A stretch of DNA of 64,000 nt from Lumbricus terrestris (lineage: Eukaryota; Annelida; Clitellata; Crassiclitellata; Lumbricidae). Positions 1 through 64,000 of this stretch are shown here, piece after piece. The stretch is from contig OX457043.1 of NCBI GenBank assembly GCA_949752735.1, positions 41,292,087 through 41,356,086 on the forward strand, read 5' to 3'. Both the position numbers and the translations under genes were made by a program. Position 1 is the first letter of the stretch. The number at the start of each line of letters is the position of its first letter. Under the pieces are notes generated by a model. It was not told where the DNA came from. It worked only from the letters and a program-made list of their open reading frames with translations, and searched no databases.

Positions 1-320
1 TTTTTGATCTCCCGCACCCTGGTCCCCATGGTGGTAGAGATTTGCCAAGCACTGATCCGGGTGGTTCTGATGGACCTCTATCTAGGAAAAAATTTCAAAT
101 CAATAGCTGGGGTTTTTTGGAAAAAATTTGGGGGTTTCGCTCCCCACCCTGGCCCCCATGGTGGTAGAGAATCGCCAACCCCTCGACTTTGCGTCTCGTG
201 CCGAGACCTACACAGTAGTGAAGGTTTGGAGTGAAAAGCTCAAAAACTGTGAGCGTGCATTCTGGACAAAGTCAACCACCCACATACATACATAGCCAAG
301 TCCTTTCTTATAGATATAGA
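1..320 (+). repeat. dispersed repeat fragment, probable 3' portion
   Basis: A segment containing two copies of a CACCCTGG-CCCCATGGTGGTAGAGA phrase (near 15 and 145), ending in a stretch with TGTGAGCGTG-CATTCTGGACAAA, a CA-rich run and CCTTTCTTATAGATATAGAT. A very similar ending (GTGGGCGTG, ATTCTGGACAAACATAC, then a CA-rich run) occurs at 39330-39390, so both look like copies of one transposable-element family. The window edge cuts this copy. The family is not identified. Confidence 0.45.
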
Positions 321-1400
321 TGAAACTGACCAAAGCGGTCATGTACTACAATGGTCATGAAATCCATGGAAGTAAAATATTATCATACTCAAGGGACCTT
401 ATTTAATCCTCGTGAAACTATGAAGAAAAGCTATCCACACAATATAATAGTCAAATGACTAAAATAAAATTGCCAAACAATTATTTAAAAGGTCATCTGG
501 GATATCTTAAGGAGGTAAATAGTTAGGACCTTTTCTACGCTTATAATGGGCCATTTCCACTTTCTTGTAAATTTTCTAGACTCATCCTTGATGCAATTGC
601 AATGAATCGAATGCTTAAACGATATCGTCTGTTAATAACACGATATATTAACAATAATTAAAGAAGTCAGCATGAAAACTAACGTATAGAATACAACTAC
701 TGAAAAAAGTTCAAGAATCGAAAACTGCCAGTGTCTTGCATTAAACCGTGTAAAATATACGACATCTTAAGTGCACGTGTACTGAATATGCTAATCTGTT
801 TTTGCAAACCATCTGATAAAAAATACTCCGAAAAAACTTATCTCTGCATCATTAACCGCGCGGTGCGCATGCATGCGTACATCCATATCGCAAATCGTGA
901 AGGCTGTATACGGTTGGTCTAATCTCAGAGCTGTCAATCAAACGCGGCAAATTATAGTCAGTCGAGCATGGAGAGCAGATAGTTTCCCATTCACAGATCA
1001 TTGCCAATCAAAAGTTGGCTAAAGCTGAATCCGAAACCTTAAGGTGCAGAATAATTTGGACAGCATCTCGCAGCGACGTGGTCTTTACGGAAATGGTAAA
1101 CACTCCATCCAGATGGCATGAAGAGTGCACGGCTGCTGGTTCGCTTCTCGCTACCATCTAAAAGGGCCACCGTGCAACCTTCCATTCGCCAGATGGCCTT
1201 TGGTAGACTGTGGAGTATGATGTGATGGTCGCCGTGCATGGCTGCAGAAAGTTAAATTCGACTCCTTACAGTAATAGATTAACTGGTGATAGATAATCCG
1301 TTCTTTTCTCATTGTAATCAAACTGCGTTCAATGTGTCGATTTGAATTTAAACGAAGATTATCACGTGACCATCTCGTCACTTCGCTTATACATGCAGAA
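321..1400. other. non-coding, no feature seen
   Basis: AT-rich sequence with only short open frames of no coding character. It lies downstream of exon 3001-1591 on the minus strand, so it is probably the start of the next intron of that gene. No repeat boundary or regulatory element could be fixed. Confidence 0.5.
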
Positions 1401-1410
1401 CCACTAACCC

Positions 1411-1490
1411 TCCTTAGTAAATCCATCCTTAGTAAATCCGTCCTTAGTAAATCCGTCCTTAGTAAATCCGTCCTTAGTAAGTCCGCGTCC
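1411..1490. repeat. 15-bp minisatellite
   Basis: About five tandem copies of CCTTAGTAAATCCGT with minor variants. It lies about 100 bp past the donor of the minus-strand exon ending at 1591, so it is intronic. Confidence 0.85.
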
Positions 1491-1590
1491 TTCATTAATC
1501 CATCCTTACATGCAATCAGTTCTCGATAGGTGCAATAATGCAATAGGTGTCTTCCCGATGCTTCTATACATGTCCCCTCGTGCTGTTCAC

Positions 1591-3001
1591 TTTTTTGAAA
1601 GGTCAAGGACACCTTGCTCATCACACGGATACTCGCCACTTCCGGTGACGTACTTCCGCTCCTCCACCTCATCCCTCGCCCGGAACCGACGAGTAAAGTC
1701 GACTGGGGCCAAAGAATCGAATCTGTGCGCATGCGCAGCGAGTGACGTATCGCCGTACGAGCGACACGTGACGGCGCACTCCTTCGCCGGCGCATGCGCG
1801 GACGATCGAGATGGAACGATCGATGATTCGTACGCCGCCGGACTATATTCTTTGGCGGAGGAAGCGATTGCGGCCGCCGGGCGCCACAGCTTCCGCTCCT
1901 GGACGTCAGTTCCTGTCGGACCGAATCTGTTCGGAGAGTTGGACTTGGTCGTCGTTCCGGTCCACGGTTGACTGGAAAGGCCTGGCGCACAGGAGCGCCA
2001 CCGACTCAACTCCGAGAGCAGGGCTGCGCTCTGATTGGTCGGCGTCGAATCGGTTTTGCGGAGGGCGGAGTACGAAGCGGCGTGGTGAGGATCAGCGGGC
2101 GGGTGACGGAAGAGCGGATCCTTTGGTGGTCCGGAGGCTGAGGATGCTGCTGAGGAGGAGGATGACTTGCAGTGGTGATGGTGATGCGAACGGCGCCTGC
2201 GCGGCTGCTGCTGTTGCTGCTGGTGATGCTGGTGCGATGATGGAGCGTTGGATGGAGCGGATGCGGAAGTGGAAGAGGAAGCGGAAGGTGGGAGAGGGTG
2301 GGAGGGTGGGCGCTGGATGCTCGGATGACCCCCCGTCGTCGCTGTTGTGCTGGCGGCCCCGCCGGCGGCGGCGGCGGGAGATGTTGGGTGCGACCCGGAC
2401 TGGAATTCGGGTAGAAGTGGTTGGAGTGGAAATCCCATGAAGAGATAGGGAGGGTAGAGGGAGAACTGCGGTGGTGGGAACGGCAGAGAGGCCAGCTGCG
2501 ATTGGCTGAGACCGCAGATGCTGGCCAACTGCGACATGCTGAGGGGGGAGCTCATATCGGCCGCTCTTCCACCAACACCCGGCTGTTGCTTTCCTCCGCC
2601 GCCACCCCCTCCTCCTGCCTTTCCCTCGGGGGCTCCGACCATCGAAGGCAGGTGGCGCCAGAATGCCGCTTCCCCGTAGGGGAAGTCGGGTGTCGACAGG
2701 GGAGTGCCACGGGGGGCGGATGTCGTCCGCCAGTCCGTCCTTCGAGTTCCGCTTCCGCTACGGACGTCCGGATACGGTGCGACGTCCTTTCTGTCCGTGT
2801 CAACTGGAAGGGTCTTAAGGCAGGACAGCGGTTTACCAGCAACGGAGTTTGATGTTGGGACGAAGGCTAAGGGCGGATCAGAGGAGCAGAAGGACGAAGA
2901 GGATGGCGAGGTGAGTCCGGACAATGGAGACCGGATGTCCCGGATCAGTGCGTCGGATATCGACTTCGACTCTGGACTCGGTTCAGACTTTATCAACGAA
3001 A
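1591..3001 (-). CDS. internal coding exon of a nuclear co-regulator-like gene (LCOR/E93-type candidate)
   Basis: The minus-strand frame is open for about 469 codons. It starts directly after a strong acceptor (pyrimidine-rich tract ending TTTTTGCAG, exon from 3001) and ends at a GT donor (AAAAA/GTGAAC, exon end 1591), because the frame meets TGA just beyond. The exon begins with two bases that complete the G left by exon 13675-13476. The protein starts with a SUMO consensus (IKSE), then Ser/Pro-rich sequence, a Gly run, a hydrophobic Leu/Phe/Pro-rich block around residues 155-200, Ala/Thr/Ser, Gln, Arg and His runs, and ends DEQGVLDLSKK. VLDLSKK fits the PxDLS-like CtBP-binding class. Vertebrate LCOR and LCORL carry VLDLSTKK in a comparable context, from memory. 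No DNA-binding domain is present here; in that family it would lie in a later exon. The exon call is strong and the family name moderate. The donor is non-consensus, and an earlier one (AAG/GTGTCC) would remove the VLDLS motif. Confidence 0.8.
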
Positions 3002-3464
3002 CTGCAAAAATAAATGAACGTTATGCATACGATCTATTATTATTAATAGGCCTATTCAAGCCGAATAAAGTAGGTTGAAACAGCAATAAACGTCATTATA
3101 ATATGCCAGATAGACAGACACACATAGTAAGTGAGACAACCGCAAAAATTCAGTGAGGGAGCACACAAAAATCGTGTTGCTGCAGTATTTAAAACCTTTG
3201 GCGATGCGCTCAAAAGCCCTATTACAGTACAATCCACATAATTATCCATTGCAACTTTTGCGTTTTATCAAACGTTGAACATCTGTTTGATTCGCTAGGA
3301 GTGTGCCAGACGAATTACGTGGCGCCTTGATTCTTATTTATTTCAATGTTCGATCGAAAGAGGTCGTGGGTCACATGCATGACCTGGCGATGTCGACGAA
3401 TTCTGATGAATGAAAGAGGAGCTGTACTGGTTAATCATTCATTCGCTCTGATAATCTACATAAT

Positions 3465-3540
3465 TATATAGCGCCCCTTCAATCTGTCAAGTCAGAGGCG
3501 TTGAGGTCATCATGAAAAAGTATAAATTGTCCCCAGCCAT
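3465..3540 (-). repeat. SINE-like 3' tail fragment
   Basis: Contains TATATAGCGCCCCTTCAA followed by TCAGAGGCG. On the minus strand this reads CGCCTCTGA...GAAGGGGCGCTATATA, the same 3' module as the SINEs at 30776-31012 and 51395-51600. A shorter copy of the module lies near 4548-4580. Confidence 0.45.
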
Positions 3541-3579
3541 GCACAGAAAATCCCTTATACATGTAGCTTTAGCGACGAA

Positions 3580-3785
3580 CATAATATATATAATATATAT
3601 ACATACATAATATTATATATGTCACAAGATCAAGAGCACGATAGGTCTATACTTGGTGTTCCTAACAAAGTTCTGATAACTTATATATATATATATTATA
3701 ATATAATATATATATATATAAGTTATCAGAACTTTGTTAGGATATATATATATTATATATATTATATATATATATATAGGCCTAC
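3580..3785. repeat. TA-rich block with perfect palindrome
   Basis: Bases 3661-3681 are the exact reverse complement of 3721-3741, and the TA-rich spacer between them is itself self-complementary, so the whole 81 bp can fold into one hairpin. TA-rich sequence flanks both sides. Confidence 0.85.
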
Positions 3786-4240
3786 TCTTGAAACTGCCGT
3801 TGCTTTTTTACATACTTAACCACAGTGTCTCCGTAGCGTGGGAATGTAAATTGGTCGCGTGTTTTACCGTCGTTACCGCCTCATTGAAGAGCTCAGAGAT
3901 GAAGTTAAAACAGAAAATGATGAGTCATTATTGGAGCTTGGATTTATTGGGTCATTGAAGAGTGCGATTCGCCGGGTCATTTGCGTCGTTATCAAAGGCA
4001 AAGATGGCAAGGCTTGCATGCGCCTCTGTCGTCGACTATCATTACGTTAATGGAGAATCTATGGTTTATAGGCTTCTACTTCCTGAAATAATGGACGAAT
4101 CGGACACAACGGAAGTAGTCAACCAAATCAGGGATTGCGAGGACAATTTAAATAAGCATGTTCATTGTTTAATGCTTGCAGGGATTGTTGCATGAAGGAC
4201 GACGCGAAAACAAGCCGACCAATTCCCCTCACCCAAAAGG
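3786..4240. other. non-coding, no feature seen
   Basis: Short overlapping open frames occur here but none has recognisable domains, splice context or sustained length. I see nothing else to annotate. Confidence 0.4.
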
Positions 4241-4246
4241 ATGTGG

Positions 4247-4380
4247 ACTAAGCTAAACACTGGGCATCGAACTCCGACACTGGTTGCACTCTGCCAGTGC
4301 CAGCCCCAAGCCTGGATAAAGGAGGAGGGCGTCGCTAATGGTCCTTGTTACCATACAGTGACGTTAAACTCAAACTACCT
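4247..4380 (+). repeat. SINE family A, truncated copy
   Basis: Shares CACTGGTTGCACTCTGCCAG, then CAAGCCTGGATAAAGGAGGA and GGGCGTCGCTAATGG, with the copy at 41757-41870. The same module, more diverged, occurs at 24225, 33040, 35195, 53350 and 59310. The tRNA-like head is missing here. Confidence 0.75.
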
Positions 4381-4624
4381 ACCTACTGGGTATCGACCGT
4401 ATACAACGACGCAACATTTACATGATTTGTATTATTATTATTATTAGAATCACTTTCAACATCACAATTTAATTGTTGTCATGATTGTTACATGTACATA
4501 TATGAATAAAAATTTCTACCGTCAGTTTATTGATTCATTTTTAAAAAAGCGCCCCTTCAAGAAGTCTACTCTGAATGTTTCGCGCAAGTGATTGAAAATC
4601 ACACACACACTATATCCAGTGATA

Positions 4625-4911
4625 TTTTAGTTCTTAGATTAATTTTACTTCTAGTTCTTATTCACTTCTGTTGACGTGATTTTACTTCCACTTCTACCTA
4701 ATATCTTTGCTTCTACTTCTAGTTCTCAAATAATTTTACTTCTAGTTCTAATTCACTTCTGTTGACGTGATTTTACTTCCACTTCTACTTCTAGTTCTCA
4801 AATAATTTTACTTCTAGTTCTTATTCACTTCTACTAGAGCAATTTTACTTCTACTTCTACTTCCAGTTCTCAGATAATTTCACTTCTTCTTCCAGTTAGA
4901 GTTTAGACATA
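4625..4911. repeat. degenerate TTCTA-rich tandem repeat
   Basis: Repeating phrases such as ATTTTACTTCTAGTTCT, TATTCACTTCTGTTGACGTG and ACTTCCACTTCTAC. A related array lies at 11880-12130. The hAT element at 4920 inserted at its end and duplicated ATTTTACT from it. Confidence 0.75.
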
Positions 4912-5150
4912 ATTTTACTCAGGGCCGGCGCCAGAGTATTTGGCACCCTAGGCGAACCTGTCGAACTGCGCCCCCCCGGCGCCCACGGCAACTAAGATTG
5001 AATTAATATTAACTTTCACAAAGGAATGCTATGGTGCCTTTTGTTTTAATTCGTATTTGCATTCAATAGAAAGAAGAAGAATAGCATAGAACATGTATAA
5101 TCTATATAATGGTGTATTCGTTTAAACGGAATTATACCGGTAATGTAATT

Positions 5151-5528
5151 TCAAAACTTCATTTTTCGCGCTTTTGCTTTAGCAAATGTAGAAACGAGTT
5201 CCATCAGCTCAATGTCTTTGGCAATGTCATGTTCAATTGACAGAGTAGCTAGTCCAACAAGTCTTTCTTGTAGCATGGACGTTCGCAAATATGTTTTTAT
5301 CAGTTTGAGCTTAGAGAAGCTTCGCTCACCACTAGCCACAGAAACTGGAAGTGTCAAGAGAATTCGCAGAGCTGTAACAGTGTTGGGGACACTATCTGTT
5401 AGATTATTTTTCAATATAAAGTTTAGTACATCATGTGGCGATGTACACCTTGCAATTCGTCTTGAAATGGCTTTCAGTTCACTGCTTAGATCAACTGCAT
5501 CAATATCTTTGGAGTCTCCATGTTGCAA
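5151..5528 (-). pseudogene. hAT transposase C-terminal (hATC dimerisation) fragment
   Basis: About 125 codons on the minus strand. The sequence has the hallmark hATC block: an LTLPVSVASGERSFSKLK-type motif, then LRTSMLQERLVGLATLSIE. In complete hAT transposases this region forms the dimerisation face and part of the catalytic core. The BED zinc finger and the rest of the catalytic domain are absent, so this is a remnant of a protein usually above 600 residues. It resembles the ZMYM1-like hAT lineage common in animals. It sits inside the element defined by 8-bp duplications. Confidence 0.88.
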
Positions 5529-5760
5529 AGTTTTTCAAGATTCAAGCAATGTTCCATAACTTCCTTACTTCTCTCTGCCATGGGGGATTGAAATAACGAC
5601 GGACACTGACAAATTAAAAATTAAATTTTATTATGATTTAGCTACTATTTTTCTATATTTTTATCCATTTTTGTAAAATAAATAAAATATAAATAAAATA
5701 ATTACAATTTACATATACAAATTTAAATATTTACATCAAATGATTTTAAATAAAACGTTG

Positions 5761-5995
5761 TGAGATCCTGAGTGGCCGAGTGGGTTGGTAGCCCGCTCGC
5801 CACGCCGGCGGCCCGGGTTCGATTCCCGGTCAGTCAGTTTATCAGAGATTAATTTCTCGGATCTTTACTGCGGGTGGCTCGGTCGCAATATAAACGTGGA
5901 GTAGCGGTGGTGAAGGATCTCACCCTCATGGTCGAGGCCATAAGACAGCCGCTGTATAAATATGCGATTACATTTACATTACATTTACATTTATT
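5761..5995 (+). mobile_element. tRNA-derived SINE nested in the hAT element
   Basis: The 5' part resembles a tRNA with internal pol III boxes: box A-like TGGCCGAGTGGGTTGG and box B GGGTTCGATTCCCGG. A body follows (TCAGAGATTAATTTCTCGG shares a hairpin with the SINE at 53180), and then an ATTTACATTACATTTACATT tail. It is not a functional tRNA gene because the 3' half continues into SINE body. Target duplications could not be fixed. Confidence 0.8.
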
Positions 5996-6379
5996 GACAT
6001 TTGTACAAAAGTAAAACTAAATATCTTACCTACAGTATATATCAGTCGACGACAATCGAATTTCAAATATTTAATTTATTTTCAATTTTCAATATTTATG
6101 TTATATTTACACCGTTACACGCCAGATTTTGATTTCGAAATGACGTCACCGGATGTGGCGTTATTTCCTATAACGTAAGTAAGTAAACTAGTGATCAAAT
6201 TTATACTATGCAATTCGTTTCATCTAGCGGGAAAAAATAAAATGTAATATATTGCAATAAAACTTTAAATAAATATATAAATTAACTAAAAATTACAAAC
6301 TTTTAGTGCCGCCCCAGGAATTTGCCGCCCTAGGCGGCCGCCTAGTTCGCCTAGTGGTTAAACCGGGCCTGATTTTACT

Positions 6380-9300
6380 TATATATATTCGTTTTAATGA
6401 GAAAAAGACAATCTGACAATAACGCAGAAATACTAACATGAGTGATAATGAATAATTAGAGTTCAAAGTTCGATAATTAGTCTTAAAGTTAGCTAGTAAA
6501 TATTTTTATATAACGATCGTGGGATAAATTGAGAATTGTCCTTTAATGGGAGAGTATGGTTGTGAGCTCTAGGTCTTAGTTGGTGAGAGGAGGGGGGTCG
6601 GAGAGGAGGTAGGAGTTGGTAGAGAACATGTTTGGGGTTGTGTGTAATGGAGAAAAGGAGTTTTGCATCAGCTGAGTTGGCAAGTTCGGAGACAGTAGGA
6701 AAGGTTTGCTCTAGGTATCCTAGGCGTTTAGCTCTTTTTATGAGTTTTTCAAGGCGTTCTTTGTCAGACGCCAGGGTGAGACCCCACCATGATGGGGAGG
6801 CATACAGTAATTTAGCTACAGTAGTTGCTTTGGTAACATTATGGATAGATGGAGAGGAGAGGCCATGGGTTTTGAGCTTTCTGATGGCATAGAGAGAGGA
6901 TGAGCAGGTAGCTGTGAGGTGGTCTATATGGGCTGTGAGTTTGAGGTTGTCTTGGAGGATAACACCCAGTACCTTCATGGTTTTAACTCTGGTTATGTTT
7001 GGTAATGGTGGAGGAGGGTCATATTGGTGACGGGGGCGGAAAATGATCATTTCTTTCGATTTAGAGTTATTTAGGGTAAGATTGTTGGCAGAAGCCCAAG
7101 TAGAGATCGAGTGGAGCTCAGATGAAATTGTGTTAGCTTGAGTGGATCCTATGAGGAGGTAAGTGTCATCAGCGAATTTGATCATGAGGTTAAGTGGTTG
7201 AGCAGGGTGCAGGTCTGAACCAGTGATGGAGAAGTTAGTAGGTCCTAAGACTGAGCCTTGGACTATACTGGCATTGATTGGGAGGAGAGACGAGGTGTGG
7301 CCTTTGAACACAGTGAGGTGAGAGCGTTCAAGATGATATTCAACAAGCCAGTTATAGATTTGGTCTGGGATATCGAGAGTGGAAATTTTGTCAAAGAGGG
7401 CAGAGTGCTTGACAGAGTCAAATGCTTTGGAGAAGTCAAGGGAGATTATTGAGACATAGTCATTGGTTTTTAGGAGGATTTGTGTGTGATGTAAGATAGA
7501 TATTATGGCGGCGGAGGTAGAGCCAGTAGGTCTGAATGCAAATTGATCAGAAACCAGGGATTCAAGAGGGGGTTGCGTAAGAGTTGGGTATATGTATCTC
7601 TGAACGATTTGCTTTTCAACTATTCTGGAGAGGATAGGGAGGATGGAAATTGGGCGGAAGTCTGCTTTTTGAGAGGGAGGGTTTGTTTTAGCTTTTGGCC
7701 GGATGATGGCTATTTTCCATTGGAGGGGGATGAAGTGGGATAGGAATGAGAGATTGATAAGGTGAGACAGGGGTAGGGAAAAGTATGGTGCGGTAAGTCT
7801 AAGAAACCAAGCGGGTAGGTTGTCATATCCAGTGGCGGTAGGATGCAGATGGTCAAGGAGATAGAAAAGTTGGTATTCCTCAATAAATGGGTAATTGTGT
7901 GGCGCTGTGAGCCGAAAATTGGGAGGCGAGTAATTGTTGTCGGTGGAGATGGAGGAGTAATAGAGGTTGAGGTCGTTTGCGGTGATGTCAGTAGGGTAGT
8001 TGCTCTCGGGGTCTTTGTTGGTAAGGGATTTAACTTTATCCCAAAGCGGTTTAAGACCATTACGTGGGTCGACATTTTTGAGTTCACATGATATTTCTTT
8101 AGAAATGGCTCGGTTGATTTTGAGGGAGACGGAGGATGCTTTTTCAATTTTGTTTTGTCGCATTAAGCGGTTTTTATGCCGTAACATCTGTTTAATTTCT
8201 GGCGTAATGTATGGTGGGTCACTAGAAGTAATGGTTATAGTTCTTTCGGGGTAGAATTTATCCAAACAGTTGAGGGATTCGTGGTAGAATTGGTTCCAGG
8301 CTTCTTTAGGGTCATTGTTGCTGAGCAGACGCTGTGGGTTGTAATCTTGAAGGTGGATGAGAAGATTCGCATGTTGGTCAGGTGTTCGTTTTCTGAAAGT
8401 TTTCTTGATTTTGATTTTGTGCAGGTTTGTGATGTTAGATGATGTGGAAGCAATGATGGTTTTGTGATCTGTTTTAATCACTGAGCTGACGACTTTGATG
8501 TTGCTGTAGATTGGGAGAGAGGTGAGAAGGCGGTCTAGAAAGTTTTCTCCTCTTGTTGGGTGTTTAACTATTGAAGTTAGACCAGTTAATTCAGAAAGTT
8601 TATTAATGTCCAACTTGTTGAGATCACCGGCAAGAATGATAACGGCATTATTGTTTTTGAGTATTAGTTCATCAATGTTGTTACTGAGTTGAAGGAGAAG
8701 AGAAGTCGTTTGATATTTCGGAGCTGGTGGGTGGTATAGTGCTCCAACATAATAGTGTTGACCAGATTTTTCAACGGTAATCCATAACAGTTCAAAGTCT
8801 TTGGTGCTTTCTTTAGGTTGGTGTTGGAGTGCTTTGAGGCGGTTACTGGTGAAGATAGCAACTCCTCCTCCCTTTCTATCGTTTCTGTCTTTGCGGAAGA
8901 TGGTAAATCCAGGAATTTGGATGATAGAGTCAAGGTGTTTAGATTTGAGGTGTGTTTCGGATATGATAGCGATTTCAATATCATAACCGTACAGTTCGAT
9001 TTCCAGCTGTTCAATGGCTTTTGGCTTTGCAAGTGAGTTGACGTTAAGGATGAGAAGAGTCGGAGGGGTATTCTTGGTGGATGATGCAGATTGCGGTTTG
9101 TTAGGGGGATGATTTAGTTGGATTCGGATGAGGTTGCTGGGTCTTTGAGTCTCGTGATGAGATGAGTGGCTTGGCATAAGGTTGTGTCGTTCATGCTTTG
9201 ATGTTTCGATCTTGCATGAAGCTGTTGATCCGAAGTACGAAGTTGCAGTCCTGTTGTTAGATGTAGATGTAGATCTGATGCGGTGAGTGGTAATTCGGGA

Positions 9301-9560
9301 GTTGATGATTCTAGGGTGGTCTGGATTCCATAATTTCAGGTGAAACAATATTTTCCGCGTTGCACGAGGTGGAGGGGTTGATGAAATTCTCAACATAAAT
9401 AGTTCTGAAGAAACGTATTTTACGATTGGCATGGCGCGTAGTGTTGCCGACTTTAGTTTTAAATATCCCGCATAACCGATGGTGAGCGATAATATGCGTC
9501 CGTAAACTATAGATAAAACTGTGTCTCTACCTGGATGTTAATAAATTACGCCGCTAGTAG
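6380..9560 (-). mobile_element. non-LTR retrotransposon (CR1/L2-like LINE), near-complete ORF2
   Basis: It comprises the 979-codon EN-RT frame plus flanking untranslated sequence. The 3' end abuts the target duplication of the hAT element at 6372-6379. No ORF1 is seen upstream (above 9432), so the copy is either 5'-truncated or belongs to a single-ORF lineage. No target duplication was resolved. It has the same orientation as the host gene whose intron it occupies. Outer limits are approximate. Confidence 0.8.
6493..9432 (-). CDS. LINE ORF2: AP endonuclease and reverse transcriptase
   Basis: An uninterrupted 979-residue frame starting at ATG (9432). The N-terminal 125 residues are unassigned. 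An endonuclease/exonuclease/phosphatase domain follows (about 126-330), with LNVNS (129-133), SETHL (158-162), GDLN (269-272) and TDH (321-323) at catalytic positions. The reverse transcriptase has DFRPISILP, a DQFAFRPTGSTSAA block, ISLDFSKAFDSV, QGSVLGPTNF and FADDTYLL, with the catalytic FADD at 753-756. The thumb-type VLGVILQDNL and a C-terminal LRPRAHN...LPLKDNSQFIPRSLYK tail follow. No RNase H is seen. The protein nicks target DNA and copies the element RNA in place (target-primed reverse transcription). The motifs fit the CR1/L2/Daphne group; the exact clade needs a tree. An intact frame implies recent insertion. Confidence 0.93.
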   Translation of the reverse strand: MPIVKYVSSELFMLRISSTPPPRATRKILFHLKLWNPDHPRIINSRITTHRIRSTSTSNNRTATSYFGSTASCKIETSKHERHNLMPSHSSHHETQRPSNLIRIQLNHPPNKPQSASSTKNTPPTLLILNVNSLAKPKAIEQLEIELYGYDIEIAIISETHLKSKHLDSIIQIPGFTIFRKDRNDRKGGGVAIFTSNRLKALQHQPKESTKDFELLWITVEKSGQHYYVGALYHPPAPKYQTTSLLLQLSNNIDELILKNNNAVIILAGDLNKLDINKLSELTGLTSIVKHPTRGENFLDRLLTSLPIYSNIKVVSSVIKTDHKTIIASTSSNITNLHKIKIKKTFRKRTPDQHANLLIHLQDYNPQRLLSNNDPKEAWNQFYHESLNCLDKFYPERTITITSSDPPYITPEIKQMLRHKNRLMRQNKIEKASSVSLKINRAISKEISCELKNVDPRNGLKPLWDKVKSLTNKDPESNYPTDITANDLNLYYSSISTDNNYSPPNFRLTAPHNYPFIEEYQLFYLLDHLHPTATGYDNLPAWFLRLTAPYFSLPLSHLINLSFLSHFIPLQWKIAIIRPKAKTNPPSQKADFRPISILPILSRIVEKQIVQRYIYPTLTQPPLESLVSDQFAFRPTGSTSAAIISILHHTQILLKTNDYVSIISLDFSKAFDSVKHSALFDKISTLDIPDQIYNWLVEYHLERSHLTVFKGHTSSLLPINASIVQGSVLGPTNFSITGSDLHPAQPLNLMIKFADDTYLLIGSTQANTISSELHSISTWASANNLTLNNSKSKEMIIFRPRHQYDPPPPLPNITRVKTMKVLGVILQDNLKLTAHIDHLTATCSSSLYAIRKLKTHGLSSPSIHNVTKATTVAKLLYASPSWWGLTLASDKERLEKLIKRAKRLGYLEQTFPTVSELANSADAKLLFSITHNPKHVLYQLLPPLRPPSSHQLRPRAHNHTLPLKDNSQFIPRSLYKNIY

Positions 9561-9708
9561 TCCAAACTCTGAGAATTTAAAATATTCGAAAATTATATAA
9601 AGCATATCAGAGAACTAAAACATACTGTTATAAAAGCGTAATATAATAATAAAATCTCAACAGCAGAGAAAAATACACGCACGAGCGGTGTGCGCCAAAC
9701 AAACAAAC

Positions 9709-9774
<66 letters not shown>

Positions 9775-10976
9775 TATCCGTGCACTTGTCAGTTTCTCTC
9801 GCTCTTGCAATCTGCAAATTTAGCTTATTTTATATTCACGATGATAGACCTAATGCTTTCTGCATGATAACACTTTCGGGTGGTTCTTTATTAGAAACTT
9901 GGAATTTTAGGCTATGGTATAAATTTAGAAAGCTTCAAGTTTGTGTGGTTTTTCCTGGTGATTAAACTCCACGCTTGGGACCAATTTTGTCGAATTACAT
10001 GGGTTTCATTGCCAGAAGGCCAATGGCATCCGTGTCTCATGATAAAGAATGGACTTGTAGCCTGCAAGCCCAGGTTACGGGCCGAGGGAAATAATGTTCC
10101 TGCTATGCATGTGGGGGATCCATAGAATAATGATAACATAACTTAACTGACGTGAAGAGCAGAACATCAGGTAGGATGCGGGAATTGCGGGATAGATTCC
10201 CGCTATCATACCAAAGGTCCACTCAGTCCATCATTTGCTAGAACGCTTGATAACACTAGTGTGGCTATGAATATAAAGAACTAAACATCCCAAAGTGCGA
10301 TATTGTAATGTGATGTGAATCATGTGAATGAATCAGAATAAGAAGTTGACCACTATTCACACAGGCCTAGTACCAACAGGATTTTACAGAACTAAATAAA
10401 AGTGACAGACAATTAAGCATAATATTATTATCAACGAGAATATTTTGCAACTGTAAACTCTAAGGCTTATTTTTTTACCTCAGATTAAACAAAATGGTCC
10501 GTTTCCTTCTTTGCCCTCAAAACATGTTGCGACAGAATTTGTTCAAACCTGATATATTTCACCCTGGATATTAAATCAGGTCCTGGTCAGGGAATTCTGT
10601 TGGGTTCTCTCTCCAAGGGCAATCCTATATTCACCAGAGACAACCACCCTCCATTTCATAGCCAGCTACAGCTAAACAGTCTCCCTTGCCAGGGGACTGC
10701 CGCTGTTCAGTCTCACGTGCCTGACTCTTTGTCTCTCCTTATTCACAGGCCAATCATATCTGACCTAACTCCAATGGTGACCCTGCCAGTCCGCCCTGGT
10801 TTTCTCATCCCCTCTGTCCTGCATTACCCCAATTTGCATATCAATAGCCCCAATTGAGGTTCTTGCGTGGATTGATCTCGAATAGCCCCTAACTCCAAAC
10901 CGGTTTAGACTAGTTTAGAGCCATAATTATGACCCAGGGAATACAGGTAAAACGCCTCTTTGTTCTGTGACTAATA
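9561..10976. other. non-coding intronic sequence with interrupted poly(A)
   Basis: Bases 9709-9771 are two long A runs split by GGC. The rest has no recognisable gene or repeat boundary. An open frame at 10600-10857 has no coding character. Confidence 0.5.
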
Positions 10977-11825
10977 GGGGCGCGGACATTTCCCCCCCTG
11001 GACAAAACCCCCCGGACAAAACCCCCCCCGGACAAAACCCCCCCCGGACAATTCCCTTCCCGATTTTGCCTAGGACATTAACCCCCCCGGACAATTCCCC
11101 CCCTTTGCTTCCATTTAGGCAAAAATGCGTTTAATCCAACTTCTATTTAAATAATTATTTTTATCCATCCAGCTCCCATTTAAACAAGAATATTTTCATC
11201 AATCCAGCTTCTATTTAGGCAAGAGTATTTTCATCAATCCAGCTCCAATTTAAGCAAGAATATTTTCATCAATCCAGCTTCCATTTCAGCAAGAATATTG
11301 TCATCAATCCAGCTTCAATTTAAGCAAGAATATTTTCATCAATCCAGCTTCTATTTAGGCAAGAGTATTTTCATCAATCCAGCTCCAATTTAAGCAAGAA
11401 TATTTTCATCAATCCAGCTTCCATTTCAGCAAGAATATTGTCATCAATCCAGCTTCAATTTAAGCAAGAATATTTTCATCAATCCAGCTTCCATTTAGGC
11501 AAGAGTATTTTCATCAATCCAGCTCCAATTTAAGCAAGAATATTTTCATCAATCCAGCTCCAATTTAAGCAAGAATATTTTCATCAATCCAGCTTCCATT
11601 TTGTAAAAATTATTTTGCATCAATCCGGCTTCTATTTAGCAAGAAATCTTTTCATCAATCCAACTTAGGACACTTAGGACCGCCGTTTTATAGTAATACC
11701 ACTTACACGCAATATGTTCGACAGGGGGGAATTGTCCTACCCTGGGGGGGAATTGTCCGGGGGGGTTTTGTCCGGGGGGGTTTTGTCCGGGGGGGTTTGT
11801 CCAGGGGGGGAAATGTCCTACACTC
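10977..11825. mobile_element. non-autonomous DNA element with C-rich inverted ends
   Basis: The left end reads GGACATTTCCCCCCCTGGAC followed by several units of the type GGACAAAACCCCCCC. The right end is the inverse, ending GGGGGGGAAATGTCC. A perfect 8-bp duplication, GACTAATA, flanks it at 10969-10976 and 11826-11833. No coding sequence is present; the middle is a 35-bp minisatellite. The 8-bp duplication suggests hAT, P or Merlin machinery, but the extreme termini are too diverged to decide. Confidence 0.88.
11111..11665. repeat. 35-bp minisatellite inside the C-rich element
   Basis: About 15 copies of a 35-bp unit containing AATCCAGCTTCCATTTAGGC and AAGAATATTTTCATC. The variant CCATTTCAGCAAGAATATTG recurs at 11281 and 11421, exactly 140 bp apart, so four units form a higher-order repeat. 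Confidence 0.92.
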
Positions 11826-11879
11826 GACTAATATGCTTCCTCACAATACTAAAACACGGCCCATAAAAATCAGAAGTCT

Positions 11880-12130
11880 CTTCATTTTCGTTCTCAAAAT
11901 AATTATACTTCTTATTCTTATTCACTTCTGAAGGTCTCAATTCCACTTCTTATTCTATTCTCGTTCTTAAAATAATTATACTTCTTGTTCTTATTCACTT
12001 CTAAGGTGTTAATTCCACTTCTTATCCTATTCTCGTTCTTAAAATAATTTTTATTCTACTTCTACTTCTGCTGAACGAAAATACAATAATTATTATTCTT
12101 ATTCTACTTCTTATTCACGAAAATATCACT
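11880..12130. repeat. degenerate TTCTA-rich tandem repeat, second block
   Basis: Phrases such as ATAATTATACTTCTTATTCT and CTTATTCACTTCTGAAGG recur with a period of roughly 70 bp. Related to the array at 4625-4911. Confidence 0.7.
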
Positions 12131-12289
12131 GACTATATCTCTCTGCCCGATCGAGGTTTTATTGCGTTATAAGTTGGGAGCGCCAGTGGCGCCGCGCCCC
12201 TGATAGTTCACTCTTGAATAATTATAGTTATAATAATAATTATTATTATTAAAAATTAACAATAATAATTAGAAACAGAACAGATCATC

Positions 12290-12445
12290 CGGCATATATA
12301 TATATGTGTATATATATATATGTATATATATATAGTTTCTTTATCGACATTGTCGTCGTCTGTTCTGCTGTGGTCACTGTCTGTGTCTGTCTGTCTGCCT
12401 ATCTGTCTGCCTGTCTGTCTGCCTGCCTGCTCGTCTGCTTTTTGT
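12290..12445. repeat. TA and CTGT microsatellites
   Basis: TA/TG-rich run at 12294-12333, then CTGTCTGTCTGCC-type repeats at 12375-12440. Confidence 0.85.
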
Positions 12446-12554
12446 GCGGGACTCTGGCGAGTAGCACTACCTGAGCCCGAAATTGAATAATGATTTTTTT
12501 ATGCGGGGTATACAATCATTAATAAACACCATAACGGACACTCTGAACCGACTG

Positions 12555-12845
12555 GAGACAGATGCTGATGAATTATGATTGTTTTTATTGATTTATGATG
12601 ACTGATGAGTTATGATGATTTATGATGATTTTTAATGATTTATTATGATTTATAATGATTTACGATGATTTATAATGATTTATTATGATTTATGATTTAT
12701 AATGATTTATGATTTATAATGATTTATGATTTATAATGATTTATGATTTATAATGATTTATGATGATTTTTTTAATGATTCATGATGATTTTTTAATGAT
12801 TTATTTTGGTGACGACGACGACGATGATTATGATTTATTATCATG
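12555..12845. repeat. GATTTATGAT-type degenerate tandem repeat
   Basis: Continuous variants of TTATGATGATTTATAATGAT, ending in a GACGAC run near 12813. No coding content. Confidence 0.85.
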
Positions 12846-13084
12846 CATACGATGACCATTGGCTATGTGACTATGATTTACGATGATGGTTAGAAGCTGG
12901 CCAAGCATGATGATTACGCTGGCGATAATGACGAATACAATGATGGCGATGTGTTGCGCAATTGCGCATGCTCCCAGGCAAGTGACATCCAGGTACTCTT
13001 TGAAGCGGCATTACATTACACAAGAACACCATAGGGTAATGTAACCTCTTCATTGCAGTCTATTACATGACACATATTATTTGC

Positions 13085-13448
13085 TCTGCACAACAGCCTA
13101 AACTAATCTTATCTAATCTATCTGATCCACCTATAATGTAACCATCATATAATCTAATCTAATCTAGTCTATATAATCTATCTAATCTAATCTAATCAAA
13201 TCTATCTAATATATATATAATCTAATCTATCTAATCTAATCAACCTAGCCTAATCTAATATAATCTACCCTATCTAATCTAATCTAACCTAATCTATCTA
13301 ATCTAATCAACCTAGCCTAACCTAATCTATTCTAATCTAATATAACTATCTAATCTAGTCTAATCTAATCTATCTAATGCCATCTATTATATCTAATATA
13401 ATCTATCTAATCTAATCAAATCTAATCTATCTAATCTAATCTAATGGC
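13085..13448. repeat. TCTAATC minisatellite next to an exon donor
   Basis: Runs of TAATCTATCTAATCTAATC units across about 360 bp, ending about 25 bp past the donor of exon 13675-13476. Short inverse copies (ATTAGATTAG) occur at 14218-14245 and 45085-45135. Confidence 0.9.
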
Positions 13449-13475
13449 AACCACCTGCGTAACGACTGTTCTTAC

Positions 13476-13675
13476 CCGTCGTCGGTTGCTGATCAGATGG
13501 ATGTCTTGTTCGTTGATGCTGCTGGTGCTGGTGATGCTGCTGCTGCTGCTGATGATGATGATGGTGGTGATGGTCCTTGGTGCCAGTGGAGCTGATGTTG
13601 GTGACGCTCGTCTCTCGTGAGATCTTCTTGCGCTTCAGTTCCGCTATCACTGCATTCAGATAGGCGTTCTTCCTC
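13476..13675 (-). CDS. internal coding exon, basic segment plus His/Gln runs (same gene)
   Basis: A 200-bp minus-strand exon. The acceptor is GGATTGCAG before GAGGAAG, and the donor is a consensus CGACGG/GTAAGA. It takes one base to complete a codon begun in exon 17408-16213 (AG+G, Arg), runs for 66 codons, and leaves one base for exon 3001-1591. The peptide begins RKNAYLNAVIAELKRKKISR, an amphipathic basic segment. A Ser/Thr stretch follows, then a run of seven His and mixed Gln/His repeats encoded by ATG/CTG-type triplet repeats on the plus strand. Vertebrate LCOR/LCORL have a YLNALFRKKDL phrase upstream of their CtBP motifs (from memory), so YLNAVIAELKRKK is a possible counterpart. No enzyme domain is present. 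Confidence 0.8.
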
Positions 13676-13905
13676 CTGCAATCCATACAAACATCACCAC
13701 ATGTGCATTGTGCAATCCCATTATAAGCGTACATTTATTTAGCGCCTTTTCAAGATATGCGAAGTCACAGTCAACTTCATAGACCGTTGCGAAACGATCT
13801 CTAAAAGTGCGATTTCTCATTGCGATAATTATCACTAGATGTGATTAGCAGCTGTATACGTTTTAGACAATAAAATAACGGCCGCGATTGAGAGGTCATA
13901 AGATT

Positions 13906-14215
13906 CAAGGGCGGATACAGAAATTTTCGAAAGGGAGCCAAAGTTTTCGGTCTTGGAACAGGGGAAAATATTTTTTAGTCATTTGTCTTGAATTCCCAAG
14001 AAAAAGATACCATTTTATCCGCCAAATTAATTGATGATCTTTATTTTATTTGTACGGACCTCGTATACGGACCTCGTGGGCATGGTAGGGGGTCTGTGGA
14101 ACTACTCATAGGGGGGAGGGGCACGTCAACTTTCCGAGCCAGAATAGCTGGTCAAAAATAAAGAAATTTTTTAATGGGGATGCCATGGCCGGATTGCCCC
14201 CTAGATCCGCCCCTG
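13906..14215 (+). mobile_element. hAT-type MITE family M1, copy 1
   Basis: 310 bp. The ends are CAAGGGCGGATACAG (left) and CAGGGGCGGATCTAG (right, read inward). The flanks ATAAGATT and ACAAGATT match at 7 of 8 bases, consistent with an aged 8-bp duplication. The interior shares AACTTTCCGAGCCAGAATAG with copies 2 and 3. No coding sequence. Confidence 0.85.
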
Positions 14216-14986
14216 ACAAGATTAGATTAGATTAGATAAGGTTAGGCTTGGCTATAGATCGACTACAGACTACACCGGAAGTATAACGCCCACGCGATTC
14301 TTAAGACATTATGCTATACATTAATCCATTTATATAACGCCACGATTTGCTTCTGTCCGTATGCGCACAATTTATAGTATAACTATAACTATATGACGCA
14401 AAAAGTACATTGTCCACATGGTACTACGACATCAATGGCCACAAACATTTTTACAGTGTTAACTAGCAATACCGCCAGAAGCATTTGTAGGCCTATATTA
14501 TATTGTGATGACTCAAAATGATGTTGTTCAATAATATTTTGATTAATTAATATTTTTATTAATTAATATTTAATTAATATTTTTAATAATACTATTTTAT
14601 GATGAGGAATAGTAACAATAATAAATCCGAGGATTGATAAAAAAATAGTCCTGCTTCATTAAGAATGCATGAACAGATCAGCCGCCGCATGTTTATACAC
14701 GTAGGCTACCACAGCTGGAAAAGACTTCTTATATATCTGTTTCACATAGACAATTTATATATAATATTAAATTATCCTTCTCTTCTAAACACACAGAGCA
14801 GGAAACTAGCAACATGGGTATTTTTCATAAAGCAAATTTCTAAATATGAATTTCTCAGTTTCACTTCATATATAGCATTCGTTTTATTACTGCTGTATTA
14901 TTGCGATGAAATATTTTGAAAACCAAAAAGTAGTAGTCAAAAATGGGTGTAAATTTTCCAGGAGAAAGTGTTCCCTCTTGCCCCTA
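14216..14986. other. non-coding, AT-rich
   Basis: A short ATTAG run at 14218-14245 and AATTAATATTTTT duplications at 14535-14590. One exact TAGGCCTA lies at 14488. Nothing else is supported. Confidence 0.45.
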
Positions 14987-15182
14987 CAAGGGTGGATACA
15001 GGAATATTCGAAGGGAAGGGTCAACATTTTTGGTGGTGTGCGACTTCGTGGGTGTGGGAGGGCCTACGGAATTACTCATGGCGGGGGCCACACCAACTTT
15101 CCGAGCCAGAATAGCTGGTGAAATATAAAGAAATTTCTAAATGGGGAGCCATGGCCGGATTGGCCCCCTGGATCCACCCCTG
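14987..15182 (+). mobile_element. hAT-type MITE family M1, copy 2
   Basis: 196 bp, an internally shortened copy of the same family. It is flanked by a perfect 8-bp duplication TGCCCCTA (14979-14986 and 15183-15190). The ends are CAAGGGTGGATACAGG and, inward from the right, CAGGGGTGGATCCAGG. Confidence 0.93.
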
Positions 15183-15414
15183 TGCCCCTATGAGCATGCG
15201 CCAAAGAAATAGACAAAAGACAGTGTCTGGTAGAAAAGATGTCGCCAAGAATTTATTAAAACTTCAATCGTCTGAAGCCCTCATGAAACGAAAGTGAAAA
15301 CGATGAAATTCTCGACTACAGCCAGATAAGTGCATCTCTTCTTTGGTCGAACTAATTTCCGGAGCTGTAAGGAGCGCACTTGAGCGTCGACAGCGGCGTT
15401 CTGTTGGAGGCTGA

Positions 15415-16175
15415 TTGTGTTGTGAGTTGCGAAGGAGAGGAGATGGGATGGAGAGGGGATGGGATGGAGAGGGGATGGGATGGAGAGGTGGGAAGGTGGA
15501 GAGGGATGTGGGAGGCAAAGCTTCTGGGCGGAAGACGGATGCAGACCGAAGACAAAGAGATGACGACAATAAATCCATTTAAGATAAGGAGATGAAAGAC
15601 ATAGACACAGACACAGAGGCCTACAGAGAGACAGACATAGAGACAGATACAGAGACAGACAAAGAGACAGATACAGAGACAGACACAGAGACATACACAG
15701 AGACAGACACAGAGACAGACACAGAGACAGACACAGAGACAAAGACAGACACAGGGACAGACAGAGAGAAAGAGAAGACTTACTCGGAACAATCAGCGTC
15801 ACAAAAAAAATTGCTGAGACAGGAAGAGAACAAGAGGAAGAGATAGACAATGACACTGAAATATTATACAGACTGACAGCAACAGACAAACGCAGGCAGA
15901 CAGACAGACAAACAGACACACAAAGACACACAAAGAATCTGACAGACAGACACACAGATAGGCAGAAAATCAGACAGACTGACACACTGACTCACAAAAT
16001 CAGACAGACTGACACACTGACTCACACAGACAGACAGACACACAGACGGACACACAGACACACAAACAAACAGACACACAGACAGACACAGAGAAACACA
16101 CAGACAGGTAGACAGACAGAAACACACAGACAGGCAGACAGGCAGAGAGACACACAGACAGGCAGACAGATGCTG
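15415..16175. repeat. GGGATGGAGA and CAGA microsatellites
   Basis: GGGATGGAGAG units occur at 15440-15500, then ACAGACACAGAGACAGA-type repeats from 15600 to 16170 with a short gap near 15780-15880. The long open frames here (SVCLSVCL, ETDTETDT) are repeat artefacts. Confidence 0.92.
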
Positions 16176-16212
16176 TATGTATGTATTGAATGATTAAGTA
16201 TCAATAGCATAC

Positions 16213-17408
16213 CTTGGTTCTGCTAATGGCGTCTCCGTCACGACGTCGTCGCGGAGCACAGGCGACGATCCAGTCTTTACGTCATCCTTGACGTCACCGC
16301 CAACAGTGACCTCATCTTCGGTTCGTCTGGGATCGGCCTCAGCACCGTCTGGCGCATGCGCATCACCAGAGGGACAGACCGGAAGTGGATCGGATGCTCC
16401 GTGATCCGTGGTGGAAGTCTCAACAACGGTGACGACGTCGACGACATTCTCCTGTTCCACTTTTCCAGCGAAGGGTGGAGCGTCAGTTTCCGGCGATTGG
16501 TTGACGACGATGGAGATGGAGTTGGGCTGAGACGATGGATCCCTGGGAAGAGGAAGAGGAAGATGGAGAGCATCGTTCTTCGAAGTCGTTTCATCAGTTG
16601 CTGCTGCTGCTGCTGCTTCTGGTTCTTCGGGAGATGGTGGTGATCTGGATGCGGATGCTGTCGGTGGTGGTGGTGGTATGGCCGTGGCTATGTCGTTCAG
16701 TCGAGTGGAACGGTTCTCCGGAAGAGCGCTTCCATCCTCCTCTGCGGTTCCCGTCCTCCTCTGACCATCTGGACTCTCCTGAGGAGGTAGCTCTGACGAA
16801 GGAGGAGGAGCGACCTCGTCGACTGGACAACATCCGTCGATCAACGGCACGCTCTGACCGGAAATGGAATCCTTCTCAGCCGCTACCTTGACCTTGGCCT
16901 TGACCTTGGCCTCCGTCTTGCCTCCTCCATCGGATGGCTTCTTCGACGGAGCGACACCGGCTCGCGTCTTCTTCTTCGGTCGACCACGCTTGCGTTCCCC
17001 CACCAACAGCGGAGGAGGAGGAGGAAGTACTGGGACGGGCGCCTCTACCGTACGAGACACGTCACTGCTTTTAGCTCCGCCCACTTCCGCCTCCCCACTT
17101 CCGCTTTCGAAGATGACGTCAGCGCTCAACGAGACGGTAGAATCGGAATGCGCTTCCGGTTTGGCGTTCCTGACGAGCTTTCGGCGTTTCTTCGATGGAA
17201 CTGAAACCGGTTCCGCGGATCCGTCGCCGAGTGGCGGAACAGTGGCGTCGGCGCCTTTGATGTGCCGCTTAATAGGGGGGCGTCGTTTGATGCCTTTGTT
17301 TCGAATGTTTGACGCGTCCTGCACTGGCTTCCCGTTCGACAAGTCGTCGCCACCAGCGTTTATGTTGCGCCCGATGTCGTCCGATTCGTCGGCGGTCTTA
17401 CCGCAGCC
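16213..17408 (-). CDS. internal coding exon with NLS and AT-hook (same gene)
   Basis: A 1196-bp minus-strand exon. The acceptor is CTTCTTCTGCAG/GGC (exon from 17408, frame 0) and the donor CCAAG/GTATGC, leaving two bases for the next exon. About 398 residues of acidic, Pro/Ser/Ala-rich sequence that is probably disordered. Visible elements are a basic nuclear-localisation cluster KKRRK (about 73-77), a proline run (129-133), an AT-hook RKRGRPKKK (139-147) that would bind the minor groove of AT-rich DNA, a Lys/Ala-rich KAKVKVAAEK stretch, a second proline run and an alanine run. No enzyme fold is visible. The even GC-rich third positions, splice sites and phase match to 13675-13476 support real coding. 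Upstream exons were not found in the window. Confidence 0.82.
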
Positions 17409-18107
17409 CTGCAGAAGAAGACGAAAGGAATTCAGGTAAAGTAAAATCTTACAGTTATATAGCACCTCAATATATTTGTGTGCGATGTGATTCAGTTTAG
17501 TTGTCTCAATCTTATCGAACATGAATGTCGTTGCTTCGTCTGATCGTCTGTCTCTCTCTGTCTCTCTCTGTCTCTCTCTTTGTGTGTGTCCCTGTGTATC
17601 CGTCTCTATATGTCTGCGTGTCTGTGTGCCTGTCTCCTCTCGCTATGCATATGTTTGTGTCTCTATCTCTCCACACACGCACACGCACTAATTCAGTCTC
17701 TCATGTATTCGATGTAAAGTTTGAAGCAACATTGCTTTGTTATGGCGGCATAAAAATTGTCGTCATTACATTACATTATGTGGTACCGGTATATACAATG
17801 TATATATATATATATCACAATTATTTCGAATATGATATACATATAAAATATATATACTTATATTTTTATATATACACATATGCAGGCTGAGAGTATAATG
17901 TACATTAATATCTAGCAATGTTGCGCTAAATTCAGACCTATATTTCATTATGTATTTAGCTTCCACTTATATGGATGGATCCGATTTGACCAGGGTCTAT
18001 GATAACATAGGCCGGTATACCCTGGACAGAAATTTGCTCGGCATATTACAGCACTTAAGAGCAAGGTACTGAACCAGTTTTTTCTTCCACTTATATAATT
18101 ATGCTGT

Positions 18108-18109
<2 letters not shown>
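17409..18109. other. non-coding with simple repeats
   Basis: TCTCTCTG/TGTG repeats at 17545-17690 and TA/ATAC runs at 17800-17880. It is probably the intron upstream of the last recognised exon. No further exon was identified. Confidence 0.5.

Positions 18110-18174
<65 letters not shown>
18110..18174. repeat. (TA)n microsatellite
   Basis: An uninterrupted AT dinucleotide run of about 65 bp. Confidence 0.97.
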
Positions 18175-18177
<3 letters not shown>

Positions 18178-19160
18178 CACCATGGGCATATTTAGGGGAT
18201 TTCTGGGTTCAGACCCCAAAATGTAGAACTTCCTCAAATTTTTAAACTAATTTCCCCGTGTTTTCTGTGCATTTGTTTTGGAACGCCACTGGAACCAGAG
18301 TTTAACGACTGTAGCTTATTAAGACATCCAATAAGTGTCTAGCTTCCTGCATCTATATTATAAGCGGTCGAAACTACATGATATTATGACACAGCTGTGT
18401 AGAAAAGCAGATAATAATATATCGTAATTTTATATGAACATCGTCACTGCTGACTTAATTGGCGGACACGGGCCTTGTTCCTAACCCGCTCTACTTCCTC
18501 TTTTAAGGACATTATACGCCAGAGACCGCATGACCGAATTGTCCCACGTGTGGACAACTTTATGAGGAAAACATTTTTAACAAGAATGCCTTATGATGCT
18601 GAATTTATGCAATCCAAAGTGCGGTCGTATACGCTTGGATAAATAAATAATATATTTATTTATTTATTTTCGCTTACTGACTACTTATTTACATGTACAT
18701 ACTTACTCACTTTTCTGACTTTACAACTTTGCTTACCTACTTACTTTCTTACATACATACTTACATACTTGCTTGCTTTCTCGCAAATGAATGACTGGCT
18801 GACTCACTGACTCACCGACCGACTGACCCACCCACTGACTGACCCACCCACTCAATCATGAGCACCCAATTACTCAGTATTCACTTACTTACTCACTTAC
18901 TTACCTACTTACTTACATACTTCGATTGTTCAAAATAATCAGCAGAAGATGAAGATCCGGTAAACTGATGAACGAAGAAAAATCGAAGCAATGCTTCACA
19001 TTCAATTCAGACATTCAAAGAAAACACAATTAAAGAGATTCGAAGGAAAGAAACATTATTTGTATACATGGACAGAAGAAGAGCTTTTGCAATGCAGACC
19101 AACAATGGATAGACGACAATATTATTAATGACCTTCACTTGGACTCGTGACATAATAATC
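18175..19160. other. non-coding with ACTT/GACTGACC repeats
   Basis: Bases 18655-18925 are degenerate tetranucleotide repeats (TTACTTAC, CTGACTGACCCACC). The rest shows no recognisable feature. Confidence 0.5.
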
Positions 19161-20440
19161 TTATATATATATATATATATATATATATAGGCCTACTGCA
19201 GCTAAATGGAGCATAGGATTTGTCGAGTGCTGCTGCAGACCGACGACAGTGTCTATATAATACATAGATGATTTTTGTCGCAACCATCGCCGATATGCAT
19301 AGACTCTATATAGGATTGGCGTTGATAGTGATGATGACGACGACGATGATGGCGATGATAGCACCCATGCAATCAAGAATTATTATACAGTAGGCCAGGC
19401 TAGGCCTATACACACACCCACACACACCCGACACACACCCGACACACACACACACACATAACGAAGCACGATCGACTATCAAACTTCCACTGAACGACAC
19501 TTTTCCCGATCGCCAGTTCCAGAAAAGGCGCTAGATAATTAATCTATAGATGACGGCGCCAGTGTACCACGCATGGATTATGGATTAGGATATGCGCCTC
19601 TCTATTGTATCTCTTTCTTCCGCGTCCACTCTCATTCCTTCCTTCTTTCCATCTCCTCTCCACTTCCTCATTCTTCCTCTTTTTATGGTCGTCCGTTTCT
19701 TCGTCGATTTCCACAAAACTCAATTTCTATAGAGAAATAAACGTCGTGTGATAAATTATAGCAGAGAACTATTATAGAGACCCGAGTGGAAGCCATTTGC
19801 TTTTAATCGTGTCATGCATGCCTAATACATAATGCAATCGTCTCATTAAAACTGCTAATGCCCATGCATAGACAAACAAAACCCATAGATCTCTAAGATA
19901 ATAATATAGGCCCTATGTGTCGTATAAGATTTGCTCATAATATATATATATGCACAAACACACACATATACATATACTTATATGCTCGCGCTCCATATAT
20001 ACAGCGGCGCTGTATCATGTCTCTATCATGCAGCCGTCGATTTTGGTGATATACGAAAATACGTCCCAGAATACATTGCAACATCTCTGCGTCACGCATG
20101 CGCATATCAGTGTCTTCAACACACGCATATATAATCCATATATATTATGTATATATATATACGCCTAATGTTTATCCTGTGTATCTGAATGATCTATGCG
20201 TGTATATATAGCCTATATATATATGCGTTCATATATATTTCGTATGTTGTTGTCTAGATAGATGAAGTGGTATAGCGGAGAGAGAGCGTCGACGACTGAG
20301 TCTTTATTAGGGTTTACTGTGAACATGCGCCCACGTATAATGTGGATATATGGATGCGGCGCCGTATACGAAACGAAGGGCGGACAAGAGGCGGCTATTC
20401 TCAGTGCATGTGAGAGATGCAGGCCAGGCAAGAAGAGAGG
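19161..20440. other. non-coding, TA and CA runs
   Basis: (TA)n at 19163-19190, a CACACACCC run at 19410-19460, and several TATATA blocks at 19940-20230. TAGGCCTA occurs at 19188 and 19401. No coding exon was found. Confidence 0.5.
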
Positions 20441-20765
20441 CATACACACACACACACACACACAGAAAGAGAGAGACGAACAGACAGACAGACAAACAGA
20501 CAGACAGAGATAGACAGAGAGACACAGAGATACAGAGATAGATAGAGACGACAGACAGACAGACAGACAGACAGAGACAAAGAGACAGAGACAGACAGAC
20601 AGACAGAAACAGACAAAAGAGAAATAAAAAGAGACAAAAGTTTATCATGCGATCCAAACAGATAGCTACAGATACAGACAGAGCAAAATGAATGAGATGC
20701 GAGAAGACGAGAAAAGTGGGGGGAGGAGGAAGAGGAGGAGGAGGGAGAGGGAGAGGACGACGAGG
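20441..20765. repeat. CA, CAGA and GGAGGA microsatellites
   Basis: (AC)n at 20443-20463, AGACAGAC-type repeats at 20480-20610, and a GAGGAGG purine run at 20715-20765. Confidence 0.92.
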
Positions 20766-21520
20766 AGAAAATGTAGAACATCAGACAAAACAACAAAACA
20801 GAGCATGCAGGACTGTTAAACGCTACTGCATACCATGTGTTTTTCCGCAGAACAAACGAAATGGAATTGAATGCATGGAACACGAAACAATAATAGAAAA
20901 CAAAGCACGTTAACACAATAAGGACCAGCGACGGCGCCACGAAAGGTCACAGCAGGCCATTGGACGCATATATATACATATATACATATACACACACATA
21001 TATATATATAGTATCTACTGTCTGTTTTGCTCTCTTGACCTGCTGCTGAATAACTCCGTTGACCTTGATGCAAAGTTACTGTTGAAATCGTTGATCTGGC
21101 GCCGCCACTGATAAGGTCTTACGGAACAACGTAGGCTATGTATATATATACATATATATCATCATCATCATATATATATACATATATATATATATAATGT
21201 CTACAACGCAATATCGGAGCAAATATACTATGAGCAAGAGGACACAATATATATACATGCACATATATGATTGTACATATTCATGTACTGACGTGAGTTC
21301 AGGTCTGTAAGCAATCACAACAGATATAAATATATAATATAATAAATATATTTATTATACAATATATAATATATATAGCAGATAGTCCACGACCGTATTA
21401 CAGGCAATGCGATCCCATCGATCAAATTATGTCATGTTTCCATTCATATAGACGCCAATGCCTGTATGGCATTGTATGCATGGATTTATGGATACGTATT
21501 TGTATACGTGCGTACATACA
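20766..21520. other. non-coding with TA-rich runs
   Basis: ATATATACATA runs at 20970-21010, 21138-21195 and 21325-21378. No gene was recognised. Confidence 0.5.
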
Positions 21521-21625
21521 CAGTGTTTAATCTAGACGTCTCTGGGACGGAAGTTTCCCCCCCGCCCCACCGGAACGACACCCCCAGAAACACCTAACAG
21601 CTGCTTTTTACATGCGTAGTAAAGA
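21521..21625 (+). repeat. dispersed repeat fragment, pair member 1
   Basis: Begins GTGTTTAATCTAGACGTCTC followed by TGGGACGGAAGTTTCCCCCC. This resembles 22220-22270, which has TGCTTAAACTAGACGACTCC and GGAAAGTCCCC. The ends look like those of a small DNA element, but no flanking duplication was found. Confidence 0.4.
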
Positions 21626-21841
21626 GGTGTTCAACGGTTGAATTCAGAAATAGAGGATAAAATTGGACGGTACACACTAAAACATTCATAAGAAAAGAGA
21701 GATGACAATAGTAAAAAAAACTGGTCACTGGTCACTGGTCCGTTCCACTCGCCTCCCATCTGTTGTCCGTCCGCCAAACGGTGGTTTGTCCTGCTCCCCT
21801 CCCCCAGCCTCCCCCCACCCAGGATGCGTGTTGTTCCACAG

Positions 21842-22093
21842 GAAATCACGTGCGAAGAGCGCACGACGATTACTTACAAAGAAGCACTGGCTGACCTCTG
21901 CCAGATCTGCAGATCTCTGTCTCTGACATTCGGAGTCGTGGAGTACTTCCATGCATGGTGCACCGAGAAATCAATCGAGAGTCAAGCGGTCCTCTACTAC
22001 AAGGGTGGCCATGCACTGGCCATTGCTCTTTCTCTGATTCGCTACACCCATTATAATACGCGGTGCAGAAACCTTGACCACGTGAAGAATTAA
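21842..22093 (+). CDS. possible exon or unrecognised coding fragment
   Basis: An open frame of about 84 codons that, unlike its surroundings, is not low-complexity and has mostly C or G at third positions. It includes the phrases ALADLCQICRSLSLTFG and VVEYFHAWCTEKS. A pyrimidine tract with CAG acceptors precedes it (CCACCCAG/GATG near 21822, TTCCACAG/GAAATC near 21840). A GTGAAG that could serve as donor precedes the TAA. I do not recognise the protein. It could equally be chance, or a decayed transposon frame. Confidence 0.25.
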   Translation, partial: EITCEERTTITYKEALADLCQICRSLSLTFGVVEYFHAWCTEKSIESQAVLYYKGGHALAIALSLIRYTHYNTRCRNLDHVKN

Positions 22094-22216
22094 CCCTTTC
22101 AAGACATATATCTTCTAGGCAGTCAAGTATATATGACCGTCATTTACATTTCTTACTCTTATGTATAAATATATAAAAACATATAAATATATACATACAC
22201 TCGTTTCTTCGGCATC

Positions 22217-22370
22217 GACCAATGCTTAAACTAGACGACTCCGGAAGGGGAAAGTCCCCAACTCCCCTTCCCTTAGCAATGACGTTTTTTCCTCCCAAGA
22301 CAAATTCGAAAGGTGTTGTATATACATGTAAGTACGAATCATCTCCTCCAGAAAAATTAAACGTTGCATA
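22217..22370 (+). repeat. dispersed repeat fragment, pair member 2
   Basis: Begins CAATGCTTAAACTAGACGAC. The far end, read inward, is CAACGTTTAATTTTTC, a plausible inverted end. The 8-bp flanks do not match. Confidence 0.35.
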
Positions 22371-22649
22371 ATATTATTACGACGCAAGTTTTGCTAGCGT
22401 CCGTTTGGGTTATGGACAGAGAGAGATAGAGCGAAAGATACTCAGAGATACTGAACCAGAGGCAGCGGAACATCGAACGAGATTGGCAGTGACCATATTA
22501 TACATACAAGCACGCAGATATGCGCATGCGCGACTCCGATGAGCGGAAGTCGACGATGGCGGAAATTGATCGCTAAGCGATATATAGACAACGACTCGAT
22601 GCATAGACAGACAGCAGCGTATATATACCTCAAAGGCACAAGAACGGAT

Positions 22650-22980
22650 TGTATATGTGTGTATGTGTGTATGTATGTATGTATGTATGTATGTATGTAT
22701 GTATGTATGTATGTATGTATGTATGTATGTATGTATGTATGTATGTATGTGTGTATGTATGTATGTATGTATGTATGTATGTATGTATAGCATGTATGTG
22801 TGTATGTATGTATGTATATATGTATGTGTGTGTATGTATGTATGTGTATGTATGTATGTGTATGTATGCATGTATGTATGTGCGTGTATGTGTATGTGGG
22901 CATTGTACGTATGTGTATGCATGCATGTCTATACATGTATATGTGCGTATGTGCATATGTGCATTTGTGTATGTGAGGGA
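22650..22980. repeat. (ATGT)n microsatellite
   Basis: Long GTAT tetranucleotide array with GTGT interruptions. All long frames here (YVCMYVCM, HTYIHTYI) are artefacts. Confidence 0.97.
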
Positions 22981-23811
22981 CTATTCTCACGCGCCCCTCC
23001 TTCTCTTCCTCTCTCTGTCTGTCTCTCTCTTTCTCTGTCTGTCTCTCTCTCATTTCGTATGTATTATATTGCCTTGCACTTGACTGAATCGCGTATACGA
23101 CTGGATTACTACGCGATGAGAGAATAAACCGAATCGGATTGGATGGAATTAGTCCGCCGGACTAGATTTCATTAGATTACAATAGATTAGATCAGCGAGG
23201 ACTAAATGAAATGTCTCTCCAGCTTTCTCATGCACACTTAAGCAGTTGTTAATATATTGCGTATACAATATAGCATATATGATATGCATATATATGCAAA
23301 GCTTTTGTGAGATACATATTATATTCGTACATTCAGTATGCAAAAGCAAAACACGAATATATCCGCAAATAGGTCAACACACGCGCAAACATACATATGC
23401 ACAAATATTCTCATGCATGCATATACTTATGCAGTATGCACTTACACATACATTCATCTATACACACTGAACACACACAATCATACATACATTTACACAC
23501 ACATGCACACACACACACACAGGTACAGTCTACAACCTCCACCCCCACCAACGGCCATCCACACGATCAGGTGCCTGCGGTCCAGAGGCTGAAGAACATA
23601 TAGACAGCAATAAAAGAAGAACAGGAAGAAGAAGAAGAGGCTAAAAAGCAGTTCATTCATATAGCGCAAGACCCGAGGCATCAGACACGAGCAATTGAGC
23701 ATGAAGTGTAGGCGACCTCACTTTCTTCGCCTTGACATAATTTTTATGATATGAAGGCAGATGACCAGACCTCTCCCTCACCGTCTCATTCTCTCATCGA
23801 CAGTGTACGGT
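22981..23811. other. non-coding, minor simple repeats
   Basis: CTCTCTGTCT at 23010-23050, CA-rich sequence at 23440-23522, and AGAAGAAGAAG near 23625. No gene was recognised. Confidence 0.5.
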
Positions 23812-23955
23812 CAGTGATGTATGTATGTATGTATGTATGTATGTAAGTATGTATGTATGTATGTATGTATGCATGCATGTATATGTATGTGCATGTGTGC
23901 ATTGTATGCATGTGTATGCATGCATGTCTATATGTGTGTATGTGTGCATTTGTGC
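23812..23955. repeat. (GTAT)n / TGCATG microsatellite
   Basis: GTATGTAT array from 23817, grading into GCATGTGTATGCATGC variants. Confidence 0.95.
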
Positions 23956-24045
23956 ATTTGACTCAGTTTACTCGTTAGAGCCGAGTTAGCCATTATAGTG
24001 TATTCATTACATGGAAGAAAGATCTCGAACTAAATTTCTCCTCTG

Positions 24046-24112
24046 ACAGGGGGATTTGACCCCACGCCTCTCGTTTCACAGTCAAACCAATATACCACTA
24101 TACACTGTCGTA
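24046..24112 (-). repeat. tRNA-like SINE head
   Basis: On the minus strand there is an A-box-like TAGTGGTATATTGG and a B-box-like GGGTCAAATCCC spaced as in a tRNA. No intact acceptor stem is seen, so it is a SINE head or tRNA pseudogene. Confidence 0.4.
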
Positions 24113-24214
24113 TAATGACATGTAAACTTTAAAACTTTTTCGCATCGCAAAAGCTGAGCTACGTAGAAGAACTTCTTTCGTCGGCGCTATATAAAGTCCA
24201 CAAAAGCAATGTCA

Positions 24215-24310
24215 CCGCATGATGCTCGCACTCTGACGTGCCAGTCCCAAGTCTGGATAAAGAAGGAGGGCGATACTAATGATCTTTGTTATCACACTGC
24301 AGCGTCGTAA
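24215..24310 (+). repeat. SINE family A, diverged 3' fragment
   Basis: GTGCCAGTCCCAAGTCTGGA and AAGGAGGGCGATACTAATGA match the family module, followed by ATCTTTGTTATCACACTGCA. Confidence 0.7.
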
Positions 24311-24339
24311 ACAGGAGCAACCAACCAGCAATGCGTTTG

Positions 24340-24512
24340 TTAATCAGTTCGTCCATCAATTTATTAATCAATTTGTTAATCAATTTGTTAATCAATTTGT
24401 TAATCAATTTATTAATCAGTTTGTTAATCAATTTGTTAATCAATTTATTAATCAGTTTGTCCATCAATTTATTAATCAATTTGTTAATCAATTTGTTAAT
24501 CTCTTGCAAATA
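24340..24512. repeat. 12-bp minisatellite CAATTTGTTAAT
   Basis: About 13 copies with CAATTTATTAAT and CAGTTTGTCCAT variants. Because the period is divisible by three, it stays open in several frames on both strands (NQFVNQFV, INKLINKL), which is not evidence of a gene. Confidence 0.95.
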
Positions 24513-24733
24513 AGAATTAGACGAACAGCCTCAGCCAGGAGTCTCCAACTCAGATGACCTCGAGCGATAAACGAGGAACAAGGGGAACAAAAGGAACAAA
24601 AGGGCAGGCATACAATCCGAGAGGCGCCATCATTTCATTCTTCTCAGTCGACAATAAAGACGTTGGTAAGAAAACTATCTCGAGCGCCGTTGGAATCCGT
24701 TTAATTTAATTGCGTTTTTATTCGATAAATCGA

Positions 24734-24757
24734 TTTTTAACGATTAATCGTTAAAAA
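24734..24757. repeat. 24-bp perfect palindrome
   Basis: A perfectly self-complementary site centred on CGATTAATCG with TTTTTAA arms, within AT-rich non-coding DNA just upstream of the element at 24815. Confidence 0.9.
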
Positions 24758-24814
24758 TGAAGCGATTAATCTTCGGCTCAATTGATTTTTTTAAACTCAT
24801 TTTATGATGTCAAC

Positions 24815-25777
24815 CAGGGGCTTCTATCCCCCCTAAGCAACCGGGCGCAATCCATTTTCTTCCCCCCCTTTTCTGGACCTTCCTCTATCTATGCAATATA
24901 ATGCAATCTAGCGCATGCCCTCCTCTAGTGTGGGAATAAAGGTTTGTTTGGATGGGAACAAACGAGCATCCAGCAGACGATCGCCGAAGCATTGTAGCGC
25001 CGAGAAGGGACCTGGTATGGGGAGGGAATGTGCCCCTCCCCATAAGAAATTTTGCGATTTTCGCATTGAAATTTCAGCATTTTAAGCAGTCCTCTTACCA
25101 AAATTACTCTACTGCTTCAGTGGAGGAATTGCTGCCAAAATTGGGCAGCCATATGTTTTGCGCCTCTGACCAGTGTGCACTCGAGAGGCGTTACATAAAT
25201 TTTTAGAGCACAATGCAATACAATAAAATACAATGTAGGTCGTATACATTGTAAGCCCACGTAATAATGATATTGCTTTACTAAGTGTTCAAGTACCAAA
25301 TTTGACTGTCTGAAATTTGAAAGATAACATTGGAGAGAAGTCATTTAGTTGTGCAAAATAGTATTTGTATTAACATTATTTTTTCAATTTTAATATGATT
25401 GTATTATTTATTAAAATAGTAAAAACATAATTATAATCATGTAATAGGAAATTTTTCATAGTATATTATAGCTGTTATAGCAGTTCATGTAGGCCTAATT
25501 CAAAAATGCAGATAGTAGCCTAACTAAAAACTCAAAGTGTATAAAGTGTATACATTTTGCTAAAAACTATTAGGCCTACCAATTTGTCCAAATTTATACG
25601 GATGGGAAGTATTTTCTGGAAGGAATCTTCCTCCTAGTGATGCCTAGATTGAACGCTGCCCTCCATGTCCGACCTTCCCCACCCAACCGACGTGAATTTT
25701 GGCTGTCTTTTGATTCCCCCCCCTATTTTTCATTGGGCGCAAGCTGGGCCCGCCATGTATAGGGATAGAAGCCCCTG
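24815..25777. mobile_element. hAT-type non-autonomous element with perfect ends
   Basis: 963 bp. The inverted ends CAGGGGCTTCTATCCC match exactly on both sides, and a perfect 8-bp duplication ATGTCAAC flanks it (24807-24814 and 25778-25785). The interior is AT-rich with no transposase motif seen. The perfect ends and duplication suggest recent insertion. Confidence 0.95.
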
Positions 25778-26343
25778 ATGTCAACCCGTCCATTTCTGGA
25801 GTCAACAATATACTGGTGAACACTGTTAATGTGAAACGTGGGAGTGCAGTAAAAGAATTTTAGAAAAATAACGATCACAATTATATGATTAGCGTTCAGT
25901 TTAACTGTGAGAGAAGACCTAGCAATAGGGCCTAAAAAGACTGAGAGGTTGAATCCAACCAACTCCGGTCAATAGCGCCTTTGAGTATAGTAGTCCCCCT
26001 GGGAAAGGAGCTATAGAAATTCATCTACTGAATTCAATTAATTCTCACCCACGATTATTCTAACGTAAAGTCTGAAGGAAAAGTGATAGATACTATAGAT
26101 AGCCGGCGATGAAATTAATTGTTTTTCAATGCAATAAGGAGTTCAGTGACTTTTTAGAAAGAAAATAAATAAATATCAGTTAGACCTAATACATTGTTGG
26201 CTTTTTTGTAAGCCATAAGTTAACAGAGAGAAGAATAATCAAATTTAATGTATTAATCGGAGTTAAATGTTGAGAATTAGTAAACTCTTTTTTATCCAGT
26301 AGTACCGTACCAACCCTAGATTTCATACATTCTCCGCTATGAT
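25778..26343. other. non-coding, no feature seen
   Basis: AT-rich sequence without repeat boundaries or coding frames that I can support. Confidence 0.45.
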
Positions 26344-26642
26344 CATGGCCGGATTCAGAAATGTGGGGCCCTGTTCGGGAAATTTTTTGCGGATCTTCGG
26401 CCGAAAATTCTGATGACTTTTTTTAGTCGTGTGGTCGAAAAGTTCGTAGAATATACCGATTATTTTCCTCCAAAAAGTTGATGACCTTTTTCATTTTTTT
26501 AGTTGTTTGCTTGAAATTTGGTAAAAACCTAAAGAAATTTCGGAAATTTCCCCCCCGGCATGTGTGGGGTCCCTTGAAGTGCGGGGGTCCCTGTTCGACC
26601 GAACATGCTGAACAAAAGTGAACATGCATTAATCCGGCTCTG
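26344..26642. mobile_element. hAT-type MITE family M2
   Basis: 299 bp. Left end CATGGCCGGATTCAG, and right end read inward CAGAGCCGGATTAATG. The flanks GCTATGAT and GCTATAAT agree at 7 of 8 bases. The interior has inverse-related phrases (GGGGCCCTGTTCG and GGGTCCCTGTTCG). Confidence 0.85.
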
Positions 26643-26961
26643 GCTATAATTATATCTCTATCCGTATACTGGCAACTGCAAACCATGGCGTACGTGTGAG
26701 GTATACACCGCCCTTAGAAGACTTTCTCTTTCTTAGGACGTGACATTTCGCACGCCTCATGAGTCTTTAAGAAGAATCTTAGCGACATCTGGGTCTTAAG
26801 ATGAAAAGTCAACAGTCATCGCAACCATCACAATATACAAAATAACGCACATTATGTCTGAATTGCTAGTCACAATGAGTAAATCTCTATATAAGCTTAG
26901 TGCTACAAAAATAATCAGAAACGTATACATGCATACAGTTACATTCTATGCGCATATATGC

Positions 26962-27172
<211 letters not shown>

Positions 27173-27505
27173 CTCCTACCCTCCAAGTCTAATCGTGGCA
27201 AGTGTATATAATATATGTATATGCCAACGGTGCGCCAATGTAGGACAGAGGTCAACGAGTGCCACCCTGACCTTCAACAGGCGCTAAATAAGTGATCCAT
27301 ATTAACGATGACAAGAAAACGAAAGCACGTGTCTCTCAATGCAGACAATGTGTCGGATGACACGTATACACACACGTCTATTAGAAACACAGACGTCACT
27401 TTCTTCTTAGTCACACCCACGCATCCACTCGATATATATAACGCCCCTATTTATAGGTATACATCCGAATACATCTGCGTGCTGCATGTATATTATATAT
27501 ATATA

Positions 27506-27545
<40 letters not shown>

Positions 27546-28330
27546 GACTAAAGAGACGAAGACGTATTTGTAGACTCTTGCAATTATATTAGTGACGATG
27601 ACTATCATTTTCATCATCATCATAATCATCGGTTCATGACACCTGTAGCCAATCTACCCGTGATGGGTACGAATAAATGACGATAATTGTCCTCGTTCAA
27701 TAATTGTCAGGTCCATTGTTTACCTTAGTGTTAGTCCAAGTATATACATAATTATACACCATGCATAAATGTCCTCATCATAATTATATTGTACACTATT
27801 ATATTGTCATGCATGATTACATTTCGAGGGGTATAGTATAGTTCTCTTGAAGGGGTGCTATATAAATGTACGATTACAATTACAATTAGAATAGTATATG
27901 GTATGGCATGGCATGGCAAGGCATGGCATGACATGGCATAGCATAGAACAGAACAGCACATAACAGTACAGTATAGTATAGCATAGTATAGTAAAGTATA
28001 GCATAGCAAAGCATAGTATAGTACTGGTACTAATCATAATAATTCTATTAATTGATAAAAGTTGCATGTTAGTCATCAAATTTATCATTTCAAAGTAAAC
28101 TCGGTTCATTCGTGGAAACATCGAAGCAGTTTATGTGTAATTAATTATATGATAAACCTTTGAATTAATTACGACTCTTCTTGAGTTAATGAGCTAATTA
28201 ACTCATGATCTGCCCAATTTATTTCTAATTCCGTTTCGATGTCATAGCTTCTGTAAAAAAAATCTATTTCCCCGAACTGCATGTATAGGAAATTGAATTT
28301 ACAGTCGACTCTCAGTCTCAGCGTCTTAAT
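27173..28330. other. non-coding; TA and GGCAT repeats
   Basis: (TA)n at 27494-27541 and a GGCATGGCAT/AGTATAGTAT pentamer array at 27893-28025. A SINE-like tail (GAAGGGGTGCTATATAAATG) lies near 27849. No gene was recognised. Confidence 0.55.
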
Positions 28331-28460
28331 TCAGCGAGACAGAGAGACAGAGAGAAAGAGACAGAGAGACAGAGAGACAGAGACATAGAGACAGAGAAAC
28401 AGAGAGAAAGAGACAGAGAGACAGAGAGAAAGAGACAGAGAGACAGAGAAACAGACAGCT
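28331..28460. repeat. AGAGACAG microsatellite
   Basis: GACAGAGAGACAGAGAGAAAG-type repeat of about 125 bp. Confidence 0.95.
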
Positions 28461-29200
28461 CTCATCAATTCGTTCTCTTATAACTAAGTTATAAGCACCT
28501 ACGGATTTTTCCGTGCATACATCCAGTCCCTTCAGTGTATATGCGATTTATTTCTGAAATCTGTATAAAATAAGTTTCGTTTTCATGATGCAACTTTCGG
28601 TGAGGCAGTAACCTCGAACCAAATTTTGCCCTGCAAACAGGGATTTTAAGTTTTTTAACCACCGACCTTTCGATTTACTGCCTGGCACGTTAACCACTTA
28701 TCTACCAAGCAATACCCTTTAACCACTGATCTACCAAGCATTCCCTTTCTCTGTATATGTACATAGCAGGGATCCTTTTGCTGCGGCGTGGAATCTGGAG
28801 GAGCGTGTATACGTTATCGCATGCTGAGTATCTGACAGCATTGACCCGCCCACATTAACGTGTCTGCAAGCTTCTATTTGAGAAAGACGACAAGAGAATT
28901 AAGAGCAAACGCTCAGATACAAGCCCAGGCAGACTTAGACGTACGTAGCAGTACGAAGACAGCTCTAGACATACCCAGACTGACGGTGGCATGCATAGCC
29001 AGTGGGACAAAGAAATAGAAGAGGTGTTGGGTGCTTTTCATAATATATTATGATGCGAATCGAGTTTCACGTTTACGGCTGAACAAAAGTAGATGGTTGT
29101 AACCGGCTTATGTTCGACCACACCATGCAGGGTTGAAGTCCGTAATGTATTCAGGCAGGATTTGAAACCGTTTAATTCATTTCATCATTTGTTTTCTCCT
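28461..29200. other. non-coding with a short local duplication
   Basis: AACCACTTATCTACCAAGCA and AACCACTGATCTACCAAGCA lie in tandem near 28690-28742. This may be a duplicated SINE head, since CGAACC precedes it. Nothing else is supported. Confidence 0.4.
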
Positions 29201-29259
29201 TCGTTTATTCATTCAGTCGTTCTTTCATGTCACTCAATCGTTATTTTGTTTATTTGTCC

Positions 29260-29615
29260 GATAACTCACTCACTCACTCACACTATCGACTCGACCCAGA
29301 CACTAGAAAGTGACTAGAGCATTATACTCACTATACACCAATCAATCCATCAAACATTCCATTTATCAAGCCATCAATTCGTCGTACATTCGACAATCCA
29401 TCCATTTATCAATCCATCTATTCATCAAGCCGCCGAATTTTCAGAACACCCATTCGTCATTCAATCCATTTATTAATCCATTCATCAATCCATCTATTCG
29501 TCAATCAATCCATCAATCAATCAATTTATTCGTCAATTAATCCATCAACCAATCAATCAATCGATAGAGTCAGCAAGCCATCCATCCAACCATCCATTCA
29601 TCCATCGGATCAAAG
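29260..29615. repeat. ATCCATCA-type degenerate repeat
   Basis: Variants of CAATCCATCAATCAATC and TCATTCATCCATC across about 350 bp. Confidence 0.88.
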
Positions 29616-29861
29616 TATTTATATAGCGTCCTCTCCCGCTGTCTCCACAGCAGCAGCGCTCTTATTCACCCATTCACAGGCGACATTGGTCTTCGCCTCT
29701 GCTGCTGTTGCTGCTGCTGCTGCTGTTGCATTGAACCCTTCTCTGAATTGATGATGTAAGGTCTGCGCATGCGCATAAGCCGAATACTCGTCGCCAGCTT
29801 ATATATAGGAGACACGTCGCCAGCGACAAAATGACGCACATATATAATACTGTCTGCATGT

Positions 29862-30230
29862 CTGTGTCCCTCTCTCTGCTCGTCCGTCCGTCCGTCGGTC
29901 TGTACTTCTGTCTGTATTTCTGTACATGTATATATCTGTGTGTGTGTCTGTCTGTGTGTCTGACTGTTTGTCTGCCTGTGTCTGACTGTTTGTATGCATG
30001 CATATCCGTCTTCTGCACGTACCTTTCTGTGCGTATGTATGCTTGTCCGCCTGTCTCTGTGTATGTATATATATATATATATATATGTCTGTGAGCACGT
30101 CTGTATACGTCTGTCTGAGTGTGTCTGTCTGTGTATGTCTGTCTGTGTGTCTGACTGTCTGTCTGTCTGCCTGCCTGTCTGCCTGCCTGCCTGCCTGCCT
30201 GCATGCCTGCCTGTCTGCCTGCAAACTTCC
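29862..30230. repeat. TGTCTGTC/TGCC microsatellite with TA core
   Basis: GTCCGTCCGTC, TGTCTGTCTG and CTGCCTGCCTGC blocks surround a TA run at 30063-30087. Confidence 0.93.
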
Positions 30231-30775
30231 CTCGCTTCCCATTTAGTCTCTAAGCGCACATTCTCAGTAACGTAATTTCTTGACTTGTTTATTGCATTTG
30301 AGAAGTAAACTTAAGGGTCGAACAAGATATCATATACGTGAAGCACTTGAGTACAAAGTTAACCGATCAATTCGCATTTGTGGTAGGTCTTCATGTTGAT
30401 CGAAAATTGAAGATGGCGAAAAAATCGTTATCTCAAAATTTCTAAAGTGCCACTCGAAAGATAAAAGCACCATGCATTCAGGACACCAGCTTGTTCACGA
30501 GCGCTGGCGAAATTGATGAGTGGTAACAATCTCGGCGACAACATTTTGGCAGTTTTCATCCTTTATGAATTTAATCTACTATCCACGATTGATGTTTGGA
30601 TATTAATCGATCGAGATTAGGCCTACTTTAATCAGAACCAGTGCAATAAATAAAAACATTGAGAGTACCATTCTTCGTTTTCCAGTATGTTATTCAAATT
30701 CCACAGTACCATATACCAGCCCGACGGTTAAGAAATGCGGCAAAATACTCACGTATACAGAACCATTCGATACTT
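30231..30775. other. non-coding, no feature seen
   Basis: One TAGGCCTA at 30618. No coding or repeat boundary is supported. Confidence 0.45.
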
Positions 30776-31012
30776 TTGTTTGTTTGTTTGTTTGTATGCG
30801 CACTTGTTATAGCGCCCCTTCACGCTCTCTACTCAGAGGCGCTCCCGACTGCAGAGCGGACACTGCATCGGAGTTTCACGCCGAAGCGCTGAGCAATTGA
30901 GAGTGAAGGACCTACCCAAGGTCCCCCTACGCGGCGACTTGAGGTGGATTCGAACCTCGAACCTTCCGGCTTCAAGGCAACGACGCCACCACTGCACCAC
31001 CGCGCCCCTTCC
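30776..31012 (-). mobile_element. SINE family B, near-complete copy
   Basis: Read on the minus strand: a tRNA-like head begins GGGGCGCGGTGGTGCAGTGG (box A region) with box B AGGTTCGAATCC, then a body with GGAGCGCCTCTGAGTAGAG, and the 3' tail GAAGGGGCGCTATAAC followed by CAAACAAACAAACAAA. The head at 44300-44385 and tails at 3465 and 51395 belong to the same or a related family. Confidence 0.85.
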
Positions 31013-31017
31013 TTGTA

Positions 31018-31385
31018 TGGAAGTCTCTCTCTGTCTCTCTGTTCTTCTGTATTTCTGTCTCTCTGCTTTCTGTCTCTCTGTCTCTCTGTCCTTCTGTATT
31101 TCTGTCTCTCTGTTCTTCTGTATTTCTGTCTCTCTGTCTCTCTGTCTTTCTGCCTCTGTCTCTATGTTCTTCTGTATTTCTGTCTTTCTGTCTCTCTGTC
31201 TCTCTGTCTTTCTGCCTCTCTGTCTTTCTGTCTTTGTCTCTTTCTGTCCGTTTTCCATGTCTCTCTGTATTCTCTGTCTCCTCTTCTCTGTTTCGCTCTC
31301 TGTCTCTGCCACTAACTCCCTCTGTGTGTCCCTATCCACATCTCTGTCTCTCTTTCTGTCTGTATGTCTGTCTGTCACTATGTCT
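31018..31385. repeat. CTGTCTCT microsatellite
   Basis: TCTGTCTCTCTGT(C/T)CTTCTGTATTT-type repeats of about 360 bp, directly adjoining the SINE head. Confidence 0.94.
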
Positions 31386-33034
31386 CCATTAATACATATA
31401 GGCCTATATATATAATAAACATATATATTGCATACAATATTCATTTTTGGGCCTATGATACGTGGGTGGGTATTATGCAATACTAAATCGCACATGCAGA
31501 CATCCAGGGTTTCACCGGTTTCCCGTCGCTACTTTCTATCCAGCTGAGTAGCGAAACCACGCAACAAAACTCGGCGCTTGTCAATTAAGCGGAAGTCAAT
31601 TTCGTCGGCGGCGGTTGACGACATCTTTCGAACGAATGTTTTTCCACGAAATCGAGAATTGGCTGAAAGGACGAGAAGCGAATAATCGGATGAAAAAAGG
31701 AGAAAGAGAGAGAAGGATCGTGAGAATAAAGAGGCGACGGAATGGCCGAATGAAATAGAGATGCAATAAATGAATTACAGAATAAAACAAACGTGAAATG
31801 AAGGAATGACGAATATAAAAGGGAAAATGTAGCACGGATCACAGACATATAGATATTTACAGAAAATAGAAAGATGCACTATCGAAATAAAAAAGCATGT
31901 ACCTGAATAACAGATGATAATAAAAACATCACAAATTATATAAAATAAAACCTAACAAGCGTGAAATAAACTAATAGATCATCTCAGAGCGAAATAAAAC
32001 GTAACAAATAAACGCAGAGTGAAAATAAAAACACGACACATAATTATATTATAGAGAATGGAATAAAACATAATAATTTGCAGATGTGTCTATAATACAG
32101 AATGAAATAACACGTAATGATTAAAGATTGAAATAGCGCAATATATAGAGAATAAAATAAACCATAAAAATAATTACAGAGTGAAAGAAAAAACATCAAA
32201 TAATTACAGCTTGAAATAAGACGATGGTCCAATTCCTTAATCGATACACCAAAACCCGAATGGCGTCGTTTCCAAAGATAAAAAACAAGTATAAATGCAT
32301 GCAGGTGCACTCCACAATCGCCCAGAATGCATGCGCGCAATCTCAGGCTATATTATAATAGTCTGTGCATCATGGTATTATGCATACAGCTGGCGATCTC
32401 ACAACGCCATTATTTTTCATAGCCTTTGCATGATACGGTGGTGGGCAGAGCCTCCACCTCGCTGTCTGATCCACCACAAACGTTGTGGATTATAGTTTAC
32501 TCGTTGTACAGCAGAAACATCGGAAAGAAATTTTCTATCATGAGGAATGACTTGAAACCGCGACAACTCGGTTTACGGCTGAACCCAACTATAATCCTAT
32601 CGGGCATTAACCTAGCAGTACCAAGGGCGTCAAGGCCGTATGCCAAATGGATATCGGCAAAAAAGAAAAGGGTATAGTAAAAATTACAAAAGCGAAAAAA
32701 CACAAATTTAATATATAAACAAATAACGGACCAAAATACAATTACATGAACATCCAAAAGTCATAATGCAGATGCTACGGAATAAAAGCGACACCGTTAA
32801 ATAGAAACTGTAGGTTTATTATATAATAAACAACATCGTAAACAAAGAATAACGGCATAAAACTATATATATATATATAATTATATATATATATTATTTA
32901 CACCCAGTAATAAAGATATTACGGAACATCTACCGTATATATATATACAGCAATAAAGGAATTAGGGAATTAACCAACCACCAAAAAGAAGTAATCTGCA
33001 GGGAACATTAGAAAACCGAAACAAACACTGCAGC
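31386..33034. other. non-coding; degenerate A-rich repeats
   Basis: Between about 31850 and 32220, phrases such as GAATGAAATAACACGTAAT and GAGTGAAATAAAAC recur, suggesting an old tandem array. TA runs lie at 32863-32895 and 32936-32948. No gene was recognised. Confidence 0.45.
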
Positions 33035-33039
33035 CACAA

Positions 33040-33130
33040 TATTGCAACTGGTCGAACTTTGGAAGTGACAGTCCAAAGTCTAGAGAGATTTAAGGAGGAG
33101 GGCGACACTGATCATTCTCGATACAGGTCG
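33040..33130 (+). repeat. SINE family A, diverged fragment
   Basis: TAAGGAGGAGGGCGACACTG followed by ATCATTCTCGATACAGGTCG matches the family's 3' module. Confidence 0.55.
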
Positions 33131-33234
33131 CAATATTAACAGAATAAATGAAAATGAAAATAACCAGAAACGATAACAAAAGCATTATTGTAGGAATAAA
33201 CAAAAGCAAGCGAATAACATGACCGGTGATGTCG

Positions 33235-33715
33235 TAGGCTATACAGAAATTCTAATTCGTACAGACAACCATTTGCTCATACAAACACTCGGCTATTTTC
33301 AATCAGATATTCAGGTGCTAATGTTTGGAACAGTATCCCCTCTGTTATCTGTCAATCACACAGTCTTCATATCTTCAAGAAATCCCTATGTTCTTCTATT
33401 ATAATCGATCAAATTTATTGAATGTTGCGCTACATTGGGTGTGTTAGTTAAGTATTGATTAGGTGTCAGTTAAGTTGTATATTATTAAGTTCATTCCTTG
33501 ATTATATTATTTTGTGTTCCTGAAATTGTCTCAACTGACTGGTATGTACTTTGCACTTCAATGATTACTGGGTATATAGCCCTGTTATAGCGGGATTTTC
33601 CACCCCTTCTGGGTCTCCTTTTTATGACCACTAATCTATTCAATATTTTTGTTTACTGCTATAATTGTTCATGTGGTGGTTTCGAGAAATAAAAAGATTG
33701 ATTGATTGATTTATT
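33235..33715 (+). pseudogene. LINE 3' end: C-terminus of a non-LTR reverse transcriptase plus 3' UTR
   Basis: A plus-strand frame reads NSYRQPFAHTNTRLFS, then YSGANVWNSIPS and SLHIFKKSL, the typical closing segment of many LINE ORF2 proteins (R-x-P-F...NTRLFSIRY...WNSIP...FKK-L). An AT-rich 3' UTR of about 290 bp follows, ending AAATAAAAAG and GATTGATTGATT, a common tail for CR1/L2-group elements. All catalytic parts are missing, so this is a 5'-truncated insertion of a family different from the LINE at 6493-9432. Confidence 0.8.
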
Positions 33716-34613
33716 GACACTAAACCCGGTTCAAGAGAGACAACTGCGTGCCCTTCGCATACACACCCTTAACCCATATGATCCCACCACAACCATATCC
33801 CAACCTCAACCCTTCTTACGCCGGACGCATAAGGACCGAGGGTCCCAGGGACCATCTGCAGCGCTAGCGGTAAGTATACATCGCATCAATGCAAGTATAC
33901 GCGCTTTTATCGGGAGATAGATCTGAGCAGAGGAAGCATTTTCGTCACACCCTGCGTATACGTATTACATTATTGCCGCCACCGCAGTCTCCCTTCGCGC
34001 GCATAAGCACGCGAGAGAGATAAAGGATTTTCCCTACACAGTCATGCAACGTTTGCCGTCGGGCGGGAAAGACGCCTATAGATCCAGACGACCCCTTCTA
34101 CCACACACATATAATATAATATATACATATCATATATATACATATATTATATATAATATATATATACATATTATATATATATTCAGTGCTTTTGATTTAG
34201 TGCCATTCTGCGCTTATGCATGAGCCCATATTTATGCATGCTCTATGTATTTTTTTTAAATTTAAACTATAGGTACTACGATGCACGGTCTGTGTATTGA
34301 ATGGACGCGTCCCATCTCAAATGCTGACATGATATAGATACACACGTGCGTGCGTGGCGTGCGCGCGTACGTACCTACACACGCACGCACGTACACACGT
34401 ACATGCGCACATGCGCACATGCGTGCATACATAATTACATACACATGAACATAACTTGTACATACGCAGGGCTTAAAGTGTGACTGGACGGTCATGGACG
34501 GCGTCCAGGCACTTATTTCAAAATCTGAACGCCGTTCTGCCACTTATCATCAGTCTGGAAAGATATAATAAGGAGCGTCCATGCAATTCTTTTCCTGCGC
34601 TTTAACATTGTAC
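33716..34613. other. non-coding; TA and GTAC-rich runs
   Basis: TATATA-rich block at 34108-34190 and CGTACGTACC/CACGCACG alternation at 34345-34440. A CAGGGCTTAAAGTG near 34470 resembles a hAT terminus, but the partner end was not found. Confidence 0.45.
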
Positions 34614-34748
34614 ACACGTACACACGCACACACGCACACAGGCACACGCATACACACACATACAACACACACACACACATACACACATACACACATACAC
34701 ACATACACATACACACATACACATACACACATACATACATACACAACA
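34614..34748. repeat. CA/CATA microsatellite
   Basis: ACACACATACACACATAC repeats. Confidence 0.95.
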
Positions 34749-34854
34749 ACTATGCGACACCTCCCAAGCTGTTCTCAATTTCATAAACTGTTGAAGATTA
34801 GTTTTTTCCGCTTGATCTCGGCCGGTAGCGCCTCTGAGTAATATAATAATATAA

Positions 34855-35082
34855 TATATTTTCTTTAATTAAACGCCTTCAAGACGCACTGCGCTTTACA
34901 TTTACAAGTTATGCAGTAATCCTAATTAAACTTAACTACTATCTGAACAGACAGCTTTGTAATTACACGGCGCCGATGGCAGGCAGCCTACAAAGCAAAT
35001 CCGCCCAACGGGGGCTCGAACTCACTACCTCTCGCACTCTTGGCCAGCGTGTTAACCCCTACTCTACCGGGCCCCCCGTTGT
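34855..35082 (-). mobile_element. tRNA-derived SINE copy
   Basis: On the minus strand a head starting GGGGGGCCCGGTAGAGTAGG with box B AGTTCGAGCCCCC (near 35010-35000) is followed downstream by CTTGAAGGCG and an AT-rich tail. A separate plus-strand SINE tail, AAGGGGCGCTATATAAATTA with GATTGATTGATT, lies at 35092-35130. Confidence 0.65.
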
Positions 35083-35189
35083 AGGTACCTTTAAGGGGCG
35101 CTATATAAATTATGATTGATTGATTGATATATTTATTTACATTACTTAGCAGGACTATAGAAACTTAAAGTCACTGCCGTATACTTCGG

Positions 35190-35275
35190 CGGTACCAGTC
35201 CCAATCCTGGCTAAACCAGGAGGGCGAATCTAATCATCTCTGTTATAACTCCGCACGGCTATATAAACAGCAGCT
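35190..35275 (+). repeat. SINE family A, diverged fragment
   Basis: ACCAGTCCCAATCCTGGCTA and CAGGAGGGCGAATCTAATCA match the family's 3' module. Confidence 0.6.
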
Positions 35276-35377
35276 GCACGACGCGCACGTGCTATAGAAA
35301 ATTCAAAGCGGATAATATAAATTTTCCGACGACATAAAACCACGGCCAAATAATTGCGATGTGTGCGACAGAGAGGT

Positions 35378-35655
35378 ATATAGAGACAGGGAGACAGAGA
35401 GAGACAGGGAGACAGAGAAAGAGAGAGACAGACAGACAGAGAGCGATAATTAAATGCGCAGCAGCGGTGACATCTGCCGTCTTATCGACATATTAGAGGT
35501 AATCGATATTACACAGGTACATGCCCATGATGTAGATCTAGGTCTCGTCTGTTCGCCTGTCTTTGTTGCCGTCTGTCTGTCTGTTTGTCTGTCTGCGCTT
35601 CTGTCTCTCTCTCTGCCCAGACGTGCGTTTTGCTATACTAATTAAATACTTTTGT

Positions 35656-35711
<56 letters not shown>

Positions 35712-35752
35712 CGATAACGATAATAATAATACTAGTAATAATACTAGTAAGA

Positions 35753-35810
<58 letters not shown>

Positions 35811-35976
35811 CGCGTTGATATCGTCGGATCACTATAGATCTAGGTTTACAGACTCCAACCTCTGACCTTCTTTATAGTCCGTCGAGCCGACATGTATATA
35901 TGTATATGTGTATATAATTATATATGTATACGTGTATATAATTGATGCTGGCGGAAGTTGGCGCGGCGTGTTGTCT

Positions 35977-36013
<37 letters not shown>

Positions 36014-36015
36014 GA
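35378..36015. repeat. microsatellite cluster: GACA, TCTG, AAT, TA, CAG
   Basis: AGAGAGACAGGGAGACAG at 35380-35440, TCTGTCTG at 35570-35600, (AAT)n at 35658-35707, (TA)n at 35755-35805, and 11 CAG units at 35978-36010. Confidence 0.95.
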
Positions 36016-36104
36016 GCTGAGGGAGGCAGAGCGCAGATGTATATGGTCGGCGCTAATGCTATGCATGGTACGGATGCGGACTACGAGAGTAGATTGTGCG
36101 GGTG

Positions 36105-37040
36105 AATGATGGATGGATAGATGGATGGATGGATGGATGGATGATTTGGTGGGTGGAATGGATAGATGGATGGATGAAAGAATGGAATGAATGGATGGAT
36201 GGATGATTTGGTGGGTGGAATGGATAGATGGATGGATGGATGGATGGATGATTTGGTGGGTGGAATGGATAGATGGACGGATGGATGGATGATTTGGTGG
36301 GTGGAATGGATAGATGGATAGATGGATGGATGGATGGATGGACGGATGATTTGTGCGGGTGAATGATGGAGGGATTGATGGATGGACGGATGGATGGATG
36401 ATTTGGTGGGTGGAATGGATAGATGGATAGATGGATGGATGGATGGATGGACGGATGATTTGTGCGGGTGAATGATGGAGGGATTGATGGATGGACGGAT
36501 GGATGGATGGTTGGTTGGATGGATGATTTGGTGGGTGGAATGGATAGATGGATAGATGGAATGAGTGAATGGATGGATGGATGAATGGATGGATGGATGG
36601 AGGAATGAATGGATGGGTGGATGGATAGATGGATGGATGGAGGAATGAATGGATGGGTGGATGGATAGATGGATGGATGGATGGAGGAATGAATGGATGG
36701 GTGGATGGATAGATGGATGGATGGATGGATGGAGGAATGAATGGATGGGTGGATGGATAGATGGATGAATGGATGGAGGAATGAATGGATGGGTGGATGG
36801 ATAGATGGATGGATGGATGGAGGAATGAATGGATGGGTGGATGGATAGATGGATGGATGGATGGATGGATGGAGGAATGAATGGATGGGTGGATGGATAG
36901 ATGGATGGATGGATGGAGGAATGAATGGATGGGTGGATGGATAGATGGATGGATGGATGGAGGAATGAATGGATGGGTGGATGAAACGGATGGACGAATA
37001 GATGGATCGATCGATGGACGGATGAATGGGAGGGTATACG
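36105..37040. repeat. GGAT array with long-period structure
   Basis: About 930 bp of GGATGGAT repeats interrupted regularly by phrases such as GATTTGGTGGGTGGAATGG (left half) and GGAGGAATGAATGGATGGGT (right half, recurring every 50-65 bp). Larger blocks are duplicated too: the GATTTGTGCGGGTGAATGAT block recurs near 36350 and 36467. The long HPSIHPSI frame on the minus strand is an artefact. Confidence 0.95.
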
Positions 37041-37145
37041 CGGAATGGCGGATGGGCGCATCACGTTAAGTATGCCGCAGCAAATTATGATTATATGCGT
37101 CGGGGAATATGCCTAAAATACATCATCCATATCTAAGCTTATATA

Positions 37146-37922
37146 CAGGGTGCGCCAAAAAAAAGACCCCCCTAGGTTTTTTGCCAATATTTTTACCAAA
37201 AGTAAGAATTTCCAAATGAAATTTTACAGGCTTATAGACAATTCATATTTACACATTATGACCAGATTTCATCAAAATATTTCAAACGGAACAAAAGTTA
37301 CGTCACTTTTAGGGAGGCCACCCACCGTTTTTTGACGATTCAAAAACGTAACGCAACAAAAAGTAGGTTTTTGCCAATATTTTGGCCAAAAGTAAGAATT
37401 TCAAAATGACATTTCTACAGGCTGATAGACAATTCATATTTACACATGATGACAGAAATTTCATCAAAATATTTAAAACAGAACAAAAGTTATATCACTT
37501 TTAGTGAGACCACCCTCGGTTTTTTGGATGATTCAAAAAACGTCAAAAAAGGTGGGTGTCCTCACTAAAAGTGATATAACTTTTGTTCTGTTTGAAATAT
37601 TTTAATGAAATTTCGGTCATCATGTGTAAATTTGAATTGTCTATCAGCCTGTAAAAATTTCATTTTGAAATTCTTACTTTTGATCAAAATATTGGCAACA
37701 ATCAACTTTTTGTTGCGTTACGTTTTTGAATCGTCAAAAAACGGTGGGTGGCCTCCCTAAAAGTGACGTAACTTTTGTTCCGTTTGAAATATTTCGATGA
37801 AATCTGGTCATAATGTGTAAATATGAATTGCCTATAAACCTGTAAAATTTCATTTGGAAATTCTTACTTTTGGTAAAAATATTGGCAAAAAACCTAGGGG
37901 GTCTTTTTTTTGGCGCACCCTG
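37146..37922. mobile_element. 777-bp fold-back element with nested duplications
   Basis: The two halves are inverted copies over almost their whole length. The left begins CAGGGTGCGCCAAAAAAAAG and the right end is its complement, ending GGCGCACCCTG. TA flanks both sides (within TATA). Inside the left arm a module of about 190 bp is present twice in tandem (GCCAATAT at 37183 and 37373), and the right arm mirrors both. The order is therefore A-B-B'-A', meeting near 37534. A TA target and CAGGGTG ends suggest Tc1/mariner-type mobilisation. No transposase is present. Confidence 0.93.
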
Positions 37923-38034
37923 TATAGTCAGTTTGCATTACATGCAATTAATCCGTATACATAGCTCAGTGTCGGCCCCCATAAAGGAATCTTCGTTATA
38001 ATTACTTGGGAGAAGAGAGATGAAAATGCGATTC

Positions 38035-38077
<43 letters not shown>

Positions 38078-38884
38078 GTCTGTCTGTCTGTCTTGTACGT
38101 GTGATGTAATATCGACCCAGAACGGCCAGAAGCACCTTCTTCTCTCTGAGTTTTTCTCTTTTCATTTCGCAGTTTCTCGCTTTCTCTCGTCTTCTCTGCT
38201 GTCTTATAATCGACAACAGACTCTCGCATCGGTATACAAAATGCACGCAACTCTGTCTCTCTGTCTCTGTGTCTATGCATCCGTCTCTGTCTCTCTATAT
38301 ATGTGTGTGTCGCGTCTCTGTCTGTCTGTCTCTCTCTCTCTGCGTGTCTGTGTCTGTCTCTACGTGTCTCTGCGTCTGTCCGTCTGTCTGTCTGTCAAAC
38401 AGCCGCTTCATGCAGGAAATTACATATTTGATCAAATTGGACTCATTTACAAAGAGCCCACCTTACAGAAAAAGGATGTTCTCACACGCACACACGCACA
38501 CAGTTACACACGCAAGCACACACACAAACAGACACATAGTACACGGAGTACATCATACACACGTGCGCGCACTCGCACACACGCACACTGGCTCACACCC
38601 ACATGCGTATTACTCTTGCATAATAATATATTAAACGCGGTGTATCGAAAGTGCTGAGCGTGCGGATGTATACATATAGAGTCGACGGTTATATATAAAG
38701 TCTATACGCTCTATAATTGAGCTTAACAAGTTGCACTGGTAGACCAGGAAACCGTTAATGGCGGAAACTTCAGCGGCGTAATTTGAGTCGGCGGCGTCGA
38801 CGCGGGAAAATTATTTACGATCTTTTTTAGGCCACGAGCTTTTTCCGGACCAAAGACTAAATTGGGTTCAGGCTACAGTTGCCT
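37923..38884. other. non-coding; TCTG and CA microsatellites
   Basis: (TCTG)n at 38034-38092, CTGTCTCT at 38248-38398, and a CACACGCA run at 38483-38600. No gene was recognised. Confidence 0.55.
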
Positions 38885-39420
38885 ATATATATACTAGTTG
38901 TGTTACCCGGCGTTGCCCGGGAGATTTTTATTGTTTTTCGCCCCACCCCGCCACACCCCATCCCGCCCCGTTCCAACCCAAGGTTTTTGTCCCCTCCCCA
39001 TCGCTATAGGCCTTTTCCGTACACAGACCCCAGCACGACCTATAGACGCCATCCCTCTGCGATAACAGGGGCTGCCCCGAAAATTTTGGTTCACCCTTGC
39101 TAATTTTAGTTATCCAAACCCGACCGCCCCTACCTGGCGGGGCGCGTGTGCTGACTGTGGGCGTGATGGTCTTGGTCGCTCTGTATATCTAGCTTCAAGG
39201 TTTGAGATGTGAAGCTCCGAAACTGCTCGAATGTATAAAAATAGCGAAACGCCCGTGCGCAGGCTCCGTGGTCAGAAGGATTCACCAACCCCTCCGCTGG
39301 GTGGTTTGGTCAATAGCTGCTGCGGAACTGTGGGCGTGTATACATTCTGGACAAACATACAAAGACACACACAGCCGCATTCTCTTTTCCATGACATTGT
39401 GGTTACTGTACTGTGCGCGC
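38885..39420 (+). repeat. dispersed element with CCCGGCGTTGCCCGGG hairpin
   Basis: Begins ACTAGTTGTGTTACCCGGCG, continues TTGCCCGGGAGATTTTTATT with CCCGGCG/TTGCCCGGG able to form a hairpin, then a C-rich segment. It ends near 39390 with the same GGACAAACATAC/CA-rich ending as the fragment at 1-320. The open frame at 39202-39444 has no domain I recognise. I believe this hairpin occurs in repeats of many invertebrates, but I cannot name the class. Confidence 0.5.
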
Positions 39421-39809
39421 CTATGGATAAATGCAGTTAATTAATTAGCCTGCGGCGAGGATGACGTCAAGATATGACGTCGTGTCGTCTGCTCGGCAAT
39501 GGAGACGCTATGGTTAACGTGCAACGGGGAGATCGCTTCTTAAATCTGCATAGGCTATTATAAGCGCTGACTAAAATGTCCATATCTCGGGTTTTAAAGT
39601 GAATCGAGAGTTGAAAATAGTCGCGCTAACCTGCAAATTAGTATACGAAGATAGAAAAAATTGTTTCGTCGTGAGAAATGGAGCCGTTTCGGAGCCTTTC
39701 TTGGGACGGACACACATACACACACCGCCCACCACAGATAAACTTTCAGCCGTATAATGTAAGATATATGCGTGCGCGTGTTGTGTGCGTGTGTGTGTAC
39801 GTGCATGCG
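39421..39809. other. non-coding, no feature seen
   Basis: Nothing beyond a CACACACACC run near 39715. Confidence 0.45.
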
Positions 39810-39813
39810 TGTG

Positions 39814-39898
<85 letters not shown>
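39810..39898. repeat. (GT)n microsatellite
   Basis: An uninterrupted TG run of about 85 bp. Confidence 0.97.
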
Positions 39899-39899
<1 letters not shown>

Positions 39900-40219
39900 C
39901 GCGAATACAAAGCGCACATTTCGCTCGCTTCAGGCTATATATAGGCCTACGCTTCCAAGCATTTTTTTCTCATAATTATGACCACATTGCTGTGATTCGT
40001 TTAGTATTCCCATTTTTACTTCCTGGAAATATCATAGTTATATGAGAGCATGCATTCAGCTGCATGTTGATAACTTCCAACTTCACGCGGTTAAAGACCC
40101 TTGCCGAAATCTGTTGGAGTCAACTGCATGGCGTGCATGTATACTATCACGGATATATAGAAACGCTCTTATAGCTATAGGTGTTAGCTATAGGGTTGGA
40201 TGGATAGATAGAAGGACGG

Positions 40220-40322
40220 ATAGAGGAAGAGGTGGACGGACGGACGGACGGACGGACGGACGGAGGGAGGGAGGGAGGGAGGGAGGGAGGGAGGGAGGGA
40301 GGGAGGGAGGGAGGGAGGAAAG
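40220..40322. repeat. GGAC/GGAG tetranucleotide arrays
   Basis: (GGAC)n switches abruptly to (GGAG)n at about 40260, pointing to one array whose unit changed by a single base. Confidence 0.95.
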
Positions 40323-41756
40323 ATGAATGTAATTGATGAACGGACTTGTGGGTGAATGGACGGATGGATGTTTTAAGCTGCAGTCCCTCTATATACAAAA
40401 CAGTTTATACCGGTCCCCTATGCGCCCAAGCCACGTCTACAATGCACCAAACTGAAGCGACGACTCTATATATATTATACGGTTGGGCCGGGTTAGCACC
40501 CACAAATCTCCACAGCGGATAAGTCCGAATGCAACGTATACATAATATAATAGTCGACCTACACTGAAGAAGGGGCGCGGTGTATTTAATCGGGGATCTA
40601 CCGTTGAACCTGAACAGAATTACGCTCTGCAGTATACTGCTCTGTATACATATACATGTATATTCATAGACATGCTGCTCTATACATATACATGCGGCAG
40701 TGTGTCTCGTGCAAACAGTCGTATTATAATAATATAGTTGCATGCGCTGCAGTTGGTCATGTTGGAGTTTGAACGAAATTGAGCCGATTTAGCCGGATGT
40801 TGGTTGGCCAGCGTATCTCATGAACCCAGCCGTGCGCTTATATATATTTATGCACACACACACACATGTATATATATATATACATATATTATATATATCG
40901 TGCCTATGTATAGATGCGTGGCCTAGTAAATGCGTTTGCATCAGATTCATCAATTATAAGCAAGCTGTCAGAGCAAACTGCATGTTTACTCCCGAGCGCC
41001 ATGCAACCTCTCGTGATACATATATATATATATATATATAATTATATATGTGTATAATATATATATATATATGCATGTATGTGTGTAGGCTATAGGTGAT
41101 ATCGCATAAGGTGCACGTGTGCATGAATTTATGTATAGTACATGTGTACACATCGGTACACCTCTGTTAGTATACATATACAGGTTTTATGCCAGCAATG
41201 CATGGCGGCAGGTTTATCAACGCTGTGAAATTACCTTCTGCAGATGCATGCTGTCGAAAGACACGGAAAGAAGAGACGCTCTTTCCAGTTGATATGTCTT
41301 CATTAGTTTTTCTCATTTTATATCATGTATTGCATTGCATTGCATTGCATTGTATTGTATTGTATTGTATTGAGAAAAATCCTCACTAACGACAACTCAC
41401 CTCCCGGTTTTGACGTAATAAATAACTACATCCGGTGAGCAATGATATCCATTGTCGTCTGCTGGTCTAGTCCGCGTATACATGTACGACTCTCCCTTGC
41501 ATGCGACCGCGGGAAATTTTTGCGTGGGGGAATTTCCAAGCATTTTCAGACATCATTTTTATTTAGCATGCATTCCCTTAATTATCTCGTGATTTCTTAA
41601 AGCGATATAAGCCAAGATGAGGGTGAAAGCTGCGTCAAAACAGACGGTCTGTCACGATATCGTATAAGTATTATAATTATACACTGTATTATACAGGATG
41701 CATGTGATTCGATTGCCAAGTGATGCATTGTACTCCGTCACGCCATGCAGTATAAC
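40323..41756. other. non-coding with short TA and GCATT repeats
   Basis: TA runs at 40868-40900 and 41020-41072, and GCATT changing to GTATT at 41334-41372. No gene was recognised. Confidence 0.5.
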
Positions 41757-41872
41757 TCCGCCACTGGTTGCACTCTGCCAGTGCCAGTCCCAAGCCTGGA
41801 TAAAGGAAGAGGGCGTCGCTAATGGTCTTTGTTACCATACAGTGACGTTAAACTGCAAATACCGTGCACAAA
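41757..41872 (+). repeat. SINE family A, truncated copy
   Basis: Nearly identical to 4267-4372: CACTGGTTGCACTCTGCCAG, GTCCCAAGCCTGGATAAAGG, TTGTTACCATACAGTGACGT. The tRNA head is absent. A second short fragment (GAGGAGGGCGACAATAG) follows at 41885-41940. Confidence 0.8.
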
Positions 41873-42760
41873 TAAAGGCCTAATGCAAGTCCCAATACTA
41901 CATAATTGAGGAGGGCGACAATAGTATCTTAACTGTTCCGACAGAACAAATAAGATACGAAAATAATTCAGACTATAATTATAGAGTGAGGACATAAATA
42001 CAATGATGGTGTTTAGACGGGGAAACATGTGTGCATTGGACTACAATAATCCGACAATATGGCACATCTTGAAAAGGCGTGAATTCAAATTAGTATACAT
42101 GGACATTTTCAAGGAGTGTTGGAGAGACGAGCTTGATGCCACCTGGAATGGATTGAGGTGGAGAGGGGTTTGAGGATTGGAAGAATTTTGCCCCTGCATG
42201 GAAGTAAAGATAAGATCCGATAAATCAATTGGGATGGCTTGTGTGCCATGAGTTCGCTGCAGGGTATATATAGCCGAGTGGATACACGCACGGCATTGCA
42301 CGCACTCAATTGAGGCGATCACTGCAGTGGAATAAAAGCTTGATCAAGTCCTCACCACTCACAGTAATATTGCTCAGGGCCATCATCGTATGGTGATCGT
42401 AGGTCATATAATTATTGTATAGCGTCCTATCAGTGCGTTTTAATAAATATATAATGAAGCGACGGTACACGTTAAATTTACGATGCACTGACTAGGTCAA
42501 GTAAATAAAATGAAAATAGAATATATAGATTGGAAAATAAAGCAAAAGAAATAAAATCGGAAGAAAAAGATCGTATAACTGATCGAGGATTCATCACAAG
42601 TGCAGAGAATAGGCCCATATGAGAATAAAATAGGTTGGAGGTTGCACCATTGCCATGTAGGCCTAAAATAGGCTGGAAACTGCACTCTTGCAAAAATATA
42701 AGGGCTAAAATTTTAAATAAAACAGGTCGATCGGAACTCGGAAACTGTCATTACGAATAA
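41873..42760. other. non-coding; fading edge of the 28-bp satellite
   Basis: From about 42480, phrases such as GAATAAAATAGGTTGGAGG and AAATAGGCTGGAAACTGCA look like eroded satellite units. Nothing is recognised before that. Confidence 0.45.
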
Positions 42761-42762
42761 AA

Positions 42763-44250
42763 TGGGTCGGAAACCTAACTATCGAAACAATAGGTCGGAA
42801 ACCTAACTATCGAAACAATAGGTCGGAAACCTAACTATCGAAACAATAGGTCGGAAACCTAACTATCGAAACAATAGGTCGGAAACCTAACTATCAAAAC
42901 AATAGGTCGGAAACCTAACTATCGAAACAATAGGTCGGAAACCTAACTATCGAAACAATAGGTCGGAAACCTAACTATCGACAAAATTGGTCGGAAACCT
43001 AACTATCGAAAAAATATGTCGGAAACCTAGCTATCGAAAAAATATGTCGGAAACTTAAGTATCGACAAAATAGGTCGGAAATTTAAGTATCAAGATATAG
43101 GTCGGAAACTTAAGTATAGAAAAAACAGATCGGAAACGTAACTATCGAAAAAATAGGTTGGAAACTTAACTTTCCGATCTATTTTATCGGAAACTTAACT
43201 ATCGAAAAAATAGGTCGGAAACTTAAGTATCGAAAAAATAGGTCGGAAACCTAACTATCGAAAACATTGGTCGGAAACTTAACCGAAAAAATCGGTCGGA
43301 AATTTAACCATTAGAAAATAGGTCGGAAACTTAACTATTACAAAAATTGGTCGGAAATTAAACTATCGAAAAATAGGTCGGAAACTTAACTATCGAAAAA
43401 ATAGGTCGGAAACTTAACTATCAAAAAAATAGGTCGGAAACTGTAACTACCGAAAAAATAGGTCAGAAACGGAACTATCGAAAAAATAGGTCGGAAACCT
43501 AACTATCGAAAAAATTTGTCGGAAACCTAACTATCGAAAAAATAGGTCGTAAACTTAAATATCGAAAAATTAGGTCGGAAACCTAACTATCGAAAAAATA
43601 GGTCGGAAACAGTAACTATCGAAGATATAGGTCGGAAACTTGACAATCAAAAAAATAGGTCGGAAACTTGACAATCGAAAAAATAGGTCGGAAACTTGAC
43701 AATCGAAAAAATAGGTCGGAAACTTAACTATCAAAAAAATAGGTCGGAAACTTGACAATCGAAAAAATAGGTAGGTAACTTAACTATCGAAAAAATAGGT
43801 CGGAACTTAACTATCGAAAAACTAGGTCGGAAACTTAACTATCGAAAAAATAGGTCGGAAACTTAACTATCGAAAAAATAGGTCGGAAACTTAACTATCG
43901 AAAAAATAGGTCGGAAACTTTACTATCGAAAAAATAGGTCGGAAACTTAACTAGCGATAAAATAGGTCGGAACTTAACTATAGAATAAAAAAGAATCTGA
44001 AACTGTAGCGTTCGAATAAAAAAAATTACGGAAATTGTAATTATCTGGAAAAAAGGACCTGTAGGTCACTAATTATTATCAAATAAAATAGGTCGACAAT
44101 TATACTTATCAAACAAAATGATCGGAAAAACTGTGATTATCGGAAAATATTGGCGGAAACTGCAATTATCGAATACAATAATAGGTCAGAAATTATAATT
44201 ATCGAAAAAATTGATCGGAAATTGTAATCATCGAAAAAAAATTGGTCGGA
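42763..44250. repeat. 28-bp satellite array
   Basis: More than 40 tandem copies of a 28-bp unit, GGTCGGAAACCTAACTATCG plus AAACAATA. The left block (42765-42990) is near-identical with AAACAATA, the middle and right have AAAAAATA, and the array decays after 43980. At 43163-43180 the sequence TTAACTTTCCGATCTATTTT runs in the opposite sense, a small internal inversion. Confidence 0.96.
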
Positions 44251-44299
44251 AACAATGTATGTAGGTCTATGTGTGTGTACGTTTGTGCGCATGTCCGTA

Positions 44300-44385
44300 A
44301 GCGGCCAGTTGATATGGATTCGAACCCGCAACCTTCCGGCTCAAGGGCACCGAACAAACGTCTACACCACCGCGCCCCACAATGG
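44300..44385 (-). mobile_element. SINE family B, tRNA-like head
   Basis: On the minus strand it reads GGGGCGCGGTGGTGTAGACG, then GAGCCGGAAGGTTGCGGGTT and CGAATCC, carrying both pol III boxes. It matches the head of the copy at 30776-31012. Confidence 0.75.
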
Positions 44386-45435
44386 ACACGAGGGAGGACT
44401 TATACCCTCCCTCTTTGACACTGGCTAAGAATGCTTTAGTGGCAAGCACTTCGTGCCCACACATTGCTGGTCTCATAAGCGCAGCGGGTCATCCAGGGTT
44501 TGTCTAAGCCTCTAAGGGTCTGTTATTATCCCTTCTTCAAGACTTTGCGAATTATTCTGCTAAGCCGAAGTGGGTCGAAGGTATAACAAAAGCGCTATAA
44601 GATCAACGACGCCATAATCTATATGCAGTTTTGAACTAATGGGAACATAGTCGACCTCACAAACCGTCGTTAGAAGTCTAAACGCAAGCCAGACGCTTTG
44701 AGTTTCCGCTCACGCTTAATTGGAGAGGTTGAAGCCATTTATTTTCGGCTTCGACGCATTTTCGACGATGGTAGGCCTATATACGCAATTCCTTCAGGCT
44801 CTACCCGTTAATATAACACTTCCTAAAGGTTTCACATAATAATTTATTACAAGAGCAGAATTGGAATCGATGTGAATACATTAAATTTTGAACGTTTAAA
44901 TAGGACAAAGTGATTTGATGATAGGACAAAATTATAATATTAAAGTTCTAAAGCAAAGGAATCGGTTAGAACGAGATATAGGACTAACTTGATTATGACA
45001 AATCACAATATCAATTTCGAATACGAAAGAATAGGTTTGAATTCTCTATTATAAATTAAACTAGAATGTCACGAACATATAGCATTAGATTAGATTAAGA
45101 TAGATTAGATTGGATTTGATTAGATTAGATTAGTATCGATGGTTGAGAGATGATTATGGCGCCCGAGTGAAACGCGACTTTCCGACGCCATTGTTGTTTG
45201 TCTAACGCTGGTCACTGGCAATCTGCCAATATCGTCTACGTCAAAGCAAACAAACGTCGCCTTAGCCGCAGCAGCGCATAGTATACAAGGTGCGTCACGC
45301 TTAATATGCGCTCCCATGTGCACACTTATACCACGTATGACGTACAGTTGTACACGTTCACATAACATATAATATGTTCGTTCATCCATATATTTTATAT
45401 ATTAATAGCCTTAGTATATAATAATACGTGGCGAC
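44386..45435. other. non-coding, no gene recognised
   Basis: An ATTAGATT run at 45085-45135 and one TAGGCCTA at 44772. The open frame at 45120-45389 (minus) has no recognisable domain. Confidence 0.45.
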
Positions 45436-45850
45436 AAAACGAGTTGTACACGGGGCGTCGGCGTATGCTATCTTATCGACTCGGAGCGGATTGTACAGTG
45501 TACAGTGTACACGCATCGAAATTTGCGTTGTTCGAAGAAGCCGGTGCGAGCCGCATTTGCCAACCGCGGCAACCAGCTCTCTCTCTCTTCTCCTCCTCCT
45601 CCTCTCCTCCTCCTCCTGCTCCTGCTCCTCATCTCCTCCTCCTCCTCCACCGCCTGCATGCGCCTCTCTCGTTCCTACCCTGCCGTTCTCCCCTCTCGCA
45701 CTCCCGCTACCCCGCAGTCGTCGGCTCGAATCGACGTCGATAAAAATGCGGGCGATACGATATAATTTAATCGGATACGCCGGGCGCGTAAATTCATCGC
45801 ATGATAGGCGCCCGGCGCTGCAGACACAGAATCGCAATCGTAGATAAAAC
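45436..45850. promoter_or_regulatory. GC/CpG-rich island-like segment, possible promoter
   Basis: Unusually CpG-rich for this window, with many CG-containing hexamers (GTCGGCG, CGAATCGACGTCGAT, GCGGGCGATACG, CGCCGGGCGCG) and a (CTC)n tract at 45585-45650. It lies upstream of the minus-strand gene, so it could include a distant promoter or 5' exon. There is no direct evidence such as a TATA box or recognised exon. Confidence 0.2.
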
Positions 45851-47300
45851 GACGCCCTTAAATATAATTATAATATTATACAGACAGCACATCGTTCAAT
45901 GCGCGCAGCATCCTATTAGAAAAGATCGAAAAATATATATGTAATATGCAGATGGATAATGTGCGTGTGTGGATGCTGTTTTAATAGCGTGAGAGACGGA
46001 GGGGTAGGGATGACGCATCATATACGCCATAACAGGATGTACGCATGTGTAGGGTGCGTTGAAAATGTGCCTCCATCATTTCCACTCCTTCTGAGAATGC
46101 CTCGGTCGAAACGCAATTAGTCGCCTTGCGTGCTAAGATGTGCGCGCGCCGATGGCTAATCATGTACAGTGAGCGTTATAACCGTCGGAGGCCACGGCTA
46201 ACCCTGCTACATACCCCAGTCGGCTGGGTGCAATAAAGGCGCTAATGCAACGCAGCACGATGTTAATTACGATAATGACGACAATGACGATATAATGACT
46301 TCGATTAGACGCCAGAAATGATAGATAGGAAAGCGAACGCAAAGATGTGATTGAAATACTAAAGCCCCTCTCGATATAATATATTTATAATCTGGAATCA
46401 ATTGACTAAGCGTATGAAAGCCGAAAGCTAGAAATATAGGTCGCTAATCTAAATTGCTGTGTATACCCGACTAAGGCCTATATACCCGATTCAAAAGCGT
46501 GGGATAAATTTTCATGTAGATGTATGCGACGGGTTACAATGAAGAACTGAAGAGTACGGAAATGAGCTTTGGGCGAGGTCGTAATGAGAATGAATAGGCC
46601 TATTGATAAAAAATTATTATTATTATTATAATAAAAATATTATTATTAAATTAATTTGCAACGCGCACAGGTTACACCGGGCGCAGATAATATAGTCGCC
46701 AAGAGAAGATACAACTAGATGTCGATGTGCCGGAAAGCGAAGGAGAAATAGCGAGCTTTAAGCCGCTTTTGAAAGAAGGAAGTGAATTTGAGCTACGAAA
46801 AGAAAGCATGCAGGAGTCGACGCCATTCCCTATTATGAATTAAGAGAATACATTTTTCTCGAGGTTGCAAAACGACAAGAGACAGTTTATTCAGTGATCA
46901 CCGATAATTGATTTTTTCTCTTTTATGTAAGTCTCATAGAAACGTAACAAAACTGATGCCAGACTCCATGGTGATAAATTTATCAAGAACACAAAGATGG
47001 CCTCTGGTTTCGAAACTAGCTGCTGGTCAAATAGCATCGAAGTCTGAGAACAGAGAGTAAACTCTGACGTCTGTAGACAGCGGATAAAATATTTGGAGAT
47101 TTGAACACAATGCCAAAAAACACTTGGCACAAAAAACCTCCTGAACGTTTATTCCGCAAAATGAATGCGAATAAAACTGTTAAACTCTGCGAAAGACAAT
47201 CTGGTCTCTACAATTTCCTATCTACAGTCTGTTCTAACTCATTCCGACTCCTCATCCAATGTTTCAGACTTTCACATACATATGTAGGCTATATACTAAG
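45851..47300. other. non-coding, no gene recognised
   Basis: An ATT/TAT run at 46609-46650. A GCGGATAAAATATTTGG near 47081 resembles the degenerate repeats at 49.3-51.8 kb. Confidence 0.45.
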
Positions 47301-48944
47301 CCCCTAAATTTTTCCCCCGTTAGCCTACTGGCAAGCGCAACCATTCTGTGAAAGTCCGATAAAATGGATGCGACATAGTCTATGTTTATCGGTTAAAGCA
47401 GACTGCGACTAAACATTTTATGAGTACGAAATATAAAAAGCAGGCTTCGGAAAACCGTAGGCCTATATACGTTGGAACGCAGGATTATTTATGAGGCAGA
47501 AAGAAAGGCACAGACGTTACCAAATGACGACTGCGATAATAGTTTCTTGTATGTTTGAACGTTTGTTGTTACCGAATTGGTTCGCTGGAATTATTGTTGT
47601 TCGCGTATATAGGCTACAACACGGATTTTGAACAGTATGTCGTCTCGCATTTCATCCTGCACATGCATTATGCAGCTGCACGAGAAGGGATTCGTTCTAG
47701 TATAGTATACAGAGTCGAGCGTCCTATATATGCATTTACTTGCACGCGACGTCTAAAGCCGGGCAATTTTGTGTTCTCCGCGGAGAAGGACCTTTGGGAG
47801 TCTTTGCCGGGGACACAGATCGTCAATCACCGATGGCCCATCGACCATGCTGCACCCACCGACGACCATCAGATGCGACTAATGCCTATTCTACGCAGAG
47901 CTGGCGTTCCAGGGATTTCCGACCGCTGCATGCGCCGTAGGCTATACATGCCCGAAATGAGGAGAATGTAGTAAATGAGGAATATATAGTAGATCTATAC
48001 TATGAAATAATGTTCTGGTTCTTGTGTATGAAACGTTACTTGCCGCCTATATACTGAGGTCTATTATAGCCACTCAACTTTGTCCATGCAGAAGCTGTGA
48101 ATTACAGTTACAACGGTTAGTTTCGGATATTGAAGCACCTAATTTGGCTCAACGTGTGGGAGTAGGCCTATATAAGCCGTCCAGTATATTGATTAATTTC
48201 TAGTTATAACTGTGCAATGTTCTAACTATATTATACATGCAGTACTTTCTGTCCCCGTATAAACTATACTCCGCAGTCGATCGAGTTGATCGATCGAAGT
48301 TTATCAATATAAATCGGCCACGTCGAGTAGATCGAAAAATCGTCGACTCAAACGACTATCGACTCGATCAGTAGTCGAGTAGCTCGTTGGTTTTTCAAGT
48401 CGAGTCGATCGTGGCTTTCTCGACTCGACTTCGAGATATTTTGCTTGCTATGTTTTTACTGCTGTGTCACAATAACTGCGACCTACATTATAGGCCATGT
48501 GATGTAATTCCGTTTTATTACACGACTGATAATAATGAGCCTCATGGCGGCCGTATCAGTGGAACTGTTGATGTTCAATACTGTGTGTAGTATACAAGGA
48601 GAGTTTTACAGTGAAAATGGAACGATTAAGATGCGCTAAATGGGAGGATTTCAGACAAATTTAAGCTCTGAGTCAGTCCAGATGATTTTAAAACGTTCAA
48701 AAGTCTGTACGTAAGAAGACTGAATGCATCGAATTCTCATTCTGATGAGTGACAACATTGTGGTCCACTTTACAGCGAGTGTTAATGGGAGCCGCAGCTG
48801 CCGCATATATACGATTCATATTTCAGAAAAAATATAGTTTTGCCTTCCGGGTTGGCAATGTCATAAAGATGAAATACAAGTATATGAATATAGTGTCATA
48901 TGAATTCGTTGAACAATACTTGCTATTTTAGCAGATGCATAGGA
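47301..48944. other. non-coding; TCGA-rich cluster at 48255-48430
   Basis: The frame at 47555-47971 has no recognisable domain. From 48255 to 48430 GTCGA, GATCGA, ACTCGAC and GAGTCGAT recur densely, as in a decayed short tandem repeat. Confidence 0.45.
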
Positions 48945-49222
48945 AGATGTGCTGCAGCTGGTGCAAGAAAAAAGTTCGCTGATTGAGACAATACAGAGGC
49001 ATGCAGATGAACTGGCTGGGTCACATGTTGAGGGGAGACTCGCTCCTGATGACGGCACTCGAGGGAGTAATGTTGGGAAAGAAACCACCAGGAAGACTGA
49101 GAATGACTATGACGTTGGACTGGTTGTTGGACGGAGAAAAGGGACGAGGATAGGCTACATAGAAATCAAGGGAAAAGCACAGAATAGTCAAGAATGGTGT
49201 CGTTGGAATCTTGGACTTCACT
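48945..49222 (+). pseudogene. non-LTR reverse transcriptase C-terminal fragment, frameshifted
   Basis: One frame opens with EKSSLIETIQRH. A shifted frame then reads QMNWLGHMLRGDSLL, TALEGVMLGKKPPGRLR and LDWLLDGEKGRG. The first frame resumes with EIKGKAQNSQEWCRWNLGLH before a stop. The (R)-x-x-WLGH-x-LR...L-EG-x-GK-x-x-GR-x-R pattern is the usual C-terminus of many LINE proteins. At least two frame changes and a TAG show it is dead. It lacks all catalytic domains and is 5'-truncated. Confidence 0.8.
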
Positions 49223-49299
49223 AAAGAAAAACAAGAGACTATAAGCCTATTCAATAGGTCTATTGAAATATAAGAAATGTAAGTGGAGATTGAGATTAC

Positions 49300-50243
49300 T
49301 TAAACTACAAGAGAAAGCGGATAGAATTTTACGAAGGTTGGAAAAAGTATGAATTATTTAGAAGTGAATGCCAACACAATTTCATGAAGGCTGCAGAGTA
49401 AGATTGGATTTGTTTACAATTGACGGGCGGATAAAATTTTACGAGGGTCGGAAAGGATTTAATTTATTACCAAGCGAAAGCGGATACAATTTTACGACGG
49501 GTGGTAAAGTTAGCAATAACTTAGAAATAACTGCACATGAAATTTTATGAAGGTCGAGGAAGGAAGATTTGAATTATTTACAAGACACGGCGCATAAGCT
49601 TTCATGAAGGTTTACATCAAGTGCATGATTGCGGATAAAATTGTGCTATGGCCGTAAAACCTCAGTGACGTGTAATTCCCCCCCGTATTCAGGTGACAGC
49701 GGATAAAATATTATCAAAGGTCAGAGAAAATTGCTGTCAGCAAATGACTGCGGATAAAATTTCATGCATGTCAAAATATATAGACTGGAATTGTATATAG
49801 CCTAGGCCAAAAAGCAGATGCGGATAAAGCCAAGGGCAAAGAACGACCTGAATTGTTTGGAAGAGTCTGCGGGAAATGCGTAGACTACAATTAGTATGGC
49901 GAGTGTAGTATAGGCTAGACGTTTGGCGTCGGTCTACATCATAGATGCTCTAAGCAATTTTTTTAGGTCAAAGTTGAAAACGCATGGTTAAAAATACCCG
50001 CGAATAAGATTTCGTTAATGCTTATTTAAACATTTGAATGGCTTAAAGATGTGTGTGGGGGTGACATTTTACTGGAGTAAGAAAAATGGAACTTAGGCCT
50101 ATATACTACTTGTAAATTAACGCACAACGGGCAGAATTTTATGAAGATAAAAAAGGAAGTTCCTGAAAATGAATCCAGTTAAAGCAGGTTAAAGATTGAC
50201 ATTGATTGTAAGCCCTCAGACGTGAGGCAGAGCTCGTGAGTAA
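49300..50243. repeat. degenerate tandem repeat with GCGGATAAAATTTTA core
   Basis: Units of irregular length (about 60-90 bp) share GCGGATAAAATTTTACGARG then GTCGGAAA and often GAATTATTTACAAG. Clear occurrences lie near 49430, 49480, 49540, 49636, 49690 and 49750. It looks like an old array that has diverged. Confidence 0.65.
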
Positions 50244-50636
50244 CAGTGGCAGCGCCAGGGGGGCTAGGGGTTAAGCCCCCCTCTAAAAAAGGTCATCAAG
50301 TTTTTGGACAGGGAAAATTAAAAATTTTCATGAGATTTCGACCAAATGGGAAAAAAGGTCGTCAGGTTTTTAGACTGGGAAAAATTAAACATTTCCATGA
50401 GATTTCGACCAAAATGACTTAAAAAACGGTCGTCAGGTTTTTGAACTGGAAAATTTGGACTGGGAAAATAAAATATTTCCATGAGATTTCAACCAAACGA
50501 CTAAAAAAAGGTTGTCAAAAATTTTGGCGAATGAAAATGAAAAATTTTCTCCGCGATTCGTCCCCCTCAACTTCTAAACCAAGTCTCCGCCCATTGGCTT
50601 CCGCCTCCCCAAACTGAAATCGCGGCGCCGCCACTG
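50244..50636. mobile_element. hAT-type MITE family M3
   Basis: 393 bp. Left end CAGTGGCAGCGCCAGG and right end read inward CAGTGGCGGCGCCGCG. The flanks GTGAGTAA and GCGAGTAT agree at 6 of 8 bases. The interior has three direct copies of GGTCGTCAGGTTTTTGGAC-type sequence followed by TTTCCATGAGATTTC. No coding sequence. Confidence 0.8.
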
Positions 50637-51394
50637 GCGAGTATATAAGCTGGTGCCCTGCGCCTAGCTTTTCAAAGGCGTTTTAGAAGTCTGGAGCTCA
50701 TATACGATTACGATTCAACTAACAAATACTCATTGTTCGTAACTTAAATGGTTACAAGCGCTTGCAGAGGGAAACATTCTATAAGTCCCTATTGCCATTA
50801 GCAAAATGAAACGAGATTGTGGACAGTATTGCGTTTGAACGACTGAAAATAATGATCACATCACATTATCCTCGGCTGCGGCCGATCAAAAGAGTATATT
50901 TGCCTTAGAAAACAATTCACTTAAGAAACGAGTATTAGGACAGACTGCAGCAACGTTGCAGACGATAAGATTTTATGGAGGGCTGAAAAAGAAAGCAGGC
51001 CATACTGCAGTTAGAAATGAATAAAATTTTATTTAGGTCGGCATGAAAGAAACAGGAGTTGGTATAGTCTATCTATAGAGTCGAGAGACACGGCGGATAA
51101 AATTTCACGGACGTCGAGGAAACGAGCATTCGATAAAACTGTTCGGAGGTTCATAAAAGCTAAGGCAAGATGACAGACGACTAGACATAATAATATTATA
51201 GGCACAATATATTATATGGTAAAGAAAAACTATGTGTACAATAATGGGTTCTATATATACATGTAGATGCCTCAGAAAAGATAATTAACAAAAGGTTTTC
51301 GTTTATTATTATAATAATTCAAACTGCGTGACGATTACGCAGTTAGATTAGCCTATACGTGATAAAGCATAGTGGCAACATTATCTATCTATTC
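50637..51394. repeat. degenerate tandem repeat, continuation
   Basis: Further weak copies of the GATAAAATTT-ATGGAGG-TCG phrase occur near 50967, 51022 and 51094. The rest is not interpretable. Confidence 0.5.
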
Positions 51395-51610
51395 ATCTAT
51401 CTATGTAATTTATATAGCGCCCCTTCAAGGAGGCTACTCAGAGGCGCTCCCGACCCAAGCCCGGTCAAAAAGAGAAGTCTTGAGCAATCTATAGAAAGAG
51501 CCAGACATGTTCCGAGGCTGGGAACGCAGGTTAGAGGGAAGGTCATTCCAAGCGGAAGGTCCAGTGACCGAAAATGCCCTATGATAATTATAACAAGTTT
51601 AACAGTCGTC
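51395..51610 (-). mobile_element. SINE or LINE 3' end with GGGGCGCTATATAAAT tail
   Basis: On the minus strand the sequence ends GGAGCGCCTCTGAGTAGCCT, CCTTGAAGGGGCGCTATATA and AATTACATAGATAGATG, the same 3' module as SINE family B. The upstream body (51460-51600) differs from the copy at 30776, so this may be a partner LINE or another SINE sharing the tail. Confidence 0.6.
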
Positions 51611-52145
51611 ACTGCAGAAGTCAACAAAAAACTATCAAAGTCGCAAAGCTAATGCACTACCGTATAACACTGCGCGGATATTTTATTATGGAACAAAAGA
51701 GAATCCAGAGTAAAGTATGAATTATAGGTGAATGCGGATAAAGTAGTTTTGACGGCTGAAGTAAGTCAAGCTGTACGATAGACGATATATATGAATCGTA
51801 TATAACAGATCCATTTTGTAGGCATATAGTTCCTCGAGGCTAGGCCTATATGCGTGTATTCTCAATGCCGCAATGCGCTGCGTGTCGTGCATGGTTCTCA
51901 CACAAGACAGCTGTATATTACAGAACCTTGTCTCGGGCTTTTATATAGCGCAAGAGTGAATTAATGTATTGCAGCGACGCGTAGTAATTATAGGAGGGGA
52001 GAACTACACTGGGAAGTGTTCTTAATAAAGACGATCGAAAGAAGGAGTGGGAGGAGGAAGGAGGGAGCAGAGATTTGCGGAGGGCGTCCGGTTGTGACGT
52101 CAATTATGATAGCGCTAGGCAGTTTTGGTATAACTACGCCTGCAT
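51611..52145. other. non-coding, no feature seen
   Basis: A GGAGGAAGGAGGGAG purine run near 52050. Nothing else is supported. Confidence 0.4.
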
Positions 52146-52880
52146 TCATTGTAGAGCGTGTAGTGTACATGTGCGTGTGCATGTGTGCGTGTGTTTACGT
52201 GTGTGTGCGTGTGTGCGTGTGTATGTTATCGCGCCTATTATCGTCGATTCGTCAAATGCGCCTCATCTATAGAGATCGAATGCTTTTGTCAGTATATATA
52301 TATATACATATATATATATATCTACGGAATGCTCTACACGCACATTCTACCTGGAAGTCGTATAATACATTATGGACTGCATAGCACGAATCAACAGAGA
52401 TTATGTATATAGGACCTATACATGCGCACACGCATATATCATACACATCGATAAATGTATGTGTGTTTGTGTTTGCATGTGTGTGTTTTGCGTGTGTACG
52501 CGTGTGTGTGCGTGCGTGTGTATGTGTGTAACTGTGTATGCGTGTGTTTGTGTGTGCGTGTGTGTGCGTGTGTGTACGTGTGTGTGTGTGTACGTGTGTG
52601 TGTGTGCATGTGTGTGTGTGTGCATGTGTGTGTGTGTGTGCATGTGTGTGTGTTGCATATGCTATCATGGGCGGCTGTTGCATGCATGGTTGCAACAATG
52701 CCCAAGTCATGCGCGCGTCTCTTTGGAACAATTTCGACAACGGTCGATCCATAATGCACTCGCATATTATATTAGCAACAACAGTTTTATATAGCGCATC
52801 CAGATCTCTCTGTATACCAATGGTCACAATTAAAGAACCTGATACACACACACATACATACATACATACACACACACACG

Positions 52881-52914
<34 letters not shown>

Positions 52915-52920
52915 GTGCAT
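52146..52920. repeat. GT/CA microsatellite cluster
   Basis: GTGTGCGTGTG blocks at 52165-52225 and 52455-52652, a TA run at 52293-52322, and CACACACATA/TATA at 52845-52915. Confidence 0.93.
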
Positions 52921-53179
52921 CATCCACATGTGCGCGGCGCTTATCGATATCTGAGCGTAAGTATACTTTATCCTGCATGCATGCACTCGTAAATAGACTT
53001 GTAAATGCGTAGGTTCGCAGGTAGATACGTCATAGAGGATCGGCTCATTTCAGGCTCAAGTATTATAGACTAGTTTATATATAATACGCCTTAGATGCCG
53101 ACCCGCTTCATAACAACTGATTAAACATTGACCTATTATTTATAATATATACAGCATGTACAAACAGACTAAGATTATA

Positions 53180-53418
53180 ACTGGCTCGCTTGGCTACAAA
53201 CTGGCTCGCTTGGCTACACCGGTAAGGTCGAAGGCCGCGCGTCTGTACGCAATTCACTCTGTGAAAGAGAGCGTGCGGGCCGCGGTTCGATTTCCGAAGG
53301 TGGCTATTTCAGAGATTCAAAAATCTCGGGCTAGCACGGTCCGTCCACGGGGACCTAAATGGCTTGGCGACACTAATCATCTTCGATATGGCGGTGTCGT
53401 TAAACATGTAACAACAAC
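53180..53418 (+). mobile_element. SINE family A, full-length copy with 13-bp target duplication
   Basis: 239 bp flanked by a perfect 13-bp direct repeat GACTAAGATTATA (53167-53179 and 53419-53431). The tRNA-like head includes box A-like GGCTACACCGGTAAGG and box B CGGTTCGATTTCCG. It is followed by a TCAGAGATTCAAAAATCTCG hairpin, the family module GGCGACACTAATCATCTTCG, TGTCGTTAAACATGTAA, and an ACAACAAC tail. The duplication and head-to-tail order establish a pol III retroposon. Confidence 0.93.
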
Positions 53419-53431
53419 GACTAAGATTATA

Positions 53432-53925
53432 TAACAACCGAGCTCGTAAATGGTGCTCGGCGCTTAGCTTTACGCACTAGAAATTGTTAGCTCATGATCA
53501 CGGTGAATATATATATATATATGTATTATATATATATATATAATTATATACAAATATTTATAATGCGTGAGTATGCTATATAATTACAGCATGCTTACAC
53601 ATCGCGCAACTAAAACCTGAAACTTAAGCGTTTACATTATTCTGTGTATCTATAGGTTGATTTAGACCTTTTCAGAAAAATGCCTCTGTATAGTTCTCAA
53701 CATGGATAGATGCATATGCAATACAATTGAAATCTGATAATAGACGCCTTACAAAGCATAGAAGTGAAGTCGGACAACCATTAAGAGACATGTATATTGT
53801 ATAGGCTACACTGGAACGAGCAAGTTTTAGTTTAAAGCGAAAGACAGTCTTAGTGCATGAGCACTATAGAGAGTCGCGAACATGAGGTGGTATACAATTT
53901 CAGACGGAGCGTCAAGCAACTGTAA
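53432..53925. other. non-coding; TA-rich start
   Basis: ATATATATATATGTATTATA at 53508-53550. Nothing else is recognised. Confidence 0.45.
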
Positions 53926-54400
53926 ATGAACGCCGGTGTCACGTGACAGAGTCTCCCCCCTAAAAGTCTCCCCGAAGACTCTATTTCGAGATAGATTCTT
54001 CTCCCCGACTGATCTGCATGCTTCAAAATAAATTCGTCACCGGAGCTATAATTATAGGCCTATTCTAAAATAAAGTCTCCGGGGGGGGAAAGAATATTTC
54101 ATCACCCGCTGAAATAAAAGTTGCTCAACGCAAAAGCTACAGTCACGTGATATTTTATAGCTAACCATGCAGGTAAAACCCGTAGCTTACGTTGCTAAAT
54201 TAATTGGCAAGACGTACGTTTCCTGTAACTTGAAAACTTTGTTCCCATACAGAGTTACTAAGAAGACGTCAATTCAGTCAGGGGAGGTTCTGGGGGTTTT
54301 TTGGGGGGGGGAGGGAGGGGAGTCTTTATATCGTGACAGCGACCAAAGACATGACGTGTACAAGAAACATTCATGTGTACTGCACATATTTAAGTAGTAG
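53926..54400 (+). repeat. dispersed repeat R5, copy 1
   Basis: Shares ordered blocks with 60222-60600: a GTGACA(G/T)AG start, CCGTAAAAGT/CCTAAAAGTCTCCCC, AATAGATTCT, AATATTTCATC-CGCTGAAATAAA, and a G-rich block ending CTTTAT-TCGTGACA. The order and spacing are conserved and the orientation is the same. Unknown class. Confidence 0.7.
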
Positions 54401-54598
54401 CTATAAATGGATTCTGGATAGGCGTGCGTGCGTGCTGCTGTTGCCAATAATTCTATGATATATCACGTATTGCAAGATCGAATGGCATTGTCGACTTTGT
54501 ACAAGACATGATGCTCATGATCCGGTGACTTATTTCAATATATTCGCCTGCTTTATATAAATATATATAAATATAATATATACATATAAATGTGTGAC

Positions 54599-54655
54599 CT
54601 CCTGTATTATATATATACATACATATATATATATATATAATACAGGAGATCATAC
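54599..54655. repeat. TA-cored palindrome
   Basis: CTCCTGTATTATATATATAC on the left and its near complement ATATATATAATACAGGAG on the right form a hairpin of about 50 bp, similar in design to 3661-3741. Confidence 0.8.
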
Positions 54656-54839
54656 ATTGTAACAAAACAGAAAAGCGTGCGGTCTTGACGCCATTTTGAG
54701 TGATCATGGGATTGCGATGATCCAAAGTCGAAATTTGTTTAAAAATTTTATGGTCATGCACTTGGTACACGTGTCGTGTACAAAAGCGCAAAACGTAAAC
54801 CGGAAATTGATTAGTGGCTTTCATCACACTTGCGACAAT

Positions 54840-55905
54840 GATCACTCAATCAATCGCCCATAGTGACTTTGGTCAGTCAGTCTGTCGGCCAGTCAATTGG
54901 ACAATTGTACAGTTGCCTGATCAATCGGTCAGTCAGTCTGTCGGCCTGGTAATCGGACAATTACACGCTTGACTGGTCAGTCAGTCAGTCTGTCGGCCTG
55001 GTAATCGGACAATTGCACGCTTGACTGGTCAGCCAGTCAATCTGTCGGCCAGTCAATGAGGCAGTTGTACAGTTAACTGGTCAATCGGTCAGTCAATCTT
55101 CGGCTAGTCAATCGGACAGTTTTACGGTTGGCTGGCCAGTCGGTCAGTCAATCGTTGGCCAGTCAATGAGACAATTGTACAGCTGGACAATCGGTCAGTC
55201 AATCTTCGGCTAGTCAATCGGACAGTTTTACGGTTGGCTGGCCAGTCGGTCAGTCAATCGTTGGCCAGTCAATGAGACAATTGTACAGTTGGCTGGTCAA
55301 TCGGTCAGTCAATCTTCGGCAAGTCAATCGGACAGTTTTACGGTTGACTGGTGAATCGGTCAGTTCGGCCTCTGAGTGAGTCATCGCTTGTCCGGTCACT
55401 CGGTCTATAATACGTTTGTAGAAAATTTCTATGAATCGTCAATCAAAGAGTCGTACGGTTGACTAGTCGTTCGGTCAGTCAATCGTCGGCCAGTCAATCG
55501 GACAATTGTACAGTTGACTGATCAATCGGTCAGTCAGTCTGTCGGCCTGGTAATTGGACAATTGCACTGGTCAGTCAGTCAATCTGTCGGTCAGGCAATG
55601 AGGCAGTTGTACAGTTGACTGGTCAATCGGTCAGTCAATCTTCGGCTAGTCAATCGGAAAGTTGTACAGTTGGCTGGTCAATCGGTCGGTCAATTGTCGG
55701 CCAGTCAATCGGACAATTGTACGGTTGGCTGGTCAATCGATGAGTTCGTCTATGGGTCAGTCGGTCAGACAATTGTACGGCTGACTGGTCAAACGGTCAG
55801 TCAATCTGCCGGCCAGTCAATCGGAGAGCTATACGGTTGACTGGTGAATCGGTCAGCAGTTCGGTCACTGAGTGACCGGGTCATCGCTTGGTCCGGTCAC
55901 TCGGT
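54840..55905. repeat. CAGTCAATCGG minisatellite
   Basis: About 1.06 kb of units of roughly 50-60 bp: GGTCAGTCAATC, GTCGGCCAGTCAATCGGACA and ATTGTACAGTTGACTGGTCA. Larger identical blocks recur, for example the ATCTTCGGCTAGTCAATCGG to TTGGCCAGTCAATGAGACAA block at about 55090 and 55200. It has built-in short-range self-similarity (GTCAGTCA, CAATCGG). Confidence 0.93.
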
Positions 55906-56125
55906 CCATATATATATATATATATATATACATATACGTTTGTATAATATATATATTATATATATATTATATATATACGTTTGTATAATATATATATTAT
56001 ATATATATTATATATATACGTTTGTATAATATATATATTATATATATATTATATATATACGTTTGTATAATATATATATTATATATATATATATTATATA
56101 TATATACGTTTTTATAATATATAGA
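55906..56125. repeat. TA-rich 55-bp tandem repeat
   Basis: After a short TA run, about four copies of a unit made of ACGTTTGTATAATATATATA and a TTATATATATATTATATA tail. It directly joins the preceding minisatellite. Confidence 0.93.
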
Positions 56126-56327
56126 CAACATCGAAGAATCGTTCGGTCATCAATATAGGTTCCATCATGTCTGGCATATCCATGACGACCGATGAGGAGG
56201 GGGCACCGATGGCGAGGGCGCATGCGCAGCAGCCGACGCATCATCGGCTGCAGGAGCGACGACGACGACGTGTGGGACAATATTTGCCAGTGACGTTAAA
56301 TCCTGGATTTGCAGAGAGAGGGCGCCG

Positions 56328-56330
<3 letters not shown>
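56126..56330. other. short non-repeat segment
   Basis: Contains ATG-initiated frames on both strands (for example CATCATGTCTGGC near 56164) and some CpG-rich sequence (GCGACGACGACGACG). No coding motif was recognised. Confidence 0.35.
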
Positions 56331-56390
<60 letters not shown>

Positions 56391-56880
56391 GATGACCGAA
56401 GACAGACTGTGCATGCGAACTTAACGATCGCTTCCCTTAACCCTGACTCTGTATGCCTGTCTGTATGCCTGTCTGTATGCCTGTCTGTATGCCTGTCTGT
56501 ATGCCTACCTGCCTGCATGCATGCCTGTTCGTCTGTGTCTGCCTGCAGTGAATCTGACTGTCTGTATGTCGGTCTAACCGTCTGTGTGTATACGCCTATT
56601 ATAATACCTGTCTTGTCTATAGTATACGCCTATCTGACGATATGGCGCCTATCTATCTGCCTGTTTGTCTATTTCTACCTGTCTATCTGTCTGTCTGTAT
56701 GTATGTATGTATGTATGTATGTTTATGCACGGCCACACACACGCACGCACACACATGCACTCGCACATGCGCGCATACAAAAACACACGCGTACACACGC
56801 ACGCGCGTACGGACACGCATACGTAACACAAACATACAAACAGACACACACACCCACACACACTGACGTCATCATCTTAA
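56331..56880. repeat. TA, CTGTATGC and CA microsatellites
   Basis: (TA)n at 56331-56386, GCCTGTCTGTAT octamers at 56446-56505, (TGTA)n at 56695-56722, and CACGCACA runs at 56733-56865. Confidence 0.93.
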
Positions 56881-57315
56881 TACAAAAATGGCAAAGCTTG
56901 TTCACAATCATTTTATCGACACCGCTGTACAAAGTCTCTATGCGACATTGTAAATTGTTATTTACACTCGACCTGCCGAAATTTCTGAGAATAATGGTAT
57001 TTAAATGACGAGGTCTCGGATGAGGAGCAAGCAGTGCACTATATATATACTGCACTAATCAAACAGAATGGGAAAGAGCAGCGTCTCTAATCTAAAACAT
57101 TTCATACAGGACGACATCTGTAACTTTTTACTTCGTGTATTATAAATATATCGCCAACAATCGAATGCGTATACTTTAGCGTCTACTGTAGAAAAACATT
57201 ATAGAGTCGCTGTAATATAAGGGTTGAAAAGTGTCGTCCCCTTTTATGTTATTGGACTATATTATATACGCACAATACACGTAGACTACAGTGCGGGTTC
57301 ACGCAGACGTGAATT
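56881..57315. other. non-coding, no feature seen
   Basis: No gene, repeat boundary or motif that I can support. Confidence 0.4.
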
Positions 57316-57487
57316 ATACACGTGTGTGTGTGTGTGTGTGTGCATGTGTGTGTGCGTGCGTGTGTGTGTGTATGTGTGTGTGCGTGCGTGCGTGCGTGTG
57401 TTTGTGTATGTAGGCCCATGTAAAACGAGGGCACGAATAATAAATGCCATCGACTTGCAATTAGCACAGGCGTTACGTGCGTCTCTG

Positions 57488-57522
<35 letters not shown>

Positions 57523-57529
57523 GTCTCTC

Positions 57530-57583
<54 letters not shown>

Positions 57584-57747
57584 AGTGTCTGTCTGTCTGT
57601 CTGCGTACAGTCGATGAACAACCAGGTCGACAAAAATATACATGACGCGTACAAATGCATAATTATACACCGCACCCATAATTACCTTATATGCGCCATA
57701 CCTTATATGCGCAGTCTGCATGAGTTTAGCCTCATATATATATACTT

Positions 57748-57786
<39 letters not shown>

Positions 57787-58130
57787 CGCATGTATCAACG
57801 ACGAAATTGCTTACACAAGCACGCATCTCACACGCTCCATCGTTCCATGCAACGGATATCGAGCTGATGCATGATGCATGTCTGTCTTTCTCCCTGCAAT
57901 CTGTCTGCCCATCTGATTGTCTATCTGTCGGCATGTCTACGTGTCTGTTTGTCTGTCTATCTGTCTGCATCTATTTGTCTGTGTGTCTGTCCGTCTGTCT
58001 GCCTGTCTCTGTCTGCCTCTGTCTGTCTGCCTGTCAAACGGCTGCCTATAAAACTGCCCATGCAGGCCTATATTTGAGTATCCTCCGCTGTCTACATATA
58101 TATATATATTATATATATATATAAATAAAT
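57316..58130. repeat. microsatellite cluster GT, TC, TA, CTGT
   Basis: (GT)n with GC variants at 57318-57412, CTCTGT/CT at 57481-57600, TA at 57748-57782, TCTGTCTG at 57885-58035, and TA at 58096-58125. Confidence 0.94.
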
Positions 58131-58464
58131 ATCTATATAATTATTTTTATAACCATATGGAGGTATACGACGTATATATATATATAGATGTGTTTTATGG
58201 TCGATGCCAACGGCATAAAATTTGCATGAGCAATAGCAAGCTGCTGCTCACTATTAAACACGACGAAGGTTTTGCTCGCTTATAGACGGTCACGCCATCT
58301 ATACACAAGCATGCAGTCTACTGCAGTCGTATATGCGAACGACTATATACTAACATGGAGACGACACACACACGCACACACACACACACACACACACACG
58401 CACGAGCACACACGCACGCACACGCACGCACACAGTTTATAAAATGGATTAATACACCTCAAAG
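58131..58464. other. non-coding with (CA)n
   Basis: ACACACGCAC repeats at 58366-58433. Otherwise featureless. Confidence 0.5.
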
Positions 58465-58923
58465 CAGGGGGCCCGCGGCCCATTTCTGGCCCGCCGACGA
58501 TTTTTTTCTCGCCCGCGGAGCCTTCCCTATATAAAGATAACAAAATTAGAAGATAGACGTTCAAATTTCTATATTTTACAGTTAGCGCCAAATACATGGA
58601 GGTTGTTTCTTACTGACGTCACTTTTGCTCAGACGCACAGCTCTGTGTAAACAGACTGTGTATTGTGTATCTATGCATGGTCTCCGATTGGTTGTCTGTT
58701 AAACAATTATGAACGTTACGAAACACTTATATAAGTCTTATAATATTTAAAATGTTGTCAAAATTTAATAAGAAGCGAAAAGTGGACATTGAATCTTTTC
58801 GCGATATTTGGATCAGATCACAACCCAATTTTGCTCGGGAGCTTCGACAGTCGACACCCTGGCCCGCCACTTGTTGGAAGATGTTCACACTGGCCCGCCA
58901 CTAAAAAAGGTTTGACACCCCTG
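58465..58923 (+). mobile_element. hAT element remnant with transposase N-terminal fossil
   Basis: 459 bp. Left end CAGGGGGCCCGCGGCCC and right end read inward CAGGGGTGTCAAACC. The flanks CCTCAAAG and CCTCAAAT agree at 7 of 8 bases. The interior carries GCCCGC phrases near both ends. A short plus-strand frame from 58751 (MLSKFNKKRKVDIESFRD) resembles the start of GTF2IRD2/ZBED-like hAT transposases, after which the coding part has been deleted. Confidence 0.85.
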
Positions 58924-59305
58924 CCTCAAATAATTCAATATTGTATTGCATTGTATCTATAAGTTGACAAAGCGCCTCTCACAGTGCACACCAATCAAAG
59001 GCGATTTCAGTGCGAAACACCCAGGTAACAGGAAGTTGTTTTGAGACAGTGAACAGATAATGTGCCTTCGGGTACAACAGTTTATATAACGAAGAACGTG
59101 TCAATGGAGTGAGCTGATTGCAAAGTGCAGGACCAATGAAGGCAAAAGCTTGAGCTTTGGTTAATTAAAGCAGTCTGTGCATGTTCGCGAGACAAGAAGA
59201 CGAACGAAGAGAAGATATACTGAAGTCGCAGACGGATGGGATCAAGAAGGTAATTGGGCGATATATGCCAGAGTAAGACCGGTAAATCAAGGCAAGGACT
59301 AAACT
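58924..59305. other. non-coding, no gene recognised
   Basis: AAAGCGCCTCTCACAGTG near 58970 may be a diverged SINE tail. Nothing else is supported. Confidence 0.4.
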
Positions 59306-59405
59306 TCGCCACTGGTTGTTCTCTGCCAGAGCCTAGTCTGGATAAAGGAGGAGGGCGACACTAATCATCTTTGATATGGCAGTGTCGTTAAACATGTAAA
59401 AAAGC
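59306..59405 (+). repeat. SINE family A, 3' fragment
   Basis: CGCCACTGGTTGTTCTCTGC, CTGGATAAAGGAGGAGGGCG, ACACTAATCATCTTTGATAT and TGTCGTTAAACATGTAAAAA. It joins the modules seen separately in the 4247 and 53180 copies, showing they belong to one family. Confidence 0.85.
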
Positions 59406-59637
59406 AAGAACCTTTATCTGGATTCGTGCAAAGAGATCGAGGAGCCAGTGAAGGTGATGAAACATGAAAGAATAGATGCGCATGGACGAGGGCGGAAGTC
59501 GGGCTATAATTAGTCTGCATGGCAGCTGCGTTTAAAACGGACTGAAGGGGAGAGATGAACTTTTAAAAGGCCAAACAAGAGGGATTCAAGTAAATCATTA
59601 GTATGCGTGCACGAATTGTATTATAAGCATGTTTACT

Positions 59638-59901
59638 CAAGGCCGTAGCCAGGATTTTATTTCAGGGGTGTTTCTTCAGTTTCCCGTCCGAAAAAACTGA
59701 TGACCTTTTTTAGTCATCCGACCGAAATCTTCAGGAACTGTCACCAATAATTCAATTTTTTACATTTTTCACTTCGGGGGTGTTTTCATGGTTTTATTTC
59801 ATGGTTTTACATCATGTGCTAGAAAATGCATTCTTTTATTTTTTAGATTTTCCATTTCGGGGGTGTTCACAACACCCAAAACACCCCTAGCTACGGCCTT
59901 G
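59638..59901. mobile_element. hAT-type MITE family M4
   Basis: 264 bp. Left end CAAGGCCGTAGCCAGGA and right end read inward CAAGGCCGTAGCTAGGG. A perfect 8-bp duplication TGTTTACT lies at 59630-59637 and 59902-59909. The interior has two TTTCGGGGGTGTT-type copies. No coding sequence. Confidence 0.95.
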
Positions 59902-60055
59902 TGTTTACTACTTAGTGAAACACTTTACATTACTTTCATATAATATGAACAAATGTTGAGCTTTGTTAAGTTGCATCGATCGCCGGAGAAGAACACAAAG
60001 CAGCCGAGAAAAAAAGACGGGAAACACCATTGATATAAATTGATCGACGTTGACA

Positions 60056-60615
60056 CGAGTCTCCCTATAGGGGGAAAGATCATTTAAACGTGGAATGAAA
60101 TGCTCCCCTCCCTTCCTCCCCCCGGGAGACTCTGCTAGAATGGTCTTTCGAGAATTCAGGATCTGTTTCGAAACATAGAGTTCCCCGAAGGGAGGATACT
60201 CTTAGGCGGAGACCGTCAATAATAGGACGCCAGCGTCGCGTGACATAGTATCCACCCGTAAAAGTTCCCCCACCTCTGAGACTCAATTTCAAAATAGATT
60301 CTCCCGGCGGATCTGTTTCAGAAAATTCCCCCTCCTCCCCCGGATATTATATATTCTGAAATAAAGTAGCTGGGGACAGAATATTTCATCCGCCGCTGAA
60401 ATAAAGTCTCCCCCGCTCCGCGTGAAATGGGTTGCATGCAGTCACATAACATTTATAGATATAAGCAGGTTAATAATTATTTAACAAGAGCAAACGTTCC
60501 CAAATTATTAACTTTTGTAACAGGATTTTTCCAAACACAGGGGGATGGGAAGATAGACTTTGGGGAAGGGACTTTATTTCGTGACACCGGATCATAACCG
60601 GAAAATACGACTAAT
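60056..60615 (+). repeat. dispersed repeat R5, copy 2 with extra 5' sequence
   Basis: From 60222 it aligns in order with 53926-54400 (GCGTGACATAGTATCCACCC, CAAAATAGATTCTCCCGGCG, AATATTTCATCCGCCGCTGA, ACTTTATTTCGTGACACCGG). Bases 60056-60200 contain GAGTCTCCC and GGGAGACTC in opposite senses, so the element may begin with an inverted segment. Confidence 0.65.
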
Positions 60616-60789
60616 TTTGTTTGCCCGTATAACCAGGCCCGCATAAGCGTAGGCTAAGGGTGCTGCAGCACCCAGACCCGCACTGTTCATGGGTCCTCAG
60701 TTTTGGAAATGATAAAAAAATTAACGAGACTGCTGCAACATTAATAGGCAGATACGAAGTCATTATCGAACTTTTTTTCAATGTTGACA
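60616..60789. other. left flank of the 88-bp satellite
   Basis: Contains CCAGGCCCGCATAAGCGTAG and GGGTGCTGCAGCACCC (a 16-bp palindrome). The first resembles a hAT terminus, but no matching right end or duplication was found. Confidence 0.4.
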
Positions 60790-62870
60790 TCATTGAAAAA
60801 GCCTATCCGATCTCAGAAATGATTTGAAAATCTATTTGAGCCGTGACTTTGATTTAAAATTTTATCCGACCAGTGACATCATTAAAAAGCCTATCCGACC
60901 TCAGAAATTATTCTAAGCTCAATTTGACCAGTGACGCTAATCTGAATTTTATCCAACCAGTGACATCATTAAAAAAGCCTATCCGACCTCAGAAATTATT
61001 CTAAGCTCAATTTGACCAGTGACGCTAATCTGAATTTTATCCGACCAGTGACATCATTAAAAAAGCCTATCCGACCTCAGAAATTATTCTAAGCTCAATT
61101 TGACCAGTGACGCTAATCTGAATTTTATCCGACCAGTGACATCATTAAAAAAGCCTATCCGACCTCAGAAATTATTCTAAGCTCAATTTGACCAGTGACG
61201 CTAATCTGAATTTTATCCGACCAGTGACATCATTGAAAAAGCTTATCCGACCTCAGAAATTATTCTAAGCTCAATTTGACCTGTGACGCTGATCTGAATT
61301 TTATCCGACCAGTGACATCATTAAAAAAGCCTATCCGACCTCAGAAATTATTCTAAGCTCAATTTGAACTGTGACGCTGATCTGAATTTTATCCGACCAG
61401 TAACATTCATTGAAAAAGCTTATCCGACCTCAGAAATTATTCTAAGCTCAATTTGACCTGTGACGCTGATCTGAATTTTATCCGACCAGTGACATCATTA
61501 AAAAAGCCTATCCGACCTCAGAAATTATTCTAAGCTCAATTTGACCAGTGACGCTAATCTGAATTTTATCCGACCAGTGACATCATTGAAAAAGCTTATC
61601 CGACCTCAGAAATTATTCTAAGCTCAATTTGACCTGTGACGCTGATCTGAATTTTATCCGACCAGTGACATCATTAAAAAAGCCTATCCGACCTCAGAAA
61701 TTATTCTAAGCTCAATTTGAACTGTGACGCTGATCTGAATTTTATCCGACCAGTAACATTCATTGAAAAAGCTTATCCGACCTCAGAAATTATTCTAAGC
61801 TCAATTTGACCTGTGACGCTGATCTGAATTTTATCCGACCAGTGACATCATTAAAAAAGCCTATCCGACCTCAGAAATTATTCTAAGCTCAATTTGACCA
61901 GTGACGCTAATCTGAATTTTATCCGACCAGTGACATCATTAAAAAAGCCTATCCGACCTCAGAAATTATTCTAAGCTCAATTTGACCAGTGACGCTAATC
62001 TGAATTTTATCCGACCAGTGACATCATTAAAAAAGCCTATCCGACCTCAGAAATTATTCTAAGCTCAATTTTACCTGTGACGCTGATCTGAATTTTATCC
62101 GACCAGTAACATTCAGTGAGAAAGCTTATCCGACCTCAGAAATTATTCTAAGCTCAATTTGACCTGTGACGCTGATCTGAATTTTATCCGACCAGTGACA
62201 TCATTAAAAAAGCCTATCCGACCTCAGAAATTATTCTAAGCTCAATTTGACCAGTGACGCTAATCTGAATTTTATCCGACCAGTGACATCATTAAAAAAG
62301 CCTATCCGACCTCAGAAATTATTCTAAGCTCAATTTGACCAGTGACGCTGATCTGAATTTTATCCGACCAGTGACATTCATTGAAAAAGCCTATCCGACC
62401 TCAAAAATTATTCTAAGCTCAATTTGACCAGTGACGCTGATCTGAATTTTATCCGACCAGTGACATCATTGAAAAAGTCTATCTGACCTCAGAAATTATT
62501 CTAAGCTCAATTTGACCTGTTACGCAAATCTGAATTTTATCCGACCAGTGACATCATTGAAAAAGCTTATCCGACCTCAGAAATTATTCTAAGCTCAATT
62601 TGACCAGTGACGCAAATCTGAATTTTATCCGACCAGTGACATCATTGAAAAAGTCTATCCGACCTCAGAAATTATTCTATGCTCAATTTGAACTGTGACG
62701 CAAATCTGAATTTTATCCGACCAGTGACATCATTGAAAAAGTCTATCCAACCTCAGAAATTATTCTATGCTCAATTTGAACTGTGACGCAAATCTGAATT
62801 TTATCCGACCAGTGACATTCATTCAAATTTCATTCATTCCGACTTCTGACAATGATTTTTAACGCTGTAT
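60790..62870. repeat. 88-bp satellite with higher-order repeat
   Basis: About 23 tandem copies of an 88-bp monomer that itself splits into three related parts of about 29 bp, each ending near TCCGACC or TTGACCAG. Variant monomers (CATCATTAAAAAAGCC versus CATTCATTGAAAAAGCTT; CAGTGACGCTAAT versus CTGTGACGCTGAT) alternate in blocks. The same four-monomer pattern recurs 353 bp apart (CATTGAAAAAGCTTATCCGA at 61231 and 61584). Confidence 0.97.
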
Positions 62871-63165
62871 AACCCGTGACACCGAATTAATTTTTTATCC
62901 GACCAATGACGTAATGTAAAAAGCGACATAGATTTTATACTCTATTTGAGCCGTGATCCTGATTTAATATTTTATTGTAATAAAAAAATCTAGCATAACT
63001 AAACCTGGTTTTAAAATACCTATTCTTATAAATTATTGTAACCGATAATTATAAACGAAGAACCATTTGAACTGTGACGCTAATCTGAATTTTATCCGAC
63101 CAGTGACATCATTGAAAAAGCTTATCTGACCTCAGAAATTATTCTAAGCTCAATTTGACCGTAGG
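62871..63165. repeat. degenerate satellite edge with one good distal copy
   Basis: From 62860 to 63060 only loose similarity remains (TTTTATCCGACCAATGACG, TTTGAGCCGTGATCCTGAT). A near-consensus monomer then reappears at 63065-63162. Decay at the edge and a preserved outlier fit array growth in the centre. Confidence 0.8.
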
Positions 63166-63458
63166 CTTAACTATATATACCCGCTTCTAAGTAGCGTATA
63201 TATAATTATATAGTCCACTTGAAGAAGCGCGATATAAATTGATGAATGAATGATTGAACCAAAGTCAACTCTGCAATGAAAATCGTGCTGATTCGAATCC
63301 ATTTATTATTAAAGTTGATCGTTCGCTATAATTGCTGTCCACCACCAGATGAATGAATGAATGAATGAATCATTAGGGTAAACATAATATTATGTGTATA
63401 TACAGAGGCATTCAAGTCCACATCCAAATATAGTCCCACATAATATGCTAATCCTAAA
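63166..63458. other. non-coding; SINE-like tail and GAAT repeat
   Basis: CTTGAAGAAGCGCGATATAA followed by ATTGATGAATGAATGATTG near 63217-63260 is a SINE-type 3' end. GAATGAATGAATGAAT lies at 63351-63370. Confidence 0.5.
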
Positions 63459-63803
63459 CAGGGGCGGATCCAGGGGGCCAATCCGGCCATGGACCCCTCC
63501 CCCATTTAGAAATTTCTTTACTTTTGACCAGCTATTCTGGCTCGGAAAGTTGACGTGCCCCCTCCCCCATGAGTAATTTCGTAGGTCCCTCCCCACACCC
63601 AGGAAGTCCGCACACGAGGACCGTACGACTAAAAAAAGGTCATCAACTTTTTGACGGATAAAATTTTATCTTTTTCTTGTGAATTGGAGACAAATGACTA
63701 AAAAAGTCATCAGATTTTCCGACGACCAAGACGAAATTTTTTCCCCTTCCCCAAGACCGAAACGTTTGGTCTCCCCCTTAGAAAATTTCTGTATCCGCCC
63801 TTG
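63459..63803 (-). mobile_element. hAT-type MITE family M1, copy 3 (inverted)
   Basis: 345 bp. The ends are CAGGGGCGGATCCAGG (left) and CAAGGGCGGATACAG (right, read inward). The flanks ATCCTAAA and ATCTTAAA agree at 7 of 8 bases. It is the longest of the three copies and shares GGCTCGGAAAGTTGACGTGC with copy 1 in opposite orientation. Confidence 0.88.
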
Positions 63804-64000
63804 ATCTTAAATGTATGACGACAGAAGAGTCTTACATGTATTTAATTAATTGCTAATTGACAAGTCCTGATGTGTATATATATATATATATGTATATATA
63901 TAGCAAATCTATAGGGACCTATATCTAATCTTTCCGGTTCTTGATTGGTCTTCGCAAATCGATAACACGACGTGCTATCAAAGATCGAGTCAATCGCCTC
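63804..64000. other. window end, TA run
   Basis: TATATATATATATGTATATA at 63873-63903. Nothing else is recognised. Confidence 0.5.

Follow-up and report, generated by a model that had tools for sequence, protein, structure and literature searches.

A likely 3' part of a SAND-type regulator gene with a putative CtBP-recruiting tail in Lumbricus terrestris

The 64,000-nucleotide stretch of Lumbricus terrestris DNA analysed here (contig OX457043.1; hereafter, the window) likely contains the 3' portion of a single animal gene encoding a nuclear regulator of the SAND-domain (KDWK) type with a repressor-recruiting tail, a kind of gene that is plausible and still poorly known. Three minus-strand stretches, 17408-16213, 13675-13476, and 3001-1587 (exons 1, 2, and 3, with 1196, 200, and 1415 nt, respectively), joined in one frame encode 936 amino acids followed by a TGA stop codon. 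Alignments with three relatives, all with a C-terminus of one type, show exon 3 to be conserved coding sequence with a conserved C-terminus. Moreover, exons 2 and 3 together probably form the 3' terminus of a gene of the SAND type, since in one of these relatives, P0004, a SAND domain is followed by counterparts of the blocks in exon 2 and then in exon 3.

In the chain, exon 1 (16213..17408) is modelled as an internal coding exon of 398 codons plus 2 nt according to the frame check, and is separated from exon 2 (13476..13675), placed by homology to P0004, by an intron with simple repeats (13676..16212), while the second intron (3002..13475), which holds a LINE and a hAT remnant, leads to the terminal coding exon 3 (1587..3001). 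The splice signals proposed in a sequence-only reading of the window are in place: AG precedes each exon at 17408, 13675, and 3001, GT follows exons 1 and 2 after 16213 and 13476, and the phases, AG/G across intron 1 and G/TT across intron 2, are right and leave the frame open throughout. At the second junction, the proposed donor offset alone is open to the end among five offsets tried. The gene end had been placed at 1591, which is not exact, although the open frame does run to a terminal stop, at 1589-1587. Since exon 1 has 1196 nt (2 modulo 3) and could not be spliced directly to exon 3 without loss of the frame, a middle part with a length of 2 modulo 3 is needed, and the 200-nt exon 2 satisfies this.

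Phase agreement alone does not establish the chain, since 409 phase-compatible open AG..GT stretches of 50-400 nt (a count that includes exon 2) lie between exons 1 and 3, and the splice sites of exon 2 are weak, with 47% pyrimidines at -20..-4 of the acceptor and 5 of 7 consensus positions in the donor. Stricter splice-site cut-offs leave two middle-exon candidates, and exon 2 is not among them. Thus, the pyrimidine-rich acceptors described earlier for every exon hold for exon 1, whose acceptor at 17408 is strong (88% pyrimidine), but not for exon 2. Exons 1 and 3 are individually longer than expected by chance, with 2 and 0 of 2000 dinucleotide shuffles of their own letters open in any of the six frames, respectively. 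The earlier argument that the three-part chain is unlikely by chance is not confirmed, given that 1402 of 2000 such shuffles leave exon 2 open and that this exon has so many phase-compatible alternatives; on the sequence evidence, its place in the chain rests on homology, not on phase. The per-exon shuffles were used in place of a block-shuffle of the whole window, an uninformative control for open reading frames in which the longest run had a mean of 352 codons and a maximum of 438, probably from shuffled repeat arrays. Minus-strand exon prediction with a codon model trained on the claimed exons themselves, which therefore offers no proof, listed only exon 1 plus a stretch that overlaps exon 3 but is read in a different frame, and missed exon 2.

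Exon 3 has clear counterparts in other proteins. A search with residues 105-230 of its open frame retrieved P0002 (E = 3.9e-43) and P0003 (E = 3.0e-12) among 7994 scored candidates, those sharing most words with the query. P0002 is identical to the window protein at 332 of 433 aligned residues and has the same C-terminal VLDLSKK (1590..1610 in the window, minus strand), a putative motif of the CtBP-recruiting type, while the 122 of 415 identities with P0003 fall mainly within the core block. Within exon 3, the block GLSQSQLASLPFPPPQFSLYPPYLFMGFPLQPLLP (2409..2513, minus strand) is identical at 35 of 35 positions in P0002 and at 29 of 35 in P0003; this block and that of exon 2 are conserved features missed by the sequence-only reading. 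Two features, the block around PPYLFMGFPLxPLLP with its LxxLL pattern (LQPLL; LHPLL in P0004) and the LDLS.K that forms the last six residues, are kept in all four sequences compared, i.e., the window protein, P0002, P0003, and P0004. It is doubtful that the LxxLL of the PPYLFMGFPLxPLLP block forms a classical helical nuclear-receptor box, since a proline lies within the pattern.

The last 936 residues of the gene contain no Pfam domain above its cut-off, and the exon 3 alignment has no match in the PDB. A structure model of exon 3, built from only three sequences, shows almost no ordered part and has a confidence too low for a fold search (mean pLDDT 38.4); such disorder would be compatible with an adaptor tail, although as weak evidence. 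At the start of the core block (2450-2545, minus strand), a weak Pfam match to HTH_AraC appears below the cut-off in exon 3 (E = 0.28) and in P0002 (E = 0.051), with no such Pfam match in P0003 or P0004; a short helix pair is possible there, and HTH_AraC membership is not claimed. A weak match of exon 3 to TFIIA (E = 0.88) is also below the cut-off. Residues 370-936 of the joined protein used as a query returned only P0001 (PF00076, E = 5.3), disregarded as a chance match; this poor result probably arose because low-complexity stretches took up query words.

The link to SAND proteins comes from a combined query (the first 84 residues of exon 1, with the block of exon 2 and the core of exon 3), which retrieved P0002, P0003, and P0004 among 962 candidates, and nothing matching exon 1 alone; the match to P0004 was modest within the collection (E = 2.0e-3) and carried mostly by the core block. 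P0004 has 1272 residues and one Pfam domain, SAND (1.2e-19, residues 203-273), and the KDWK signature is present in its sequence. Five PDB chains match this protein, each within its SAND stretch: 1ufn, 1oqj (GMEB1, second of the five), 1h5p (SP100), and 8j70 and 8j71 (SP140). The SAND domain is followed by a stretch of about 540 residues that has no Pfam domain and would be expected to form a fast-evolving linker, and then by residues 813-828, identical at 12 of 16 positions (pairwise E = 1e-4) to the helix-like block KNAYLNAVIAELKRKK of exon 2 (13671-13624, minus strand), which is followed in the window by a His/Gln run. Further on, residues 985-1086 correspond to exon 3 (pairwise E = 1e-16), and the protein ends in GALDLSIK. 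Thus, the order of helix block, core block, and terminal LDLS.K is common to the window protein and P0004. When the P0004 linker was compared by tblastn with the interval from exon 1 to exon 3, exon 2 was the best sense-strand match with 27.3 bits, a score reached by 0 of 300 shuffles (best shuffle 25.0), and it was also the top match in a separate P0004 run; full-length unmasked P0004 scored 27.7 with exon 2 and slightly more, 28.9, with low-complexity sequence at 15553-15344. Through P0004, with its SAND domain and C-terminal blocks in kept order, the earlier proposal of a nuclear transcriptional (co-)regulator receives indirect support.

Exon 1 carries an NLS-like basic stretch, KKRRK (17192-17178, minus strand), and an AT-hook, KRGRPKKK (16991-16968, minus strand). 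The AT-hook, VLDLSKK, and IKSE, a psi-K-x-E SUMO-like site in exon 3 (2982..2993, minus strand; pattern only), are present as first read, but P0004, the sole relative extending to the AT-hook region, has no such hook, and IKSE is not kept where testable: P0003 lacks it, the one pattern of this kind in P0004 is located elsewhere, and P0002 begins only after the site. No homologue of exon 1 was found in a large protein collection with the first 84 residues and residues 370 on as queries, nor was homology found with P0004 (best E = 1.5); the sole PDB match, DKC1, was disregarded (E = 0.32). These results would suit a rather unlikely alternative in which exons 2 and 3 belong to a SAND-type gene and exon 1 lies outside it, as an open stretch of another gene or as an alternative or skipped exon. 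Scores from a codon model that was trained on exon 3 are not decisive: in exon 1, the claimed frame (-2.5) ranks above the other two sense frames (-40.9 and -76.0) and below one antisense frame (5.7), and the claimed frame of exon 2 reaches 8.6 versus 7.1 for another frame. However, the shuffles described above argue against a fortuitous open stretch, the phase of exon 1 fits exon 2, and GC content shifts at both splice sites (0.34 over the 120 nt preceding 17408, 0.56-0.63 within the exon, and 0.44 beyond it, with 0.52 in a simple repeat further upstream). Exon 1 is therefore kept in the model because of its 398 open codons, its strong acceptor, and the GC change.

Neither SAND nor HTH_psq was found by Pfam in the three minus-strand frames of 17409-63999, in a scan by frame that might overlook a domain spread across short exons; the four weak matches there (TgpA_N, DUF4834, DUF7397, and DUF2274) are all below curated cut-offs. 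Likewise, tblastn of P0004 against the window gave no credible SAND match. Elsewhere on the minus strand, the Pfam scan covered the exons and, in one frame, 3022-9537, and nothing was found by an Rfam scan and a tRNA scan. With no SAND found upstream in the window, either the intron before exon 1 would be longer than 46 kb or this locus would lack the SAND part, and we infer that SAND exons lie beyond the window, were missed, or, less likely, were lost. Loss in this lineage would place exon 1 at or near the coding start and make the product a tail-only adaptor, and the frame does stay open from 17408 up to 17642, with an ATG there. Nevertheless, this reading is quite improbable in view of the GC drop immediately before 17408, the strength of the acceptor at this position, and the possibility that SAND exons are located over 46 kb away in a repeat-rich genome. 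The preferred reading continues to be a SAND-type gene extending upstream of exon 1.

Several repeats and mobile elements were observed in the window. Intron 2 contains, on the strand of the gene, the open frame of a non-LTR retrotransposon (LINE; 6493-9537, minus strand, 1014 codons) with endonuclease/exonuclease and reverse transcriptase domains by Pfam, together with a remnant of a hAT transposase dimerisation domain (5151-5534, minus strand, Pfam 1.2e-10), a MITE-like hairpin read by eye at about 3661-3741, whose inverted repeat starts with CCTAACAAAGTTCTGATAACTTATATA, and a tandem array at 11156-11666 (35-bp unit, about 15 copies; a period of 140 is also listed). Two further tandem arrays are located at 42738-43990 (28-bp unit, about 45 copies) and 60785-62827 (88-bp unit, 23 copies, 95% matches).

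The sequence-only reading had pointed to the LCOR, LCORL, and E93 families, whose proteins would carry CtBP motifs followed by an HTH_psq domain. The window protein resembles LCOR/LCORL (PALI1/2) and E93 in its LDLS-type CtBP motif, VLDLSKK being close to the VLDLSTK of LCOR, and in the presence of an LxxLL pattern and an AT-hook. In LCOR, however, the LDLS-type CtBP motif is located before the HTH, whereas in the window protein and its three relatives it is the very C-terminus, with nothing after it. Moreover, HTH_psq was not found by Pfam in exons 1-3 or in the searched upstream minus-strand frames, and the one long relative, P0004, has SAND instead. An LCOR/E93 orthologue is thus extremely improbable and was rejected on HTH_psq and motif position, a judgement by features rather than by direct LCOR/E93 alignment. 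As for the remaining likenesses, excerpts of the literature report LxxLL for PALI1 and AT-hooks for PALI2 (PMC8864842).

Among SAND regulators, the Pfam SAND with KDWK relates P0004 to DEAF1, GMEB1/2, SP100/SP110/SP140, and AIRE, and its PDB matches relate it to the SAND stretches of 1ufn, GMEB1, SP100, and SP140. The differences are that Pfam reports only SAND in P0004, with no MYND, PHD, bromo, or HSR domain, and that the proteins studied here have a helix block, a PPYLFMGFPLxPLLP block, and a C-terminal LDLS.K of their own, with SAND not found in the window. DEAF1 was set aside for want of a C-terminal MYND zinc finger by Pfam in P0004 or exon 3, and the SP100/AIRE group for want of an HSR/CARD, PHD, or bromodomain beside SAND by Pfam in P0004. 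Another comparison is offered by the arthropod corepressor adaptors Hairless and S-CAP, which, according to the excerpted text of PMC6777938, have a CtBP motif towards the C-terminus, with ELM2/SANT in chelicerate S-CAPs and without it in Hairless and myriapod S-CAPs. The likeness is that of an adaptor with a CtBP-type motif towards its C-terminus, and P0004 differs from them in having SAND. Pfam reports no ELM2/SANT in the exons or in the upstream minus-strand frames, unlike in chelicerate S-CAPs; this absence does not exclude Hairless or myriapod S-CAPs, since these lack ELM2/SANT too.

Taken from these sequence features, the best functional reading would be a DNA-bound adaptor that recruits a corepressor through a CtBP-type tail. 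SAND exons would lie upstream, beyond base 64000 of the window, and exon 1 would encode a disordered linker bearing the NLS and the AT-hook. The SAND domain, perhaps with the help of the AT-hook, would keep the protein on DNA. LDLS-type motifs recruit CtBP in LCOR, HIC1, and others, and the C-terminal LDLSKK may similarly recruit this corepressor and lead to repression of the targets, while the PPYLFMGFPLQPLLP block and the exon 2 block might, as a guess, serve for docking of further cofactors. In known SAND-type domains with KDWK, DEAF1 binds TTCG half-sites and GMEB1/2 bind ACGT half-sites (excerpts of PMC4274154), and SAND proteins often work with other regulators and chromatin factors (excerpts of PMC3343087). 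Among the matches listed from the open-licence literature, available as excerpts, no account was found of a SAND protein with this tail.

Tentatively, these proteins could represent an undescribed animal family in which a single protein would bind DNA through its SAND domain, recruit CtBP through its own C-terminus, and offer a conserved PPYLFMGFPLxPLLP block for docking, thereby serving as a complete corepressor adaptor. In that case, the window would contain the 3' half of one member, with an AT-hook absent from P0004. We know of no named SAND group with a direct link from SAND to CtBP. For a gene with no Pfam domain above the cut-off in its last 936 residues, the analysis defines testable parts and corrects the LCOR/E93 label. 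If the C-terminal motif binds CtBP, this gene would directly link SAND-type DNA binding to CtBP repression.
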